From: Neptunitalea lumnitzerae
GTDB lineage: Bacteria; Bacteroidota; Bacteroidia; Flavobacteriales; Flavobacteriaceae
Assembly (NCBI RefSeq): GCF_027924185.1
Contig: NZ_BRVO01000001.1
Span: 558,001-622,000 of the forward strand
DNA length: 64,000 nucleotides
Direction of reading: 5' to 3'
Positions 1 to 64,000 of the stretch are shown piece by piece. The translations under genes were made by a program, and so were the position numbers. Each line of letters begins with the position of its first letter. Positions within the stretch are counted from its first letter, which is position 1. The notes beneath the pieces were generated by a model. It ran no database searches. It was not told the DNA's origin and saw nothing but the letters and a program-made list of their open reading frames with translations.

Positions 1-241
1 ATCCAGCCCCCAAACTATCATTATTCCATAAGAATAGTACATCTAGTAAAAACGGAATTGCTACTATAACCCACCAAATAAGCTTTTTCCTATCATATTT
101 TAACCTATTAAAAGTTAATAGATTAAATGCTACAAATATCAGAATACAAATAGTACTAAATTTTCTGAAAATTAACGTAGAAGCAATTAACAACAGAAAA
201 CTAAAGAAAATCTTATCGTAGTTTCTTTCTAAAATCTTCAT
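1..241 (-). CDS. O-antigen ligase-like membrane protein, N-terminal part
   Basis: The first 80 codons of a minus-strand gene that runs off the left edge of the window. It begins with ATG at 241 (MKILERNYDKIFFSF) and stays open to base 1. The visible part has hydrophobic stretches around residues 11-22, 28-42 and 53-66, then a WNND segment just before the edge. This layout resembles the start of WaaL/O-antigen-ligase-type polymerases in flavobacterial polysaccharide loci, but the periplasmic loop that would prove it lies outside. Its start overlaps the end of the upstream EpsG-like gene by 29 bp, so the two are probably co-transcribed and translationally coupled. The family call is inference from context and N-terminal pattern. 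Confidence 0.6.
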   Translation of the reverse strand, partial: MKILERNYDKIFFSFLLLIASTLIFRKFSTICILIFVAFNLLTFNRLKYDRKKLIWWVIVAIPFLLDVLFLWNNDSLGAG

Positions 242-1280
242 AATAAAATAGATAATATAACAACGGAAAAATACCTGCCTTATGACGCGTAGCAGATCCC
301 AAATCAGGTTCAAAAATACCTTGCACCACAAAGAATGAAAATAAGATGAAAAATAACCATAATTCTTCATTCTTATACCTCCCCTTATCAAGGCATCTTC
401 CAAATCTTTTAAATAAAATGAAAAAAACCAGAAATTGCCACACAATAAATACCATTATGTGTGGAGATTTTAAGTACTTTAATCCATTAAACGGAAGATT
501 TACTGATAAAAAACCATAGACAATACCAATAGACTCACCGTACCAAGTATCTGGCTTTACAGGCGATAAAATCATGGAGTTGGCATTCTCTGACCCTAAA
601 CGCTCTGAATTTACATAATATCTTGTTTTCTCTGATAAAAACACCCCTTTTAAGGCTCCGTAACTAAGTGAAATAAAAATTAAAACAATAAGAGAGGTTG
701 AGATAGCTAAAACTCTTTTGTTTTCTATTCTCAATCTACTAACGTAATACATAACCACTATTAAAACGGATATAAATGCATAATAAGGCCTAAAAAAGAA
801 CGCGTATGTAACTAACATAAGTATTGCTATAGTAACTTTTTTAGATAGCTTATACGAAGCATTTTTAAAAAGAAATACCAAAGCAGCTATAAATAAATAA
901 TTTATAAACTCTTTAGAGGGCATTGATATATAAATGGCTATAACGGCAAACATAAAGTAGATTAAGACATTCTTTATGTTTATGATATGAAAACGTTCTG
1001 GTATACCTATTTTGTAAAGCACAATCATAAAAATACTGTACTGTAAAAAACCTATAAAAGCAAAATGTACGTACCGTAAACCCGTAATTTTATAAAACAA
1101 AATTGTTAAGGGGTAACTACCCACAAATCCTATTTCATTGTACCTATCTAAAATAAGGATGTTTGTATCTAAGAAAAATCGGTGAGGCAAAAATAACGTT
1201 GTGGTACTAGCAATAAGCAAACCTGCTAACGCTAATACAAAAAAGGTTAATTTATTTAGCTTTAAAACTCTACCCCCCAT
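213..1280 (-). CDS. EpsG-family/Wzy-like polysaccharide polymerase
   Basis: A 355-residue integral membrane protein with about ten predicted hydrophobic segments spread over its length. The segment order and the central loop around residues 215-250 (KTRYYVNSERLGSE) are typical of EpsG/Wzy proteins, which join lipid-linked repeat units into a chain at the inner membrane. Wzy proteins are poorly conserved, so the call rests on topology, size and position. It sits at the distal end of the glycan operon, overlaps the preceding glycosyltransferase gene by 11 bp and the next membrane gene by 29 bp. The latter looks ligase-like, so this gene is the better candidate for the repeat-unit polymerase. 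Confidence 0.65.
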   Translation of the reverse strand: MGGRVLKLNKLTFFVLALAGLLIASTTTLFLPHRFFLDTNILILDRYNEIGFVGSYPLTILFYKITGLRYVHFAFIGFLQYSIFMIVLYKIGIPERFHIINIKNVLIYFMFAVIAIYISMPSKEFINYLFIAALVFLFKNASYKLSKKVTIAILMLVTYAFFFRPYYAFISVLIVVMYYVSRLRIENKRVLAISTSLIVLIFISLSYGALKGVFLSEKTRYYVNSERLGSENANSMILSPVKPDTWYGESIGIVYGFLSVNLPFNGLKYLKSPHIMVFIVWQFLVFFILFKRFGRCLDKGRYKNEELWLFFILFSFFVVQGIFEPDLGSATRHKAGIFPLLYYLFYYEDFRKKLR

Positions 1281-2376
1281 TAACTTCGTTATAAATATGT
1301 TCTAATTTCTCAATGTAAATATCTGGACTAAAACAATCGTTAAATAATTCAATTCCTTTAGCACTAAACTGAGCTCTTAGATTTTTATTGTAGTATAAAT
1401 GTTCTATTTTTTCTGCTAAATCATCAGGATTATTCTTTTCGAATAAAAAACCATTATCCCCAGATTTAATAAGCTCCGATGGACCTTCTATATCCGACGC
1501 TATGATGGGTAACCCATATTTAAGCGCTTCTAACAAAACTAATGGCAAACCTTCAAAAATAGAAGGTAGCACAAATATATCTGAATTCTTAAAGTATCCT
1601 GGCGTATTAGCACTAATCCCTTCAAAAAATACTTTATCAGCAATTTCTAAACGATCGCTCTCCGCTAGTAAATCCGCTTTTAAATCTCCATCTCCTACTA
1701 TAACGGCTATTGTATGCTCTTTTACCTCAGCTTTAAGCACTGCAATAGCTTGTAAAAGATTATGAACTGCTTTTTGCTTAGAAAGCCTCCCTATAAATAA
1801 TATTTTAAACTTAGCTGCCTGCTTTTCAAAAATTTCTGGAACCACTTCATTACTAACTACTCTTGATTCTTGTTTTGTTTCTGCTACTGTATTATGCAGC
1901 AGCTTAATTCTTTTAGCGGGAACTTTAAAAACCTTTGCTATTAGTATTTCTAGCTGATTAGAAATGGCTATAACACGTGTTTTAGGGGCTATTACATTAA
2001 ACAATAAGATGTATAGCATATAGTACCCATAATCTAGTATGTTATGCCTGTACTTAGTGTTATGAATTGTTGTAAATGTTCTTACATTTTTTAACCCCTT
2101 AGCCGCTAACAACCCAAATAAATCGGCATGTGTAAGGTGGGTATGCACAATAGTTGGTTTAATTTCCTTTAGCCTAGATTTAAGTACCGACACTATATTT
2201 TTTTGAAGCGGCACCTGTATTACCGTTACCTCATCTGTAAACTCTTCTACTAAATCATCTACCTTAAAGTAAATTACGGTTACATTGTACTTGGCGGCTT
2301 GCCTATTTGCTACAGTTACTAACATTTTCTCGGCACCTCCAACCCCTAATGAAGTTATGATATGTACAATATTCAT
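1270..2376 (-). CDS. Glycosyltransferase family 4 (GT-B fold)
   Basis: A 368-residue cytoplasmic glycosyltransferase of the retaining GT4 family. The N-terminal half begins with the acceptor-side signature GVGGAEKML at residues 11-19. The C-terminal nucleotide-sugar half has the FIGRLSKQK turn near 194-202 and the E-x7-E motif in EGLPLVLLE, with E275 and E283. It should add one sugar to the growing lipid-linked repeat unit at the inner face of the inner membrane. Donor and acceptor cannot be read from the sequence. It follows the sulfotransferase gene by 6 bp and overlaps the polymerase gene by 11 bp, so it is part of the same operon. Confidence 0.88.
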   Translation of the reverse strand: MNIVHIITSLGVGGAEKMLVTVANRQAAKYNVTVIYFKVDDLVEEFTDEVTVIQVPLQKNIVSVLKSRLKEIKPTIVHTHLTHADLFGLLAAKGLKNVRTFTTIHNTKYRHNILDYGYYMLYILLFNVIAPKTRVIAISNQLEILIAKVFKVPAKRIKLLHNTVAETKQESRVVSNEVVPEIFEKQAAKFKILFIGRLSKQKAVHNLLQAIAVLKAEVKEHTIAVIVGDGDLKADLLAESDRLEIADKVFFEGISANTPGYFKNSDIFVLPSIFEGLPLVLLEALKYGLPIIASDIEGPSELIKSGDNGFLFEKNNPDDLAEKIEHLYYNKNLRAQFSAKGIELFNDCFSPDIYIEKLEHIYNEVNGG

Positions 2377-2382
2377 GATTTA

Positions 2383-3291
2383 CTATTTCCAGTCTATTAA
2401 CTCTTTATTTAAAAGCTTTTCTAGTTGTGCAATATCCTCTTTAAAAATAGGTTGTAACAAAGCTATATCGTCCTCTGTAATTCTAAAACTTTTTAAATTC
2501 TTAGCAACAAAATAATCCTTTAAACCCTGAGGTATTAGCTTTTTAATAGACGCAACTACGGGGCCTTTGTTTACTATTAATCTTTGCAACGTCTTATTTT
2601 TTGCTTCTCCAGATGGGTTTAATATTTTCTCTGTATTTATATATTCCACATCAAGTTCTAAAAACTCAAAGATACCTTTCATACCTTGCTCCGTATCCTT
2701 TACAAAATCCTCGTAAATACTAATGTAAATCTTATCAGCATCATAATGCTCTAAAAAATATTGCACTTGCTTACAGTACAAACTAGCCGCTGTATACTGC
2801 CACACCCATTCCCAGTGAGCCTCTTCTCTTTCCTTTTCGGCCGCTATGGCATCTGGTAAACTCAATGTTTCTCTAAGATCTCTTTTTAAGTGTGCATACA
2901 TAGAGAAGGTTCTATTTACCGGATTGCGTAACGATATGATAAGCTTTGGTAATTTATCTTTAGGGTAATATTTATAAATATTAGCAATGGTATTCTTATA
3001 GTAATACAAATAATCTACAGAAGCATCTCCTAAAAACTTCTGCTCTTGACCACTAAATTGGTTTACATAGTCTCCTATTTCTGTAATCATTTCCTGATTC
3101 ACAACATAATCTCCAGGACCTTTAAAATCAGGTGTCATACCCGAGAAAAATCTACATTCCTTAATTTTAGGAATAAATACTTTAGAATGTTGCGCTAAGT
3201 AATCTGCCATAGAAGTGGTACCACATTTGGCCGCCCCTATTATTAAAAAGTCGGGTAATATATATTGCTGGGTACCAACATTACTTATCAT
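2383..3291 (-). CDS. Carbohydrate sulfotransferase (PAPS-dependent)
   Basis: A 302-residue protein of the P-loop sulfotransferase family. The 5'-phosphosulfate-binding loop is GAAKCGTTS at residues 19-27 and the 3'-phosphate-binding motif is SLRNPVNRTFSMYAH, with R122 and S130. These enzymes move sulfate from PAPS to a hydroxyl group, here probably on a sugar of the surface glycan because the gene lies between two glycosyltransferase genes. Gaps are 15 bp upstream and 6 bp downstream, so it is inside the operon. No signal peptide is seen, so it would act in the cytoplasm on a nucleotide- or lipid-linked sugar. The acceptor is unknown. Confidence 0.85.
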   Translation of the reverse strand: MISNVGTQQYILPDFLIIGAAKCGTTSMADYLAQHSKVFIPKIKECRFFSGMTPDFKGPGDYVVNQEMITEIGDYVNQFSGQEQKFLGDASVDYLYYYKNTIANIYKYYPKDKLPKLIISLRNPVNRTFSMYAHLKRDLRETLSLPDAIAAEKEREEAHWEWVWQYTAASLYCKQVQYFLEHYDADKIYISIYEDFVKDTEQGMKGIFEFLELDVEYINTEKILNPSGEAKNKTLQRLIVNKGPVVASIKKLIPQGLKDYFVAKNLKSFRITEDDIALLQPIFKEDIAQLEKLLNKELIDWK

Positions 3292-3306
3292 AGGAATGAA
3301 TTTGTA

Positions 3307-4440
3307 TTAGCGAATGCGTTTTACCAAATCTATATAGTAATTGTAAAAATTAGACTCACTAAAGTTATTTTTAACAATCTCAAAATTCTCTTTAGCAAGA
3401 GTATCTCTTTGCTGTTCAATGGTTTCAAATTGAGCTGCAAATTGCTCCTTTTCATCAATCAGTACTCCATTATTCCATTGAATCATTTCTTTATTACCAC
3501 CAACATTGGTTAGCAAAGGTATACATCCATGTAACATGGCTTCAAGGGTAGAAAAATCAAAAATAGAAAATCTGTGCATACACATGTAATAATGAGAATT
3601 GGTTAAATACTCCATTACGGTAGCATGCGGTAATCTATCTTTAATCCAGGTTATGTGATTTTGCAAACTGTATTTCTCAATTTCTTGTTCTAGAATATCA
3701 GCTAAAGGTCCTTGCCCCAAAAGCGTCCAATGGAAATTTATGTTACGCTCTTTAAGTTGGTTTAAATACTCAGGAACCCTATCTATACCTTTTGCCATAT
3801 TAATTTTTGAAACGGTAATAATTTGCAAAGGTTTATCTGGTTTTTCTATTTGAAATTGTTCATTTTTAATAGGCACACCATTATACAAAACAGCCACAGG
3901 TTTTTGCTCTAAAATTCCTTTAATTTGTGGGTGGGTTTGCATTAATGCCTCTCTAGCTCCCATGGAAGGGAAACCAGTAATTTCAGCATTTTTATAAATG
4001 GTTTTTTCCATATGGTTTAAAAACCATTTCAGTAAAAAACTTTTCTTATAGCCATGTAAATCTGTATACTCTGTATATAAAGAGCCTTGACTATGTTGCA
4101 CCGTTACCAAACGTATATTTTTAAAAAACTTAGTAATCACATAACTATCTATATAATCATGTGATATTATAACCTCGTGGTCTAGCGTTTTAATATGCTT
4201 ATAGCTTGCTCTCATTAACCTAGAGAATGCCATTATGAGCCCTAAAGAGGTTTTTTTAATAGCCATTAACAACCCGTATTTCTTCAGGTTTTCAATGTTA
4301 TCATTTTTCTTCGGAATTAAATAAAAAGCTACATCCTTTTGAAGTTCAGTAGATAGGTATAATTTCTTAACTACCGTGTGTTGCCCACCTTTATTGTACT
4401 CAAGACTATCAATAACAGGCAACATCCCTATTTTTTTCAT
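3307..4440 (-). CDS. Glycosyltransferase, GT4-like
   Basis: A 377-residue protein with a GT-B organisation. The N-terminal part is divergent (KKIGMLPVIDSLEYNKGGQH). The C-terminal part has a recognisable donor domain, with ITVSKINMAKGIDRVPEYL after the linker and a loose E-x7-E region in FSIFDFSTLEAMLHGC, where the first glutamate is replaced by aspartate. It probably adds one sugar during repeat-unit assembly. Its start overlaps the end of glf by 4 bp, which implies coupling with the enzyme making UDP-galactofuranose. A galactofuranosyltransferase role is therefore tempting, but that activity normally belongs to other GT families, so the donor stays open. Confidence 0.75.
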   Translation of the reverse strand: MKKIGMLPVIDSLEYNKGGQHTVVKKLYLSTELQKDVAFYLIPKKNDNIENLKKYGLLMAIKKTSLGLIMAFSRLMRASYKHIKTLDHEVIISHDYIDSYVITKFFKNIRLVTVQHSQGSLYTEYTDLHGYKKSFLLKWFLNHMEKTIYKNAEITGFPSMGAREALMQTHPQIKGILEQKPVAVLYNGVPIKNEQFQIEKPDKPLQIITVSKINMAKGIDRVPEYLNQLKERNINFHWTLLGQGPLADILEQEIEKYSLQNHITWIKDRLPHATVMEYLTNSHYYMCMHRFSIFDFSTLEAMLHGCIPLLTNVGGNKEMIQWNNGVLIDEKEQFAAQFETIEQQRDTLAKENFEIVKNNFSESNFYNYYIDLVKRIR

Positions 4441-5537
4441 ATACTTTTAGCTTTTTTTAATGCACTACCAATAACCTGGTGCATATCGTAGTATTTATAT
4501 TCTGCTAATCTTCCTCCAAAGATAATATCTTTTTCATTATCGGCTAGCGCCTTATATTTTCTAAACATTTCAGAGTTTATGGCATCGTTTACAGGGTAAT
4601 AAGGTTCTTTACTTTCATCCCATTCCTGCGGATATTCTCTAGTAATAACGGTTTTCTCCTGCGTACCAAACTCAAAATGCTTGTGTTCTATAATTCTTGT
4701 AAAAGGAGTTTCTCTATCTGTATAATTTACTACAGCATTCCCTTGATAATTAGCTGTATCTTTCACTTCTGTTTTAAACTCTAACGATCTATAAGCCAGT
4801 TTTCCAAACTGAAAATTATAATACTCATCTATCTTTCCTGTAAAAACAATTTTATCTGCTATGCTTTCAAAGTATGCCTTCTCTTTGAAAAAGTCTACCT
4901 CTGTTTTCACCTCAATTCCATCTAACAAGCCATCTATTAGCTTATTGTAGCCACCTATTGGTATGCCTTGATACTTATCTTTAAAATAATTATTATCAAA
5001 CGTAAAACGCACCGGAAGCCTTTTAATAATAAAAGCAGGCAATTCAGTTGCCTTTCTACCCCATTGTTTTTCTGTATACCCTTTAATCAGTTTTTCATAT
5101 ACATCTACCCCGACCAAAGACAGTGCTTGTTCTTCTAAATTCTGAGGATTTGTAATGTTCAAATCCTTTATCTGCTCATCAATTTTAGCCTTTGCCTCAT
5201 CAGGTGTTTTTACCCCCCACAATTGATAAAAGGTGTTCATGTTAAAAGGTAAATTATAAAGCTTACCATTGTAATTTGCTATGGGTGCATTGGTAAACCT
5301 ATTAAACTCCACAAATGAGTTTACATAATCCCAAATTTCTCTATCATTGGTATGAAAAATATGTGCTCCGTATTTATGCACATTAATACCTTCTACATTT
5401 TCACAATAAATATTACCTCCAATATGAGAACGCTTATCTATTACTAAGCATTTTTTACCTTTTTTATATGCTTCATGTGCAAACACACAACCAAAAAGTC
5501 CAGATCCTACTATAAGGTAATCGTATTTTAAATCCAT
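4437..5537 (-). CDS. glf: UDP-galactopyranose mutase
   Basis: A 366-residue flavoenzyme that interconverts UDP-galactopyranose and UDP-galactofuranose in the cytoplasm. The FAD-binding Rossmann motif is VGSGLFGCVFAHEA near residues 10-23, followed by DKRSHIGGNIY and KYGAHIFHT, which are typical of the family. TEKQWGRKATELP carries the conserved substrate-binding tryptophan, and FGGRLAEYKYYDMHQ near the C-terminus completes the flavin site. The length is normal. It heads the last part of the glycan operon, 155 bp after the flippase gene and overlapping the next glycosyltransferase by 4 bp. Its presence predicts galactofuranose in the surface polysaccharide. Confidence 0.95.
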   Translation of the reverse strand: MDLKYDYLIVGSGLFGCVFAHEAYKKGKKCLVIDKRSHIGGNIYCENVEGINVHKYGAHIFHTNDREIWDYVNSFVEFNRFTNAPIANYNGKLYNLPFNMNTFYQLWGVKTPDEAKAKIDEQIKDLNITNPQNLEEQALSLVGVDVYEKLIKGYTEKQWGRKATELPAFIIKRLPVRFTFDNNYFKDKYQGIPIGGYNKLIDGLLDGIEVKTEVDFFKEKAYFESIADKIVFTGKIDEYYNFQFGKLAYRSLEFKTEVKDTANYQGNAVVNYTDRETPFTRIIEHKHFEFGTQEKTVITREYPQEWDESKEPYYPVNDAINSEMFRKYKALADNEKDIIFGGRLAEYKYYDMHQVIGSALKKAKSI

Positions 5538-5692
5538 ATCTTATTTTTCAATACCGTGTTAGAAGTATTTTTCTTTAACCCACCAAATAAACGAAATTTA
5601 AGAGGCATTTAAAATCATAACCTCGTAAAATTATCTTGATACATTAAGTAATTAACAACGTAACAATGTTAGAAGCAGTATAGGAGAGAAAT
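5538..5692. other. Intergenic gap inside glycan operon
   Basis: This 155 bp gap is the only sizeable break in the minus-strand polysaccharide operon, between the flippase gene and glf. No TAnnTTTG box, clear hairpin or small ORF was recognised. It may hold a secondary promoter for the variable glycosyltransferase part of the locus, but nothing in it proves this. Confidence 0.4.
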
Positions 5693-6964
5693 CTAAACCG
5701 ATAACTTTTTGGGTTTCCACAAACCGTTTTTAACGCAGAACCAATAAGTACCTGCGGTAACAAAGGTTTCTGTTGTTATGGTTACATAAGCTACATTGAG
5801 TAACGTAAAACTAACAAACTTCCATATTATAAACATCTGTACTGCATAAAATAGTCCAGAAGCCACTATAATACGGCTAAATACTTTATTAAAACCAAAC
5901 GGAATTAATAAGTATAAACCAAACACATTACTCATAGCTATAATAGGTACTGTAACGGTAAGAATATCAATCACTTTTTTTGAAGGTAACATTTCCTTTC
6001 CTCCTAAAAATACCACTACATGCTCAGACAATACAACCATACATAAGCTTAAAAGCACGTTAACAACAAGAATTAGTTTGAATGCTTTTTTGATAAAACC
6101 TATATTTTTATCTCTGCTTATTCTAGGAAATATCGACTGATTAATCATGTTCTGCGGTACTTTTAACATGTTAATAATCTTTTCAGCCAAATCATAATAT
6201 GCCACATCAACCATTCCTAAAAATGCACCAATGATAACCTTGTTACTACTTACGTACAGTTTCATAGAAAGTTGCGAAACAAAAATGGGTAATGCCTCTT
6301 TAAAGTAAAACTTTAAGGCTTGAAAAGTAGGTATAACAAATGCTACTTTATGCTTTTTAAATACGATATAAAGAGCAATAACACCTCCTACTATAACTCC
6401 TATACCATTTAAAATAGGCACGTATAAATAATCGCTTTCCTCTTTAATAAACAAAAAGATAAGACCAAAGAAAACCACCTTGGTTAAAACTGTAATATAG
6501 GTGATGTACTTCATCTCCTCTATTCCTTGAAAGTACCATATCGGAAAAATAATGTCGTTCAGGCAGAGCCAAAGACTTAAATAAAATAGTAATTTATAAT
6601 TGCCACCCTCTGGTAAAAAGAACAAAACTATTGCCAAAATAAGAACCGATGCTACAAATAATACACCCTTCAGCAAAAAGATACTGCTTACAATCTCTCC
6701 TAGTTTCTTCTTATCATCTCTATGAATACTTACCTCTTTGGTTGCTGCAATGTTAAACCCAAAACCCACTAAAATTACTAAGTATCCTATAATAGCCTCA
6801 GCAAAAACAACCAGTCCGTATTTTTCGCCCCCTAAAACTTTAATCAAATATGGGTAAACAACCAACGGAAGCAACAAATTAATAACTCTTATAATACTTA
6901 AATAAGAGAAATTTTTAAGTAACACCCTATTGTTAGCAACTAAGCTGGCTATTCGTTCTTTCAT
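5693..6964 (-). CDS. Polysaccharide flippase (Wzx-like)
   Basis: A 423-residue multispanning membrane protein of the MOP flippase superfamily (polysaccharide biosynthesis protein). The N-terminal region after the first helix, with PLVVYPYLIKVLGGEKYGLVV near residues 32-52, is the family signature, and about twelve hydrophobic segments follow. It is expected to move undecaprenyl-linked repeat units across the inner membrane to the periplasmic polymerase. It begins 3 bp after the WbpP-like epimerase gene and is followed by the 155 bp gap. Together with the EpsG-like and Wzz-like genes it makes a Wzy-dependent pathway. Confidence 0.88.
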   Translation of the reverse strand: MKERIASLVANNRVLLKNFSYLSIIRVINLLLPLVVYPYLIKVLGGEKYGLVVFAEAIIGYLVILVGFGFNIAATKEVSIHRDDKKKLGEIVSSIFLLKGVLFVASVLILAIVLFFLPEGGNYKLLFYLSLWLCLNDIIFPIWYFQGIEEMKYITYITVLTKVVFFGLIFLFIKEESDYLYVPILNGIGVIVGGVIALYIVFKKHKVAFVIPTFQALKFYFKEALPIFVSQLSMKLYVSSNKVIIGAFLGMVDVAYYDLAEKIINMLKVPQNMINQSIFPRISRDKNIGFIKKAFKLILVVNVLLSLCMVVLSEHVVVFLGGKEMLPSKKVIDILTVTVPIIAMSNVFGLYLLIPFGFNKVFSRIIVASGLFYAVQMFIIWKFVSFTLLNVAYVTITTETFVTAGTYWFCVKNGLWKPKKLSV

Positions 6965-6967
6965 ACA

Positions 6968-7951
6968 TTATAACGTAGCTAAAAACCATTGTACCGTTTG
7001 TTGTAAGCCTTGCTCAAACTTTACGGTAGGTGCATACCCCAACAATTGTTCTGCTTTTTCTATAGATGCCAATGAATGTTTTACATCTCCTTTTCTCTCA
7101 GGCCCGTATATAGGCTCTTCAGGAGCATTATAACCATTAAAAACCAACGCTTCTTTTATAGCAAAAAACAATTCGTTTAAATTGGTATTCTCTCCACAAG
7201 CCACATTGTACACCGTGTTTATAGCGTCTGGATTATCAGTTAAAGCTGCTAACTGATTCATCTGAACCACATTATCTATATACGTAAAATCTCGGCTATG
7301 CTCCCCTGTACCATTTATGACAGGTTGCTCTCCTTCCCTCATCAGGTTAATAAACTTAGGTATAACCGCAGCATATGCTCCGTTAGGGTCTTGCTTAGGG
7401 CCAAATACATTAAAGTAACGTAAACCAATAGTTTCTATACCATAGGTGGTAGCAAACACTTTTGCATATAACTCGTTTACATATTTGGTAACCGCGTATG
7501 GCGACAGAGGATTTCCTATAATATCTTCTTGCTTAGGTAAATCTGGGTGATCTCCGTAAGTAGAAGAACTGGCAGCATACACAAAACGCTTTACATTGTT
7601 TTCTTTTACTGCCCACAACATATTTAAAAACCCAGAAATGTTTACTGCATTACTTGTAATAGGATCGTTAATAGAACGTGGTACCGAACCTAAAGCTGCC
7701 TGATGCAATACTATATCTACCCCTAGGGTAGCTTTTTTACAAGTCTCTAAGTCTCTAATATCTCCTTCAATAAATGTAAAATTAGACTTCTCTAAATGCG
7801 CTTCAATATTCTTTAAATGCCCTGTAGCCAGGTTGTCTAAACAAACTACGGTATTATTTTGCTTTAGTAAAACCTCTATCAGATTAGAACCAATAAATCC
7901 GGCTCCACCAGTTACTAAAACTTTCTTATTTTCAATAATTCTGTTACTCAT
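6968..7951 (-). CDS. UDP-N-acetylglucosamine 4-epimerase (WbpP/TviC type)
   Basis: A 327-residue extended short-chain dehydrogenase. The NAD-binding motif is GGAGFIGS at residues 15-22 and the catalytic residues appear as SSS 128-130, Y152 and K156 (YAVTK). The sequence around ALGSVPRSINDP and FNVFGPKQDPNGAYAAVIP is characteristic of the WbpP/TviC group, which epimerises UDP-GlcNAc and UDP-GalNAc or their uronic acid forms. Its partner is the dehydrogenase at 8806-10056. Together they should supply UDP-GalNAc-uronic acid. The gene overlaps rfbD by 4 bp and lies 3 bp before the flippase gene. UDP-glucuronate 4-epimerase activity is a less likely alternative. Confidence 0.85.
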   Translation of the reverse strand: MSNRIIENKKVLVTGGAGFIGSNLIEVLLKQNNTVVCLDNLATGHLKNIEAHLEKSNFTFIEGDIRDLETCKKATLGVDIVLHQAALGSVPRSINDPITSNAVNISGFLNMLWAVKENNVKRFVYAASSSTYGDHPDLPKQEDIIGNPLSPYAVTKYVNELYAKVFATTYGIETIGLRYFNVFGPKQDPNGAYAAVIPKFINLMREGEQPVINGTGEHSRDFTYIDNVVQMNQLAALTDNPDAINTVYNVACGENTNLNELFFAIKEALVFNGYNAPEEPIYGPERKGDVKHSLASIEKAEQLLGYAPTVKFEQGLQQTVQWFLATL

Positions 7952-8799
7952 AAATACTTTTTAAGGCAGTTTTGTAAACTTGTTTTCCAATCGGGAATAT
8001 CTACTTTAAATTGCGCTATAGTGTTAGAAGTATCTAAAACACTATATTCAGGTCTTTTTGCTGGTGTAGGATACTCGGTAGTCGGAATAGCATGTACAAC
8101 AACATCTTTCTGTGCATACTCAAATATAGCACTTGCAAATGTGTGCCAGCTAATACTACCTTTATTAGAGTAGTGATAAATACCATAATTAGTTGACTTA
8201 CTACTTACTATTTCCACTAAAAATTTTGCCAAATCCATAGCATAGGTAGGGGCGCCAATTTGGTCAGCCACCACATTCAATTCGTTTTTGGTTTCAGCCA
8301 ACCTAAGCATCGTCTTCATAAAATTTCCTCCAAACTCAGAATATACCCATGAAGTTCTAATTATAAAATATGTATCTAGTATCTCTTGAACATAGGTTTC
8401 TCCTTTTAACTTTGAAGCTCCATAAACTCCCAAAGGGTTTGTAGCATCTGTTATTTTGTAAGGCTCTTTAGCTGTACCGTCAAAAACAAAATCGGTTGAA
8501 ATATGTACAAGAACAGCATTATGAAATTTACATTGTTCCGACAGTATTCTTACTGCTTCTGCATTTACGTTATACACTGTTTCAGCATGATTCTCTGCCT
8601 TATCTACCGCGGTATAAGCTGCACAGTTGATAACCGTATCTGGTTGGTGTTCAGAAAAAAAATCTGAAACCTCTTCAACATCTGTTATATCAAGATCTAT
8701 GGATGATGCAAAAATCCATTCAAGATTCTCATATTCAGCAGCTACCTCCTGAATACATGTACCTAATTGTCCGCTTGCTCCGGTAACTAATATTTTCAT
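7948..8799 (-). CDS. rfbD: dTDP-4-dehydrorhamnose reductase
   Basis: A 283-residue reductase for the last step of dTDP-L-rhamnose synthesis, using NAD(P)H in the cytoplasm. The cofactor loop is TGASGQLG near residues 6-13. The catalytic triad is T102, Y126 and K130 (STDFVFDG and YGASK). Length is normal for RmlD. In this operon rfbD is separated from rfbC by the WbpO-like dehydrogenase gene instead of directly following it, so the rhamnose and uronic-acid pathways are interleaved. It lies 6 bp after the dehydrogenase gene and overlaps the epimerase gene by 4 bp. Confidence 0.95.
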   Translation of the reverse strand: MKILVTGASGQLGTCIQEVAAEYENLEWIFASSIDLDITDVEEVSDFFSEHQPDTVINCAAYTAVDKAENHAETVYNVNAEAVRILSEQCKFHNAVLVHISTDFVFDGTAKEPYKITDATNPLGVYGASKLKGETYVQEILDTYFIIRTSWVYSEFGGNFMKTMLRLAETKNELNVVADQIGAPTYAMDLAKFLVEIVSSKSTNYGIYHYSNKGSISWHTFASAIFEYAQKDVVVHAIPTTEYPTPAKRPEYSVLDTSNTIAQFKVDIPDWKTSLQNCLKKYL

Positions 8800-8805
8800 T
8801 ATCTA

Positions 8806-10056
8806 TTATAGTGAGTCTGTTGCCAATCCTTTCTTCAAAATACTTTTTACATCAAAGATGATAGTATCTTTTGCAATTGCTTCCCAGTCGTAAGTCAAAA
8901 ATTCTGAATGCCCAACAGCTACAATAATCCCTTGGTAAGTATTTATATCGTTAGAAGTAACTTTTATACCGTATTCATGTTCAATTTCTTCTTTTACAGC
9001 AATAGGGTCATAAATATCTGCCTCTATTCCATATTCCTGTAATTCTTGGTATATGTCTATTACTCGTGTATTTCTAATATCTGGACAATTCTCTTTAAAC
9101 GTAAAACCTAAAATAAGCGTTTTTGTGCCATTAACGGTCTTCTTAGCATTCAGTAGATGCTTTACATATTTTTTTACTACCTGAGCGCCCATATTATCGT
9201 TTATACGCCTTCCAGCAAGTATTACTTCTGGGTTGTGCCCTAAACTTTGTGCTTTATACGTTAGGTAGTATGGGTCTACCCCTATACAGTGCCCACCAAC
9301 TAAACCAGGTCTAAAAGGTAAAAAGTTCCATTTGGTACCAGCTGCTTCCAACACTTCAAGTGTATTGATATTCATTTTATCAAAAATCATTGAAAGCTCA
9401 TTCACAAAAGCAATATTCAAATCTCTCTGAGAATTCTCTATTACCTTGGCGGCTTCTGCTACTTTTATAGAGGATGCCTTATGAGTACCCACAGTTACAA
9501 TAGACCCATATAAGTCATCTATATAATTGGCTATTTCTGGTGTACTGCCTGAGGTTACTTTTACAATATTGTGTACCCTTCTTTCCTTATCTCCAGGGTT
9601 AATACGTTCTGGTGAATATCCACAGTAAAAATCCTCATTGAATTTTAATCCACTAATTTCTTCTAATAAAGGCACGCACACTTCTTCTGTACAGCCAGGA
9701 AAAACAGTAGATTCATAAATAACAATATCTCCCTTATCTATCCATTTTGCCACTTCCTTAGAAGCCGAAATAATTGGGGTTAAATCTGGTTTTTTATAGT
9801 TGTCTATAGGGGTTGGTACAGTTACAATATATACAGACGCTTTTTTAAGATCTAGCGGAGTAGCTGTATAGGTGATTGTTTTTGCTTCAAGAAGTTCTTC
9901 TTCGCTTACTTCTAGCGTGCTATCTATTCCATTCTTCAGATCATCAATACGCTTCTGTTGAATGTCAAACCCAATAACTTCGTAGTTATTTTTAGCAAAC
10001 TCTACCGCTAATGGTAAGCCTACATATCCTAAACCAATAATAGCTATAACACTCAT
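8806..10056 (-). CDS. UDP-HexNAc 6-dehydrogenase (WbpO/TviB type)
   Basis: A 416-residue nucleotide-sugar dehydrogenase that oxidises C6 of a UDP-sugar to the uronic acid with two NAD+. The N-terminal NAD site is [12 protein letters not shown] at residues 6-17. The catalytic cysteine is C257 in [13 protein letters not shown], and [18 protein letters not shown] marks the C-terminal domain. The overall pattern ([26 protein letters not shown]) matches the Vi-antigen TviB/WbpO subgroup acting on UDP-GalNAc or UDP-GlcNAc, more than glucose dehydrogenases. It sits between rfbC (8 bp gap) and rfbD (6 bp gap), with the matching epimerase two genes downstream. Confidence 0.9.
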
Positions 10057-10064
10057 AATATCAA

Positions 10065-10610
10065 TTACAATTTGGCATTTTCAAAAGTAGGTAAATAAAG
10101 ATCTTTCTCAGAAACAATTACTTCATCTTCGTTTAAATGCCAATCTATTCCTAAAAACGGATCGTTATAAATAATACCTCCTTCAGAGGCTTTGTTATAA
10201 TAGTTATCACATTTATATGAAAACTCAGCAGTTTCTGAAATTACAGAAAATCCATGTCCGAAACCTCTTGGTATATAAAGCTGTTTTTTATTTTCAGCTG
10301 ATAATACAATAGAAAAATGCTTCCCAAAGGTTGGTGAATCTTTACGTAAATCTACGGCTACATCTAAAACCTTACCACTTAATACACGCACCAATTTAGA
10401 TTGTGCCCACTCACCACATTGATAATGGATACCTCTTACAACCCCTTTTTGAGATTGACTCTGATTATCTTGCACAAATGGAATAGAAACGCCGGTAGCA
10501 TCTTCAAACTTTTTATGATTAAAGCTTTCAAAAAAGTAGCCTCTATCATCTTCAAAAACGGCAGGTTCTATAATATAACAACCCGATAAAGGGGTTTCTT
10601 CAACTTTCAT
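10065..10610 (-). CDS. rfbC: dTDP-4-dehydrorhamnose 3,5-epimerase
   Basis: A 181-residue cupin-fold epimerase, third enzyme of dTDP-L-rhamnose synthesis. The conserved [13 protein letters not shown] near residue 19, the catalytic H62 in VVRGIHYQ, and [10 protein letters not shown] are all present, and the length is typical of RmlC. The gene is 10 bp downstream of rfbA and 8 bp upstream of the WbpO-like dehydrogenase gene, in one transcript. Confidence 0.95.
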
Positions 10611-10620
10611 GTAGTGAAAT

Positions 10621-11484
10621 TTATCCTTTTAGTATTTCAATAATATTTTTACCATACCCACTTTTCAACAGACCTTTGGTAATTTCTTCTAATTGCAGTT
10701 TATTTATAAAGCCCATTTTATAGGCAACTTCCTCAATAGCACCCACTTTAAGCCCCTGACGTTCTTCTATAACCTGAACAAATTGTCCGGCTTGCATCAA
10801 CGATTTAAAAGTACCGGTATCTAACCAAGCCGTTCCTCTATCTAAAATACTAACACGTAATTTACCTTGTTCTAAATACACTTTATTTACATCAGTTATC
10901 TCTAGTTCACCTCTAGCACTTGGCTCAATATTTTTAGCAATCTCTACAACCGTATTATCATAAAAATAAATACCAGGTACAGCATAATGAGACTTCGGTA
11001 CCGCTGGCTTTTCTTCTATAGAAATAGCATTACCATCATCATCAAAATCTACTACGCCATAACGCTCTGGATCATGCACGTGGTATGCATAGATAATACC
11101 ACCTTCTGGGTTTACATTTGACTGTAATAGAGTAGCCAATCCTGTACCGTAAAATATATTATCTCCTAAAATGAGTGCTACACTATCATCCCCTATAAAA
11201 TCTTCACCAATAATAAAGGCTTCTGCCAAACCATTGGGCAATTCTTGCGTAGCATACTCAAACCTACACCCTACAGCACTACCATCTCCTAACAGCTTTT
11301 GAAAAAGTGGTTTATCTTGAGGGGTAGAAATAATTAAAATTTCTCTAATACCCGCAGACATCAATGTAGAAACCGGATAGTATATCATCGGTTTATCATA
11401 AATGGGCATTAACTGCTTACTAACGGCTATCGTTAGCGGATATAAACGCGTTCCAGATCCTCCGGCAAGCACAATTCCTTTCAT
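10621..11484 (-). CDS. rfbA: Glucose-1-phosphate thymidylyltransferase
   Basis: A 287-residue nucleotidyltransferase making dTDP-glucose from dTTP and glucose-1-phosphate, the first committed step to dTDP-L-rhamnose. The signature is [17 protein letters not shown] at residues 2-18. Further family motifs are [22 protein letters not shown] with a metal-binding aspartate, and the C-terminal [17 protein letters not shown]. It is of normal length. Its ATG overlaps the last base of the rfbB stop codon by 1 bp. RmlA enzymes are usually feedback-inhibited by dTDP-rhamnose. Confidence 0.96.
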
Positions 11485-12536
11485 TATGAATCTATTTTAT
11501 ACATATTTTGGTAATAATCTCTATAGTTACCCGAGGTAACATTTTCTAACCACTCTTTATTATCTAAATACCAATCAATGGTTTTAGCCAACCCTTCTTC
11601 AAAAGTTACAGAAGGTTTCCAACCCAATTCAGTATTTATTTTTGTGGCGTCAATAGCATATCTTCTATCATGCCCTGGTCGGTCAGTGATGTACGTAATT
11701 AAAGCTTCAGAAGTACCTGCTTCCTGCCCTAATTTTTCATCCATTATTTTGCATAATAGCTTAATAAGGTCAATATTTTGCCATTCATTAAAACCTCCAA
11801 TATTATAAGTTTCCTTTTCAAGCCCCTTATGAAAAACCAAATCAATAGCTGCTGCATGATCTTCTACAAATAACCAATCTCTAGTAAACTTACCATCACC
11901 ATACACTGGTAAAGGTTTTTTGTTTACAATGTTATTTATAAATAATGGAATCAGCTTTTCAGGAAACTGATTTGGCCCATAGTTATTAGAACAATTAGTA
12001 ACAATATACGGTAACTTATACGTTTCTCCGTAAGCCCTAACAAAATGATCTGACCCTGCTTTTGAAGCTGAGTAAGGTGAGTTAGGATCGTATGAGGTTG
12101 TTTCTGTAAACAATCCGGTTTCTCCCAACGTTCCGTACACCTCATCTGTACTTATATGGTAAAATAAATGTTTCTTAGAACTGTCTTTCCAATACTTTAC
12201 ACTAGCGTTTAAAAGATTTACAGTACCAATAATATTAGTTCTCACAAACGCCAACGGATCGCTAATAGACCTGTCTACGTGTGATTCTGCTGCCAAATGT
12301 ATTACAGCATCAAAATCATATTTTTTAAATAAGGAATCTATTAAATCTGCATCATTAATATCCCCTTTCAAAAACGTATAATTATCACAGTCTTCTACAT
12401 CTTTAATATTTTCAAGATTACCTGCATAGGTTAATGCATCTAGGTTATAGATGTGATAATTAGCATATTTATTTACAAACGTTCTAACAACGTGAGATCC
12501 AATAAACCCAGCACCGCCGGTTATAAGAATTTTCAT
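11484..12536 (-). CDS. rfbB: dTDP-glucose 4,6-dehydratase
   Basis: A 350-residue extended SDR enzyme, second step of dTDP-L-rhamnose synthesis. It shows the NAD motif [11 protein letters not shown] at residues 5-15, the RmlB signature THR-ASP-GLU at 130-132 (STDEVYG), and Y155/K159 in [15 protein letters not shown] is also typical. It overlaps the upstream Wzz-like gene by 4 bp and the downstream rfbA by 1 bp. The four rml functions are all present in this window, in the order B, A, C, D, with D displaced. Confidence 0.96.
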
Positions 12537-13582
12537 TTATTATAAGTTTTTAAGTAGGTATTTAATTTACCCAATAGCAACACAACAAATACTACAATAA
12601 TTAAGAAAATGGGTAAAACTACCTTCATACTTTTTCTTAACTTTTGCACTTTCAAGCCTTTATCAGGAAATTCAGAAATTATATTTAGAGTAGCTTGTTC
12701 TGTTGCTTTTTCAATATTCAAATCAACCAAGTTGCGCTTAATTTCATTGATATACTTAAACAACTCTGTTTCGTCTATTTTACTTGATTTATTATCTAAA
12801 GAAATACTTGTTGATGCACTACCCGTGTTACTAGCTGCAGCAATCATAGCCTTCCTATAGGTGTCTTGTAAAGAGTCTATATCTCTTAATTGCTTTCTCA
12901 ATATAGTATCTTGTAAAGCTCTGTTTAAGTTACTCGTTAATTCCTGTCCTTTAAAATAAGGTGTTTCAGATACCGATGCTACAATAGGTTTCTCAATGCT
13001 TTTAGCAATATTATTGTCTTTAGCACGTACCGAAATGATATGATAAGCAGCATCTAAATCATTAAAGCTATTAGAATACATTTCGTAATCAAAACTATTA
13101 CGGGTTAAAGTATCTAACTCTTTAATAAACTCATCATACAAAAATAATTTTTGCTTTTCTGTAATGTATGGTTCAATTTCAACACCAACAATTTTACCCG
13201 CCTGTTTAGCATCTATTTTTAACTCTTTAGCAAGCGCTACAGAATCTTTAGAAATAGCCAACTCATTAAAAAATGCCACCTGATTATACAACTGTTGTGC
13301 ACTGTTATAATTAGGCTCAACTACCATTTGAGAAACATACACAGGTTTTCTCATATAATCTAAACTAAACCCTGCTACTAAACCAACTACAAGTGCAGCA
13401 ATAAAGTACACTAAATTGGTTCTTATAAGAATTAATAACAGAATAAATACATGAAAAATCCACTGAAAAAAATTTCCTATTGCTTTAAAGAAGTTTTTAA
13501 TACCTCTTCCCAAATAAGAAAAAAACTGAATAATATCTATTTCATCAGCGTTGTGGTTTTGCTTGTTGGTTTGGTCACTCAT
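12533..13582 (-). CDS. Wzz-like membrane protein with two end helices
   Basis: A 349-residue protein with a hydrophobic N-terminal segment around residues 46-74, a long soluble middle and a C-terminal helix around 319-339. The middle is polar, with acidic and lysine-rich helical stretches and a Ser/Thr-rich linker near 253-270. This two-helix topology, a periplasmic domain in between, is that of polysaccharide co-polymerases (Wzz), which set chain length. Sequence motifs are weak and I do not recognise a named family with certainty. The position directly before rfbB in the glycan operon (4 bp overlap) supports a role in glycan chain-length control or export. Confidence 0.6.
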   Translation of the reverse strand: MSDQTNKQNHNADEIDIIQFFSYLGRGIKNFFKAIGNFFQWIFHVFILLLILIRTNLVYFIAALVVGLVAGFSLDYMRKPVYVSQMVVEPNYNSAQQLYNQVAFFNELAISKDSVALAKELKIDAKQAGKIVGVEIEPYITEKQKLFLYDEFIKELDTLTRNSFDYEMYSNSFNDLDAAYHIISVRAKDNNIAKSIEKPIVASVSETPYFKGQELTSNLNRALQDTILRKQLRDIDSLQDTYRKAMIAAASNTGSASTSISLDNKSSKIDETELFKYINEIKRNLVDLNIEKATEQATLNIISEFPDKGLKVQKLRKSMKVVLPIFLIIVVFVVLLLGKLNTYLKTYNK

Positions 13583-13595
13583 AGTGTAATAATGG

Positions 13596-15284
13596 TTAGT
13601 TAAGTATCTGTTCCAGTATTTTAATAGTTATTAAATAGGTAGGTTTTACCCCTGTAATACCCAATCCGCCTGATGCTAATGTACTACCAGTTTCTAAAGG
13701 ATTATCAGAAGCATAGTAGGCATAACGTACCTTCACATCTTTTCGTATGCTTTTTCTAATTTTTGAAGCCGATTGAATAGCCTTTTGGTAATGTACTCCT
13801 TCCATCTCTAACCCTATTACATTCCAAGTAGATTCGTAGAAAAACTTAAGTACATCTTTGTTTTGTAATGAAGTACCTAACACGGTAATCATAGAGCCTT
13901 CAAAAACTTTTAAATCACAATTTTCAAAATCTGATGCGCACAACTCGTTTTCAAACGGGTAGTTATCTGCCGTACCTTCAAATATATGAGCATTCGGAAT
14001 CATTAAATCTCCCTTACCTCCTTCAAGAATACCAGCTTTACCCATTATAGAAACCGAATCAACCGTCATAAATACAGGCTCTTCATCCTCTTCTTTAAAT
14101 GGTTTTAAAAACTCATCAATAGTTTCATAGGCTTGCTCACCAAAAGCATAATCCATCACAAACAACACAGGTTTCTCATCATCTGGCATAGAAGTGTCTG
14201 GCTTAAATAAACTTTTAGAGAAATCTATTTTAGCAGTGTCAAAAACCTGAACATCAATATTAGTTCCTGAGGTATCATCTATAGAAATCATTCCGTTTTT
14301 AAGGGCAAATTCTTTTACCTTATTACGTAACTGATTATTCAACGGATCGCTCAACGCCTCAAATACATCAAAAGACTTTTTGTCTTTATATTCTTTACCC
14401 AATACTTGGTGGGCATAAATACTATTCATTACACTGTGCATATTAGCACTTATAATGTGTAATGGTCTGTGTAAAAGGTTATGATCTTTTAATACACTTT
14501 TTATGTTATTAGCCCAAACTTCACCATGAATATGGTGCCCTAAACGTTCTCTTAAAACAGAACTGAAGGTAATCGTACGCTTATTGTTATGTACAATCTC
14601 GTCAAGAGCAAGTTTACCCATCCAGTAAATCACATGCAGAAAACGTTCTGGCTGTTTTTTAGTAGTAAAGGTATTATGTGCTTTTAGTACTTCTTCAAAA
14701 GTTCTACCCAATACATTTCCTAAATGCATAAAAGCAACTTCTCTTTCTGCCTGGTTCAGCTTACCTTTTTGTACCGCTGCTTCCAGTTTTTCCCAGTCTC
14801 TGGTTGTTTTACCATCTTCACCAACTAAAACTTTGTTGGCAATTTTGTGAGACTCAATAAACATAAAGGTTAAATGCGTAAGAATATCGTAAATATCAGA
14901 TCTACCTCTGGTTATTTCAATATTCATTTGCTCATCATCTATTCTGTAGCAATTACGTCTACGTTTGGGTGGTATAATAGGCTCAAAATGAGATTTATCG
15001 TACCCTTCATTAGAAGTTAAATTAATAAACCTACATTCCTCTATACCGTCAGGCAAACGCTCAAGTATATAAATAAGTCCGTTTATTTCTGCTTTTTCAT
15101 CGGCTATAGTACCATATATTTCTGGTCTTAAAAGTAATAATGACTCCCTAAGGGTTTCTCCAGAAATACCCATTGGTTTATAAAAACCTCTGTTAAACAA
15201 ATGTCGCATGGTAATGTACAAACGTTCAATAGCTGCTGTAGATTCCTGTGCTCTGGTCTGTTTTATAGTGCTTGTAGTTGTCAT
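13596..15284 (-). CDS. DUF6909-like protein with nucleosidase-like C-terminus
   Basis: A 562-residue soluble protein that I take to be the Bacteroidota family DUF6909. No signal peptide or membrane helix is seen. The N-terminal half is helical and charged, with a PPKRRRNCYR basic patch. The C-terminal third contains TVLGTSLQNKDVL, then VIGLEMEGVHYQKAI (E493, E495) and YYASDNPLETG near 525. In nucleoside phosphorylases and MTA/SAH nucleosidases, an E-M-E motif binds the ribose and a later Ser-Asp pair acts on the base, so a related fold is plausible. It is the first gene of the glycan transcript, 13 bp before the Wzz-like gene, with a TACTTTTG box 17 bp upstream. Function is unknown. Confidence 0.7.
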   Translation of the reverse strand: MTTTSTIKQTRAQESTAAIERLYITMRHLFNRGFYKPMGISGETLRESLLLLRPEIYGTIADEKAEINGLIYILERLPDGIEECRFINLTSNEGYDKSHFEPIIPPKRRRNCYRIDDEQMNIEITRGRSDIYDILTHLTFMFIESHKIANKVLVGEDGKTTRDWEKLEAAVQKGKLNQAEREVAFMHLGNVLGRTFEEVLKAHNTFTTKKQPERFLHVIYWMGKLALDEIVHNNKRTITFSSVLRERLGHHIHGEVWANNIKSVLKDHNLLHRPLHIISANMHSVMNSIYAHQVLGKEYKDKKSFDVFEALSDPLNNQLRNKVKEFALKNGMISIDDTSGTNIDVQVFDTAKIDFSKSLFKPDTSMPDDEKPVLFVMDYAFGEQAYETIDEFLKPFKEEDEEPVFMTVDSVSIMGKAGILEGGKGDLMIPNAHIFEGTADNYPFENELCASDFENCDLKVFEGSMITVLGTSLQNKDVLKFFYESTWNVIGLEMEGVHYQKAIQSASKIRKSIRKDVKVRYAYYASDNPLETGSTLASGGLGITGVKPTYLITIKILEQILN

Positions 15285-15300
15285 AAGCGTTTTTAAGTTA

Positions 15301-15308
15301 CAAAAGTA
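15301..15308 (-). promoter_or_regulatory. Bacteroidota-type -7 box for the glycan operon
   Basis: On the minus strand the sequence reads TACTTTTG, matching TAnnTTTG. A TTG suited to the -33 element lies 17 bp upstream (15326-15328). The start codon at 15284 follows after a short leader. It is the best candidate for driving the operon that continues leftwards to the rfb genes. It lies between that gene and the stop of the GH3 gene. Confidence 0.55.
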
Positions 15309-15328
15309 CGTCTTAATTTTTAATTCAA

Positions 15329-16822
15329 TTATATTTTATAATCCGACAATTTATTTGCCATATCTCTATCATTAGACAAGCGTTGCACTTTATTCTGCCC
15401 TCCTAACTTACCTAATGATTTCATATAAGAAGTAAATGCATTTTTTTGCAGCATTGTAATTTTTAACGGTTGTAAAACCTTACCGGTAATCAAATCGTCA
15501 TAATAGGTATTCTGCTCCTGCATCTCTTTATCTATAGTAGCTGCAAAAGTTTCTAAGTCTTTAGGTGCATTCTCAAATTCTATAAACCACTCATGGTAAG
15601 GTAAACCTTCTTTTGGTGTTATTTGTGGTGCCACCGTAAATTCATTAATACTAATATCAGTATTCTTTAATGCGGCTTGCATAGCCTGCTCTACTTCTTT
15701 AGCAATTACATGCTCACCAAAGGCAGATATGTAATGCTTTATTCTTCCGGATACAATAACTCTATAAGGGCTTAAAGAAGTAAACTGAACCGTATCACCC
15801 ACATTATAAGACCATAAACCTGCATTAGAGCTTATAATAAGTACATAATTAACTCCTAGTTCTACTTCCCCAATGGTTAGTCTGTTTGAGTTTTCTTCAA
15901 AAAACTCATCAGACTTTATAAACTCATAAAAAATACCTGAATTTAAAAGTAACAACATACCTTTTGCTGTCTGAGAATCTTGGTAAGCAAAAAAGCCTTC
16001 ACTAGCCGGAAAAAGTTCTATACTTGGTACGGTTCTGCCTATCAGCTCATTGAATTTTGCTCTGTAGGGTTCAAAATTAACCCCGCCGTAAATAAACAAT
16101 TTAAAATTAGGGAAAATAGTACCTACCTTTTTACCTGTTTTTTGCTCTAAACGTTCAAAATACATTTGTACCCATGAAGGTATTCCGCTAATTACAGACA
16201 TATCCTCTTTCAAGGTTTCATCTACAATGGTATCTACCTTGGTTTCCCAATCTTCTATACAATTGGTTTCCCAACTAGGCATTCTGTTTTTTTGTAAATA
16301 CCCTGGCACATAATGGGCTACAATACCAGAGAGCCTACCCAGCTTAACTCCATTTTTCTCTTTTAAAATTGGGCTTCCTTGTAAAAATATCATCTTACCA
16401 TCTACAAAAGCCGCATTTCCTGTTTCTGCTATATAAAATAAAATAGCATTACGTGCCGCTTCTATATGACTAGGCATAGAGTCTTTGGTAATAGGAATAT
16501 ATTTTACACCACTAGTGGTACCAGATGTTTTAGCAAAATAAATAGGTTTTCCGGGCCACAATATATCTTCTTTCCCTTCTACAACTTCTTCTACATAATG
16601 TTTTAACCCTTCATAATCTCTAACGGGTACCCTTGCTTTATAATCTTCATAAGAAGTGATATTGTTAAAATCGTGATCTTTCCCAAATTTAGTAGCACTT
16701 GCATTGCTCACTAATTGGTTAAACACACGTTGTTGGGTCTCTACCGGATTTTCAATCCATTGCTGAGATTTCTTAACTACTTGTTTTGCAAATATTTTAG
16801 CTGCAAAAGACTTTAAAGACAT
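15329..16822 (-). CDS. GH3-family acyl-adenylating protein
   Basis: A 497-residue member of the GH3 family, known from plants as enzymes that adenylate a carboxylic acid (jasmonate, auxin) and join it to an amino acid. The phosphate-binding loop is AKTSGTTSGVKYIPI with TSGTTSG at 99-105. IYGGVNFEPY, ELFPASEGFFAYQD and the C-terminal VSGRIKHYISAFGEH loop are the other adenylation-family motifs. The substrate in bacteria is unknown. It begins 6 bp after the M23 peptidase gene, so the two form an operon. It ends 44 bp before the start of the DUF6909-like gene. Confidence 0.85.
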   Translation of the reverse strand: MSLKSFAAKIFAKQVVKKSQQWIENPVETQQRVFNQLVSNASATKFGKDHDFNNITSYEDYKARVPVRDYEGLKHYVEEVVEGKEDILWPGKPIYFAKTSGTTSGVKYIPITKDSMPSHIEAARNAILFYIAETGNAAFVDGKMIFLQGSPILKEKNGVKLGRLSGIVAHYVPGYLQKNRMPSWETNCIEDWETKVDTIVDETLKEDMSVISGIPSWVQMYFERLEQKTGKKVGTIFPNFKLFIYGGVNFEPYRAKFNELIGRTVPSIELFPASEGFFAYQDSQTAKGMLLLLNSGIFYEFIKSDEFFEENSNRLTIGEVELGVNYVLIISSNAGLWSYNVGDTVQFTSLSPYRVIVSGRIKHYISAFGEHVIAKEVEQAMQAALKNTDISINEFTVAPQITPKEGLPYHEWFIEFENAPKDLETFAATIDKEMQEQNTYYDDLITGKVLQPLKITMLQKNAFTSYMKSLGKLGGQNKVQRLSNDRDMANKLSDYKI

Positions 16823-16828
16823 ACGTTC

Positions 16829-17701
16829 TTAATTAAAATCTATAAATGTTGTTGGGTCTATAGCGTAACCGTTGTTCCACAATTCAAAATGTAAATGTGG
16901 CCCAGTGGTTAACTCACCAGTATTTCCAACAGTACCAATTACTTCTCCTGTTTTTACAAAATCTCCCTGCGTTTTGGTTAAAGATTTATTGTGTTTGTAT
17001 ACCGAGATAAGTCCGTTTAAGTGTTCAATAAGCATTACATATCCAGTTTCTACCGTCCACTCTGCAAAAATTACTCTACCATCTGCCACAGCTTTTACCG
17101 GTGCATTTGCTGTAGCCACAATATCTACCGCATAATGTTTATCTTTAGGATTAAACTCACTTGAAATACTACCCGTAACTGGTGAAAAAAGCACAAAATT
17201 CATAGTATTCTCTGCGGCTCCCGAAAAATTATAACGGTCTTCCTGGGCTACCTCAACTCTTAACAATGAATCTGCTTTGTTGGTTTCAAAATCAAAATTC
17301 ACATCATTTATACCCGTATTACTTTCAAGAGAATCTTTATTAAGATCGTAAGGTTTTATATCTCCTGTTAATACCTTTTTAACCGATGCCATATAGGCAT
17401 CATTAGCTTTTAATACTGCTACAAGAGAATCTGTTCTTTCGGTAAGTTCTGTTGCTTCCCTTTTTAATTTCACAGAAGAATACCCAGGTATGTACTCACG
17501 TAATGGAGTAAACGCTATAATCACCGTAGTTACTGCAATTAAAAATACAGATAAAAGCGACCCTACTACAAACACATTCAACCTGTTAAGCTTAAAAGAA
17601 AGATGTTCCTCAAACGTATCTTCATTTAAAACTACCAAGCGGTATTTGTAGATCCATTTTCTATGTAATTTCTTCCTTCTGGATGATTTTTCTTTCTTCA
17701 T
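16829..17701 (-). CDS. M23-family peptidoglycan endopeptidase
   Basis: A 290-residue inner-membrane-anchored, periplasmic metallopeptidase. A basic N-terminus precedes a transmembrane helix at about residues 41-66. A helical, probably coiled-coil region follows, and the LytM domain occupies about 170-288. Zinc ligands are visible as H189 and D193 (HYAVD) and H271 in GPHLHFELW, with H237 and H269 as catalytic partners, so it is likely active. It cleaves peptide cross-links in cell-wall turnover, or regulates a hydrolase. It leads an operon with the GH3 gene and is divergent from tatA. A TATATTTG box ends only 5 bp before the ATG. Confidence 0.88.
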   Translation of the reverse strand: MKKEKSSRRKKLHRKWIYKYRLVVLNEDTFEEHLSFKLNRLNVFVVGSLLSVFLIAVTTVIIAFTPLREYIPGYSSVKLKREATELTERTDSLVAVLKANDAYMASVKKVLTGDIKPYDLNKDSLESNTGINDVNFDFETNKADSLLRVEVAQEDRYNFSGAAENTMNFVLFSPVTGSISSEFNPKDKHYAVDIVATANAPVKAVADGRVIFAEWTVETGYVMLIEHLNGLISVYKHNKSLTKTQGDFVKTGEVIGTVGNTGELTTGPHLHFELWNNGYAIDPTTFIDFN

Positions 17702-17705
17702 AAAA

Positions 17706-17713
17706 CAAATATA
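17706..17713 (-). promoter_or_regulatory. -7 box of the M23-GH3 operon
   Basis: The minus strand reads TATATTTG, matching TAnnTTTG. A TTG at 17731-17733 lies 17 bp upstream as a -33 element. The box ends 4-5 bp before the ATG at 17701, so the transcript would be leaderless or nearly so. Confidence 0.5.
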
Positions 17714-17785
17714 CGTATTGAAATTTTTCTCAATATGTTAAATTCAAAAATATCATAATTAACGTTGTTTTTAAACATTTCTTTT

Positions 17786-17793
17786 TACCTTTG
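17786..17793 (+). promoter_or_regulatory. -7 box of tatA
   Basis: TACCTTTG matches TAnnTTTG and is preceded by TTG at 17765-17767 with an 18 bp spacer. The tatA ATG is at 17814, giving a leader of about 15 nt. Confidence 0.6.
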
Positions 17794-17813
17794 CCCTATA
17801 AATTTTAATTATC

Positions 17814-18005
17814 ATGGAATTATCTATTTTATTAGGAATGGTAGGGCCTTGGCAAATAGCAGTAGTAGCCATATTGGTTTTATTATTATTTGGAGGTAAA
17901 AAAATACCTGAAATGATGCGTGGGCTAGGTAGCGGAATTAAAGAATTCAAAGATGCTTCCAAAGGTGAAGAGGAAAAAGAAACTCCTCGTAGTAACAAAG
18001 AATAA
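17814..18005 (+). CDS. tatA: Twin-arginine translocase subunit TatA/E
   Basis: A 63-residue protein with one N-terminal membrane helix (about residues 8-25), the hinge [14 protein letters not shown], a short amphipathic helix ending near residue 45, and a charged tail. This is the standard TatA/E layout. TatA multimers open the path for folded proteins with twin-arginine signals across the inner membrane. It has its own promoter box, diverges from the M23 peptidase gene, and precedes the MFS gene by 115 bp. tatC is not in this window. A 270-bp ORF lies opposite to it and is rejected. Confidence 0.93.
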
Positions 18006-18120
18006 TCATTATTTTTATTGAAAATACTTATAAACCACATTGTAAAAATGTGGTTTTCTTTTTTATAGCCTTTCTACTTTTTCGTAACTAGAATAGATAT
18101 TCTGTACAAGTACTGCTGTT

Positions 18121-19350
18121 ATGAAAAAATGGTCTAAAAGTACCTTTAGGGCACTTCAACATCCTAACTTCAGAATTTTTATTACCGGGCAAGCCATTTC
18201 TAGAATTGGTACCTGGATGGAGCGCACCGCGGTTAGCTGGGTTGTTTATGATGTTACCGACTCTAATTTTATGTTAGGTCTGGCAGCTTTTTGCTCTCAA
18301 TTTCCCATGTTTATATTTTCCTTATACGGAGGTATTTTATCTGATAGGTATAACCAGCATACCATAGTACTTATTACACAAATTGCCTCTTTGCTACAGG
18401 CTACTTTATTAGCCGTTTTAATATATACAAACAACTACCATATTTGGCATATTCTAGCATTGGTAACCCTTTTGGGAATTATTAATGCATTTGATGTACC
18501 CGCAAGGCAATCTTTAATGAACCGTTTGGTAACCAGCACTACCGACTTGCAAAACGCAGTAGCGCTCAATTCATCTATTGTAAATATTGCTCGTTTGGTA
18601 GGCCCTGCACTGGCTGGTATTATACTAAGTAAATTAGGGGCTAGCATTTGTTTTACCTTAAACGCGGTAAGTTATTTAGCCGTAATTATTTCTTTGTTTT
18701 TATTAAAACTGACACCTCATAAAATAAAAACCAAAACCCGAAGTAATTTAGATGAAATTAAAGATGGTATTAACTATTTAAAACTCAACAAACAATTAGG
18801 AATACTAACCATATACATTGGGTTTATAGCCTTATTGGTATCACCCTACATTACACTATTACCCGATTTTGCTAAAGATATGTTCCACGGAGATGCAGAA
18901 ACCTTTGGGTATATTACCAGCTGTATCGGGTTTGGTGCCTTTTTAGGGTCGTTATTTTTAGCTGCACAAAAAGAAACCAACAGGTTAACGCGTGTTTTAC
19001 TTGTCAATGCAGTTTTATTAGGCATTTCTTTAATGTTATTTGCTTACATGACCTATTTACCCATCGCATTATTATTAACCATCATAACTGGTTTTTCAGG
19101 GCTTACCCAATCTACCATTTGCCTTACTATAATACAAACAAAATCGGCCCCTGAAATGAGAGGCCGAATGATTAGTTTATTTGCTATGTCTTTATTTGGA
19201 ATGCTACCCTTGGGTGGTTTACTAGTAGGGCTAGTATCGCATGCTATAGGTAGTTCTCTAACGGTATTTTTAGAAGGTATTTCAGCCGTATTAATTGCAG
19301 CAATCTTTTATTTTATAAGAACAAAAAATAACACCCTTAGTCAATCATAG
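18121..19350 (+). CDS. Major facilitator superfamily transporter (MFS_3 / EntS-like)
   Basis: A 409-residue membrane protein with about twelve hydrophobic segments. The motif FRIFITGQAISRIGTWMERTA near residues 17-36 and GGILSDRYNQH between helices 2 and 3 are typical of the MFS_3 branch, related to EntS-like exporters. RQSLMNRLV and GLTQSTICLTIIQ also fit. It is probably a proton-driven exporter of a small molecule, substrate unknown. Its 3' end overlaps the end of the convergent tex gene by 14 bp, and no terminator lies between them. Confidence 0.82.
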   Translation: MKKWSKSTFRALQHPNFRIFITGQAISRIGTWMERTAVSWVVYDVTDSNFMLGLAAFCSQFPMFIFSLYGGILSDRYNQHTIVLITQIASLLQATLLAVLIYTNNYHIWHILALVTLLGIINAFDVPARQSLMNRLVTSTTDLQNAVALNSSIVNIARLVGPALAGIILSKLGASICFTLNAVSYLAVIISLFLLKLTPHKIKTKTRSNLDEIKDGINYLKLNKQLGILTIYIGFIALLVSPYITLLPDFAKDMFHGDAETFGYITSCIGFGAFLGSLFLAAQKETNRLTRVLLVNAVLLGISLMLFAYMTYLPIALLLTIITGFSGLTQSTICLTIIQTKSAPEMRGRMISLFAMSLFGMLPLGGLLVGLVSHAIGSSLTVFLEGISAVLIAAIFYFIRTKNNTLSQS

Positions 19351-21463
19351 AAAGTTGAATACGTTTTCTAGCCAAATCAACTTCAGTAATAGTTACCATC
19401 ACATGCTGGTGTAATTGCACTACTGAGTTTACATCTGAAATAAACTCAGTAGCCAGTTTAGAAATATGTACCAAACCACTTTCTTTAATACCTATATCTA
19501 CAAAACACCCAAAATTGGTAATGTTATTTACAATACCTGGTACTTTCATTCCTGCTTTCAGGTCATTAATAGTTTTAATATTCTTATCAAACTCAAAAAC
19601 CTTAGCCTTTTTTCTAGGGTCTAAGCCTGGTTTTTCTAATTCTGAGGCAATATCTGTTAAGGTTGGTAGTCCAACCTCATCAGTACAGTATTTGTTTAAA
19701 TTAAGCTGTTTAATAAGCTCTTTATTCCCTATCAATTGCAATACCGATACTTTATGGTCTTTCGCCATTTTCTCTACCAGATTATAACGCTCAGGGTGTA
19801 CCGCAGAATTATCTAACGGATGCTCAGGGTTTGTAATACGCAAAAAGGCCGCACTCTGTTCAAACGCTTTAGCTCCTAACCTACTTACCTTTAGTAACTC
19901 TTTCCTCGATTTTATACCGTTATTTTCAGTCCGATATTTTACAATATTTTCAGCTAACGAATTACCAATACCAGACACATAACTAAGCAATGGTGCACTG
20001 GCTGTATTTACATTAACCCCTACGGTATTTACACAGCTCATTACTACAGTATCTAATTCATCTTTTAGTTTGCTTTGGTCTACATCGTGCTGGTATTGCC
20101 CTACTCCAATAGACTTAGGGTCTATTTTTACCAATTCAGCCAATGGGTCTGCTAATCTTCTACCAATAGATACCGCACCACGTACCGTAACATCATAACT
20201 AGGAAATTCTGCTCTCGCAATTTTAGATGCCGAATATACCGAAGCACCACTTTCATTAACTACAAATACCTGAAGGTCTCTATCAAAAGCAATTTTTTTA
20301 ATAAATGCTTCCGTTTCTCTAGAAGCTGTACCATTACCAATGGCAATAGCTTCAATATCGTATGCATTTACCAAGCTTTTTATTTTTTTAATAGCCATAG
20401 CTGTCTCGCGCTGTGGCGGATGCGGATATATATTTTCGTTGTGTTTTAAATCGCCATTTTCATCTAAACACACCACTTTACAACCACTCTTATATCCAGG
20501 GTCTAACGCTAAAATTCGTTTTTCACCTAATGGTGCCCCTAACAGTAATTGACGTAAGTTAGAAGAAAACACCTTTATGGCAGCAGCATCTGCAATTTCT
20601 TTAGCTTCCTTTAAAACCTCATTAGAAATTGCAGGTTGCAACAGTCTTTTATAAGCATCTTCTATAGCTATAAAAACCTGGTTGGTACTACTCTCAACAT
20701 CTGTTTTAATAACTATATCATCAATAATATCTAGCGCTTCCTCTTTTTCTACATCTACCTTAAGTTTTACATAGCCTTCATTTACCGCTCTAAGCATTGC
20801 CAACAAACGGTGTGAAGGTGCTTTGTGCAAAGGCTCATCCCAATCAAAATACTGTTGGTATTTCTGTGCCTCTTCTTCGTCTTTCTTAGCTTTAACTACC
20901 TTGGCACTAATACTGGCTTTTCTACTAAACAGATTACGCACACGCTTTCTTACGTGCTCATTTTCATTAATCCATTCTGCCATAATATCTCTAGCCCCCT
21001 TTAAAGCTTCATCTACCGACGTTACTTCATCTGTAAGGTACTTTTCTGCAATAAAGTCTACATTATTCTCTTGCTGCTTCATAATAGCCTTAGCCAAGGG
21101 TTCTAAGCCTTTTTTCTTAGCTATAGCAGCACGGGTAGTACGTTGTTTCTTGTAGGGTAGGTATAAATCTTCTAATTGTATAAGCGTAGTAGCTTGTTCT
21201 ATTTTCTTCTTTAGCTCTGGGGTTAGTGCTTCTTGCTCTTCAATAGCTTTTAGTATGGTCTCTTTCCTTTTTTCAAGCTCTTCAAAAGCAGCTTTATATT
21301 TTGCAATATCGCCAATGGCAACCTCATCTAAATTACCTGTCATTTCTTTACGGTATCTAGAAATAAAAGGAATTGTACAATCTTCATTTAATAATTTCAG
21401 GGTATTGGTAACTCCTCTTTCTGGTAAATTAGTGTGTTGTAAAATATAAGATAAAATGGTCAT
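19337..21463 (-). CDS. tex: Tex family RNA-binding transcription accessory protein
   Basis: A 708-residue protein with the whole Tex architecture. The N-terminal helical region contains PFISRYRKEMTGNLDE (residues 33-48), followed by the YqgF-like fold (ILALDPGYKSGCKVVCLD and AIAIGNGTASRETEAF), the helix-hairpin-helix part (LSYVSGIGNSLAENIVKYR) and a C-terminal S1 RNA-binding domain from about residue 635. Tex binds nucleic acids and affects transcription and stress tolerance. The length is slightly below the usual 720-780. It is a single gene, with a TACTTTTG box 24 bp upstream. It converges on the MFS gene. Confidence 0.95.
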   Translation of the reverse strand: MTILSYILQHTNLPERGVTNTLKLLNEDCTIPFISRYRKEMTGNLDEVAIGDIAKYKAAFEELEKRKETILKAIEEQEALTPELKKKIEQATTLIQLEDLYLPYKKQRTTRAAIAKKKGLEPLAKAIMKQQENNVDFIAEKYLTDEVTSVDEALKGARDIMAEWINENEHVRKRVRNLFSRKASISAKVVKAKKDEEEAQKYQQYFDWDEPLHKAPSHRLLAMLRAVNEGYVKLKVDVEKEEALDIIDDIVIKTDVESSTNQVFIAIEDAYKRLLQPAISNEVLKEAKEIADAAAIKVFSSNLRQLLLGAPLGEKRILALDPGYKSGCKVVCLDENGDLKHNENIYPHPPQRETAMAIKKIKSLVNAYDIEAIAIGNGTASRETEAFIKKIAFDRDLQVFVVNESGASVYSASKIARAEFPSYDVTVRGAVSIGRRLADPLAELVKIDPKSIGVGQYQHDVDQSKLKDELDTVVMSCVNTVGVNVNTASAPLLSYVSGIGNSLAENIVKYRTENNGIKSRKELLKVSRLGAKAFEQSAAFLRITNPEHPLDNSAVHPERYNLVEKMAKDHKVSVLQLIGNKELIKQLNLNKYCTDEVGLPTLTDIASELEKPGLDPRKKAKVFEFDKNIKTINDLKAGMKVPGIVNNITNFGCFVDIGIKESGLVHISKLATEFISDVNSVVQLHQHVMVTITEVDLARKRIQLSMID

Positions 21464-21486
21464 CTGCTTCTAATAATTTATTTTTT

Positions 21487-21494
21487 CAAAAGTA
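21487..21494 (-). promoter_or_regulatory. -7 box of tex
   Basis: The minus strand reads TACTTTTG, 24 bp before the tex start at 21463. No clear TTG was found at the -33 distance, so support is the -7 match and position only. The DUF4837 terminator hairpin lies directly upstream. Confidence 0.45.
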
Positions 21495-21516
21495 ACTTTT
21501 TAGTTGGTATCCATAA

Positions 21517-21545
21517 AAAAATCCCACCAAAATGGCAGGATTTTT
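21517..21545 (-). terminator. Terminator after the MltD-DUF4837 operon
   Basis: An imperfect hairpin with outer stem AAATCC/GGATTT, inner CCA/TGG and a two-base internal mismatch lies 22 bp after the DUF4837 stop. On the minus strand it is followed by a T-run, consistent with intrinsic termination of the operon before the tex promoter. Confidence 0.65.
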
Positions 21546-21566
21546 ATTGTTCTTATATAGCTGAAC

Positions 21567-22634
21567 TTATTTCTTATCTAACCCATATTTTTTAAGGTCA
21601 AAATCGGCATCTTCTTTAAACTTAATAGATTTCACGATGGCTTCTAATTCAAACATATAATCGCGCTTGTCTATAGAAGGTGCAAAAACAAAACCATCTA
21701 TAACAATATAACGGTTGTTAGCTTCGTCTGCAATCATATAGTTTACATACGGGCCACCCATAATAAAGTTCTTCATTTCCCATAACCCTCTGCTTTCAAC
21801 CGCTTCTCTACCATCTATGGTAAGTGTTTTAATACTAGGGGCAAAACCTTTCTCTGTAATCATATACATAGTTTCAGGGTTTCTACCTGGCACATGTGCC
21901 TTCCCAATAGAATCTCTCATACTTACAATAAAATCAGATAACTGACCGTCTACCGGTGTTGGTAAAGAATCTGCAATCATTTTACTTTTTACTGCTTCAC
22001 CTTTTGGTACACTATCAAACGGTACTTCATATACCAACAGTCCGCCTTCATATTTCTGAATTTGTCTTCTTATCCAGAAAAACTTATCCTTTTGTGTTGT
22101 AATGATGTAGGTTGTTGGCAATTTTAAGGTTATTCCAAACTCATTTAATAATGCCTTTTCTTTAGATTCTGAAGTAATCATACGCTCTTGAGCTTCTAAA
22201 ACTTCATGATCTCTAAAGTTTTCAATCATTTTAGGAGCGTTGATATCTAAAAGTTCTAATATCTTTTCTTCTGAATTTCCTTTAATAATAGCCACTTGCT
22301 GTGGTTCTGCATATAAATCTTCTGAGATACCTGCAGCATCTTCATCTGCTTTCTGAATAATCAATAGATTTCTACTGTACTTTGTATCTGCAAAAATAGA
22401 AGGTGGTATTTGTTTGATAGAAAACATAGGCTCTTCTACAGATAAGCCTTCAACCGGTGCAGCAAAGTAAGACCTAATCTTATCGCCCACTTTACCATTC
22501 CACATATCGTTACTCACCACAACATACAACGAGTTAACGGCCCCTGTAGATGCTCTTTTATAATCTTCTTCTTTGGTAGTTTTACAAGCTTGCAAAACCA
22601 TCATTGCAACAACGAAAAAAAAGATTTTTTTCAT
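21567..22634 (-). CDS. DUF4837-family lipoprotein
   Basis: A 355-residue predicted lipoprotein: the signal peptide MKKIFFFVVAMMVLQAC ends in a lipobox with C17. The rest is soluble and matches the Bacteroidota family DUF4837, with WIRRQIQKYEGGLLVYEVP in the centre and GGPYVNYMIADEANNRYIV near residue 295. Function is unknown. It follows the MltD-like gene by 22 bp with a shared terminator, so a role near peptidoglycan or the outer membrane is an inference from context. Confidence 0.85.
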   Translation of the reverse strand: MKKIFFFVVAMMVLQACKTTKEEDYKRASTGAVNSLYVVVSNDMWNGKVGDKIRSYFAAPVEGLSVEEPMFSIKQIPPSIFADTKYSRNLLIIQKADEDAAGISEDLYAEPQQVAIIKGNSEEKILELLDINAPKMIENFRDHEVLEAQERMITSESKEKALLNEFGITLKLPTTYIITTQKDKFFWIRRQIQKYEGGLLVYEVPFDSVPKGEAVKSKMIADSLPTPVDGQLSDFIVSMRDSIGKAHVPGRNPETMYMITEKGFAPSIKTLTIDGREAVESRGLWEMKNFIMGGPYVNYMIADEANNRYIVIDGFVFAPSIDKRDYMFELEAIVKSIKFKEDADFDLKKYGLDKK

Positions 22635-22656
22635 CTCTTTAGTTTAAATTTTTAGT

Positions 22657-24234
22657 CTAACAATCGCACAATTTCAATTTTGTGCCTAATTTTAAATTAG
22701 TACTGCTAATATCGTTCCAAAGTTTAATTTGTTCTATAGTAATTCCAGGATATTTTTTTGAAATGCTCCAAAGGGAATCTCCTTCTTGAACTATATGGTA
22801 CTTTGCATTAGCAGTATTTGTTGTGTTCTGCTTTTTTGTTTTGGTTGTTTTACTAGCGGTTTTCTTAGGTATACTTCTAGGGTATATAACAAGCTTTTGG
22901 CCTATTCTAATATTATTATTTCGTAAGCCATTCCATCTTTTAATACTACTAACCCTAACTTTATAACGTTGTGCAATTTTACCCAATACATCGCCAGAAC
23001 GCACTCTGTATACAATTTTGGTATCGTTATTAAAAAACTGTGGTAACGGCTTTTCTCTTTTAGCTTCTTCTGCTTTTACATACGCATATATACTATCCTC
23101 GTTAGCTACAAATAAGCCTATTTTATCTTTAGGTAGGCGTAGCGTATAGTTTTTATCTTTTATAAACGGAATGATATCTAGCTTATAGGCAGGGTTAAAA
23201 AACTGTATCTCTTCCATTTCAATGCCTGTTAGTTCAGAAATCTGATCAAAACTAATAGTATTCTTTACATGAATAGTATCTGTTTGAAAATATGGAAAAA
23301 CAGTTCTTTTAGGTTTAAAACCATGTTCTTCAGCATATTCAAAAACATACATAGTAGCTAAGAATAAAGGAACATACCCAGCTGTTTCACGTGGAAGATA
23401 AGGTCTTAAATTCCAATAATTTTGGTACCCTCCAGATCTTCTAATGGCTTTGGTTACATTACCCGGACCTGAATTATACGCTGCTAGTGCTAAATCCCAA
23501 TCACCAAAAATAGCGTATAATCTAGCTAAAAACTGTGATGCTGCTTCAGTAGAACGCATTGGGTCTGAACGCTCATCTACATAACTACTAACATCTAAGT
23601 TATACATTTTTCCTGTTTGGTACATAAACTGCCACAAACCTGTTGCCCCTACTCTAGATTTTGCCTTCGGATTAAAAGCTGATTCTACAATAGCAAGGTA
23701 TTTTATCTCTAAAGGTAAATCGTATTTATCTAATTTCTCTTCAAATATAGGAAAGTAGTAATCGCTCATACTCATTAAGCGGGTTAAGCTTTCTCTTCTA
23801 TTTTTAAGAAACGAGTTAATTATGCGCTCCAGCTCTTGATTGTATGAAATATTGAAAGGTGTTCTTTGGTTAAGTGCTGCCAATCTAGCTTTCAACGTAT
23901 CCGTATTGATTTCCTTATATTCTAACTCCTCTTCTAATGTTCCTTCTGTTACGTCGGCATACATTTCGTTATACAAATCAGAATTGTATAACTCTTTCAT
24001 CCATAAGGTATCTAACTGGTAAGCAATTTCAATATCTTCTAAATTATATTTTCCGTTAATTCTCGGAAAAAAATCGGTTTTCTTTTTATCAAGGGTATCT
24101 ATTTCTACAGACATTCCTGCCTCCTTTTCAAGAATAATTATAGAATCTGCCTTGCTTTCGCTCCTTTTATCAGCATCTTGAGCATACATTGCAACCGACA
24201 AAAAAATCATACTAAACGCACAAAAAACTTTCAT
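22657..24234 (-). CDS. MltD-like lytic transglycosylase with LysM repeats
   Basis: A 525-residue secreted cell-wall enzyme. The signal peptide is about residues 1-18. The SLT domain spans about 160-290, with the catalytic E184 in YLAIVESAFNPKA and the motifs GATGLWQFM and LALAAYNSGPGNV. Two clear LysM repeats bind peptidoglycan near 403-450 (YRVRSGDVLGKIAQRYKV) and 478-525 (YHIVQEGDSLWSISKKYPG). The segment around 330-370 may be a degenerate third one. It cleaves glycan strands to 1,6-anhydro-MurNAc ends. It is in an operon with DUF4837. Codons for LPRET (23383-23398) contain a 15/16 match to parS. Confidence 0.92.
   Translation of the reverse strand: MKVFCAFSMIFLSVAMYAQDADKRSESKADSIIILEKEAGMSVEIDTLDKKKTDFFPRINGKYNLEDIEIAYQLDTLWMKELYNSDLYNEMYADVTEGTLEEELEYKEINTDTLKARLAALNQRTPFNISYNQELERIINSFLKNRRESLTRLMSMSDYYFPIFEEKLDKYDLPLEIKYLAIVESAFNPKAKSRVGATGLWQFMYQTGKMYNLDVSSYVDERSDPMRSTEAASQFLARLYAIFGDWDLALAAYNSGPGNVTKAIRRSGGYQNYWNLRPYLPRETAGYVPLFLATMYVFEYAEEHGFKPKRTVFPYFQTDTIHVKNTISFDQISELTGIEMEEIQFFNPAYKLDIIPFIKDKNYTLRLPKDKIGLFVANEDSIYAYVKAEEAKREKPLPQFFNNDTKIVYRVRSGDVLGKIAQRYKVRVSSIKRWNGLRNNNIRIGQKLVIYPRSIPKKTASKTTKTKKQNTTNTANAKYHIVQEGDSLWSISKKYPGITIEQIKLWNDISSTNLKLGTKLKLCDC
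23383..23398. other. parS-like site (15/16) within MltD-like gene
   Basis: TGTTTCACGTGGAAGA matches TGTTNCACGTGNAACA except at position 15. The site is inside a coding region and reads LPRET on the minus strand, so chance is not excluded. It is 13.7 kb from the main cluster. Confidence 0.45.
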
Positions 24235-24325
24235 ATATCCACTAATTTTTCAGGATGATTTCTATTCAATTTTCCAAAAATCGTATTTTTTCGTTACAAT
24301 TTTAACTCTAAGCTGTTAAAAATGA

Positions 24326-24352
24326 AAAAACCTTGCTATTCGCAAGGTTTTT
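24326..24352 (-). terminator. Terminator of pgk
   Basis: A perfect 11 bp stem, AAAAACCTTGC with GCAAGGTTTTT, and a five-base loop lies 31 bp after the pgk stop. On the minus strand the last stem bases form the T-run. Confidence 0.85.
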
Positions 24353-24382
24353 CATATTCTATTTTATGTATTTAAATACAGC

Positions 24383-25570
24383 TTACGCTAAGATAGCAGC
24401 AATACCAGGTAATGTTTTACCCTCTAAGCTTTCTAACATTGCTCCACCACCAGTAGATACATAACTTACTTTATCTTCAAATCCAAACTGTTTTACAGCA
24501 GCAACAGAATCTCCACCACCAACTAAAGAGAAAGCACCTCCTTTAGTAGCTTCGTCAATAAAGTTACCTACAGCAATAGTACCTTTTGCAAAAGTTTCCA
24601 TTTCAAAAACTCCTACAGGTCCATTCCATAAAATAGTTTTAGACTCTAAAATTACTTTTTTGAAAATCTCTAAAGTTTCTGGTCCTGCATCTAAACCTTC
24701 CCATCCATCAGGAATTGCATTTACAGGTGATACTTGTGTATTGGCATCATTTTTAAAATCGTCTGCAGCTACAACATCAACAGGAATATATACTTTAACT
24801 CCTTTAGCTTCTGCTTGTTTTAAAATATCTAAAGCAAGTTCTTGCTTATCATCTTCACAGATAGAATTACCAACACTACCACCTTGTGCTTTCACAAATG
24901 TGTAGGTCATACCTCCACCAATAATTAAGTTATCTACTTTATCTAAAATATTTTCGATAATGGTAATTTTAGAAGATACTTTAGAACCACCTAAGATAGC
25001 TGTAACAGGTTTTTCACCGCTAGCCATTACCTTATCAATAGCTTCAATTTCTTTTGCTAATAAATACCCAAAACATTTGCTTTCTGGGAAAAACTTAGCA
25101 ACAATAGTAGTAGATGCGTGTGCTCTGTGTGCAGTACCAAAAGCATCGTTTACATAGATATCACCTAATTTCGATAATTTTTCAGCAAAATCTTCGTCTC
25201 CTTTAGTTTCTTCACCATAATAACGAAGGTTTTCAAGTAATAAAACTTCTCCCGCTTTTAAATCGGCAACAGCAGCTTCTACTTTTTCACCCACACAATC
25301 TGCTACAAACTTCACTTCTACTCCTAAAATTTCTGAAGCTTTTGCTACAATATGCTTTAAAGAAAATTCATCCTGAAATCCTTTTGGTCTTCCTAAGTGA
25401 CTCATTAAAACAGCACTACCACCATCTTCTAATATTTTTACAATAGTTGGTTTAGCAGCTTCAATACGCGTAGTATCCGTTACATTAAAATCTGCATCTA
25501 ACGGTACGTTAAAGTCAACTCTAATTAATGCTTTTTTATTCTCAAAATTAAAATCGTCGATTGTTTTCAT
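24383..25570 (-). CDS. pgk: Phosphoglycerate kinase
   Basis: A 395-residue glycolytic enzyme transferring phosphate between 1,3-bisphosphoglycerate and ADP. Signatures are the substrate-binding RVDFNVPLD at residues 17-25, SHLGRPKG near 59, [12 protein letters not shown], and the nucleotide-site [13 protein letters not shown] near 350. The length is normal. It is monocistronic: a TACTTTTG box is 32 bp upstream and a strong terminator follows. It diverges from holB. Confidence 0.97.
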
Positions 25571-25601
25571 ATTATGGATGTTATCTCGTAGTTAATATAA
25601 A

Positions 25602-25609
25602 CAAAAGTA
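25602..25609 (-). promoter_or_regulatory. -7 box of pgk
   Basis: The minus strand reads TACTTTTG, 32 bp before the pgk ATG. No convincing TTG at the -33 position was seen. Confidence 0.45.
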
Positions 25610-25677
25610 ACTAATATTAATTAGCCTTTACATGATATAGAGCAGAAATTATTAAAAACTTACTATTTTAAAACAAC

Positions 25678-25685
25678 TATCTTTG
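25678..25685 (+). promoter_or_regulatory. -7 box of holB, implies leaderless mRNA
   Basis: TATCTTTG matches TAnnTTTG and ends 3 bp before the ATG at 25689. With a start point about 4-7 bp past the box, transcription would begin at the start codon. Confidence 0.5.
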
Positions 25686-25688
25686 TGC

Positions 25689-26840
25689 ATGCTTTTTTCA
25701 AGAATATTAGGTCAGCAACATATCAAAAATCACTTAACCGTAAGTGCCGATAGCGGAAGAATACCTCATGCTCAATTATTTGTAGGCCCAGAAGGTTCTG
25801 GTACCTTACCCATGGCTATTGCTTATGCGCAATACATACTTTGCAAAAATACTGATGGTGAAAATACGGGTGGTAACGAAAGTTGTAATATTAAGTTTGA
25901 ACATTTATCGCATCCCGATTTACATTTTGCTTTTCCGGTTGCTACTAACGACAAGGTGAAGAAACACCCTGTGAGTAGTCATTTTATGGAAGAATGGAGA
26001 ACCTTTATAAATGAGCAAGCTTACGGAAATGCGTTTGACTGGTTTCAGTTATTGGGTATTGAAAACAAACAAGGTCTTATAGGGGTTGATGAAGCTACAG
26101 ATATTGTAAAATCTTTAAGCTTAAAATCTTACGAAGGAGGCTATAAGATTATGATTATTTGGATGGCCGACCGTATGAACACTGCCGCCGCTAATAAACT
26201 GCTGAAATTAATAGAAGAGCCCCCTCAAAAAACTATCTTTTTATTAGTTGCTGAAAAAGAAGAACAAATTATACAAACCATACGTTCCAGATGCCAAATT
26301 TTACACTTTCCTCCGTTAACGGAAGAGGTGGTTAAACAAGGGCTAGTTTCACGTGGAATTTTAGCAGCCGATGCTGCTAAAATTGCGCACCAAGCTCAAG
26401 GAAATTATAACAAAGCAATTGATTTATCATTAAAAGATTCTGAAGATATTGTTTTTGAAAGATGGTTTGTTTTTTGGGTACGAAGTGCCTTTAAGGCCAA
26501 AGGGAATAAAGCTGTGATTAACGACCTTATTATGTGGAGTGAAGAAATTGCCGCTACGGGAAGAGAAACCCAAAAGCAATTTTTAAACTTTTGTATGGAA
26601 GTTTTTAGGCAGGCATTATTACTGAATTACCAAACCCAAGAGTTGGTGTATTTAGATATGAAGGTAGAAGGTTTTCATTTAGAAAAATTTGCACCTTTTG
26701 TACATAGTGGCAACATTATGGAAATTACAAAAGAGTTAGAAGATGCCTTGTACCACGTAGAAAGAAATGGAAATGCAAAGATTATTTTTACCGATTTATC
26801 TATAAAACTAACGCGTTACTTACACAAAAAAGAAGCTTAA
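25689..26840 (+). CDS. holB: DNA polymerase III subunit delta' (HolB)
   Basis: A 383-residue AAA+ clamp-loader subunit. I chose the ATG at 25689 (MLFSRILGQQHIKNHL); a TTG two codons earlier is open but unlikely. The nucleotide loop is GPEGSGT near residues 35-41, with threonine in place of the usual lysine, so it probably does not hydrolyse ATP, as known for delta'. The zinc module is reduced to two cysteines, C53 and C67. The sensor region is ANKLLKLIEEPPQKTIFLL and SRC appears as IRSRCQILHF. The gene diverges from pgk and ends at a shared terminator with the DUF4249 gene. Confidence 0.88.
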   Translation: MLFSRILGQQHIKNHLTVSADSGRIPHAQLFVGPEGSGTLPMAIAYAQYILCKNTDGENTGGNESCNIKFEHLSHPDLHFAFPVATNDKVKKHPVSSHFMEEWRTFINEQAYGNAFDWFQLLGIENKQGLIGVDEATDIVKSLSLKSYEGGYKIMIIWMADRMNTAAANKLLKLIEEPPQKTIFLLVAEKEEQIIQTIRSRCQILHFPPLTEEVVKQGLVSRGILAADAAKIAHQAQGNYNKAIDLSLKDSEDIVFERWFVFWVRSAFKAKGNKAVINDLIMWSEEIAATGRETQKQFLNFCMEVFRQALLLNYQTQELVYLDMKVEGFHLEKFAPFVHSGNIMEITKELEDALYHVERNGNAKIIFTDLSIKLTRYLHKKEA

Positions 26841-26842
26841 AA

Positions 26843-26876
26843 AAAGCCGTCTACATTTAATAGACGGCCATATATT
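26843..26876. terminator. Bidirectional terminator between holB and DUF4249 gene
   Basis: The stem GCCGTCTA/TAGACGGC (26846-26853 with 26861-26868) has a seven-base loop. An A-run on the left and AT-rich DNA with a T-run on the right flank it, so it can serve both convergent genes. The minus-strand T-run is stronger. Confidence 0.85.
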
Positions 26877-26877
26877 T

Positions 26878-27750
26878 TTAAAGCACTGTATAGGTTATTT
26901 TATGTACTTGGGTAGTTCTAAAATATCCGTAGGCATCTTTACCACCAGATATATTTTTGCAATTACCCTGTAATGCCACTGGAATAGAAGCAAACGGATT
27001 GCCGGTAGCCTCAGATTGGTTTAAGAGAATCATCATGTAATTAAAGTAATTCTCTGTAATACTATACAAATATATATCTACTACATCACCCGGTTGCAGC
27101 GGTTCTATATCATCATCATCGTCATCACTAATTTCATAAAAATCATTTATTAGATTTCCATTTACAAACTCATCAGAAAAAGTTTCTATACTATTTAATA
27201 AATCACCATGGCGATAGAACTTTTCCAGATAAAAGTTTTCTAGTGTAGCATCATCCTGAATGTAAAAATTAATCTCTATCAAATCCGAATCAAAACCACC
27301 CATAGTAGACTGCCCGTAATATTCAATTAAACTTCCTGGTAAAAATGTATCGCTACCCTCATAAGTTTCTCCATCATATTCCACGTGAAGCGTAAAGGTT
27401 TGGTTTTCTACCGGTTCAAAAGTATTGGTATAATAGGTTCCATCATTTTGGTCTTGAAAAATATAGGTTTCTCCTGTACTATCATTAGTTACTACTACAG
27501 AAGCTCCGGTTACGTTAGTTACTTCATCTTGAGAAAAATACGGAGTAGACATACTCAAAGTAATGGTTTGTTCACTTCCATCTAAGGTGCCGTTTTCATC
27601 AATAGACCAATCTAACGATCCTTCAATTACCAAATTAGGTGTTTCATCTTCTAGTTCTACATCTACAACATCGGTACAAGAACTCACTAATACCATTGCA
27701 AATACAGTATATAACCAAGGTTTTATATATAAATTTTTCATAGCCTTCAT
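26878..27750 (-). CDS. DUF4249-family lipoprotein
   Basis: A 290-residue predicted lipoprotein whose signal ends in the lipobox VSSC (C26). It matches the Bacteroidota family DUF4249: an immunoglobulin-like start (ETPNLVIEGSLDW), an acidic loop with a run of aspartates near residue 210, and a C-terminal GNCKNISGGKDAYGYF. These lipoproteins occur next to TonB-dependent receptors, and may act as surface partners of the receptor. Here the start overlaps the receptor's stop by 1 bp, so they are one operon. The ligand is unknown. Confidence 0.85.
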   Translation of the reverse strand: MKAMKNLYIKPWLYTVFAMVLVSSCTDVVDVELEDETPNLVIEGSLDWSIDENGTLDGSEQTITLSMSTPYFSQDEVTNVTGASVVVTNDSTGETYIFQDQNDGTYYTNTFEPVENQTFTLHVEYDGETYEGSDTFLPGSLIEYYGQSTMGGFDSDLIEINFYIQDDATLENFYLEKFYRHGDLLNSIETFSDEFVNGNLINDFYEISDDDDDDIEPLQPGDVVDIYLYSITENYFNYMMILLNQSEATGNPFASIPVALQGNCKNISGGKDAYGYFRTTQVHKITYTVL

Positions 27751-30119
27751 TAAAATTTAAAATTATAAGATACAGACGGTACTGCACCAAAAATACTGGT
27801 TCTTACAGCCTCATTAACACCGGTTGCCTGATTTTGACCAAAGGTTATAGAAGCCGCATTATAGCGATTGTAGACATTGTAAATACTAAATACCCATTCT
27901 CCTTTCCAACGTGCATCTGGCTTTCTGTTTGGGGTATAAGTAGCAGACAAATCTATTCTGTGATAAGCTGGTAATCTATTCTCATTTCTACCAGCATAAT
28001 TAGCTACCGAAATACCCTCATATTGGTACTGTCCGTTAGGGTATGTTACAGGTCTTCCCGTTTGAAATATAAGGTTAGCCCCTAAACTCCATTTTTTACT
28101 TAAATAATAACTACCCGTAACAGATAAATCATGGGTACGGTCATAAGAAGTGTTGTACCAATTTCCGTTATTAATACCCAAACCACCTGAAGCACCACCT
28201 GGAGTTCTTTGTTCAGATTTTGATAACGTATAAGCTATCCAACCCGTTAAATTACCTTTGTTCTTTTTAAGTAAAACCTCTAAACCATACGCTCTGGCTT
28301 CTCCACTTAAAATTTCCGTTTCAATAGTATTATTCCCTATCAAATCAGATCCGTCTACGTAGTCTATTCTATTATCAACTGTCTTATAAAAACTCTCTAC
28401 TTCCAATGAGTATTTGTTACCTGCAAAATTTCTAAAGTACCCGGCAGAAAACTGATCTGATAATTGAGGTTTTATGAATTTTCCACTAGGTGCCCATACA
28501 TCAACCGGAGTAACCGCTTGGGTATTCGATAGTAAATGTAAATATTGAGCCGTACGGCTGTAACCTACTTTTACAGAAGTATCATCATTTAGCTGATAAG
28601 AAAGCCCTAAACGTGGTTCAAAATTGTTGTAAGATTCAATTGTTTCTCCCCTATCATAATACGTTTCAGAAAGCACTTCTCCCTCTTCATATACTCCTAA
28701 AGTTTCATTATACACCACTGGTAAATCGTTCGCATAATTATTCAAATTCTGACCGCCTAATCTGCTAAACAGACTAAAACGTAACCCGTACAATGCCGTT
28801 AACTTATCGGTTAATTTATGCTCAGCACTTATATAAGCCCCATGTTCTAAAGCTCGTTTTTCATCCAATTGCAAATAATTTACAGCAGAACTTTCTGAAG
28901 TTGGCATTACCTCACCCGGATTAAAATTGTAGTAAATACTACTAATACCTGCATTTAACTTTAGGTTTTGGTTGGCATAATACTTTAAATCATACTTAAA
29001 ATTATAGTTGTCGATAGAAGCTATCCAATCTAACTCTACAAAATCTATAATTACCTGATAATCATATTTGCTATAAATTAAAGATGCATTAGAAAACAGT
29101 TTGTCATTAAACACGTGGTTCCAACGTAAGTTACCAGAAATGTTTCCGTAATTGTTTTCAAAAATACCGTCAATCTTCATCACATCTCTACCATAGTAAC
29201 CAGATAAATATAGCTTATCTCTATCTCCTAACTGATAATTTACTTTTCCGTTTACATCATAGAAATAAGCGGTATTAGGTTCATCTGCTATTTTTAAAAA
29301 TAAATGAGCATAAGAACCACGCCCTGCTAATAAAAATGAACTTTTATCTTTTACTAGCGGACCCTCTGCCGCTAAACGACTAGATACTACCCCAATACCA
29401 CCCGTAAGGTTAAAATTCTTATTGTTCCCATCTTTTTGGCGTACATCTAAAACAGAAGAAACTCTACCCCCAAATTGTGCAGGTATAGCACCTTTGTACA
29501 GTTCTAAGTCTTTAATAGCATCGGCATTAAAAACTGAGAAAAACCCGAATAAATGCGAAGTATTATAAATAATAGCCTCATCTAACAAAACCAAATTTTG
29601 GTCGGCAGCACCACCTCTTACATTAAATCCGCCGGCGCCCTCACCAGCATTAGATACCCCTGGCAATAACTGAATAGATTTAATAATATCTACTTCTCCT
29701 AAAACCACCGGTATTTTTTTTATAGTTTCCGTTTTAAGCGTGGTCACACTCATTTGCGGAGTTTTAATATTTGTTGCCTCATTTTCATCAGCTGTAAGTA
29801 CCACTTCTTCTAATGCCATAGAGGATTCTTGAATCTCAAAATTTAGTTTTGTATCTGCAGTTAGTACTATTTCTTGAGACACCTGCTCATACCCTATATA
29901 AGAAATTACTAATTTATAGGTGCCCTCAGGGGCGGTTAGTGAGTAAAAACCATACGTATTGGTAGTTACCCCATAAGTTGTACCCTCTAAATAAATAGAG
30001 GCTCCGTACACTGTTTCTCCATTACTGGCATCGGTTATGGAACCGCTAATGGTATACGATTCTTGCCCATAGACCAGCACCGTTAGGAGGCAACATGTAA
30101 CAAAAAGTAATTTTTTCAT
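27750..30119 (-). CDS. TonB-dependent outer-membrane receptor
   Basis: A 789-residue outer-membrane receptor. It has a signal peptide (about 1-18), a carboxypeptidase-like beta-sandwich domain at about 22-105 (ISGSITDASNGETVYGASIY), a plug at about 125-235 (VRGGAADQNLVLLDEAIIY, FGGRVSSVLDVRQ), and a barrel to the end, closing with NFKF. It imports a substrate using energy from TonB. The substrate cannot be told. With the DUF4249 lipoprotein it makes a two-gene unit, and the membrane-bound LytTR regulator lies just upstream. Direct repeats that could be operators lie in the gap. Confidence 0.9.
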   Translation of the reverse strand: MKKLLFVTCCLLTVLVYGQESYTISGSITDASNGETVYGASIYLEGTTYGVTTNTYGFYSLTAPEGTYKLVISYIGYEQVSQEIVLTADTKLNFEIQESSMALEEVVLTADENEATNIKTPQMSVTTLKTETIKKIPVVLGEVDIIKSIQLLPGVSNAGEGAGGFNVRGGAADQNLVLLDEAIIYNTSHLFGFFSVFNADAIKDLELYKGAIPAQFGGRVSSVLDVRQKDGNNKNFNLTGGIGVVSSRLAAEGPLVKDKSSFLLAGRGSYAHLFLKIADEPNTAYFYDVNGKVNYQLGDRDKLYLSGYYGRDVMKIDGIFENNYGNISGNLRWNHVFNDKLFSNASLIYSKYDYQVIIDFVELDWIASIDNYNFKYDLKYYANQNLKLNAGISSIYYNFNPGEVMPTSESSAVNYLQLDEKRALEHGAYISAEHKLTDKLTALYGLRFSLFSRLGGQNLNNYANDLPVVYNETLGVYEEGEVLSETYYDRGETIESYNNFEPRLGLSYQLNDDTSVKVGYSRTAQYLHLLSNTQAVTPVDVWAPSGKFIKPQLSDQFSAGYFRNFAGNKYSLEVESFYKTVDNRIDYVDGSDLIGNNTIETEILSGEARAYGLEVLLKKNKGNLTGWIAYTLSKSEQRTPGGASGGLGINNGNWYNTSYDRTHDLSVTGSYYLSKKWSLGANLIFQTGRPVTYPNGQYQYEGISVANYAGRNENRLPAYHRIDLSATYTPNRKPDARWKGEWVFSIYNVYNRYNAASITFGQNQATGVNEAVRTSIFGAVPSVSYNFKF

Positions 30120-30413
30120 AGTTCTTTTTAATAGTTTAGTTTATGTATTTACAATTCATAATTTTTCAATATAACTCAGCGAATAAGGGTATCTTAATTT
30201 TAAAAATGTGAACATGTAAAAACCAAGAGTGAACGCACTTTCTATACACTTAAAATTATCTGATTAATACTAAATAGGCATTATTCCTTAAGTAGGTTTC
30301 ACGTGAAAACAGTACAAATTTTCTTTAAAAAACCCATTCTTTCTAATTTTAGTATTGGTTTGGAGTGAATTTATCATTTTTGGAGTGAAATGTTATTTTA
30401 CAAGTATAGTTTG
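30120..30413. promoter_or_regulatory. Gap with direct repeats, possible LytTR operators
   Basis: The 294 bp between the receptor and the LytTR gene hold the identical direct repeat TTTGGAGTGAA at 30359-30369 and 30379-30389, spaced 20 bp, and a partial copy AGAGTGAA at 30227-30234. LytTR regulators bind direct repeats spaced by about two helical turns, so these are candidate operators. A weak CACGTG palindrome (13/16 of parS) lies at 30295-30310. Confidence 0.45.
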
Positions 30414-31298
30414 TTATAGTACTTTTTTTATTTGCTCTAAGTATGATTTAGAAACGGGGGCTCTTAAATATTCATCTTGGTAAAAGGCTAAGAAATTTTT
30501 CCCCTGATTCTTATCTAAATGCGACACATTTATAAGATTTACAGCATACGATCTGTGACACTGATAAATACTACTATCAGTACACGCTAACAAAAAATTT
30601 TTCAGTCGGTTTCTTACAATCTCCTTTTTAATTTTTCCTTTTTCCAAATAGTAAACAATGATGTATTGATTGCCAGCTTCCGCCATTAAAAAATTCTTTA
30701 AGTACAACTCTAATGATACATTTTCATTTTCATCTTTTACTATTAATAACTCTTCTGGATGTGCCTTTTCAAAAGCTTGCTGGTAATGTGACAGTTGCAC
30801 TGAAAGCTCTTTTATTTCACCATTTAATTTTTGAATAAATTCATATACGATAACCCCAAAAAATGGGAATAATAAAATGATAAACGCTCTAAAATAATTG
30901 GTAACCTGAAACCCAATGTTAAGTTCTAATTCAAAATCATTTCCCAAATCAGGTATAACAAGTGAAAATAAAAAGGATATAAAGGTGATAATAAATGTTT
31001 CTATGCAAAACCAAAGTGCGTACTTTTTAATACTTACCTCTTGAAATTTTAAAAGTGGACGTAAAACTAATTGAGACAAACTCAAGGCTGCAAAAGAACT
31101 AACCGTTATAGAAAGAAAAAAAAGAAACTTATGAAACAATGGATTTATTGGGTTTCTCATTTCTTCATAAATACCATAGGGCTGAAATACAACTAAAAAA
31201 ATATGTGCAAAAACGGTAGCACCAATAATATAGAGCCACTTTTCTCTAGCGCTGTGAAGATATTTAAAACGTAATTTTAAAAAGCTATGTATTTGCAT
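30414..31298 (-). CDS. Membrane-bound LytTR-family transcription regulator
   Basis: A 294-residue protein with four N-terminal hydrophobic segments (about residues 20-150), a short helical linker (FIQKLNGEIKELSVQLSHYQ) and a C-terminal LytTR DNA-binding domain at about 190-294, with LKNFLMAEAGNQYIIVYYLEKG and CHRSYAVNLINVSHLD. There is no receiver domain. It probably senses a signal in the membrane and controls nearby genes. The obvious target is the downstream TonB-receptor/DUF4249 pair. The 264 bp upstream show no clear promoter box. Confidence 0.85.
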   Translation of the reverse strand: MQIHSFLKLRFKYLHSAREKWLYIIGATVFAHIFLVVFQPYGIYEEMRNPINPLFHKFLFFLSITVSSFAALSLSQLVLRPLLKFQEVSIKKYALWFCIETFIITFISFLFSLVIPDLGNDFELELNIGFQVTNYFRAFIILLFPFFGVIVYEFIQKLNGEIKELSVQLSHYQQAFEKAHPEELLIVKDENENVSLELYLKNFLMAEAGNQYIIVYYLEKGKIKKEIVRNRLKNFLLACTDSSIYQCHRSYAVNLINVSHLDKNQGKNFLAFYQDEYLRAPVSKSYLEQIKKVL

Positions 31299-31537
31299 TT
31301 GTATAGATTAAACTACCTACTTTTCCTAAACGATTTACATTAGCATTTGTTACTATTAAACTTTCAATGTTACAACTATAAAGTTTTTTTAATGTTAAGC
31401 TTATGTATATAAACACTTATTTTATAGATAATTATACACATATAAAGCCACTATATAGGTTACAAATAAACCCTCAAGCCTGTTTAATAAAAATTATTTT
31501 AAGCATAGAAATATTAAAATACAGCTTAGACAATTGG

Positions 31538-31545
31538 TACCTTTG
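31538..31545 (+). promoter_or_regulatory. -7 box of the DoxX/MauE-like gene
   Basis: TACCTTTG matches TAnnTTTG, 18 bp before the ATG at 31563. Confidence 0.5.
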
Positions 31546-31562
31546 TTAAAAACAAAAACAAG

Positions 31563-31961
31563 ATGTTTCTATCTCAAAACATAACGGAAGTATTATTACT
31601 TGTATTGCTAATTATAACCTTTGGTTACAGCGCCTTTGAAAAGATTTCAGATTTTAAAGGACAAGTATTCTGGTTGACAGATTACTTTAAAAATACGTTT
31701 ATGGCCAGGTTTATAAAAATAGCTTTAATAAAAGTACTCGTATTAGAGGTTATAGCTACTCTTTTATGTATTGTAGGCTCCTTTTACCTTATAACAGAGA
31801 ACATGCCGCAAATAGCCTTATATGGATGTATATTGTGTGTTCTGGTGCTATTTTCTTTTGTGATAGGGCAACGTATTGTTAAAGACTATGATGGTGCTAG
31901 AAATACAGTGATATACCTTATACCGGCTTTTGCATTGGTGTACCTACTCTCCCATTTATAA
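31563..31961 (+). CDS. DoxX/MauE-like small membrane protein
   Basis: A 132-residue protein with four hydrophobic segments and the N-terminal pattern SAFEKISDFKGQVFWLTDYF. This resembles the DoxX/MauE superfamily of four-helix membrane proteins, some of which take part in thiol redox or methylamine-dehydrogenase maturation. No cysteine pair is seen between the helices, so a redox role is not supported. It has its own promoter and overlaps the 3' end of the convergent AsmA-like gene by 6 bp. Confidence 0.7.
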   Translation: MFLSQNITEVLLLVLLIITFGYSAFEKISDFKGQVFWLTDYFKNTFMARFIKIALIKVLVLEVIATLLCIVGSFYLITENMPQIALYGCILCVLVLFSFVIGQRIVKDYDGARNTVIYLIPAFALVYLLSHL

Positions 31962-33470
31962 AACAGACTTTTTAAGGCCGTCTTGTATACATAACCAAAA
32001 ATAGTTGAAAAACGATTTATACTTAGTACGGTCTACAGCGATCTCTTGCTGCTTAAATTTCTCCTTATCCTTTTTAACAAAAATATTGGCAATGGCCGAT
32101 AGTACTTTATTCTTCTTACGCTTGTTATTCTTATTTAAAACAGCAACTTCTAAATTGTTATAAGTAATTGAAAAAGCTCCTTTGGCACTGCTGTCTGTAC
32201 CATAAAAATTGAATAACACATCGTCTACTTTGCCATCCAATTCAATTCGCATATTAGGTTTTAAAAAGTTATTAAGCTCTTTTACCGATACCGTACCCAG
32301 CGATCCTTGTATTTCAAAATAATCTTGCTCATTGTGAATATCAAACATCCAATCAATGTGTAATGGAGCTTCTTTAAGGAATTTACTATCAATATTAATA
32401 CGAGTTTTCTTTCCTTTGTTTATGTTGTCAATGTTTGCTATGGCAATATGTAAATCGTCAAAAGTCAATTTACCAGCTTCATCTCGTTCCGGTAATTTCT
32501 CTTCGTACACAATAGTACTATTGGCTATATCAATACTATCCACTTTTAAGTCCGCATTTAAATCACGTAACATTTTACTGTAAAGTGGTTTAAAGCTAAA
32601 CTCTCGCTGCACCTTCTTATCTCTATATAATTGAAAATTGGCACCATCAATATTTATTTCAGGAATTATCACCTCAGGTTTCTCCTTGAGCAAATCAAAA
32701 GAATAATCGTTTACCACAACAGATTGTATTTGTAAATCCATCCAATCTGTTTGATATGGTATATGATTTACATATTCCTTTTTAGAATATTTGGGCTCTA
32801 ATGCCAATCCCCCAACCTCAATTTTAGAATGTTCCACGTGGAAACTTTGCACTCTAAGTTCCTGAATATCATTAATATCCTTATAAATTTCTGAGAGTCT
32901 AACCGATTTCAAGGTATACTGAAAGGGTATTTTTTTGGTGATTGTTTCTTTAGAAACTAGAAGATCCTCTAGCAAAACTTCAATGTTTTTTGCAGTAGTA
33001 TCTAAACTATCAGCAATATTGTACATGGCTATACTACCATTTTTTACCGTTAAATTTTTGATTTCAAAAGACTTTTTAAAATCTGAAGTAGGCTGCTTTT
33101 CTGTAGTACTATCTACTTTTGCTTTATAAATCTCTACACTAGGATGCTCTAACCGAATCTCTGATATCTTAATATCATCTGAGCATAGTACATTGAATAA
33201 ACTAGAAAAATTTATATTGACAGACTTTAACTGTACATGAATACTATCCTTATCACGGTTTTTACTAGAAAGTTGTATGCTGTCTATAAACGCTGTAGTA
33301 TTCAGCAAATTAATGTCTACATCGGCAATATTCACCTTAAAATTTTTGGATAATTCTTGCTCTATTTTATCCTTGGCAATATCCGCAATAAAAAAAGCAC
33401 CAACCACACCTACTAAAAGTGTTATTAGTACTATAAATGCAACAACTTTAAATCCTTTAGATAGTTTCAC
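31956..33470 (-). CDS. AsmA-like/DUF748-type envelope protein
   Basis: A 504-residue protein anchored by one N-terminal helix (about residues 9-30), with an otherwise beta-rich periplasmic body. Segments such as INLLNTTAFIDSIQLSSKNR and VDSIDIANSTIVYEEKLPE, and the repeated pattern of an intramembrane-facing strand with a following charged turn, are typical of AsmA/DUF748 relatives, which are linked to lipid transfer and outer-membrane maintenance. The name is a fold-level inference. Its start lies only about 27 bp after the terminator of the upstream OmpH-like gene, so its promoter is not obvious. A 14/16 parS match lies inside (32830-32845). Confidence 0.65.
   Translation of the reverse strand: MKLSKGFKVVAFIVLITLLVGVVGAFFIADIAKDKIEQELSKNFKVNIADVDINLLNTTAFIDSIQLSSKNRDKDSIHVQLKSVNINFSSLFNVLCSDDIKISEIRLEHPSVEIYKAKVDSTTEKQPTSDFKKSFEIKNLTVKNGSIAMYNIADSLDTTAKNIEVLLEDLLVSKETITKKIPFQYTLKSVRLSEIYKDINDIQELRVQSFHVEHSKIEVGGLALEPKYSKKEYVNHIPYQTDWMDLQIQSVVVNDYSFDLLKEKPEVIIPEINIDGANFQLYRDKKVQREFSFKPLYSKMLRDLNADLKVDSIDIANSTIVYEEKLPERDEAGKLTFDDLHIAIANIDNINKGKKTRINIDSKFLKEAPLHIDWMFDIHNEQDYFEIQGSLGTVSVKELNNFLKPNMRIELDGKVDDVLFNFYGTDSSAKGAFSITYNNLEVAVLNKNNKRKKNKVLSAIANIFVKKDKEKFKQQEIAVDRTKYKSFFNYFWLCIQDGLKKSVL
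32830..32845. other. parS-like site (14/16) in AsmA-like gene
   Basis: TGTTCCACGTGGAAAC matches TGTTNCACGTGNAACA except at the last two positions. It is coding sequence, and a weaker match than the others. Confidence 0.35.
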
Positions 33471-33496
33471 CCTATTTTTTAAGGGATATTACAAAA

Positions 33497-33522
33497 AAAA
33501 GCGCTGTAGTACAGCGCTTTTA
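33497..33522 (-). terminator. Terminator of the OmpH-like gene
   Basis: The stem GCGCTGT/ACAGCGC with a three-base loop is extended by A/T pairs. It is followed on the minus strand by a run of eight T. It lies 28 bp after the OmpH-like stop. Confidence 0.85.
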
Positions 33523-33549
33523 ATTTTTATTTATGCTTTTTTTAACCAA

Positions 33550-34065
33550 TTAGTTTCTAGCATATTCATCGTTTAATGCTTTTAAAACATCCTCTGTTAT
33601 ATCTTTAGACTCTTCGCCGTACATAACGCTACCAGCATCGTTAGAACCTAAAATATAAGTGTATTTGTGCTCTTTACCGTAAGTACCAATAAATTTCTTC
33701 ACCTTTTTCAACAACGTATCAATCTCTTTCTGGCTATCTTGACCAATCATGTACTCTTGGTTTTGAAATTGCTCTGTCCAATACTGTTGTTTTTGCATTA
33801 ACCCATTATACTTCTCTTGAGCTTTAGCTTGAGACATACTTTTAGCCTGATCTTGAAAATCTTTAGCTTCTATTTGAAGTGCTTTACTAACACTATCCTT
33901 TTTAATATCTAATTTCTCAAATTTATCTTTGTACTTAGTTTCAATATCTTTTCTTCCTTGATATTCTTTCAATAACTCTGTTCTATCTACAAAAACAATT
34001 CTTTCTTGTTCTCCACAAGAAACTAATCCTACTAGCGCAATAATTGCAACAACTAATTTTTTCAT
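33550..34065 (-). CDS. OmpH/Skp-like lipoprotein
   Basis: A 171-residue predicted lipoprotein. The signal is MKKLVVAIIALVGLVSC with C17 in the lipobox. Next comes IVFVDRTELLKEYQGRKDIE, the typical OmpH beginning, and a long charged helical region (about 45-115) likely to form a coiled coil. Skp/OmpH proteins are periplasmic chaperones for outer-membrane proteins, but lipid-anchored versions are less known. It has a TATTTTTG box 71 bp upstream and a strong terminator, so it is a single-gene unit. Confidence 0.75.
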   Translation of the reverse strand: MKKLVVAIIALVGLVSCGEQERIVFVDRTELLKEYQGRKDIETKYKDKFEKLDIKKDSVSKALQIEAKDFQDQAKSMSQAKAQEKYNGLMQKQQYWTEQFQNQEYMIGQDSQKEIDTLLKKVKKFIGTYGKEHKYTYILGSNDAGSVMYGEESKDITEDVLKALNDEYARN

Positions 34066-34135
34066 CTCTATTTGTTTAATCTATAAATTGATTCATTGTT
34101 CATGTTGAAATTTAAACGCTAAAAATCAACGAAAG

Positions 34136-34143
34136 CAAAAATA
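34136..34143 (-). promoter_or_regulatory. -7 box of OmpH-like gene
   Basis: The minus strand reads TATTTTTG, matching TAnnTTTG, 71 bp before the ATG at 34065. The -33 element is unclear. Confidence 0.4.
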
Positions 34144-34189
34144 ATAAAGTGGCGCTTATATTAAAGCATTGCCAGTATCATTTTTAAGT

Positions 34190-34249
34190 AAATTCCTTGT
34201 ATAAGGAATTTCAATACTAAAATTTATTAATTATAAGAAATTCTTATAA
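34190..34249. repeat. Two adjacent inverted repeats
   Basis: AAATTCCTT and AAGGAATTT pair around a four-base loop (34190-34211). TTATAAGAA and TTCTTATAA pair around one base (34231-34249). They lie just beyond the methyltransferase terminator, in the 289 bp gap before the OmpH-like promoter. They could be operators or RNA hairpins. The role is unknown. Confidence 0.6.
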
Positions 34250-34274
34250 AAATCGGCTCATTTTAAGCCGATTT
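34250..34274 (-). terminator. Terminator after the methyltransferase gene
   Basis: A perfect 9 bp stem, AAATCGGCT with AGCCGATTT, and a seven-base loop. On the minus strand it is followed by a T-run. It is 81 bp past the methyltransferase stop and would end the transcript coming from mnmG. Confidence 0.75.
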
Positions 34275-34354
34275 AAGACACTTTTAAAAAAAGGTAATAT
34301 AATTTAACCTTACCTAGTCTTAAATAAGCTAAAAATAGCTTTAAAATGTATTTT

Positions 34355-35194
34355 TTACTTTTTTAGCACATAAATTAGAGAAGAATAGGCACCAGAACGC
34401 TTCGCTTTCCAATTTGAGCGCCAACCAATCCAAAAGGCTTTAAAAAAATTCATTTTTCCGCTTTTATATTTTTCAGATAATAACGACACATAAAATGCAT
34501 CAAAAACCATAGGTAGTACTTTCACCAAATTAAAACCCTGTTTACCGAAAACATTTTTTATAGCCGTTTTAGAAAAATGCCACAAATGTCTTGGTACATC
34601 AAATGCTGCCCAAAACTGTTTATAATAGGCAGCATCATAACTTTCATAATTTGGAACTGCAATTACCAAAACACCGTTCGGTTTTAAGAAACTACTAATC
34701 TGCTCAATTTGTTTTTCTAGGTTTGGTAAATGTTCTAACACATGCCATAGGGTAATAACATCAAATTTTTGGTTAGGCAACTTATCTAATGAAGAAAACA
34801 AATTAACTCCCTTGTTAGCAGCATTCGTAATAGCAGCATCATTAGGTTCTACTCCACACACCTTCCATCCTTTATTTTTTGCAGCCAACAAAAAATCTCC
34901 GGTACCTGCCCCTACATCTAACAAATTTTTCTCAGTAGTTTGAAAAGAATCAATAAGTGCTACCTTTTTTGCTAAGGCATATTTTTTAACAATATGATAT
35001 ACTTTTTCAAAAACAGAACGCTTTGCATCTGTATGCGAAATATAATCTTCACTTTCGTAATAAGCAGGTAACGCCTCTTCTGATGGTTGTGGTGTTGTCT
35101 TTAACATTTTCAACTCCGCATCTAAAACCAACTTAAAAGTTTCCTTTGAAACGGAATGATCCTTGACCTCTAAAAATATGTGTTCTCTATCCAT
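34355..35194 (-). CDS. Class I SAM-dependent methyltransferase
   Basis: A 279-residue methyltransferase. The ATG at 35194 (MDREHIFLEVKDHSV) is preferred; an in-frame ATG at 35311 lies within mnmG and would add a hydrophobic, non-homologous extension. Motif I is LLDVGAGTGDFLLAA near residue 90. WHVLEHLPNLEKQ and NGVLVIAVPNYESYD are later family motifs. YES-EDYISH in the N-terminal part is common in SAM enzymes acting on quinones or glycans of Bacteroidota, but the substrate is not clear. It follows mnmG by 64 bp, in which a parS-like site lies, and ends at a terminator. Confidence 0.85.
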   Translation of the reverse strand: MDREHIFLEVKDHSVSKETFKLVLDAELKMLKTTPQPSEEALPAYYESEDYISHTDAKRSVFEKVYHIVKKYALAKKVALIDSFQTTEKNLLDVGAGTGDFLLAAKNKGWKVCGVEPNDAAITNAANKGVNLFSSLDKLPNQKFDVITLWHVLEHLPNLEKQIEQISSFLKPNGVLVIAVPNYESYDAAYYKQFWAAFDVPRHLWHFSKTAIKNVFGKQGFNLVKVLPMVFDAFYVSLLSEKYKSGKMNFFKAFWIGWRSNWKAKRSGAYSSLIYVLKK

Positions 35195-35239
35195 TATAAA
35201 TAAGAATTCCTGCCCAAAGGCAGGAATTATTTTTAATAT

Positions 35240-35255
35240 TGTTTCACGTGGAACT
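35240..35255. other. parS-like site (15/16) between mnmG and methyltransferase
   Basis: TGTTTCACGTGGAACT matches the parS consensus except at the last base. It is intergenic and has the same sequence as the site at 37186. Confidence 0.7.
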
Positions 35256-35258
35256 GCA

Positions 35259-37130
35259 TTATCGTCCCATATAAACCAGCATAATACTAATATCACTAGG
35301 AGAAACCCCACTAATACGAGAAGCTTGCGAAAGCGTTGCTGGTTTAATCTTCTTTAATTTTTCTCTTGCCTCAAAAGATACAGAAGTTAATTTATCGTAA
35401 TTAAAATTGGCAGGAATTCTAATATCCTCTAACCTATTTAGTTTATCTGCATTATTCTTCTCTTTTGCTATATAACCCGAGTATTTAATTTCTATCTCTG
35501 TTTGCTCTAACACCTCGGTATCTAAATCATGTTCTTTAATATACTCGGCAACCTCTGCAAACTGCTTCATATGATCCATAGTAACCTTTGGTCTAGAAAA
35601 TACTTTATACATTTTATCAGACTGTTTCATAGGAGCCGAATTCAAATCATCTAAAACAGGATTAGCATCTTCAGGTTTTAAACTCGTTTCTTTGAAAAAG
35701 TTAATAAAGGCATTAGCCTTTTGTTGCTTTTCTTCCATACGAATCATACGAGATTCTTTTGCCAAACCAATATCGTACCCTCTTGGTGTTAATCTAATAT
35801 CAGCATTATCTTGACGTAACAAAGTTCTATACTCTGCTCTAGAGGTAAACATACGGTATGGCTCCTCAGTACCCTTGGTAATAAGGTCATCTATTAACAC
35901 CCCTATATACGCTTCGTTTCTTTTCAAAATAAACTCCTCTCTACCCTGTACCTTTAATGCAGCATTAATACCCGCCATTAAACCTTGAGAAGCCGCTTCT
36001 TCATATCCGGTAGTACCATTAATCTGACCCGCAAAATACAACCCAGAAACTAATTTAGTTTCTAATGTATGTCTTAACTGAGTTGGTGGAAAATAATCAT
36101 ACTCTATAGCATAACCAGGTCTAAAGAATTTTACATTTTCAAAACCAACTACAGAACGCAGTGCTTTAAATTGTACATCCTCTGGTAACGAAGTAGAAAA
36201 ACCATTAACATAATACTCCACCGTATTCCAACCTTCTGGCTCTACAAACATCTGATGACGATCCTTATCTGCAAAACGATTAATCTTATCCTCAATCGAT
36301 GGGCAATATCTCGGGCCTACACTTTTTATAGAACCATTAAACATAGGTGATCTGTCAAAACCAGAACGCAATACATCATGTACTGCTTCACTAGTATACG
36401 TCATATGACAATCTCTCTGTTTTGTCAAAGGCTTTGTAACATCTGAATACGAAAATTTCTCAGGATTTTCATCACCCGGCTGCGCTAGCATTTTATCAAA
36501 ATTCAAAGAACGACCGTCCACTCTTGGAGGTGTTCCTGTTTTCATTCTACCAGCTTCAAAACCTATATTCACCAAATCTTCTGTAATACCAGTAGCAGCT
36601 CTTTCACCTGCTCTACCACCTCCAAATTGTTTCTCACCAATATGAATTAAACCATTCAAAAAGGTACCATTGGTAAGTACAACAGATTTAGCATATACCT
36701 CAATTCCCAGAGATGTTTTCACCCCCTTTATAACTCCATCCTTAATAATAAGTCCGGACACCATTTCTTGATAAAAATCTAAATTAGGTGTATTTTCAAG
36801 CATGGTTCTCCACTCTTCAGCAAACCTCATACGGTCACTTTGAGCACGTGGTGACCACATAGCAGGACCTTTTGACTTATTCAACATTTTAAATTGAATA
36901 GCCGTTTTATCTGTTACAATTCCACTATAACCACCCAGTGCATCTATCTCTCTAACTATCTGCCCCTTTGCAATACCACCCATAGCCGGATTACAAGACA
37001 TCTGCGCAATGTTTTGCAGATTCATTGTAATAAGCAACGTACTAGCTCCCATATTCGCGGCCGCTGCCGCGGCCTCAGAACCAGCATGCCCTGCACCCAC
37101 TACTATAACATCATATTCTCTATCAAACAT
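35259..37130 (-). CDS. mnmG: tRNA uridine 5-carboxymethylaminomethyl modification enzyme
   Basis: A 623-residue flavoprotein that, with the GTPase MnmE, modifies the wobble uridine of certain tRNAs. The FAD motif is VVGAGHAGSEAAAAAA near residues 10-25. Family motifs CNPAMGGIAKG and GEKQFGGGRAGERA, the PRVDGRSL loop and the C-terminal IRIPANFNYDKL and SRISGVSPSDI are all present. Full length. Genes called gidA lie near oriC in many bacteria. It is flanked on both sides by parS-like palindromes (35240 downstream, 37147 and 37186 upstream). Confidence 0.97.
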   Translation of the reverse strand: MFDREYDVIVVGAGHAGSEAAAAAANMGASTLLITMNLQNIAQMSCNPAMGGIAKGQIVREIDALGGYSGIVTDKTAIQFKMLNKSKGPAMWSPRAQSDRMRFAEEWRTMLENTPNLDFYQEMVSGLIIKDGVIKGVKTSLGIEVYAKSVVLTNGTFLNGLIHIGEKQFGGGRAGERAATGITEDLVNIGFEAGRMKTGTPPRVDGRSLNFDKMLAQPGDENPEKFSYSDVTKPLTKQRDCHMTYTSEAVHDVLRSGFDRSPMFNGSIKSVGPRYCPSIEDKINRFADKDRHQMFVEPEGWNTVEYYVNGFSTSLPEDVQFKALRSVVGFENVKFFRPGYAIEYDYFPPTQLRHTLETKLVSGLYFAGQINGTTGYEEAASQGLMAGINAALKVQGREEFILKRNEAYIGVLIDDLITKGTEEPYRMFTSRAEYRTLLRQDNADIRLTPRGYDIGLAKESRMIRMEEKQQKANAFINFFKETSLKPEDANPVLDDLNSAPMKQSDKMYKVFSRPKVTMDHMKQFAEVAEYIKEHDLDTEVLEQTEIEIKYSGYIAKEKNNADKLNRLEDIRIPANFNYDKLTSVSFEAREKLKKIKPATLSQASRISGVSPSDISIMLVYMGR

Positions 37131-37146
37131 ACATTTTTTATCTTAT

Positions 37147-37162
37147 CGTTCCACGTGGAACA
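37147..37162. other. parS-like site (15/16)
   Basis: CGTTCCACGTGGAACA matches TGTTNCACGTGNAACA except at the first base. It is intergenic, 17 bp upstream of mnmG, and first of three in 95 bp. Confidence 0.75.
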
Positions 37163-37185
37163 CCATTTTAAAACATCCTAGAAAA

Positions 37186-37201
37186 TGTTTCACGTGGAAC
37201 T
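37186..37201. other. parS-like site (15/16)
   Basis: TGTTTCACGTGGAACT matches the parS consensus except at the last base. It is intergenic between mnmG and ybeY, 39 bp from the preceding site. Confidence 0.75.
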
Positions 37202-37221
37202 TAAATTCTTAATTTAGATGC

Positions 37222-37641
37222 TTACTGTTCCACGTGAAACATAGCAATTTTTTCCTCTTCTTTACTACGCATCAAAGCTGATGCCTCGTCATCTTTATCT
37301 TTATAGCCACAATAGTGTAACACACCATGCGCCATTACGCGTAATAATTCTGTATCAAATTCAACCTCAAAATCCTTTGCATTATCTTCCACTCTTTCCA
37401 CCGATATAAATATATCCCCAGAGATAATATCACCCTCTGTATAATCAAAACTTATGATATCTGTTAAGGTATCGTGGTCCAAATATTCCACATTAATTTT
37501 ATGCAAATATTCATCATCACAAAAGATATAATTCACCTCTCCTAACAACTTATCCTCACTAGCTATAATAGCTTCTATCCATTTAAAATAAGTGTCTTCA
37601 TTACTTATTTTAAAACTACATTCAGAATGAAAATTAATCAT
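37222..37641 (-). CDS. ybeY: rRNA maturation endoribonuclease YbeY
   Basis: A 139-residue metal-dependent RNase needed for 16S rRNA maturation. The active-site region is MAHGVLHYCGYKDKDDEA, with H105 and H109 and an aspartate (D115) where many homologues have the third histidine of H-x3-H-x5-H. I recall this replacement as common in the phylum. LTDIISFDYTEG is another family motif. The gene overlaps DUF4175 by 8 bp. Its last codons (FHVEQ and stop) contain a perfect parS palindrome. Confidence 0.92.
   Translation of the reverse strand: MINFHSECSFKISNEDTYFKWIEAIIASEDKLLGEVNYIFCDDEYLHKINVEYLDHDTLTDIISFDYTEGDIISGDIFISVERVEDNAKDFEVEFDTELLRVMAHGVLHYCGYKDKDDEASALMRSKEEEKIAMFHVEQ
37226..37241. other. 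Perfect parS site (16/16) at the 3' end of ybeY
   Basis: TGTTCCACGTGAAACA fits TGTTNCACGTGNAACA at all positions and is the classical ParB/Spo0J target. On the minus strand the same bases encode the C-terminal FHVEQ of YbeY. It is 40 bp from the neighbouring site, making a cluster. Confidence 0.85.
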
Positions 37642-40600
37642 TTGACTTAATATATTGATTTACTTTTTCTTTATAAAATTGGCGCAAAGGTAATACTTGT
37701 CTATTTAATATTTCAACCTGCTCAAAATATTCTTTTAAGCGTTCAATATTTTCATTGTTCCCATTATAATCACGGGTATTCGTATTGCTCTCACGTTCCT
37801 CTTTTTGTCCCTGCTCAAAGGCAGCGTTTTCTAATTTTATTAACTGCTGCTCTATCATCTTCATCTTCTTAAAGACCGATTCAGTAATACCTCTGGTTAA
37901 CAACTCCTCTTCTACATTCTCCATTTGTCTAATAGTATTCTGAGTATTCTTTCGTTGTTCTTGCGTAAGCTTGCCTTCTAACTGCTTTTCAAGTTCCTGA
38001 CGTAACAATTGCTGTTGCTTGTATATTTCATATACCTGTTCCGGGCTCATCTCTCCACCACCATTACCTCCATTACCGTTTTCACCAGAAGCACCAGGCT
38101 TACCTTCTTTACCAGGTTTCTCACCATTTTTACCTTTACCATCTTTCTTCTCTCCTTCTCCTTCTTTCTGTTCACCTTTACCTTTTCCTTCTCCATCTTT
38201 ACCACCCATTTGTCCCTGCATTTTGGCATTCATTTCTTGCTGAGACATAATCATATCTTGCAACTGTTGCCCAGGTGATGGCATATTCCCTTGCCCCGAA
38301 CCACTAGCTTGCATCTGCATCATCATTTGCATATTGTTTAAAGCATCACTTAGCAAATCGGCTAAGTTATTAATGTGTGTTAACGAATACTGTTGACTAC
38401 TTAATCCTTGATATATATTATTTTCTGCTAAGGTTTCTAAACTCTTATCCATATTGAAATAGACCTCTTCAATCTCATCATTTATCTTAACAGATATCAT
38501 AGGCTGTCTACTAGCTAAGGCAAATAAACTATCATCAACATGTTCAAACATAACTTTTAGTTCCTGTTGTCTTATCAAATGTTTAGAGAACCCGCCCGAT
38601 GTAGTTGCATACTTAGATAATTGAGCTTCTATATACTCTTGCTCTTCACTCACAAATAATAAATTATCTAATATCTGTCTAAGCATTTCTATATCTTCCT
38701 GCATCTGCTCTCCACCAGGGCTAGATAATGAACCTTGCATAGCACTACTCATTTTTTTCATTTTCTGGGCAGCACTTTTTTGTTTCTTCTGAGCACTCTT
38801 ACTAGCACCATCCTGCTTTTCAGTATTAGGATCAGATTCTGACTTTTCAAGATTTTCTGTAGCCTCTTGTTGATCTTTTTTTACTTCATCACTGTCTTTT
38901 TTATCTACCGGGATATCCATAGGTTTTTTTAAACCTTCATTCTCTTTTTTAAGTTCGTCAAGTTCTTTACTTAATTTATCGAACTCCTCATTAATCTCCT
39001 GTTGTTTTTCAATAGTATTTTCATCCTTACTTTTCTCAGATAAGGCTTCTTGTTTTTTGCTTAATTCTTCCAACTCCTTACCTAGCATATCGGTTTTTTG
39101 CGCTACATAATAACGCTTTACTAACTCAAGCATTTGCTTGGTATCTCTGCTAGCTTTATTTTTCTCTTTTTTGAACTCTTCAAGTTTTTTAGACATTTCT
39201 TCATTACTCAACTCATCTAAGTATTTCTCCATTTCTTCAAGCATCTTCTGCTCCTCTTCCATTTTCTTTTGCAAGCGTTCTAAACGCTCTTCTAAATACT
39301 TATCAGTTTCTTTGTCTAAGTTATTTTCCTGCTTAAATTTTTCAAGATTTTCCTTTAACTCTTGCGTTAATTTTTCAAAATCTTTAGCCTCTTGCTGTTC
39401 TTTTTGTAAATAATTTTGAACCTTTTCTTTATCACTATAACTAAGCTGTTTCTTCTCTTTTTGCAATTGAGAAATTTGATCTAACTCTTTAGAATTTTCC
39501 TTAGACTTTTCAACTTTAGCATCTAGACTTTTAATATTACTTTCCTGTTTCTTTAATAACTCATTACTAATTTGATTATCTGAAAGTGCATCATATGATA
39601 GAACTTTAGAAGTAGCTCTTTTGTGTCCATGAAACGGATCGTTATCATATGTTTCATAATAAAACTCATAACTAGTACCCTGACTTAATTTTATAGTATC
39701 AGGAAAAACGGAAACAAATTCTGTAACATTACCAACATTACCGGATAATTGTACTCTATGAACATCATCAGGATTATTGACATTATAATACACCAAATTG
39801 GTTTTACTAATACCATAATCATCTGTAACACTTCCTTTGACAACGTAGGTTGGTACCACCGCACTATCTTTCACATACTCTATTCTTATACTAGGATTTT
39901 CATCTTTTAAAACATTCAAACTATAATTAAAGCTTTCATATGTTTTTACTGCTTCATTATTTGTAGACAGCTCATACCTGCTATCCTGAAATAATTGTTT
40001 CTGAAACTGAAATGATGTACCATCCTTTTCAAATGAAATTACTGTATCCGTATCCTTATACAAAACCTCATCAGTAGCGGTAGTTTCTAATTTCCAAGAA
40101 ACCTTTGTACCTTCAGGTATTAATGCATTACCCGTAGATTTAATTACCTCATCTTCCTTACCCGTATAACTTGGATAATCTAAACTCATAGAAAAATTTA
40201 GAACCACTGGTACTGCTACTACATGCAATTTGTATTCACGTGAAACAACAGCATTAGATTCTAAATAGAAATTAGTATCCTTCTTTAATCCAGTAAAAGT
40301 ATACTCATACATATCTACCGAAGTACGCTTCATAAAATACTCTTGTCCCTCATAATTCACTATTACATTATCTGGCAACACATCCCCAATCAATTTTACG
40401 GATAACATATAGGGTTTACCCTCCTCAACATTCATTGTTTTATTCAAAATATTGAAGGAATATGGTGCTGGTGGTTCATAATACGTAGAATAATTAACTA
40501 CCCTAGTATAACTATCTGTAAACCAATTAAATGAACCAATTGAAACTATAATTAAAATAATAATTGCCGGAATGAGTAAATATTTAGCATATTTAAAACT

Positions 40601-41050
40601 CGATTTAAAATTAATAGCACTCTGAAAAGGTATGGGAGATAACTCCATACTCTTCTGATCTATACTTGCTAATAATAACTCAGAAGTATTTTTATCTTCA
40701 GCCAATTGTACTAAGTTCACCAACTTATCATCTACTTCAGTAAAATGGGCACCTATTAATTTAGAGGCTTGGTTATTATCAATTCCTCTTTTAAGCTTTA
40801 ACAAATAAGCAATTGGAATACCAATAAACTTAACAAACAAAAATAATTCTACACCAATAAACACCCAGAACAAGATCATTCTTACGGTAGAAGATAACCA
40901 CAAGAAATGCTCTACTAATAGGGTGAAAATAAAATAACACAACCCAATAGCTAAAAACAATATAATTCCCTTGATCAGCTCATTCATATAAAATTTTTGA
41001 ATGAATTGATTTAGCTTATTCTTAATTGTATTGTAACTTGAGTATTCCAT
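37634..41050 (-). CDS. DUF4175-like large membrane/coiled-coil protein
   Basis: A 1138-residue protein of the Bacteroidota DUF4175 type. Two hydrophobic segments near residues 25-80 and one near 150-172 anchor it. A beta-rich periplasmic part follows (to about 490). Next come very long, Glu/Lys-rich coiled coils (about 500-740), and a Gly/Lys/Glu low-complexity stretch near 940-1005 (EGKGKGEQKEGEGEKKDGKG). The function is unknown. It starts 4 bp after the TonB-MORN gene and overlaps ybeY by 8 bp, so it is in one operon with both. An antisense low-complexity ORF near 38.0-38.3 kb is a shadow. Confidence 0.8.
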   Translation of the reverse strand: MEYSSYNTIKNKLNQFIQKFYMNELIKGIILFLAIGLCYFIFTLLVEHFLWLSSTVRMILFWVFIGVELFLFVKFIGIPIAYLLKLKRGIDNNQASKLIGAHFTEVDDKLVNLVQLAEDKNTSELLLASIDQKSMELSPIPFQSAINFKSSFKYAKYLLIPAIIILIIVSIGSFNWFTDSYTRVVNYSTYYEPPAPYSFNILNKTMNVEEGKPYMLSVKLIGDVLPDNVIVNYEGQEYFMKRTSVDMYEYTFTGLKKDTNFYLESNAVVSREYKLHVVAVPVVLNFSMSLDYPSYTGKEDEVIKSTGNALIPEGTKVSWKLETTATDEVLYKDTDTVISFEKDGTSFQFQKQLFQDSRYELSTNNEAVKTYESFNYSLNVLKDENPSIRIEYVKDSAVVPTYVVKGSVTDDYGISKTNLVYYNVNNPDDVHRVQLSGNVGNVTEFVSVFPDTIKLSQGTSYEFYYETYDNDPFHGHKRATSKVLSYDALSDNQISNELLKKQESNIKSLDAKVEKSKENSKELDQISQLQKEKKQLSYSDKEKVQNYLQKEQQEAKDFEKLTQELKENLEKFKQENNLDKETDKYLEERLERLQKKMEEEQKMLEEMEKYLDELSNEEMSKKLEEFKKEKNKASRDTKQMLELVKRYYVAQKTDMLGKELEELSKKQEALSEKSKDENTIEKQQEINEEFDKLSKELDELKKENEGLKKPMDIPVDKKDSDEVKKDQQEATENLEKSESDPNTEKQDGASKSAQKKQKSAAQKMKKMSSAMQGSLSSPGGEQMQEDIEMLRQILDNLLFVSEEQEYIEAQLSKYATTSGGFSKHLIRQQELKVMFEHVDDSLFALASRQPMISVKINDEIEEVYFNMDKSLETLAENNIYQGLSSQQYSLTHINNLADLLSDALNNMQMMMQMQASGSGQGNMPSPGQQLQDMIMSQQEMNAKMQGQMGGKDGEGKGKGEQKEGEGEKKDGKGKNGEKPGKEGKPGASGENGNGGNGGGEMSPEQVYEIYKQQQLLRQELEKQLEGKLTQEQRKNTQNTIRQMENVEEELLTRGITESVFKKMKMIEQQLIKLENAAFEQGQKEERESNTNTRDYNGNNENIERLKEYFEQVEILNRQVLPLRQFYKEKVNQYIKSND

Positions 41051-41054
41051 GTAT

Positions 41055-42074
41055 CTAATTTAATCTAAAAACAATAGGGTATGAAAAAGTTACTTTCTCA
41101 GATTCATTACGTAGCGTAAAAGGTTTATACTTAAACAAACGTATGATACGTTTTGCTTCTTCTTCAAAACCAGGATGAGCATCTGACGTAGCATCAAGTA
41201 CTTCCACAGTACCATCAGGATAAATTGTAAAATTCACATAAGTTCTAGAAGACAAATTAGCGTTTCTTAAGAAATCAGGATATGCAAATGTATTTTTCAC
41301 ATGCTCGTCAAGTGCACTTTTAAAATCCTTTTTATCTATTTCTATAGGCGATTTATAACTACTCCCCTTTTCATCAAAACCTTCACTTCTAATTAACTTA
41401 TCATTTTCATCATGGTAATAAATCCAACTTACAGCACCACTATCATAATAAAATTTTTCCTTGTACGTGTTGTTAAAACCATCTACCCTAACAAACTGAA
41501 TTTCTCCAACATTTTTGAAAAATACAATTGAATCTCTAGTTTCATCTAAATGATACACTTTTTTAGAAGGATCCCCATTTTCCAAAAAAGCACTCATTTG
41601 CTTCACAAATTTGTCTTCTTTCATCACATAAGTTCCAGAAACCAAACCATTCTCATGATAACTGGTAAACGTACCCTCTTTCTGGTCATCTACATAAAAG
41701 CCAACTTTTTTTAAAGGACCCTCTTCATAAAATTGTTCATACCTTCCTTGTTTCATACCAGACTCATAAAAAATCCATTCTTTTAAATTACCATTTCGGT
41801 AATAGGTTTTTAATGTATCTATATAACGTCCACGCTTATCAACAGTACCTTCACATTCTAAATAATCATTACCTATAGCTATGTAAAAATCTTTAAAAGT
41901 TACCGTTTTATTCACTGCTTTATCAGCAAAAACTCTTTTGTAAATGGGTAATTTAGTTGTTTCTTGGTTCTTATCCATCTTCAAATACTGTACCTCACCT
42001 ACAAACTTTTGTGAAAAACTTTCAAATCCTGTTAATAGCATGCATAAATACACGCATAAACTAATGTGTTTCAT
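41055..42074 (-). CDS. TonB C-terminal/MORN-repeat envelope protein
   Basis: A 339-residue secreted protein. The signal peptide is about residues 1-22. MORN/YwqK-like repeats appear in NGNLKEWIFYESGMKQGRYEQ and the following -EGPLKKVGFYVDDQKEGTFTS pattern (about 90-170). A TonB C-terminal domain occupies about 255-339 (RTYVNFTIYPDGTVEVLDAT). Automatic annotations often call such repeats an antitoxin, but there is no toxin partner. The protein probably works in the envelope. It is the first gene of the operon with DUF4175 and ybeY and diverges from gltX. Confidence 0.75.
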   Translation of the reverse strand: MKHISLCVYLCMLLTGFESFSQKFVGEVQYLKMDKNQETTKLPIYKRVFADKAVNKTVTFKDFYIAIGNDYLECEGTVDKRGRYIDTLKTYYRNGNLKEWIFYESGMKQGRYEQFYEEGPLKKVGFYVDDQKEGTFTSYHENGLVSGTYVMKEDKFVKQMSAFLENGDPSKKVYHLDETRDSIVFFKNVGEIQFVRVDGFNNTYKEKFYYDSGAVSWIYYHDENDKLIRSEGFDEKGSSYKSPIEIDKKDFKSALDEHVKNTFAYPDFLRNANLSSRTYVNFTIYPDGTVEVLDATSDAHPGFEEEAKRIIRLFKYKPFTLRNESEKVTFSYPIVFRLN

Positions 42075-42159
42075 TCTTACTTATTGGTTTTTATAACTTA
42101 TAAAATTACAATATATTATTATATAAACAGGTTGTTAACATCTAAACTTAAAATCTTTG

Positions 42160-42167
42160 TACTTTTG
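42160..42167 (+). promoter_or_regulatory. -7 box of gltX
   Basis: TACTTTTG matches TAnnTTTG, 20 bp before the gltX ATG at 42188. Confidence 0.5.
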
Positions 42168-42187
42168 TGCCTTTAAAAATATTCACA

Positions 42188-43705
42188 ATGACTAAACCCG
42201 TAAGAGTACGTTTTGCACCTAGCCCAACAGGGCCATTACACATTGGTGGTGTACGTACAGCATTATTCAACTATTTATTTGCTAAAAAAAATAACGGTAC
42301 ATTTTACGTAAGAATAGAAGATACCGACCAAAACCGATTTGTTGAAGGTGCTGAAGCATATATTTTTGAGGCTTTAGAATGGTTAGGAATTGCACCTGAC
42401 GAAACCGTAGGAGTTAACGAAAAATTTGGTCCTTACAGACAAAGTGAACGTAAAGATGTATACAAACAATATGCAGATGAATTAGTAGCTGCTGGTAAAG
42501 CCTACTATGCCTTTGATTCTGCTGAAGACTTAGATAAACAACGTGCTACAGCTGAAGCAGCAGGGAAAACGTTTATCTACAACTGGGAAAATCGTGGAAC
42601 ATTAGATACTTCTATCAACTTAACCGAAGAAGAATTGAATACGCGACTAGCAAAAGGAGACCCATTTGTAATCCGTTTTAAAATGTATGATGCAACTACG
42701 GATGCTGAAACCATAGAAGCTACAGATTTAATACGTGGTAATGTTAGTTTTAAAAGAGCCTTATTAGATGATAAGGTGTTATTTAAACAAGACGGATTAC
42801 CTACCTATCACCTAGCAAATATTGTAGACGATCATTTAATGGAAACCTCTCATGTGATACGTGGCGAAGAGTGGTTACCTTCTTTACCGTTACACATTGC
42901 TTTATATGAAGCATTTGGTTGGGATGCACCAGAATTTGCACATTTACCATTGATAATGAAACCTGTAGGAAAAGGTAAATTAAGTAAACGTGACGGTGAT
43001 AAATTAGGTTTCCCTGTATTTCCTTTAGATTGGAAAACTGCAGATAGTTTTTCTATGGGATATAGAGAACAAGGGTATTTTCCAGAAGCTGTTGTAAATT
43101 TCTTAGCCCTTTTAGGTTGGAATGATGGTACCGATAAAGAACTATTTTCATTAGAAGAATTAATAGCTGCTTTTGATTTGTCTAGAGTGAATAAATCTGG
43201 AGCTAAATTTGACCCGGAAAAGAACAAATGGTTCAACCATCAATATTTACAGGAGAAAGATGATGCTGAAATAGCAACCTTGTTTTTACCAATAGTACAA
43301 TCACATACAACTAGTAACTTAGAAACTGTAACCAAAGTAGTTAGCTTAGTGAAAGAACGTGCTAATTTTATAACAGATCTTTGGGAACTGTCTGATTACT
43401 TTTTTGTTACGCCTACTGAATATGATGCTAAAGCTTCTAAAAAACAATGGAAGGAACAAACTCCTGAAATTATGAAAGAGCTTATAGCCATTGTAAGCGG
43501 TATAGAAGAGTTTACTTCTACAAATACAGAAACCGTTGTTAAGAACTGGTTACAAGAAAAAGGGTACGGATTTGGACAAGTGATGCCTCCGCTACGCTTA
43601 TCATTAGTAGGTGCTATGAAAGGTCCTCATGTATTTGATATTGTAGAGCTATTAGGAAAAGAAGAAACCTTATTACGCATACAAAAAGCAATAGACACTT
43701 TATAA
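42188..43705 (+). CDS. gltX: Glutamate--tRNA ligase
   Basis: A 505-residue class I aminoacyl-tRNA synthetase. I place the start at ATG 42188 (MTKPVRVRFAPSPTGPLHIGG), which fits the family; an earlier in-frame TTG/ATG would overlap the promoter. The HIGH motif is HIGG at 18-21 and the KMSKS motif is KLSKR near 265. VRIEDTDQNR and HVIRGEEWLPSLPLHIALY are also present. It charges tRNA-Glu in the cytoplasm. A strong terminator follows at 43711. It has its own promoter and is divergent from the TonB-MORN gene. Confidence 0.96.
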   Translation: MTKPVRVRFAPSPTGPLHIGGVRTALFNYLFAKKNNGTFYVRIEDTDQNRFVEGAEAYIFEALEWLGIAPDETVGVNEKFGPYRQSERKDVYKQYADELVAAGKAYYAFDSAEDLDKQRATAEAAGKTFIYNWENRGTLDTSINLTEEELNTRLAKGDPFVIRFKMYDATTDAETIEATDLIRGNVSFKRALLDDKVLFKQDGLPTYHLANIVDDHLMETSHVIRGEEWLPSLPLHIALYEAFGWDAPEFAHLPLIMKPVGKGKLSKRDGDKLGFPVFPLDWKTADSFSMGYREQGYFPEAVVNFLALLGWNDGTDKELFSLEELIAAFDLSRVNKSGAKFDPEKNKWFNHQYLQEKDDAEIATLFLPIVQSHTTSNLETVTKVVSLVKERANFITDLWELSDYFFVTPTEYDAKASKKQWKEQTPEIMKELIAIVSGIEEFTSTNTETVVKNWLQEKGYGFGQVMPPLRLSLVGAMKGPHVFDIVELLGKEETLLRIQKAIDTL

Positions 43706-43710
43706 TTTTA

Positions 43711-43738
43711 AAAGCCACTTACTTAAGTGGCTTTTTTT
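43711..43738 (+). terminator. Terminator of gltX
   Basis: GCCACT with AGTGGC forms the stem and a T-run of seven follows, 5 bp after the gltX stop. Confidence 0.8.
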
Positions 43739-43833
43739 ATACTGTAACATTATGTATAAATTACGACTAATATTGTATAACTTCGTTTCATTCGATTATT
43801 CAATTTAATCATAACTCAATAAATACATACATA

Positions 43834-44775
43834 ATGGCATTTTTTCCTTTTCTTTTAATTGGTATTGCATTACTAATTGCATTTGGTGCATTCTTTACCG
43901 TGAAACAACAAACTGCAGTAATTGTAGAAACATTTGGTAAATTCAGTAGCATAAGACATTCTGGTTTACAATTTAAAATACCCATTTTTCAGCGTATTGC
44001 AGGTAGAGTAAGTTTAAAAATTCAACAACTTGATGTTATTGTAGAAACAAAAACATTAGATGACGTATTTGTACGTTTAAAAGTATCTGTACAATATGTG
44101 GTTATTAAAGAAAAAGTATACGAGGCTTTTTACAAATTAGAGTATCCGCATGACCAAATTACATCGTACGTATTTGACGTTGTACGTGCAGAAGTACCTA
44201 AAATGAAATTAGACAACGTGTTTGTTAAAAAAGATGATATTGCTATTGCAGTAAAAGCTGAATTACAAGATGCAATGATAGAATACGGTTTTGACATCAT
44301 TAAAACGCTTGTAACGGACATTGACCCTGACTCTCAGGTGAAGGAGGCTATGAACAGAATTAATGCCGCAGAACGCCAAAAAACAGCTGCACAGTTTGAA
44401 GGAGATGCTCAACGTATCTTAATTGTTGAAAAAGCAAGAGCAGAAGCAGAAAGCAAACGCTTACAAGGACAAGGTATAGCAGACCAACGTAGAGAAATTG
44501 CTCGTGGGTTAGAAGAATCTGTAGAAGTACTAAACCGTGTTGGTATAAGCTCTCAAGAAGCTTCAGCTTTAATTGTAGTTACCCAACATTACGATACCTT
44601 ACAAGCTATTGGTGAAGAAACTAACAGTAACCTTATCTTATTACCTAACAGCCCGCAAGCTGGTAGTGATATGCTAAACAACATGGTAGCCTCTTTTACA
44701 GCAAGTAACCAAATGAGCGAAGCTATGAAACAACAACAAATAGCTAAAGACGCTTCTAAAAATGATACTAAATAA
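43834..44775 (+). CDS. SPFH-domain (stomatin/prohibitin-like) protein
   Basis: A 313-residue protein with one N-terminal membrane helix (about residues 4-24). An SPFH domain spans about 25-200 with VKQQTAVIVETFGKFSSI and LKIQQLDVIVETKTLDDV. A long coiled coil follows (about 180-230, RINAAERQKTAAQFEGDA), then an alanine-rich tail. Such proteins scaffold membrane microdomains and protease regulation. A TAACTTCG sequence at 43778-43785 could be a variant -7 box. It converges on the DUF6327 gene, with a shared terminator. Confidence 0.88.
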   Translation: MAFFPFLLIGIALLIAFGAFFTVKQQTAVIVETFGKFSSIRHSGLQFKIPIFQRIAGRVSLKIQQLDVIVETKTLDDVFVRLKVSVQYVVIKEKVYEAFYKLEYPHDQITSYVFDVVRAEVPKMKLDNVFVKKDDIAIAVKAELQDAMIEYGFDIIKTLVTDIDPDSQVKEAMNRINAAERQKTAAQFEGDAQRILIVEKARAEAESKRLQGQGIADQRREIARGLEESVEVLNRVGISSQEASALIVVTQHYDTLQAIGEETNSNLILLPNSPQAGSDMLNNMVASFTASNQMSEAMKQQQIAKDASKNDTK

Positions 44776-44805
44776 CTAGTAAAATAGTTCGTAATACTAT
44801 CAAAC

Positions 44806-44846
44806 AAAAAACCCTTAACATGCAATGCATCGTTAAGGGTTTTTTA
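44806..44846. terminator. Bidirectional terminator between SPFH and DUF6327 genes
   Basis: A perfect 14 bp stem, AAAAAACCCTTAAC with GTTAAGGGTTTTTT, and a 12-base loop. The A-run on one side and T-run on the other allow termination in both directions. Confidence 0.88.
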
Positions 44847-44895
44847 ATTTAAACTAACCAATTTATTTACTCAAACTAAACTATTTTGTGTACTC

Positions 44896-45117
44896 TTATA
44901 ATATTTTTTTAATTAATAACGATATCAAAAACTTCTTAATTATACCAGGAATACCACCTAGTAAATTAATAGGATGAAATTGATCCTTAGCTTTTGTAAC
45001 ATTCAGTTTTATCTTTTCATAAGCTATATCTTTCTCAAGTTTACGTATAGCTAAATCATTGTCTATTTCTTCAAAACTCTTATAAACTCTCATAGGCACA
45101 GGGTATTTATTTTTCAT
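44896..45117 (-). CDS. DUF6327-like small protein
   Basis: A 73-residue protein: charged N-terminus with YKSFEEIDNDLAIRKLEKDI, and a C-terminal hydrophobic segment (about 53-73). I recall this as the flavobacterial DUF6327 family, function unknown. It overlaps the holin-like gene by 11 bp and is the last of a three-gene unit. Confidence 0.7.
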   Translation of the reverse strand: MKNKYPVPMRVYKSFEEIDNDLAIRKLEKDIAYEKIKLNVTKAKDQFHPINLLGGIPGIIKKFLISLLIKKIL

Positions 45118-45472
45118 CCATATCTTTTAATTCATCAAAAAAGTTAGCTGAAAATTCTTCCAGTATCTTTCTTTCCATGAATTTCTTATTGTAGTGGAAT
45201 ATTAACGCCACTATGATGTAAAACACACCTACAATTAAAAATCCTAAGAATTCATTGTCTAATAAACTACCAATACCCTTAGAAACCGCAAATGAAATAA
45301 ATATAATACCTATAACCAGTATAAAACCAGTTACTAGTAGTTTAGATAATGAGGTAATACTTAATGTTAATAGCTTAAATGCTTTTAACTTATAATAAGC
45401 TATACTCGCATTCATATACTTTTGAGTATTCTCATTTACCTCATTAACATTATCTTTTAATTCGTCAATCAT
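45107..45472 (-). CDS. Holin-like (Holin_X/DUF1469-type) membrane protein
   Basis: A 121-residue protein with two hydrophobic segments, around residues 36-60 and 75-95, with charged termini. This is the layout of the phage-holin-like superfamily found in bacteria next to YtxH proteins. There is no phage gene here, so a stress or envelope role is more likely than lysis. It begins 18 bp after the YtxH gene and overlaps the DUF6327 gene. Confidence 0.7.
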   Translation of the reverse strand: MIDELKDNVNEVNENTQKYMNASIAYYKLKAFKLLTLSITSLSKLLVTGFILVIGIIFISFAVSKGIGSLLDNEFLGFLIVGVFYIIVALIFHYNKKFMERKILEEFSANFFDELKDMDEK

Positions 45473-45490
45473 TTTGGTTGGTTACCTAAC

Positions 45491-45862
45491 TTATACATTT
45501 ACATTAGCTTCTACTTCTACTGGTGCTGCATGATGCCCTTTTTGAAGTTTAGCATTTTTTTCTTTTAACGCTTCTAATTTCTTTTCCATAGCATTAATTA
45601 CATCCTCAGCTTTATAACTCATATTAGAAACAACATCTTCTAATTTTGTTTCAAAGTCTTGTTTTTTGGCATCAGCTGTATGCGATAATTCTTCTGCAAG
45701 TTTAGAAACCTTTAAAGCAATATCATCTTTCGTTTCAAGAGCTTTATCTTTAATTAATTTTCTTGTTTTATCTCCTTTATCAGGTGCAAATAAAATTCCG
45801 AATGTGGCTCCTAATGCTGCCCCAGCAGCTAATGCAACTATAGTACTTCCTGTCTTATTCAT
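45491..45862 (-). CDS. YtxH-domain protein
   Basis: A 123-residue protein. A glycine-rich N-terminal helix (GSTIVALAAGAALGATFGILFAPDKG, shown in part as ALAAGAALGATFGILF) and the -PDKGDKTRK turn are the YtxH signature. A helical charged region follows, probably coiled coil. YtxH proteins are stress-induced in other bacteria. It starts the three-gene unit with the holin-like and DUF6327 genes, which is a common association in Bacteroidota. Confidence 0.85.
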   Translation of the reverse strand: MNKTGSTIVALAAGAALGATFGILFAPDKGDKTRKLIKDKALETKDDIALKVSKLAEELSHTADAKKQDFETKLEDVVSNMSYKAEDVINAMEKKLEALKEKNAKLQKGHHAAPVEVEANVNV

Positions 45863-45965
45863 AACAATTTTTTTTTTGGTTTATTAATTTTCTTTTGACT
45901 AAAATTAGTTTTTTTAATAGGAAAATACTGTTAATAACCAGTTAATTGATAATACATTAACAAAT

Positions 45966-45995
45966 AAAAAAAGCACCCATTTTGGGTGCTTTTGA
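45966..45995 (-). terminator. Terminator of glnS
   Basis: AAAAGCACCCA pairs with TGGGTGCTTTT around a three-base loop, 22 bp after the glnS stop. The T-run falls on the minus strand. Confidence 0.85.
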
Positions 45996-46016
45996 TTTAT
46001 TTTGATTGAAAAAATA

Positions 46017-47699
46017 CTATTTATCTGCCAATTTTGCCCAAGTATCACGCAAACCAACAGTTTTATTAAATACCAAATTATCAGCATTAGAATCTCTGTC
46101 TACACAGAAATACCCTAAACGTTGAAATTGGAAAGTCTCGCCTTCCTTAGCATCTTTTAAGCTAGGTTCTACATAACCAGTAACTACTTTTAAAGAATCA
46201 GGATTTATAAACTCTAAGAAATCCTTCTCTTTATGAGAATCTGGTGCCTCATTTGTAAACAATCTATCATAAATTCTTACTTCAGATTCAACAGCATGGT
46301 TTATAGAAACCCAATGTAGTGTTCCTTTAACTTTACGCATACTAGCCTCAGTACCACTACCACTTCTACTATCTTCATCATACGTACAATGAATTTCGGT
46401 AATATTACCCTCTTCATCTTTAACACAGCTTTCTGCTTTAATTATATAGGCATTCTTAAGTCTTACTTCACCACCTAACTTTAATCTAAAGAACTTACGG
46501 TTAGCTTCTTCTCTAAAATCTTCTCTTTCAATATAAATTTCACGAGAGAAAGGAACCTTTCTATAGGTCATTACTTCTTCCTCAGGGTTATTCTCTGCAT
46601 CTAACCATTCTTCTTGACCCTCCGGATAATTAGTAATAACCACTTTAACCGGATCTAAAACACCCATAACACGGTGTGCCGATTTATTTAAATCTTCACG
46701 AACACAGTATTCTAATAAAGAAACATCAATTAAATTTTCTCTTTTAGCAATACCAATAGTATCTGCAAAATTTCTAATAGATGTAGGGGTATAACCACGT
46801 CTTCTCAATCCTGAAATAGTAGGCATTCTAGGATCATCCCAAGCAGTTACATGTCCTTCTTGTACAAGCTTTAATAACTTACGCTTACTTACAATAGTAT
46901 GGCTTAAATTACGTCTGGCAAACTCACGCTGTTTAGGGCGTACTTTATCTGAATCTCTTACCTGGTCTAAAAACCAATCATACAACTCTCTGTGCATAGC
47001 AAACTCAAGTGTACAGAAAGAGTGCGATACTTGCTCTATATAATCACTTTCCCCATGTGCCCAATCATACATTGGGTAAATACACCAATTATTAGCAGTT
47101 CTATGGTGGTACTTATGCATAATTCTATACATAATAGGGTCTCTCATTAACATATTTGAAGAAGCCATATCTATTTTAGCTCTTAATACATGCGTACCAG
47201 CTTCAAAATCGCCATTCTTCATGCGTTCAAATAGTTCAAGATTCTCCTCTACACTTCTATTTCTATACGGGCTATCTGTACCAGGTACGGTAGGTGTACC
47301 TTTCTGTTCTGCCATTTGTTCAGAAGACTGAGAATCTACATAGGCTTTCCCCTGCTTAATAAATTCTATTGCCCATAAATACAATTGTGGGAAATAATCA
47401 GAGGCATAGCATTCATGGTTCCATTCAAAACCAAGCCAAGCTACATCACGTTTAATAGCATCTACAAATTCTTGTTCTTCTTTCTCCGGGTTGGTATCAT
47501 CAAAACGTAAATTTACAGGAGCTTTATAACGCAAACCTAATCCAAAATTTAAACAGATGGAACTAGCATGACCAATATGTAAATATCCATTTGGTTCTGG
47601 AGGAAAACGGAAACGTAATTCCTCATTGTTAAATCCATTTCTTAAATCCTCTTCTATAATATGCTCTATAAAATTGAGCGACTTCTTTTCTTCTGACAT
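46017..47699 (-). CDS. glnS: Glutamine--tRNA ligase
   Basis: A 560-residue class I synthetase charging tRNA-Gln. PEPNGYLHIGHASSI at residues 34-48 holds the HIGH motif, and VSKRKLLKLV is the KMSKS-like loop near 270. Further motifs include RFDDTNPEKEEQEFVDAI and ARRNLSHTIVSKRK. Presence of GlnRS means the cell need not use the transamidation route for Gln-tRNA. It has its own promoter and terminator, and diverges from folB. Confidence 0.96.
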   Translation of the reverse strand: MSEEKKSLNFIEHIIEEDLRNGFNNEELRFRFPPEPNGYLHIGHASSICLNFGLGLRYKAPVNLRFDDTNPEKEEQEFVDAIKRDVAWLGFEWNHECYASDYFPQLYLWAIEFIKQGKAYVDSQSSEQMAEQKGTPTVPGTDSPYRNRSVEENLELFERMKNGDFEAGTHVLRAKIDMASSNMLMRDPIMYRIMHKYHHRTANNWCIYPMYDWAHGESDYIEQVSHSFCTLEFAMHRELYDWFLDQVRDSDKVRPKQREFARRNLSHTIVSKRKLLKLVQEGHVTAWDDPRMPTISGLRRRGYTPTSIRNFADTIGIAKRENLIDVSLLEYCVREDLNKSAHRVMGVLDPVKVVITNYPEGQEEWLDAENNPEEEVMTYRKVPFSREIYIEREDFREEANRKFFRLKLGGEVRLKNAYIIKAESCVKDEEGNITEIHCTYDEDSRSGSGTEASMRKVKGTLHWVSINHAVESEVRIYDRLFTNEAPDSHKEKDFLEFINPDSLKVVTGYVEPSLKDAKEGETFQFQRLGYFCVDRDSNADNLVFNKTVGLRDTWAKLADK

Positions 47700-47729
47700 A
47701 CGTATTTACAATGAATTACATTATAGCTA

Positions 47730-47737
47730 CAAAAATA
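47730..47737 (-). promoter_or_regulatory. -7 box of glnS
   Basis: The minus strand reads TATTTTTG, matching TAnnTTTG, 31 bp before the glnS ATG. Confidence 0.4.
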
Positions 47738-47789
47738 GAAATTACTAATAACAAACAATCAAACAATGCACTTATAATTACGTAATATG

Positions 47790-47797
47790 TACATTTG
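47790..47797 (+). promoter_or_regulatory. -7 box of folB
   Basis: TACATTTG matches TAnnTTTG and lies 19 bp before the ATG at 47817. Confidence 0.5.
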
Positions 47798-47816
47798 CAT
47801 TTTTACAAACACTATT

Positions 47817-48176
47817 ATGGGAATTATAAGGGTTACCAATATAAAATTATATGCCTACCATGGCTGCTTAACAGAGGAAAGTAAAATAGGTAGTAACTAC
47901 CGTGTAGATGTTACTGTTAAAGCTAATTTACAACCCTCTGCAGATTCAGATGAATTAGCAGATACGGTAGATTATGTACATATAAACAAAATAGTTAAAG
48001 AAGAAATGATGGTGCGGTCTAAACTATTAGAGCATGTTGCTAAGCGTATTATAAACCGAATATTTGACGAAATTGCTATTGCTGAAGAAGCTACCGTTGC
48101 AGTATCTAAAATAAACCCTCCAATTGGCGGAAATGTAGAAATGGTAACTATTGAGATGAGTTTACAACGTACTTAG
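47817..48176 (+). CDS. folB: Dihydroneopterin aldolase
   Basis: A 119-residue enzyme of folate synthesis, converting 7,8-dihydroneopterin to 6-hydroxymethyl-7,8-dihydropterin. The ATG at 47817 (MGIIRVTNIKLYAYHGCL) fits the family start and lies after the promoter box; an upstream in-frame start would lie before it. IKLYAYHGCLTEESKIGS and the DTVDYVHINKIVKEE region are the FolB motifs, and the C-terminal KINPPIGGNVEMV carries the pterin-binding part. Monocistronic. Confidence 0.9.
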   Translation: MGIIRVTNIKLYAYHGCLTEESKIGSNYRVDVTVKANLQPSADSDELADTVDYVHINKIVKEEMMVRSKLLEHVAKRIINRIFDEIAIAEEATVAVSKINPPIGGNVEMVTIEMSLQRT

Positions 48177-48308
48177 TAGCAAACTGCTTCTTTAACTTAT
48201 TACGTTAGATGGTTAATAATCAAAGTTATTGCTACTAGAAATGTAAACAAACAAGTAAAATGAACATTTTTATAAACTGAATATACTTGTTAATAAAAAA
48301 TAATTTAG

Positions 48309-48316
48309 TAGATTTG
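48309..48316 (+). promoter_or_regulatory. -7 box of tRNA-Cys
   Basis: TAGATTTG matches TAnnTTTG. TTG at 48287-48289 is the likely -33 element with a 19 bp spacer. The tRNA begins 13 bp after the box. Confidence 0.65.
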
Positions 48317-48328
48317 CGCTCCTGAAAG

Positions 48329-48399
48329 GGCATCGTGGCCGAGTGGCTAGGCAGTGGTCTGCAAAACCATGTACAGCGGTTCGAATCCGCTCGATGCCT
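48329..48399 (+). tRNA. tRNA-Cys (GCA)
   Basis: A complete cloverleaf: acceptor stem GGCATCG/CGATGCC, D-stem GCC/GGC, anticodon loop CTGCAAA with anticodon GCA, T-stem AGCGG/CCGCT with loop TTCGAAT, and discriminator T, as expected for tRNA-Cys. CCA is not encoded. A terminator follows at once. Confidence 0.97.
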
Positions 48400-48407
48400 C
48401 AAAAAGA

Positions 48408-48440
48408 AAAAGCGTTGATTAATTTCAACGCTTTTTTTTT
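48408..48440 (+). terminator. Terminator of tRNA-Cys
   Basis: AGCGTTGA and TCAACGCT pair around a six-base loop and are followed by a T-run of nine. It lies 11 bp after the tRNA. Confidence 0.85.
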
Positions 48441-48462
48441 ATTATAAATAATAACTAATTAT

Positions 48463-49185
48463 TTATTCTGCTTCTCGTAATTCCGGTTGTACATCTTCTT
48501 TTGTACCTTGATGAAACTCTAACTTCTTTTCTAAGTATTTCTTTTCATTTGGAAAAATACCTTGAAACATTAAAAAACATCCGCATACCACTATAATTAC
48601 ACTAATAATACGCTTTAGTTTATGTATTAAGCTTGGAGTAAGTTTGTTTTTTAATTGTTTAGCTAGTATAATTTTAATAGCATCTGTTACCAAATAAGTA
48701 ATAATAATAGTAGCAAAAAAGATAAGTATTCTATTGGGCTGCATATCTAACTTAGGACCAAAAGAAAGTATAATTACCAACCAAAATCCTAACACCCCAA
48801 TATTTATGAAATTAAGTAAAAACCCTTTGAAAAAGAAAGCTAAATAATTACTTCTTGGTAAATCTCCAACTTCATATTCTTCGTCTAACTTTTTATTATA
48901 ATCTCTTTTCTCTTTTATATAACTAAAAACACCGTAGCACATCATAATCAGACCACCAAATATAAATAGAAATGGATCGTCTTTAATTCTCTCTAATAAT
49001 TTTGAAGTACTAAAATAGGCCACTAAAATAAAAAATACATCTCCTGTAGCAGCTCCTAAGTCAAGCGTCATGGCAGCTCTAAAACCTTTACTAACACTGG
49101 TTTCTATTACTAGAAAAAAAATAGGTCCAATTGTAAAAGCAAGTAACCACCCTAAAGGAATAGCCGCAAAAACATCCTGTAACAT
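48463..49185 (-). CDS. LysE-family translocator
   Basis: A 240-residue membrane protein with six hydrophobic segments. The start, AIPLGWLLAFTIGPIFFLVIE (quoted in part: AFTIGPIFFLVIE), carries the GP motif, and the DLGAATGDVFF and FLKGF/FFFKGFLLNFINIGVL motifs are typical of LysE/RhtB exporters, which export amino acids. The hydrophilic C-terminal tail (about 40 residues) is longer than usual. The substrate is not known. It converges on tRNA-Cys. Confidence 0.8.
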   Translation of the reverse strand: MLQDVFAAIPLGWLLAFTIGPIFFLVIETSVSKGFRAAMTLDLGAATGDVFFILVAYFSTSKLLERIKDDPFLFIFGGLIMMCYGVFSYIKEKRDYNKKLDEEYEVGDLPRSNYLAFFFKGFLLNFINIGVLGFWLVIILSFGPKLDMQPNRILIFFATIIITYLVTDAIKIILAKQLKNKLTPSLIHKLKRIISVIIVVCGCFLMFQGIFPNEKKYLEKKLEFHQGTKEDVQPELREAE

Positions 49186-49231
49186 TCTCTCAATTTATCA
49201 AATTATGAGCCTTACAACTCTTTTATCACTT

Positions 49232-49239
49232 CAAAAATA
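49232..49239 (-). promoter_or_regulatory. Possible -7 box of LysE-family gene
   Basis: The minus strand reads TATTTTTG, 47 bp before the LysE-family start. It lies after the DUF2807 terminator. Confidence 0.35.
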
Positions 49240-49256
49240 ACGAATAAAGAAAAAAA

Positions 49257-49286
49257 AGCATTACAATTTTAAAATTATAATGCTTT
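49257..49286 (-). terminator. Terminator of DUF2807 gene
   Basis: AAAGCATTACAATTTT and AAAATTATAATGCTTT pair with one mismatch, followed on the minus strand by a T-run. It lies 41 bp after the DUF2807 stop. Confidence 0.75.
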
Positions 49287-49326
49287 CATGTTGCTATTAA
49301 CTGTAAATTAATAAATGTATTTCATA

Positions 49327-50004
49327 TTAATATTCTTTAATTCGTCCTCCTAAAAACGTCTTTTTATCAATCACTTTCGGATCACCGTACACATCAATAT
49401 CACCACCGGCTCTAACTTCAGCTTCAACATACTCAGTAGCATAAATAACAGCCTCTCCACCAGCACTAACACTCACATAACTTTGTTTAGTATTTAAATC
49501 TTTACCATCGTACTCACCTCCGGTATTTATGGTAACATCTTGTGTATTAGCAGTACCTCTAGTTTCAATATTACCACCAGTAACGGCCTTAATTTCTACA
49601 CGCTCTACATTTAAATACACACTAATTTCACCACCTTCTTGAGCTCTTAATATAATCTCAGTAACCTCCGAAGGATCTACATTTTCAATAAACGCTTGTT
49701 CATTAGCATCTATCAAATAAATTGGAGAACTATGGTAAAGCTCTACAAAAGTGTTATACCCATCAAAGGCTTCACTAATATCCATACGTACTTTTAGCTT
49801 ACCATTTTTATTAACAATTTCTACATCGTTTTTATTTTTTCCTTTAATAATGGCCTTGTTCTCGGTACTATTAATCAACTTTACAGAAATTCCATCAAAG
49901 GCTTTTACTTCTGAAAATTCTCCTAATTCTTTTGTAATATCATTCTGGGCAAAACCTACCGCAGCTAACATTACTATAAAAAGTGTTACAATTGTATTTC
50001 TCAT
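49327..50004 (-). CDS. DUF2807 (putative auto-transporter adhesin head) protein
   Basis: A 225-residue secreted protein with a signal peptide of about residues 1-19. The body is a repeated short-strand beta helix typical of DUF2807, with FSEVKAFDGISVKLINS near 27-43, then VEIKAVTGGNIETRGTA and TINTGGEYDGKDL. Such domains occur in surface or periplasmic proteins of Bacteroidota. The function is unknown. It is a single-gene unit with a terminator. Confidence 0.8.
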   Translation of the reverse strand: MRNTIVTLFIVMLAAVGFAQNDITKELGEFSEVKAFDGISVKLINSTENKAIIKGKNKNDVEIVNKNGKLKVRMDISEAFDGYNTFVELYHSSPIYLIDANEQAFIENVDPSEVTEIILRAQEGGEISVYLNVERVEIKAVTGGNIETRGTANTQDVTINTGGEYDGKDLNTKQSYVSVSAGGEAVIYATEYVEAEVRAGGDIDVYGDPKVIDKKTFLGGRIKEY

Positions 50005-50106
50005 AATTTAACAACATTGGTTACAGGTATAAAGATGGCAATTTTTAAAAAATGTTACAGTTAAGTACCCCTTAAAGGATAGTTAAAAACTATAAAACAT
50101 TTCAAA

Positions 50107-52302
50107 TCAACCTAATACCTGTTCCTTACTTCCTATTAAATCAAAGTCTAAATGGCGTTTCATTAAATCGGTAGATTTCACTTTAACAACCACTTCATCT
50201 CCTAACTGATAAACATTTTTTGTTACTTCGCCTACAATAGCAAATTGTTTCTCATCAAAGGTATAGTAATCATCATCTATATCTCTAATACGAATCATCC
50301 CTTCACACTTATTCTCAATAATTTCTACATAAATACCCCATTCTGTAACGCCCGATATAACACCTAAGAACTGCTGATCTTTATGATCTTCCATAAACTT
50401 AATCTGCATATACTTAATGGAATCTCTTTCGGCATTAGCAGCTAAACTTTCCATATCAGAAGAATGCCTACACTTATCTTCATATTCCTCTTCTTTTGCT
50501 GAAGCACCTCCATCTAAATACAATTGTAATAAACGGTGTGCCATCACATCTGGGTAACGTCTAATAGGCGATGTAAAATGACTGTAATAATCAAATGCTA
50601 ACCCATAATGCCCAATATTATCGGTAGTATATTTTGCCTTACTCATACTTCTAATAGCCATAGTATCTACAAGGTTTTGTTCTTTTTTACCTTGTACATC
50701 ATGTAACAAACTATTTAAAGATGAAGTAATGGTTTTTCTATTTTTCATGTTCAAGCTATAACCAAATCTTGAGATAACACCTTGTAAAAGCATTAGCTTC
50801 TCATCATCTGGTTCATCATGTACACGATACACAAACGTTTTTTCTTGTTTAGAAACAAATTCTGCCACTTTTCTATTAGCAAGTAACATGAACTCCTCAA
50901 TTAACTTGTTAGCGTCTTTAGCCTCTTTAAAATACACTCCTACGGGCTCGCTTTCTTCATTCAAGTTAAACTTTACCTCTACTTTATCAAAAGAAATAGC
51001 ACCATGACTCATACGTTTGGTTCTCATTTTTTTGGCTAAAGCATCTAAGGTTAAAATAGCTTCTACAATAGGGGCTTCTACCTCATAAGCTTCTCCGGTT
51101 AAAGAAAGCTGTTCAGGTATTATATGTTCCTTAGTTTCTATAATGTGTTGTGCTTCTTCATACGCAAAGCGTCTGTCTGAATAAGTAGCCGTTCTACCAA
51201 ACCACTGACTTACCACTTCTGCTTTCTCATTTAGTTCAAACACAGCAGAAAAAGTATACTTTTCTTCATGTGGGCGTAACGAACATGCATTGTTAGATAA
51301 CACTTCTGGTAACATAGGCACTACCCTATCTACTAAATATACCGATGTAGCTCGGTTATAAGCTTCATCATCTAAAATGGTTCCGGGTTGTACATAATGC
51401 GAAACATCTGCAATATGAATACCTACTTCAAAATGTCCATTCTCTAATTTTTCAAAAGATAAGGCATCATCAAAGTCTTTGGCATCTTTAGGATCTATGG
51501 TAAACGTAAGTGTTTTACGCATATCTCTACGTTTCGCAATTTCTTCTTCTTTAATACTGGTATCTAACTGGTTAGCATAATGTTCTACCTCTAAAGGAAA
51601 ATCATAAGGTAACCCATATTCTGCTAAAATAGCATGCATTTCGGTATTATGTTCGCCTGGTTTACCCAGTACTTCAATTACCTTACCGTATGGTGAATCA
51701 GCTTTTTCTGGCCAATCATTAATTTCTACAATAACTTTATCACCATTTTCTGCAGTACCTAATTTATTCTTGGTAACAAAAATATCGGTATACATTCTAA
51801 AGTCTGTTGGCACCACAAAAGCAAAGTTTGGATGCATTTGTACAATACCTACAAAATGTATTTTCTTACGCTGAATAATTTTAGTAATCTCACCTTCAAG
51901 CTTTTTACTATTTCTTCTTTTAGGGAATACATATACCTCTACTTCATCGCCATGCAATGCTTTGTTCAACATATTGGCAGGTATAAATACATCCTGTTCT
52001 AAATCATCACAAATAACATAAGCATTACCTTTTCCAGTAACATCTACAATACCTGTAAAATAATTTAAGTTAGGAATGGCTCTATATTTACCACGTTCTG
52101 GTTCTTCAATACGCTTACTTTCTTTCAGCTGAACCAATTTTTTAATCAATAAATTTCTTCCTGAAGTATCTGTAATATCTAGCTTAGCAGCTATCTGTTT
52201 GTAGTTAAACAGTTGATTAGGATTCTTTTCTAAAACGGTAAATATGCCTTTAGTAATTTCATTCTTCTTATGCTTCTCCGCTCTTTTTTTCTTTCTTGAC
52301 AT
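50107..52302 (-). CDS. rnr: Ribonuclease R
   Basis: A 731-residue processive 3'-5' exoribonuclease. The ATG at 52302 (MSRKKKRAEKHKKNE) is preferred over a TTG two codons upstream. Domains are an N-terminal winged helix (about 15-70), two cold-shock domains (about 80-220), the RNB catalytic domain (about 260-580), and a C-terminal S1 domain (about 650-725). The catalytic aspartates are seen in TIDPKDAKDFDDALSFE. It degrades structured RNA. Its start faces the candidate oriC region, 215 bp before a small ORF. Confidence 0.96.
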   Translation of the reverse strand: MSRKKKRAEKHKKNEITKGIFTVLEKNPNQLFNYKQIAAKLDITDTSGRNLLIKKLVQLKESKRIEEPERGKYRAIPNLNYFTGIVDVTGKGNAYVICDDLEQDVFIPANMLNKALHGDEVEVYVFPKRRNSKKLEGEITKIIQRKKIHFVGIVQMHPNFAFVVPTDFRMYTDIFVTKNKLGTAENGDKVIVEINDWPEKADSPYGKVIEVLGKPGEHNTEMHAILAEYGLPYDFPLEVEHYANQLDTSIKEEEIAKRRDMRKTLTFTIDPKDAKDFDDALSFEKLENGHFEVGIHIADVSHYVQPGTILDDEAYNRATSVYLVDRVVPMLPEVLSNNACSLRPHEEKYTFSAVFELNEKAEVVSQWFGRTATYSDRRFAYEEAQHIIETKEHIIPEQLSLTGEAYEVEAPIVEAILTLDALAKKMRTKRMSHGAISFDKVEVKFNLNEESEPVGVYFKEAKDANKLIEEFMLLANRKVAEFVSKQEKTFVYRVHDEPDDEKLMLLQGVISRFGYSLNMKNRKTITSSLNSLLHDVQGKKEQNLVDTMAIRSMSKAKYTTDNIGHYGLAFDYYSHFTSPIRRYPDVMAHRLLQLYLDGGASAKEEEYEDKCRHSSDMESLAANAERDSIKYMQIKFMEDHKDQQFLGVISGVTEWGIYVEIIENKCEGMIRIRDIDDDYYTFDEKQFAIVGEVTKNVYQLGDEVVVKVKSTDLMKRHLDFDLIGSKEQVLG

Positions 52303-52516
52303 AAACAATTTTCTAATTGGCTATAATGTACAAATATTTTAATCGATAATTGATATTAAATAATTTAAGCCTGTTTTAAATTTTAATTAGGTAACCAACA
52401 AAAATCTATTACAAAGTAAACCTTTGAAACACCTTTTACCAACCTAAAAAAAATAAAAGTTAAAATTTTATTAAAAAAAATGTAATAATAAGAAAGTTTT
52501 AACGTCTATTAAGTAT

Positions 52517-52699
52517 ATGAGAAAAATTTACATAGTCATAGTATTCTTTATAGGTCTGTTTTTAACAGGTCTTATATACTTTGTTATTACCATAGATAAA
52601 TCTTTTCAACAGCAAGAAAAGGTAATGATCAAAATAAAACATACTCCTAAGGCTACTTCCTTCCAATACTACATACAAGAAGATACACTTTCTGTATAA
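52517..52699 (+). CDS. Small hypothetical membrane protein
   Basis: A 60-residue ORF with one strong hydrophobic segment (about residues 4-27, MRKIYIVIVFFIGLFLTGLI) and a polar tail (KHTPKATSFQYYIQED). It does not resemble a family I know. It lies in the otherwise gene-free DNA between rnr and rpiB, on the plus strand, with no recognised -7 box. It could be a real small envelope protein or a chance ORF; the alternating hydrophobic start favours the former slightly. Confidence 0.4.
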   Translation: MRKIYIVIVFFIGLFLTGLIYFVITIDKSFQQQEKVMIKIKHTPKATSFQYYIQEDTLSV

Positions 52700-53384
52700 C
52701 ATACATTTCAATTACAAAATTATCATTCTTTCATAGCATATCAATTTCTAATCAAAACTATTTTCATTTTCTTAAACACATTTGTTATCAACATATATTA
52801 TATATCTCTTTTTTTCTTTCTTTAAAATTTTAAAAATAATTGTGATTATAATGGTGTGTTAATAGCGGTATATTTTTTTTAATAAATGTTTTTTTTTTCT
52901 GTTATTAAAAGTACTTCTACAGTAATTAACATTAAATTTACATTCTAAACGTTTAATTTTCAATTGCTTTTTAACCTTTATCAACAACTGTTTATAATTA
53001 TTAACAGGGCTAAATTTTTAATATTTTTAGGTGTTGATAGCTGTTAATAATGGTTGTTGACATTGATGATAACTTTGGATAAATATTTAAAAAATTTACT
53101 TGACAAATTCAAAATAGTTTACAATAGGAATATATTCAGTTAACATCAAAATAATTTTAGTAGTTTTTTACAACTAGTTTTCAACAATTCATGTAAAGTT
53201 ATAACTAATTGAATTTTAAGTAATTGTAAAAAGAAATTTTATCAGTTGTTTATAACCATTTAATTGGTTGATTTATAAAGTGCTAAACTGTGTATAACTA
53301 CATTTTAATGTGGTTCAATATAAATATAAGCCCAAGGTATTTTGTAAATTTGTATCGGTACTAATCAATTTAAATATAAATATT
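52700..53384. other. Candidate chromosomal origin of replication (oriC)
   Basis: This 685 bp stretch has no gene. DnaA-box-like 9-mers (consensus TTATCCACA) are: TTATCAACA at 52785 and 52978, TTATTAACA at 52998, TTTTCAACA at 53178, and on the minus strand CTATCAACA at 53032, TTATCCAAA at 53074 and TTATACACA at 53289. A poly-T/A-rich part at 52861-52912 could serve as the unwinding element. Gene direction changes from mainly minus (rnr and earlier) to plus (rpiB onward) here. Position next to rnr and rpiB, and the parS cluster 15.6 kb away, support it. No experiment or skew calculation was possible. Confidence 0.6.
53345..53352 (+). promoter_or_regulatory. -7 box of rpiB
   Basis: TAAATTTG matches TAnnTTTG, 32 bp before the rpiB ATG. 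Confidence 0.4.
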
Positions 53385-53813
53385 ATGAAAATTGCTATAG
53401 GTAATGATCATGCAGGTCCTGAATATAAGAAGGCAATTGTTGATTATCTTACATCTGAGAACATTGAGGTTACTAATTACGGAACCGATACTGCTGATAG
53501 TGTGGACTATGCAGATTTTGGTCATCCTGTTGCTACCGATGTGGAAACAGGTGCTGTAGATTTTGGTATTGTAATTTGTGGTAGTGGTAATGGTATTTCT
53601 ATGACTGTTAATAAACATGCTGGGATACGTGCTGCTTTGTGTTGGACCAAAGAGATTGCCGAGCTGGCACGCCAACATAACGATGCCAACATATTAAGCA
53701 TACCAGCACGTTATACCTCTATACAACAAGCAGTTGAAATGGTTAAGACCTTTTTAAATACTGAGTTTGAAGGTGGCAGACATGCTACTAGAATTGCTAA
53801 AATACCTTGTTAA
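53385..53813 (+). CDS. rpiB: Ribose-5-phosphate isomerase B
   Basis: A 142-residue enzyme interconverting ribose-5-phosphate and ribulose-5-phosphate in the pentose-phosphate pathway. The start at ATG 53385 (MKIAIGNDHAG) fits the family; an upstream in-frame extension is not conserved. D8 and H9 in GNDHAG and the catalytic C65 in ICGSGNGISMTVNK are present. It precedes the Fur-family gene by 3 bp, so both probably share a transcript. Confidence 0.94.
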   Translation: MKIAIGNDHAGPEYKKAIVDYLTSENIEVTNYGTDTADSVDYADFGHPVATDVETGAVDFGIVICGSGNGISMTVNKHAGIRAALCWTKEIAELARQHNDANILSIPARYTSIQQAVEMVKTFLNTEFEGGRHATRIAKIPC

Positions 53814-53816
53814 TAA

Positions 53817-54236
53817 ATGGCTTTACAGAAAGAAGAACTTTTTCTAAAAAATAAGAACATAAAACCTACTGCAATGCGTTTACTCGTGTTGCAGTATTTG
53901 TTTTCATGTGAAGAGGCTGTTTCTTTAAATCAGGTTGAAGAGGCGCTACCTAACGCCGATAAATCTACCATTTTCAGAAGCTTAAAAACGTTTGAAGAGT
54001 TTGGTGTAGTACATAGTATAAGGGAGGCTACCCTTACTAAATATGCATTGTGCAAAACTTGTACTGCAGAGGTTCATACAGATAAACATCCTCATTTTCA
54101 TTGTAATAAGTGCGATAGTACCATTTGTTTAAGCCATATTTTATTACCTCAAATTCAACTTCCGGAACATTTTAAATTGCAAGAACAAGAATATCTTATT
54201 CATGGTATTTGTGATAAATGCAATGCAATTGCATAA
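53817..54236 (+). CDS. Fur-family metalloregulator
   Basis: A 139-residue metal-sensing repressor. An N-terminal winged helix (about residues 1-75, with ADKSTIFRSLKTFEEFGVV) is followed by a metal-binding dimer domain. Three CxxC pairs (C79/C82, C96/C99, C132/C135) and a histidine cluster (H87, H91, H93, H95) bind metals. Its placement directly before a CDF zinc exporter and after rpiB (3 bp) suggests zinc sensing (Zur-like), but Fur or PerR are not excluded. Confidence 0.85.
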   Translation: MALQKEELFLKNKNIKPTAMRLLVLQYLFSCEEAVSLNQVEEALPNADKSTIFRSLKTFEEFGVVHSIREATLTKYALCKTCTAEVHTDKHPHFHCNKCDSTICLSHILLPQIQLPEHFKLQEQEYLIHGICDKCNAIA

Positions 54237-54245
54237 CCTTTGATG

Positions 54246-54253
54246 TACCTTTG
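54246..54253 (+). promoter_or_regulatory. -7 box of CDF gene
   Basis: TACCTTTG matches TAnnTTTG, 62 bp before the ATG at 54315. Confidence 0.45.
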
Positions 54254-54314
54254 TAACGTTAATGCTTTTGGTTAGTACCTTAAGCAAGCTATAATAAAGA
54301 AAAGGTTACATAGT

Positions 54315-55244
54315 ATGTCTCATAATCACCACCACCACGGTATAGGTCATCATCATCATCATGAGCATGATCTTCATGGAAAAAATTTAATGATTTCTAT
54401 TTTATTAAACATACTTATTACAGTATCTCAAGTAATAGGTGGGTTAATATCTGGTAGTTTATCGTTAATTTCAGATGCGTTGCACAACTTTAGTGATGTA
54501 GTATCATTAATTATCAGTTATGTAGCTAGAAGATTGTCTAAACGGAAAGCCTCTAATAACCGTACTTTTGGTTATAAGAGAGCTGAAATAATGGCGGCTT
54601 TTGTAAATGCTGCTACCTTAATTTTAGTGGCTATTTATTTGGTAAAGGAAGCTATAGAACGTTTTGTAGAACCAGTACCTATTAAATCTGGTATTGTAAT
54701 ATGGATGGCAGTTTTAGGAATTGCCGCAAATGGCTTTAGTGTACTGTTATTAAAAGAATCTTCTAAAGGTAATATGAATATGAAGTCGGCTTATATTCAT
54801 TTATTAACAGATATGCTTGCTAGTGTAGCAGTACTTATTGGTGGCTTGGTAATGAAGTATTTTGAAGTATATTGGATAGATAGCGTATTAACTTTTGCCA
54901 TAGCCATATACTTAATTTTTGTAGGATGGGATTTATTAAAAAATGCTACCAAAATTTTAATGCTCTTTACTCCAGATGAAATAGATATTAAAGAATTGGT
55001 ACGTGAAGTACATAAAATAGAAGGTGTTAAAAAGTTACATCATATTCATGTATGGCATTTGAATGAAGATGAATTACACCTAGAAGCTCATTTAGATTGT
55101 GATGAGAATATAACACTATTAGAATTTGATACCTTACTTCATAAAATAGAAGCTGTTTTAGATGATAAGTTTGGTATTAACCATATTAATATTCAACCAG
55201 AGTATAAAAAGGAAGATATCAAAGATTTTATTGTACAAGATTAA
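54315..55244 (+). CDS. CDF-family zinc/cation exporter
   Basis: A 309-residue cation diffusion facilitator. The N-terminus is histidine-rich (HNHHHHGIGHHHHHEH), then six membrane helices. The metal site is seen in SDALHNFSD and HLLTD (an HD-HD pattern typical of zinc transporters), and a cytoplasmic C-terminal domain is about 210-309 (HHIHVWHLNEDELHLEAHL). It should export zinc by proton exchange. It lies just behind the Fur-family gene, so the pair may form a metal homeostasis unit. Confidence 0.9.
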   Translation: MSHNHHHHGIGHHHHHEHDLHGKNLMISILLNILITVSQVIGGLISGSLSLISDALHNFSDVVSLIISYVARRLSKRKASNNRTFGYKRAEIMAAFVNAATLILVAIYLVKEAIERFVEPVPIKSGIVIWMAVLGIAANGFSVLLLKESSKGNMNMKSAYIHLLTDMLASVAVLIGGLVMKYFEVYWIDSVLTFAIAIYLIFVGWDLLKNATKILMLFTPDEIDIKELVREVHKIEGVKKLHHIHVWHLNEDELHLEAHLDCDENITLLEFDTLLHKIEAVLDDKFGINHINIQPEYKKEDIKDFIVQD

Positions 55245-55268
55245 GTATTTTAGCCCTAAATAAGAGTT

Positions 55269-55712
55269 ATGAACATCTATATTAAATCTTTTGAAGAGCT
55301 TACAATTCATGAGCTTTATGACCTTTTAAGACTGCGTAGCGAAGTTTTTGTAGTAGAGCAAGATTGTGTGTATCAAGATATAGACGAAAAGGATCAAAAG
55401 GCTTTTCACTTACTAGGTGTTAAAGAAGGTAAAGTGATTGCCTATACACGAATATTTAAACCTGGCGATTATTTTGAAAATGCTAGTATTGGTAGAGTTG
55501 TAGTACAACAAAACCAACGTACTTATGGGTACGGACACGATATTATGAAAGCGTCACTAACGTTTATTTTAAACTCGTTACACGAGAAAAAAGTAAAAAT
55601 TTCTGCCCAAGAATATTTAAAAAAATTCTACCAATCTCATGGCTTTACCCAAGTAGGAGAAGGTTATTTAGAAGATGGAATTCCGCATATAGGAATGATA
55701 TATGAGCCATAA
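55269..55712 (+). CDS. GNAT acetyltransferase (ElaA-like)
   Basis: A 147-residue N-acetyltransferase of the ElaA type. The beginning LHELYDLLRLRSEVFVVEQDC-like stretch (RLRSEVFVVEQDCVYQD, residues 22-38), the acetyl-CoA loop IGRVVVQQNQRTYGYGHDIM and the C-terminal FYQSHGFTQVGEGYLEDGIPH are the family pattern. The substrate is not known. It follows the CDF gene by 24 bp. Confidence 0.88.
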   Translation: MNIYIKSFEELTIHELYDLLRLRSEVFVVEQDCVYQDIDEKDQKAFHLLGVKEGKVIAYTRIFKPGDYFENASIGRVVVQQNQRTYGYGHDIMKASLTFILNSLHEKKVKISAQEYLKKFYQSHGFTQVGEGYLEDGIPHIGMIYEP

Positions 55713-55845
55713 GTATCACTATAAAAGTAACTCACTTACTATATACTACCTTTAAACCTAACATTTATCATACCCACCATTATTGTATTGGTATAAACTG
55801 TAACATTTCATAATTTTCTCAATCTTTAAAAGAAAGAAAATTACT

Positions 55846-58233
55846 ATGAAAAAAATTTATATCTTACTCTTTTTATTTGTAAGTACTACAGTTATATATG
55901 GTCAAAAATCAGTTCTGAAAGGTACCATATTAGCCAAACAAACCAATGAAACTATACCCTATGCAGAGATAGCTCTGTTAAAAATTTCTACCGCTGATAC
56001 GTTAAACTTAGGAACCATTACAGATGATAACGGATTTTTTGTTTTAGAGAGTGTACCATATGGTACCTACCAATTAACTGCTAATTTTATGGGCTTTAGT
56101 AGTTTACAAAAGGAGGTAGTAGTTAATAGTAAGCAGACAGATTTAGGAATATTGTATTTAGAAGAACGTTTAGAAAATTTAGAAGAAGTAGTTGTAACAT
56201 CTTCTAAAGCAGCTATAGAATATAAGGTAGACAGACAGGTTATTAATGCTTCTAGTTTTCCGCAGGCCAGCATAGCGGTAGATTTACTTAAAAATGTACC
56301 TTCTATTCAAATAGATATTAACGGAGAAGTAACTTACCGCGGAGATGGTACTTTTAAGGTTTACATAAATGGGCATCCAGTGCCTAATGGCACGCAAAAG
56401 TTGCAACAAATTCCTGCCGATCAAATAGATAAAATAGAGATAATTACTAATCCGTCTGCTGAATTTAGTGCAGAAGGTACTGCAGGTATTATTCAAATTA
56501 TATTAAAAAAAACAAGGCTAGAAGGGTATGCTATTAATGTTACAGGTAGCACTTCTACCCTAGGTTCTTATTTTGGTTTTGCTTCTATAGATAAGAAAAC
56601 TGAAAAAAGTGGGTGGTATATAAATATTAATGGCGGAAAAAGATATTGGAATAAGATTGACTATACCATAGACCAGCAAACCCAAGATAACGGATTGATG
56701 TACCAAACCAATCTTGAAGAATCTCAAGATAACGGTTTTAAACGGTTAGTGGTAGAAGCAGGTTTTAATTATGATATAACCCCGAATGATTATATAGATG
56801 TGGCCTTAAATTATGAGCCTATTAAAAATCAGAATTTTAATTTAAGTGATGGTTGGGTACAGTCAAATACGTACGATGCAGCACATAATCTTGTAGATGA
56901 AGAGTATTATGATTTGGTTAGTAGATATAAAAATAAGTATGGTTATTACGGTGCTGAGGTAGCATATAATCACTTTTTTAACGAGGATAAAAGCCATAAA
57001 TTAACCTTTAATACCGATTTTTCTAATTATGTAAGACCGTACGAAGAGCAATCTGTTGATAGTAAAATATATGCAAATGAAACCGTAAACTTAGGTTCTA
57101 CTAATTATGAGGATAATGAAGTATTATTGGGCGGTAAATTAATTTATGAAGTACCTTTTTCTGAAAATTCTATTTTTAATATTGGTGCCGAGGTTAATTT
57201 AGATGATATACCTGCCATAGGTACAGAAAACGGAACCTATGATGAAAACGGAGCGCTAGTTCCCTTTTCTGATCAGAGATCTGAACAAGTAATTGACTTT
57301 TCAAGAGTAGTGTACGCTGGTTTTTCAAACTTTAGCAGTAAGTTTCATAAGTTTGAATATAAGTTAGGTTTACGATTAGAAAATGAGCATACCACTTCAA
57401 ATTACGCTTATATAGATAATACTAATACAGCACAGTATATACCTGCATCTTATACACGCACAAAGCTTTTTCCTAACATGCATGTGCTTTATAATATGAA
57501 TGATAAAACTCAATTAACGGCTAGTTATAGCCGTAGAATTAGAAGACCTAACTATTTTAGTTTGGTTCCAGTAATTCAGTACAATAGTGTTACCTCTTAT
57601 TACCAAGGCAATGCTAATATAAAACCTACCTATGTAAATGCTTACGAGCTTGCTTATAAAAGAAACTGGACAGATACAGATTACTTAAGTGTACAATTGT
57701 ACCATAGAATGAGTGAAGGTTTACAAAGTTCTTATAATTACAATTTTGGTGATGGTATATTAATAAGTACTCCTGAAAATGTAGGTAATGCATATAGCAC
57801 AGGTGTAGAATTTATGGGAAATATAGCACCTACTAAATGGTGGAAAACTAACCTTAGTATAACGTTGTATAATTATAAATTAAAGGTAGCTTTTAATGAT
57901 CTAGATTATATACAAGAATTTTTTAACTATACCCTTTCTTGGAACAATACATTTACTATAAACGATACGTTTAGTGTACAATCTAATTCTTATTTCTATG
58001 GTGATTATAAAGATGCACAAAGTACTTCTAAGGCTTCTTGGTACACTTCAATAGGCATCAATAAATCGTTTTTAGATGATACTTGGAGTATAAACCTATC
58101 TGGAGACAATATTTTTAATACTAGAGTGTTTAGAACCGTTACTACAGGTACAGATTTTACCAATTATAGTAAAATGGATTTTAGTCCGTATGTAACCCTA
58201 AAAGTGAGTTATACTTTTGATAATCAGCATTAA
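55846..58233 (+). CDS. Outer-membrane beta-barrel protein (TonB-receptor-like)
   Basis: A 795-residue outer-membrane protein. The signal peptide is about 1-19, then a carboxypeptidase-like domain (about 22-110, LKGTILAKQTNETIPYAEI), a plug-like domain (about 120-225, VDLLKNVPSIQIDINGEV), and a large beta barrel with the OMP_b-brl_3 pattern (SLVPVIQYNSVTSYYQGNAN). No TonB box was recognised. It may import a nutrient or act in envelope function. It ends before a hairpin. Confidence 0.85.
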   Translation: MKKIYILLFLFVSTTVIYGQKSVLKGTILAKQTNETIPYAEIALLKISTADTLNLGTITDDNGFFVLESVPYGTYQLTANFMGFSSLQKEVVVNSKQTDLGILYLEERLENLEEVVVTSSKAAIEYKVDRQVINASSFPQASIAVDLLKNVPSIQIDINGEVTYRGDGTFKVYINGHPVPNGTQKLQQIPADQIDKIEIITNPSAEFSAEGTAGIIQIILKKTRLEGYAINVTGSTSTLGSYFGFASIDKKTEKSGWYININGGKRYWNKIDYTIDQQTQDNGLMYQTNLEESQDNGFKRLVVEAGFNYDITPNDYIDVALNYEPIKNQNFNLSDGWVQSNTYDAAHNLVDEEYYDLVSRYKNKYGYYGAEVAYNHFFNEDKSHKLTFNTDFSNYVRPYEEQSVDSKIYANETVNLGSTNYEDNEVLLGGKLIYEVPFSENSIFNIGAEVNLDDIPAIGTENGTYDENGALVPFSDQRSEQVIDFSRVVYAGFSNFSSKFHKFEYKLGLRLENEHTTSNYAYIDNTNTAQYIPASYTRTKLFPNMHVLYNMNDKTQLTASYSRRIRRPNYFSLVPVIQYNSVTSYYQGNANIKPTYVNAYELAYKRNWTDTDYLSVQLYHRMSEGLQSSYNYNFGDGILISTPENVGNAYSTGVEFMGNIAPTKWWKTNLSITLYNYKLKVAFNDLDYIQEFFNYTLSWNNTFTINDTFSVQSNSYFYGDYKDAQSTSKASWYTSIGINKSFLDDTWSINLSGDNIFNTRVFRTVTTGTDFTNYSKMDFSPYVTLKVSYTFDNQH

Positions 58234-58240
58234 AAATAAA

Positions 58241-58270
58241 AAAACACCTGAGCAAAGCCCAGGTGTTAAC
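58241..58270. terminator. Hairpin between the barrel gene and LuxR gene
   Basis: AACACCTG pairs with CAGGTGTT around a nine-base loop, 9 bp after the barrel gene stop. The stronger T-run is on the minus strand, so it may act on transcripts from both sides. Confidence 0.6.
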
Positions 58271-58433
58271 CCTAATTTTTAGTTAGATAAAAGATTTTTT
58301 AACCCCATAAAAAACCCAATCGTATAGCAAATATATTTGTTTCATAAATACCATCAAATACTCAATTTGAGTATTTTTACTCGATAATCGAGATTAAACA
58401 CTGCTATAGTGGTCTTTTAACTGAGTATATAGT

Positions 58434-59213
58434 TTATAGCAAAAAGTTGTCTTTAAAGTATTGAATGGTTTCACCAGTAGACTTAAAATTCATCTTTTTT
58501 AAGAGGTTTCTGCGGTGTTTATCAACCGTATGTGAGCTTATAAATAAAGTATCTCCAATTTCTTTACTTGTTTTACCCAGCGCTAACTGTCTTATAATAT
58601 CAATTTCTCTATTAGTCAGTTTATTTTCAATAGATTTTGATGAGAAATTTTTATAAAATAGTGTTTCGTATCCGTTCTTTTCGTTCAGGTATTTTACAGA
58701 ACCTATAATAGGGTATTCATGCTCAGAACCATTTAAGGTATAGAAAGCAGTGCCTACTATAGGTACATTGTTTTCATCAAATAGTAAAGGCGAAATATGT
58801 TCTAGTATATTTACATAAGTTCCATTTTTCTTCATAATTCTAAAGTTGTAAGAAATAGATATTTTACTTCTTTTCTCTACCGGAACTTTAGTAATTATAA
58901 ACTGCATTAGTTCTTCTGCCGCTTTTAACCAAATAGGAGCATCTGCTAAATGCATTTTAGATAATAGGAATAATATGCTACCATTATCATGCAATTCTTT
59001 AAGGGAGTATCCTAAATTGTGCTCAAAATTTTTACTCATAAATTCAAATTTATGAGCAGGTAAATTCACTAAGGCAAAAAACGATTCTATTGGAGGAACC
59101 ATCTGATCTATTTGCTTCATCCGTTCTACGGATTCGCGAATTTTATCATTAGGTTTAACATCGTATTTTTGAAATAGTTTTGAATAACTATCTATTAATT
59201 CTTTGGTATTCAT
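58434..59213 (-). CDS. PAS-like/LuxR-type transcription regulator
   Basis: A 259-residue regulator. The N-terminal half resembles a PAS domain (FEFMSKNFEHNLGYSLKELH near 57-76). The C-terminal LuxR helix-turn-helix is at about 200-255 with LTNREIDIIRQLALGKTSKE and SSHTVDKHRRNLLKKMNFKS. There is no receiver domain. Its start overlaps the acetyltransferase stop by 1 bp and it is the last gene of the run. Flavobacteria often use such proteins to control surface and stress genes. The signal is unknown. Confidence 0.85.
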   Translation of the reverse strand: MNTKELIDSYSKLFQKYDVKPNDKIRESVERMKQIDQMVPPIESFFALVNLPAHKFEFMSKNFEHNLGYSLKELHDNGSILFLLSKMHLADAPIWLKAAEELMQFIITKVPVEKRSKISISYNFRIMKKNGTYVNILEHISPLLFDENNVPIVGTAFYTLNGSEHEYPIIGSVKYLNEKNGYETLFYKNFSSKSIENKLTNREIDIIRQLALGKTSKEIGDTLFISSHTVDKHRRNLLKKMNFKSTGETIQYFKDNFLL

Positions 59214-59722
59214 TAACTAAGTAAGCTTTTTTCCATAACAAAATCTTCCATTAGATACCCGTTACCTATATTAATATCCTCTTGCTTAGTTACTTTAAAA
59301 GATAATTTTTCATAGGCTGCTATAGCAGCAGTGTTGTACCTGTTTACATTTAATGACAACGTTGTACAAACATTATCTTTAGCAATTTTTTCTATTTCTT
59401 TTATAAGCAGTTTTCCAAATCCAGAACGCTGATATTGTGTTAAAATGTAAATTTTATGAAGTTTAGTACAGTTTGGGTTATTCATATAACCTACCTCAAA
59501 AGATGCAAAGCCAACATTTTTTTGTTGCTGTTGTGCTACCAGAAATCTGCAATTATTTTTAAGCTGATTTTTTAACGCTTCTATGCTGTACATCATGTTC
59601 ATCATATATGCTATTTGTTCATTGCTTAAAATGTTCTTAAACGTTTCTGGCCAAACTTCATGTGCCATTTCGTGTATTAGAGATATGTTATCTTCTAATA
59701 CTTCTTCAATTTCAATATTCAT
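59213..59722 (-). CDS. GNAT acetyltransferase
   Basis: A 169-residue GNAT protein. The N-terminal HEVWPETFKNILSNEQIAYM, the acetyl-CoA-binding YILTQYQRSGFGKLLIKEI near 92-110 (motif QxxGxG/A as QRSGFG), and VNRYNTAAIAAYEKLSF are typical. Substrate unknown. It is 6 bp after the S41 protease gene and overlaps the LuxR gene by 1 bp. Confidence 0.88.
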   Translation of the reverse strand: MNIEIEEVLEDNISLIHEMAHEVWPETFKNILSNEQIAYMMNMMYSIEALKNQLKNNCRFLVAQQQQKNVGFASFEVGYMNNPNCTKLHKIYILTQYQRSGFGKLLIKEIEKIAKDNVCTTLSLNVNRYNTAAIAAYEKLSFKVTKQEDINIGNGYLMEDFVMEKSLLS

Positions 59723-59728
59723 TAGATG

Positions 59729-61351
59729 TTACTGAAGAATAGAATTATATTTAGGGGAATCTTTCAAAAGTTTCGTAGCTATAACTACAGACTCATCATG
59801 AGTTAAGTTATAGGTATACAGACCTTCTTTATAGAAATAATGTTTAATAATATCATTTTCTATAGCATGTCTTATTTCCGTTTTATAAGTGTCTAATGCT
59901 TGTTCTTTATTATTTTCTAACGTAGAAAGAAGGTTCTGGTAAGATATTTTAACATCGTTTCCTAACGCTTCTAGCTCATTCTTAGTAAGTAAGTTTTTAA
60001 GCTTTTTCTCCGTTTCTGTTTCAAAGTTAAAATCACTTTTCAATACAAACCTTTTAAATCTATTATAGTCGCCATCAGAAAATTCAAAGTCGGCAGCACT
60101 TTTTACAGTATTGTTGTAGTAATAGTCATTCACATAGTCAAATATCACATAATCGTTGATTAAAGACTTAGTGAAGTCACTATTTTTCGCTGATGCTACC
60201 TGAATATCGGGCATAATACCACCACCATCATAAACAGTTCTGCCATTTTTGGTTTGAAAAGCATTAAAGTCTTTTTCCTGCGTTCTTACAGCGTTATTGT
60301 TGGCATCTCTATGCCAGTAGTCTAATGCTTGTATACAACGTCCGCTAGGCGTGTAATAACGAGATATGGTTACTTTTAATTGGGTACCGTAAGATAACTT
60401 TAAGGGGCGTTGTACTAAACCTTTACCAAAACTTCTGTCGCCTATAACCACTGCCCTATCTAAATCTTGTAATGCACCCGATACAATTTCACTAGCCGAT
60501 GCACTGCGCCCATTTACTAAAACCACCAACGGAATTTCGGTATCTACAGGTTTTTTCTTGGTCTTATAGGTTTGATTGAACTTTTTAACTTTAGATTGTG
60601 TGGTTACAATAACCTCGTCTTTATCTACAAACAAATTACAAATATCAATGGCTTCTCTTAGTAAACCACCAGGGTTGTTACGTAGGTCTAAAACTAGTTT
60701 ATTAACCCCCTGCCCTTTTAAATCTTCTAAGGCTTCTTTTACTTGTTTAGAGGCTTTGTTATTAAAACGTTCTAAAACAATATAACCGGTGGTTTCATCT
60801 ATTTTTCCGTAAAACGGTACGGCATCAATTTCAATTCCTTGTCGCTTAACCTCGGTAGTAAATTGTTCTCCTTGTCTTTTATAAGTTATTTGTATGGTAG
60901 AGTTGGGAGCTCCTTTAAGTAAGTCACCAGCATTATCATTAAAATCTTTAATTACTATGTCATCAATTTTAACAATTTCATCTCCTGCTTTTAGCCCTGC
61001 TACATCTGCCGGATAGCCTTTATAAGGCTCAATAATAATTAATTTATTCTCAAATGTACGAATACTAGCACCTATTCCGCTGTATTCTCCACTTTGGTTA
61101 ATGCGGTAATTGGCAACATCTTGTTCATTTAAAAAGTTGGTATAAGGGTCAAGATCTTCCAACATACTTTTAATGGCGGTATCCATTAATTCGCCAGGGT
61201 TGGTATCATCTACATAGTTCATATTCAGTTCTTTGAACAGTGTAGTGAAGATCTCAATCTGTTTAGAGATTTCAAAAAAATCGTTTTTAAAAGAGGTACC
61301 TACAAATAATAAAACTACAGCCGCACAGCAGATGATAATCTTCTTCTTCAT
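59729..61351 (-). CDS. S41-family C-terminal processing peptidase
   Basis: A 540-residue periplasmic serine protease. An N-terminal membrane segment or signal (about 5-20) is followed by a PDZ domain (about 85-165, SGIGASIRTFENKLIIIEPY) and the S41 domain. Catalytic residues by alignment are S285 in NGRSASASEI and K310 in SFGKGLVQ. It resembles CtpA/Prc, which process proteins from their C-terminus. It precedes two genes, GNAT and LuxR, in one unit and follows rnpA by 63 bp. Confidence 0.93.
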   Translation of the reverse strand: MKKKIIICCAAVVLLFVGTSFKNDFFEISKQIEIFTTLFKELNMNYVDDTNPGELMDTAIKSMLEDLDPYTNFLNEQDVANYRINQSGEYSGIGASIRTFENKLIIIEPYKGYPADVAGLKAGDEIVKIDDIVIKDFNDNAGDLLKGAPNSTIQITYKRQGEQFTTEVKRQGIEIDAVPFYGKIDETTGYIVLERFNNKASKQVKEALEDLKGQGVNKLVLDLRNNPGGLLREAIDICNLFVDKDEVIVTTQSKVKKFNQTYKTKKKPVDTEIPLVVLVNGRSASASEIVSGALQDLDRAVVIGDRSFGKGLVQRPLKLSYGTQLKVTISRYYTPSGRCIQALDYWHRDANNNAVRTQEKDFNAFQTKNGRTVYDGGGIMPDIQVASAKNSDFTKSLINDYVIFDYVNDYYYNNTVKSAADFEFSDGDYNRFKRFVLKSDFNFETETEKKLKNLLTKNELEALGNDVKISYQNLLSTLENNKEQALDTYKTEIRHAIENDIIKHYFYKEGLYTYNLTHDESVVIATKLLKDSPKYNSILQ

Positions 61352-61414
61352 ACAATTTGGTTTTAGATGTGGGTTCGCTAGCTAATTTATAAAAACTTTC
61401 GGTTTATAATAAGC

Positions 61415-61795
61415 TTAACGCGTAATAAGTTCATTTTGTATAAACTTTTCAAGTAAACCTTGCATTTTATTTTGAATTAAAACAAAATCAGGAATATCTT
61501 TTCCTGTATAAATAAACATAAATGCATAGGTGGTACCTAGCTGTTCTACCAACATAGGTTTTTGCAACCTGTACGCTTCTCTCATGAGTCTTTTAATACG
61601 GTTTCTTGTTACCGCCTTTTTAAAAAATCTTTTTGGAACCGAAACAGCTGCTTGAACTGGTACATCTTTGGTAAGTGAAGTAGAAACGTACACAAGCTTT
61701 AGCGGATACTTAGATACAGATTTTCCTTCAGAAAATAATTTCTGAATGAGAATTTTACTTTTAAGCTTTTCTTCTTTTGGAAAACTGAAATTCAT
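61415..61795 (-). CDS. rnpA: Ribonuclease P protein component
   Basis: A 126-residue basic protein that helps the RNase P RNA trim tRNA 5' ends. The start at ATG 61795 (MNFSFPKEEKLKSKILIQKLF) fits the family; an earlier ATG would add seven residues with no match. The conserved RNA-binding motif RNRIKRLMREAYRL is at about 70-83. rnpA is close to oriC in many bacteria, usually with rpmH, which is not adjacent here. It follows the membrane gene at 61851-62462 by 55 bp. Confidence 0.93.
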   Translation of the reverse strand: MNFSFPKEEKLKSKILIQKLFSEGKSVSKYPLKLVYVSTSLTKDVPVQAAVSVPKRFFKKAVTRNRIKRLMREAYRLQKPMLVEQLGTTYAFMFIYTGKDIPDFVLIQNKMQGLLEKFIQNELITR

Positions 61796-61850
61796 AAATA
61801 TCATTGAGTATGGCAAAAGTAATGAAATACTGCTACCCTACACAACTCTT

Positions 61851-62462
61851 TTATTCTTTAAGATCATCTATTATAGCTCTTATTTCTTTGGCATATTTAC
61901 CATAAAAGGCATGTACCCACCATTCTAAAATAACTCCCATTAATATTATGGTAGAAGCTACTACAATAAACATGATAGTAATATGAAGTTGTGATAGCTG
62001 ATGGAGGTCTAAAACAGTTAACCCAAAAACATTTTTATAAAAATGGCCTAGTAAAAACAGAATTAAAAAAGGAGTTAATGCAAACCCAAAGGTTTTATAT
62101 AGTTCCATATTTAATCTAACATCGTAATAGGTATCATACAAGTTATCACGGGTGTTTAAGGTTACACTGTTTAAGCGTTTTAGAAATATGTGTAGTTTTG
62201 TTAAGTAGTAAATACTAATACCGGTAAACAAACTGTACATAAGGTAAAATACGTTTGTTAATGTGTTTTCATATCGGTAAATAACGGGTATAAATCCCAA
62301 GACTAAAATAGATAGTACCTGAAACCAAAGTTCTTTTTTAAGGTTTCTTTTAATTTTATCTAATGGTGTATTTGCCGATTGAATTTTGTCTAAGTTTTTG
62401 GGTAGTTCTACATTCTTTGTATCATCCTTATCCCAAGCCGATTGTATATCTTTAAAATCCAT
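61851..62462 (-). CDS. Putative membrane anti-sigma-like protein
   Basis: A 203-residue protein with a hydrophilic N-terminus (about 1-45, MDFKDIQSAWDKDD) and four hydrophobic segments (about 48-68, 76-96, 120-142, 155-180). Its start overlaps the ECF sigma gene by 11 bp. This coupling and the topology suggest that it holds the sigma factor at the membrane. No known anti-sigma signature was seen, so the call is by context. Confidence 0.6.
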   Translation of the reverse strand: MDFKDIQSAWDKDDTKNVELPKNLDKIQSANTPLDKIKRNLKKELWFQVLSILVLGFIPVIYRYENTLTNVFYLMYSLFTGISIYYLTKLHIFLKRLNSVTLNTRDNLYDTYYDVRLNMELYKTFGFALTPFLILFLLGHFYKNVFGLTVLDLHQLSQLHITIMFIVVASTIILMGVILEWWVHAFYGKYAKEIRAIIDDLKE

Positions 62463-62958
62463 ACCCTTGATTTCTTATAAGTTCTTTTAATTTATCTTTT
62501 GCTCTTTTCAATTTAACTCTAGCATTACCCTCAGAAATCCCAAGGTTTAAACCAATCTCTTTATGAGAGAACCCTTCTAATTGATAAAAAATAATGGCTT
62601 TGTCAATTTTATTTAATTGGTGTACAGCTTTATAAAAATGAGTTAGCTGAAGTTCTTTTTCTTCAGTGTTTTCTGTGGTGTCTTTTACTTCTGGGGTTGT
62701 TATTTGCGAGGTAGTTACTTTCCGTTTTTCCTTTTTTAAATATAGAATAGAAGTATTGACGGCAACCCTGTACATCCAAGTAGAAAACTGACTTTCACCT
62801 CTAAATGAATCGTATGACTTCCAAAGCTGTAATACAATTTCCTGAAATAAATCTTCCTGATCTTCGGCATTGTCCATATAAATCTTAGAAACCTTGTATA
62901 AGATTCCTTTGTGGTTTTCAATTTTTGCCAAAAATGCTGCTTCAGATTTCTGAGCCAT
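62452..62958 (-). CDS. ECF-type RNA polymerase sigma factor
   Basis: A 168-residue sigma-70 family protein. Region 2 is about 20-80 (YMDNAEDQEDLFQEIVLQLW) and region 4 is about 108-160 (LEGFSHKEIGLNLGISEGNA). The length fits ECF sigmas. It is the first gene of a run with the membrane protein, and probably directs transcription in response to an envelope signal. Confidence 0.9.
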   Translation of the reverse strand: MAQKSEAAFLAKIENHKGILYKVSKIYMDNAEDQEDLFQEIVLQLWKSYDSFRGESQFSTWMYRVAVNTSILYLKKEKRKVTTSQITTPEVKDTTENTEEKELQLTHFYKAVHQLNKIDKAIIFYQLEGFSHKEIGLNLGISEGNARVKLKRAKDKLKELIRNQGYGF

Positions 62959-63026
62959 TCGTTTTTTTGAGTTATTACTTATCTTCCTTTTATCTAGTAG
63001 GTAAAGAGAAATTAAAAACGTTACAA

Positions 63027-63062
63027 AAAAAAGGGATTCTAAAAAATTAGAATCCCTTTTTC
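63027..63062 (-). terminator. Terminator of the M1 peptidase gene
   Basis: AAAAGGGATTCTAA pairs with TTAGAATCCCTTTT around four A, followed on the minus strand by a T-run. It lies 30 bp after the M1 stop. Confidence 0.88.
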
Positions 63063-63091
63063 TATGGTTTTAAAATATTGTACAGTGTTAT

Positions 63092-64000
63092 TTATTCTGC
63101 ACTATAATCATTATTTTCTCTGTTTACATCGGCCATAAGTTCAGACGGATCTATGTGTATCGCTTTTATCTGAGCTTTTGGTTTTTGTAATGTAACATCA
63201 TATGTTGGGTATGCCCAAGGCCAATCTGTTAACGTTGTTTTTTTAAAGTCATACGGATTTGTTTTTCCGGCTCTCATCATACGTAACGGAATGTAGAAAT
63301 ATTCAGAAGTACCATCTGTATATTCAACTACTAGATCTATAGGCATTGGCATTAACCCAATTCTTTCTAAAGTTACTACGGTACTATTAGCATCTTCTGT
63401 AGCGGTAACTTCTTTAATACCATAATCAATGGTGTTGTTGGTTTCAATCCAATCTGTTAAATACCAATGAAGTTGTGCCCCACTAACTTTTTCTGCAGTT
63501 CTAATAAAGTCGTTTGGTGTAGGGTGCTTAAATTTAAAGTCTTCATAGTATTTTTTAAGAGTTTCTAATAGTTTATCCTCTCCTATAACATATTCTAATT
63601 GCGATAAGAATATTTTACCTTTTACATACGCATTAATAGAATATGCAAAGTTATACTCATATCTATCGGCATGTGTAGCAGCCGTTTGTGCTTTACCAGA
63701 TTGTACTAAGTAGTAGTATGCTCTGTACGATCCTTTAAAAGGTGTTTTACTGTTTTTACCACTTACTTCATTTTCTGCTAATGCAGAGATAAAAGAAGTA
63801 AATCCTTCATCCATCCAAGGGTGTTCAGCTTCGTTAGTAGCTAAGATATGCTGAAACCACGAGTGCGCCATTTCATGGGCAGTAGTACCAAATAAACCAT
63901 CGTAATTTTCACCACCAGTAATTAAGGTACACATAGCATACTCCATACCACCGTCTCCACCTTGAATAATAGAATATTGTTTCCAAGGGTACGGTCCTAC
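63092..64000 (-). CDS. M1-family metallopeptidase, C-terminal part
   Basis: The C-terminal 302 codons of a zinc aminopeptidase that runs off the right edge of the window; the reading frame is open to base 64000. The family motif GGDGGMEYAM (the GxMEN type) comes first. The zinc site follows as HEMAH and, 18 residues on, the glutamate in WMDEGFTS. GKIFLSQLEYVIGE and the later HWYLTDWIETNN are also typical. It removes N-terminal residues from peptides. The true start lies outside the window. A strong terminator follows. Confidence 0.92.
   Translation of the reverse strand, partial: VGPYPWKQYSIIQGGDGGMEYAMCTLITGGENYDGLFGTTAHEMAHSWFQHILATNEAEHPWMDEGFTSFISALAENEVSGKNSKTPFKGSYRAYYYLVQSGKAQTAATHADRYEYNFAYSINAYVKGKIFLSQLEYVIGEDKLLETLKKYYEDFKFKHPTPNDFIRTAEKVSGAQLHWYLTDWIETNNTIDYGIKEVTATEDANSTVVTLERIGLMPMPIDLVVEYTDGTSEYFYIPLRMMRAGKTNPYDFKKTTLTDWPWAYPTYDVTLQKPKAQIKAIHIDPSELMADVNRENNDYSAE

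Follow-up and report, generated by a model that had tools for sequence, protein, structure and literature searches.

Between the divergent genes rnr and rpiB of Neptunitalea lumnitzerae lies an AT-rich intergenic region that carries a cluster of DnaA-box-like 9-mers (Table 1). We analysed it within a 64-kb window (C1:558001-622000), where C1 is a 1.68-Mb contig of the 3.85-Mb draft genome in 11 contigs. G+C content falls to 20.1% in 52700-53384, compared with 32.9% for the whole window. The initial annotation had singled this out as the only long gene-free stretch, and the segment at 52309-53309 (1,001 bp, 21% G+C) is indeed the longest without an open reading frame (ORF) of at least 100 amino acids, the runner-up measuring 419 bp. 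In its left part, between rnr and the candidate core, sits a 60-codon ORF (52517-52699, plus strand) whose N-terminus looks hydrophobic by eye; it gave no Pfam match and no convincing relative among 80 rpiB loci, and an alignable stretch is present in the genus sister. An Rfam search of 45-60 kb at gathering thresholds returned nothing but a tRNA at 48329-48399.

The surroundings include several housekeeping genes near the candidate origin. To the left lie mnmG and two ORFs that by eye resemble gltX (42167) and glnS (46017), and rnpA (61418-61816, minus strand) is found about 8.5 kb from the core. The switch in gene direction proposed for this point exists locally, from rnr on the minus strand to five plus-strand ORFs at 53.3-58.2 kb, but does not extend further, as genes beyond are again on the minus strand up to 70.8 kb. 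Gene-strand bias is weak across the sampled contig as a whole, with 54% of 296 ORFs on the minus strand to the left and 58% of 363 ORFs on the plus strand to the right.

Table 1. Features of the rnr-rpiB intergenic region and its two flanking genes, in window coordinates.
Feature	Position	Strand	Basis or remark
rnr (RNase R), left neighbour	50107..52308	-	RNB domain PF00773, E 1e-108; start codon per ORF finder, true start may differ
Candidate oriC region, AT-rich, with DnaA-box-like 9-mer cluster	52700..53384	none	Box score, G+C
Candidate origin core, 89 bp	52784..52872	+	Alignment of 44 sequences; own-genome E 6.3e-13
TTATCAACA, DnaA-box-like, left core box	52785..52793	+	Exact; highest weight of 42 variants; in 46/62 intergenic regions
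Candidate DNA unwinding element, T/A-rich, between core boxes	52793..52852	none	No 60-mer in the 64-kb window is less stable
Five triplets with conserved middle A, DnaA-trio-like	52839..52853	-	T at 52840, 52843, 52846, 52849, 52852 on +
CTATTAACA, DnaA-box-like, right core box	52857..52865	-	Weight 3.38
TAATTAACA, weak box-like	52923..52931	+	Weight 1.87
TTATCAACA, DnaA-box-like, second cluster	52978..52986	+	Exact match; differs in genus sister
TTATAAACA, weak box-like	52989..52997	-	Weight 1.35
TTATTAACA, box-like	52998..53006	+	Weight 2.57
CTATCAACA, box-like	53032..53040	-	Weight 3.31; differs in genus sister
TTATTAACA, box-like	53042..53050	-	Weight 2.57; differs in genus sister
TTATCCAAA, one mismatch from TTATCCACA	53074..53082	-	Not enriched in relatives (3/62, 2.2 expected)
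TTTTCAACA, weak box-like	53178..53186	+	Weight 1.92
TTATAAACA, weak box-like	53247..53255	-	Weight 1.35
TTATACACA, one mismatch from TTATCCACA	53289..53297	-	Not enriched in relatives (2/62, 1.6 expected)
rpiB (ribose-5-phosphate isomerase B), right neighbour	53385..53813	+	PF02502, E 6.2e-58

Two identical 9-mers and near-consensus variants on both strands had first drawn attention to the region. The identical pair is TTATCAACA, exact at both of its plus-strand positions, and 14 sites within one or two mismatches of TTATCCACA fall in 52690-53400 (5 plus, 9 minus). The window contains no exact TTATCCACA, and over its full length neither TTATCMACA (3 found, 2.09 expected) nor TTATCCACA allowing at most one mismatch (18 sites, 20.9 expected) occurs in excess, so that only a local test is informative. 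The box excess is local: the best 600-bp count is 14 (start at 52977), the next is 8 and the mean is 2.6. We also scored boxes with weights for 42 variants, learnt from 61 relatives alone and applied to 1.23 of the 3.85 Mb of this genome. The 650 bp from 52598 reach the top score in the sampled 1.23 Mb (27.5, with the next at 14.5). For the region itself the score is 25.6, compared with 2.8 +/- 2.6 for sequences resampled as first-order Markov chains rather than exact shuffles, and 0 of 2,000 resamplings attain the region's score. The excess over resampled sequence is clear. The second-best cluster of the sampled genome, at 41695-42344 (score 14.5, with TTATCAACA at 41836), overlaps the 5' end of a minus-strand ORF (41055-42074).

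The same box is common at this locus in relatives. Among the 80 best rpiB relatives, whose titles name mostly Flavobacteriaceae genera or Bacteroidetes metagenome-assembled genomes (MAGs) and which are not independent samples, rnr was matched upstream of rpiB in 73 loci, 162 to 3,133 bp away. Dropping 12 of these for length left 61 intergenic regions of 300-1300 bp, which together with this genome gave 62 for unbiased 9-mer counting. TTATCAACA occurs in 46 of the 62 (1.5 expected), with GTTATCAAC, GTTGACAAC and CTATTAACA likewise near the top of the ranking, and TTATCCACA occurs in 4 (0.33 expected). Around rpiB in 29 family-sample genomes, four box variants were found 66 times upstream (up to 1.5 kb) versus 13 times downstream (1.5 kb), in a strand-corrected count that includes one locus with only 260 bp upstream; at least one such box lies upstream in 26 of the 29 genomes and downstream in 12. 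Because the genus sister keeps the core boxes and differs in those at 52978, 53032 and 53042, the second cluster is less fixed than the core.

This core, 89 bp long, is shared by most of the family's sampled genera. Its consensus over 44 sequences opens with GTTATCAACA and a T/A-rich block some 45 bp long, followed by ATGRTGNTTATNATRG, two unconstrained positions and TGTTAATA, and the letters of TGTTAATA in the right box are kept in 41, 44, 44, 43, 36, 44, 41 and 41 of the 44 aligned sequences. The two core boxes face inward and flank the least stable 60-mer. In its own genome the core has no strong match other than itself (E 6.3e-13; the next candidate reaches 0.077, with 150 of 6,304 first-look candidates scored). 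At E <=0.01 it is present in 55 of 60 family-sample genomes and missing from 5; the best match lies within 1.2 kb of rpiB in 50, and in the other five it stands 2.8 kb or 37 kb away or on a contig other than that of rpiB. Of the 39 genomes from which the model took no sequence, some of which may share species with training loci, 34 have the core, 29 of them near rpiB. In a phylum sample searched with stricter filters, all seven family members (this genome included) had the core, none of the 12 other members of the order and class did, and 3 of the 61 remaining genomes gave a weak match (E 5e-4 to 9e-3).

A profile built earlier from 23 sequences had matches at E <1e-3 in 81 of the 113 sequences scanned and never twice in one (54 of 80 rpiB loci, 24 of 29 family-sample loci and 3 of 4 others), where the 113 include the 23 profile builders and two duplicate loci (L127 = L042, L128 = L118). 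Since the 26 unmatched rpiB loci include many from Flavobacterium, with F. covae (L118/G003) among them, the core is widespread yet diverged or absent in part of the Flavobacteriaceae, and it may have diverged in part of Flavobacterium. Some of the 32 failures among the 113 are truncated contigs and others, such as F. covae, are not. Many Flavobacterium loci without a core match at that threshold, F. covae included, keep the rnr-rpiB order, and F. covae also keeps the skew switch. In another genome, a weak match (G026:C1:991828-991917) is separated by 37 kb from rpiB and by 285 kb from mnmG, perhaps marking a rearranged origin neighbourhood or perhaps arising by chance. As expected of an oriC, the core is a single site kept in relatives, though not in all of them.

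A poly-T/A-rich block had been noted beside the boxes. By nearest-neighbour energy, the least stable 60-mer of the window lies within the core, its first base being the final base of the left box. The least stable 600-mer likewise starts at 52793, and at 100 bp the least stable stretch (52445) is in the same intergenic region. Next to the right box, a block of five triplets is strongly conserved: T on the plus strand occupies alignment columns 59, 62, 65, 68 and 71 in 43, 42, 44, 44 and 44 of 44 rows. These minus-strand triplets end 3 bp from the box at 52857. Three triplets can also be read in the other polarity, at 4 bp, where A is invariant only at columns 67 and 70 and is present in 26 and 13 of the 44 rows at columns 61 and 64. 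Our comparison of polarity draws in part on general background about the B. subtilis trios. The published rule for the basal unwinding system (BUS) asks for at least three NAN triplets lying no more than 16 bp from a DnaA box (PMC8287927). The sequence next to 52857 agrees with this rule, a weak test given how easily NAN is satisfied in AT-rich DNA. The block may be called trio-like, with a putative role in DnaA extension.

Strand composition places the candidate near a switch. GC skew is negative in 15 of 15 sampled stretches of C1 to the left of the window and positive in 22 of 22 from contig position 642 kb onward, with -0.024 at 622-642 kb. Raw cumulative skew over the contiguous 122 kb of C1 540-662 kb has two minima, at window positions 70,559 (-4251) and 52,988 (-4089); the shallower falls inside the candidate and the deepest lies 17.6 kb to the right. 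We also fitted a strand-corrected break (a logistic model of fourfold-degenerate sites, taking gene strand as covariate, over 659 ORFs from the sampled contig). The best break is at 60,005, about 7 kb to the right; moving it to 52.4 kb or 53.8 kb costs 5.8 or 4.4 log units, and moving it to 69.6-86 kb at least 13. The switch is therefore near the candidate and not exactly on it, within about 7 kb after strand correction and 18 kb in the raw curve. Minus-strand genes after 58.4 kb had been counted against the argument from gene direction, an objection that is answered in part: at fourfold sites read on the plus strand, 6 of 9 at 59.7-70.8 kb have G > C, as in the right arm, but 4 of 5 plus-strand ORFs at 53.3-58.2 kb still have C > G.

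Elsewhere in the genome, C2 has positive skew at its start and at 100 kb, mixed skew at 200-500 kb and negative skew at 600-1100 kb, and 5 of 6 stretches of C3 are negative (coverage beyond C1 to C3 was limited to the opening stretches of C4, C5 and C6). Together with the switch on C1, this pattern agrees with a single origin on C1 and a terminus on C2. Skew was also sampled in relatives. F. covae (G003), whose skew fits best, has negative values in ten stretches up to 980 kb and in two beyond 3.0 Mb, and positive values in eight at 1.0-2.7 Mb; the sign changes between 980 and 1000 kb, and a 2-kb profile turns at 990 kb, the position of rpiB. Four further genomes have the expected sign around rpiB in 10/10 (G059), 10/10 (G024), 9/10 (G062) and 7/10 (G035) stretches, the nearest of which are about 100 kb from rpiB and so place the switch only roughly. 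One complete MAG (G002) showed no clear skew.

The genome has a single Bac_DnaA match, which puts dnaA at C2:794138-794623. Domain IV of the protein aligns to solved DnaA chains, as expected of a box-binding domain, and reads KRDHATVLHA where the best solved chain (8btg) has GRDHTTVIHA. A change at the domain IV threonine could accompany the changed box. We rejected dnaA itself as the origin site: skew is -0.150 at C2:780-800 kb and -0.093 and -0.108 in the flanks, and being negative at dnaA and on either side it places the gene away from the switch. In eight single-contig family genomes, dnaA lies 47-98% of half a chromosome from the core, close to the opposite point in several (lengths were rounded for four of the eight, and the core match of G026 is weak).

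Taken together, we consider it very likely that chromosome replication in this genome starts from the rnr-rpiB intergenic region, as the initial annotation had proposed. The reading draws its support from the nearby skew switch, the top box score, the family-wide core and the instability of the DNA. Weighing against it are the distance of 17.6 kb to the raw skew minimum and the missing core match in F. covae. The region is close to the switch, enriched in boxes, unstable and conserved, and its core is present in single copy. From these features we infer a working model, in which DnaA would bind TTATCAACA-type boxes and the cluster at 52978-53050 would collect the protein. The inward-facing core boxes (52785, 52857) would frame the T/A-rich 60-mer, which would open first, and DnaA could then spread along a single exposed strand, possibly following the triplet-phased block next to the right box. 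Helicase loading would follow, with forks departing both ways. More tentatively, and with somewhat less than even confidence, we suggest that Flavobacteriaceae share a family-specific core with non-canonical inward-facing boxes, a melting element and a triplet-phased strand-capture block nearly flush with the right box, which would amount to a lineage-specific rearrangement of the box-plus-trio arrangement in an origin uncoupled from dnaA.

Published predictions raise the question of whether the origin is instead beside mnmG (window 35268-37115), with the rnr-rpiB region merely neighbouring. In two reports, Ori-Finder placed the origin beside mnmG in two other Flavobacteriaceae, reportedly in agreement with GC skew: Mariniflexile litorale, where dnaA does not align with the skew and a figure legend reverses the origin and terminus labels relative to the text (PMC11278836), and Algorimicrobium strain KMM 8389 (PMC12843772). 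Among the 48 family genomes that have mnmG and the core on the same contig, the start of mnmG is also less than 70 kb from the core in 46. The two exceptions are G028, where a circular record probably wraps around, and G026, which is 285 kb off and is the genome with the weak core match. In our window, however, skew is negative on both sides of mnmG (-0.219 at 34-36 kb, -0.324 at 36-38 kb and -0.330 at 38-40 kb), no break point at mnmG is among the 15 best, the nearest ORF 5' of the gene is about 90 bp away and ORFs overlap on the other side, and the box cluster and core sit at rnr-rpiB. We therefore regard an origin at mnmG as very improbable here. By extrapolation to the two published species, their predictions would name the right neighbourhood and perhaps the wrong intergenic region.

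An origin located rightward of rpiB by some 7 to 20 kb, with the rnr-rpiB cluster left as a relic or auxiliary site, would suit the raw skew minimum at 70,559 and the best corrected break at 60,005. Skew minima, however, can move through local rearrangement or gene-strand effects; no other sampled 650 bp scores above 14.5 against 27.5, the rightward ones listed (window 54239, L017) reach 12.3, and the core of relatives adjoins rpiB, which leaves this placement highly unlikely. Box clusters that titrate DnaA are known elsewhere, and divergent promoters probably lie within the intergenic region, so the boxes could in principle belong to a promoter region between rnr and rpiB that titrates DnaA or is regulated by it, rather than to a replication start. 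Yet promoters need neither such length nor single copy, instability or a conserved core, and the skew switches nearby both here and in relatives; we give this explanation almost no weight.

For the Flavobacteriaceae, an origin at the rnr-rpiB intergenic region would be a fairly ordinary genome landmark with an unusual layout. In the parts of the literature covered, no rnr-rpiB origin was described, although DoriC may list one; no paper turned up that linked rpiB with oriC in flavobacteria, and no title on ribonuclease R and oriC in Bacteroidetes concerned a flavobacterial origin. The region would offer a base-level origin in a family where two reports placed origins by skew and an indicator gene (PMC11278836, PMC12843772). 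The core can be searched for directly, which could help to orient genomes and to derive growth rates from coverage, and its layout provides a comparison case for DnaA-dependent origin opening outside the E. coli and B. subtilis models. Because dnaA is far from the core in eight genomes, initiator gene dosage should differ from that in organisms with dnaA at oriC.

Like the oriC of E. coli and DnaA-dependent origins in general, the region combines a box cluster, an AT-rich unwinding element and a nearby skew switch, one per chromosome, but its preferred box is TTATCAACA or YTATTAACA and not TTATCCACA, and it lies between rnr and rpiB, away from dnaA. With the BUS of the B. subtilis oriC, it shares a triplet-phased block in which the middle A is conserved and which lies 3-4 bp away from a box (PMC6669920, PMC8287927). 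In contrast to the BUS, the five-triplet phase is on the strand carrying the box sequence, the triplets are not GAT repeats, only two middle A positions are invariant in the other polarity, and a second inward-facing box stands across the AT-rich block. The mnmG predictions for Mariniflexile litorale and Algorimicrobium KMM 8389 probably concern the same chromosomal neighbourhood, and that for M. litorale also places the origin away from dnaA (PMC11278836), whereas the box cluster and core described here are at rnr-rpiB, about 16 kb from mnmG. Overall, the kind of element is known; as far as the literature was searched, what is new is a widespread core with non-canonical inward-facing boxes, situated away from dnaA.
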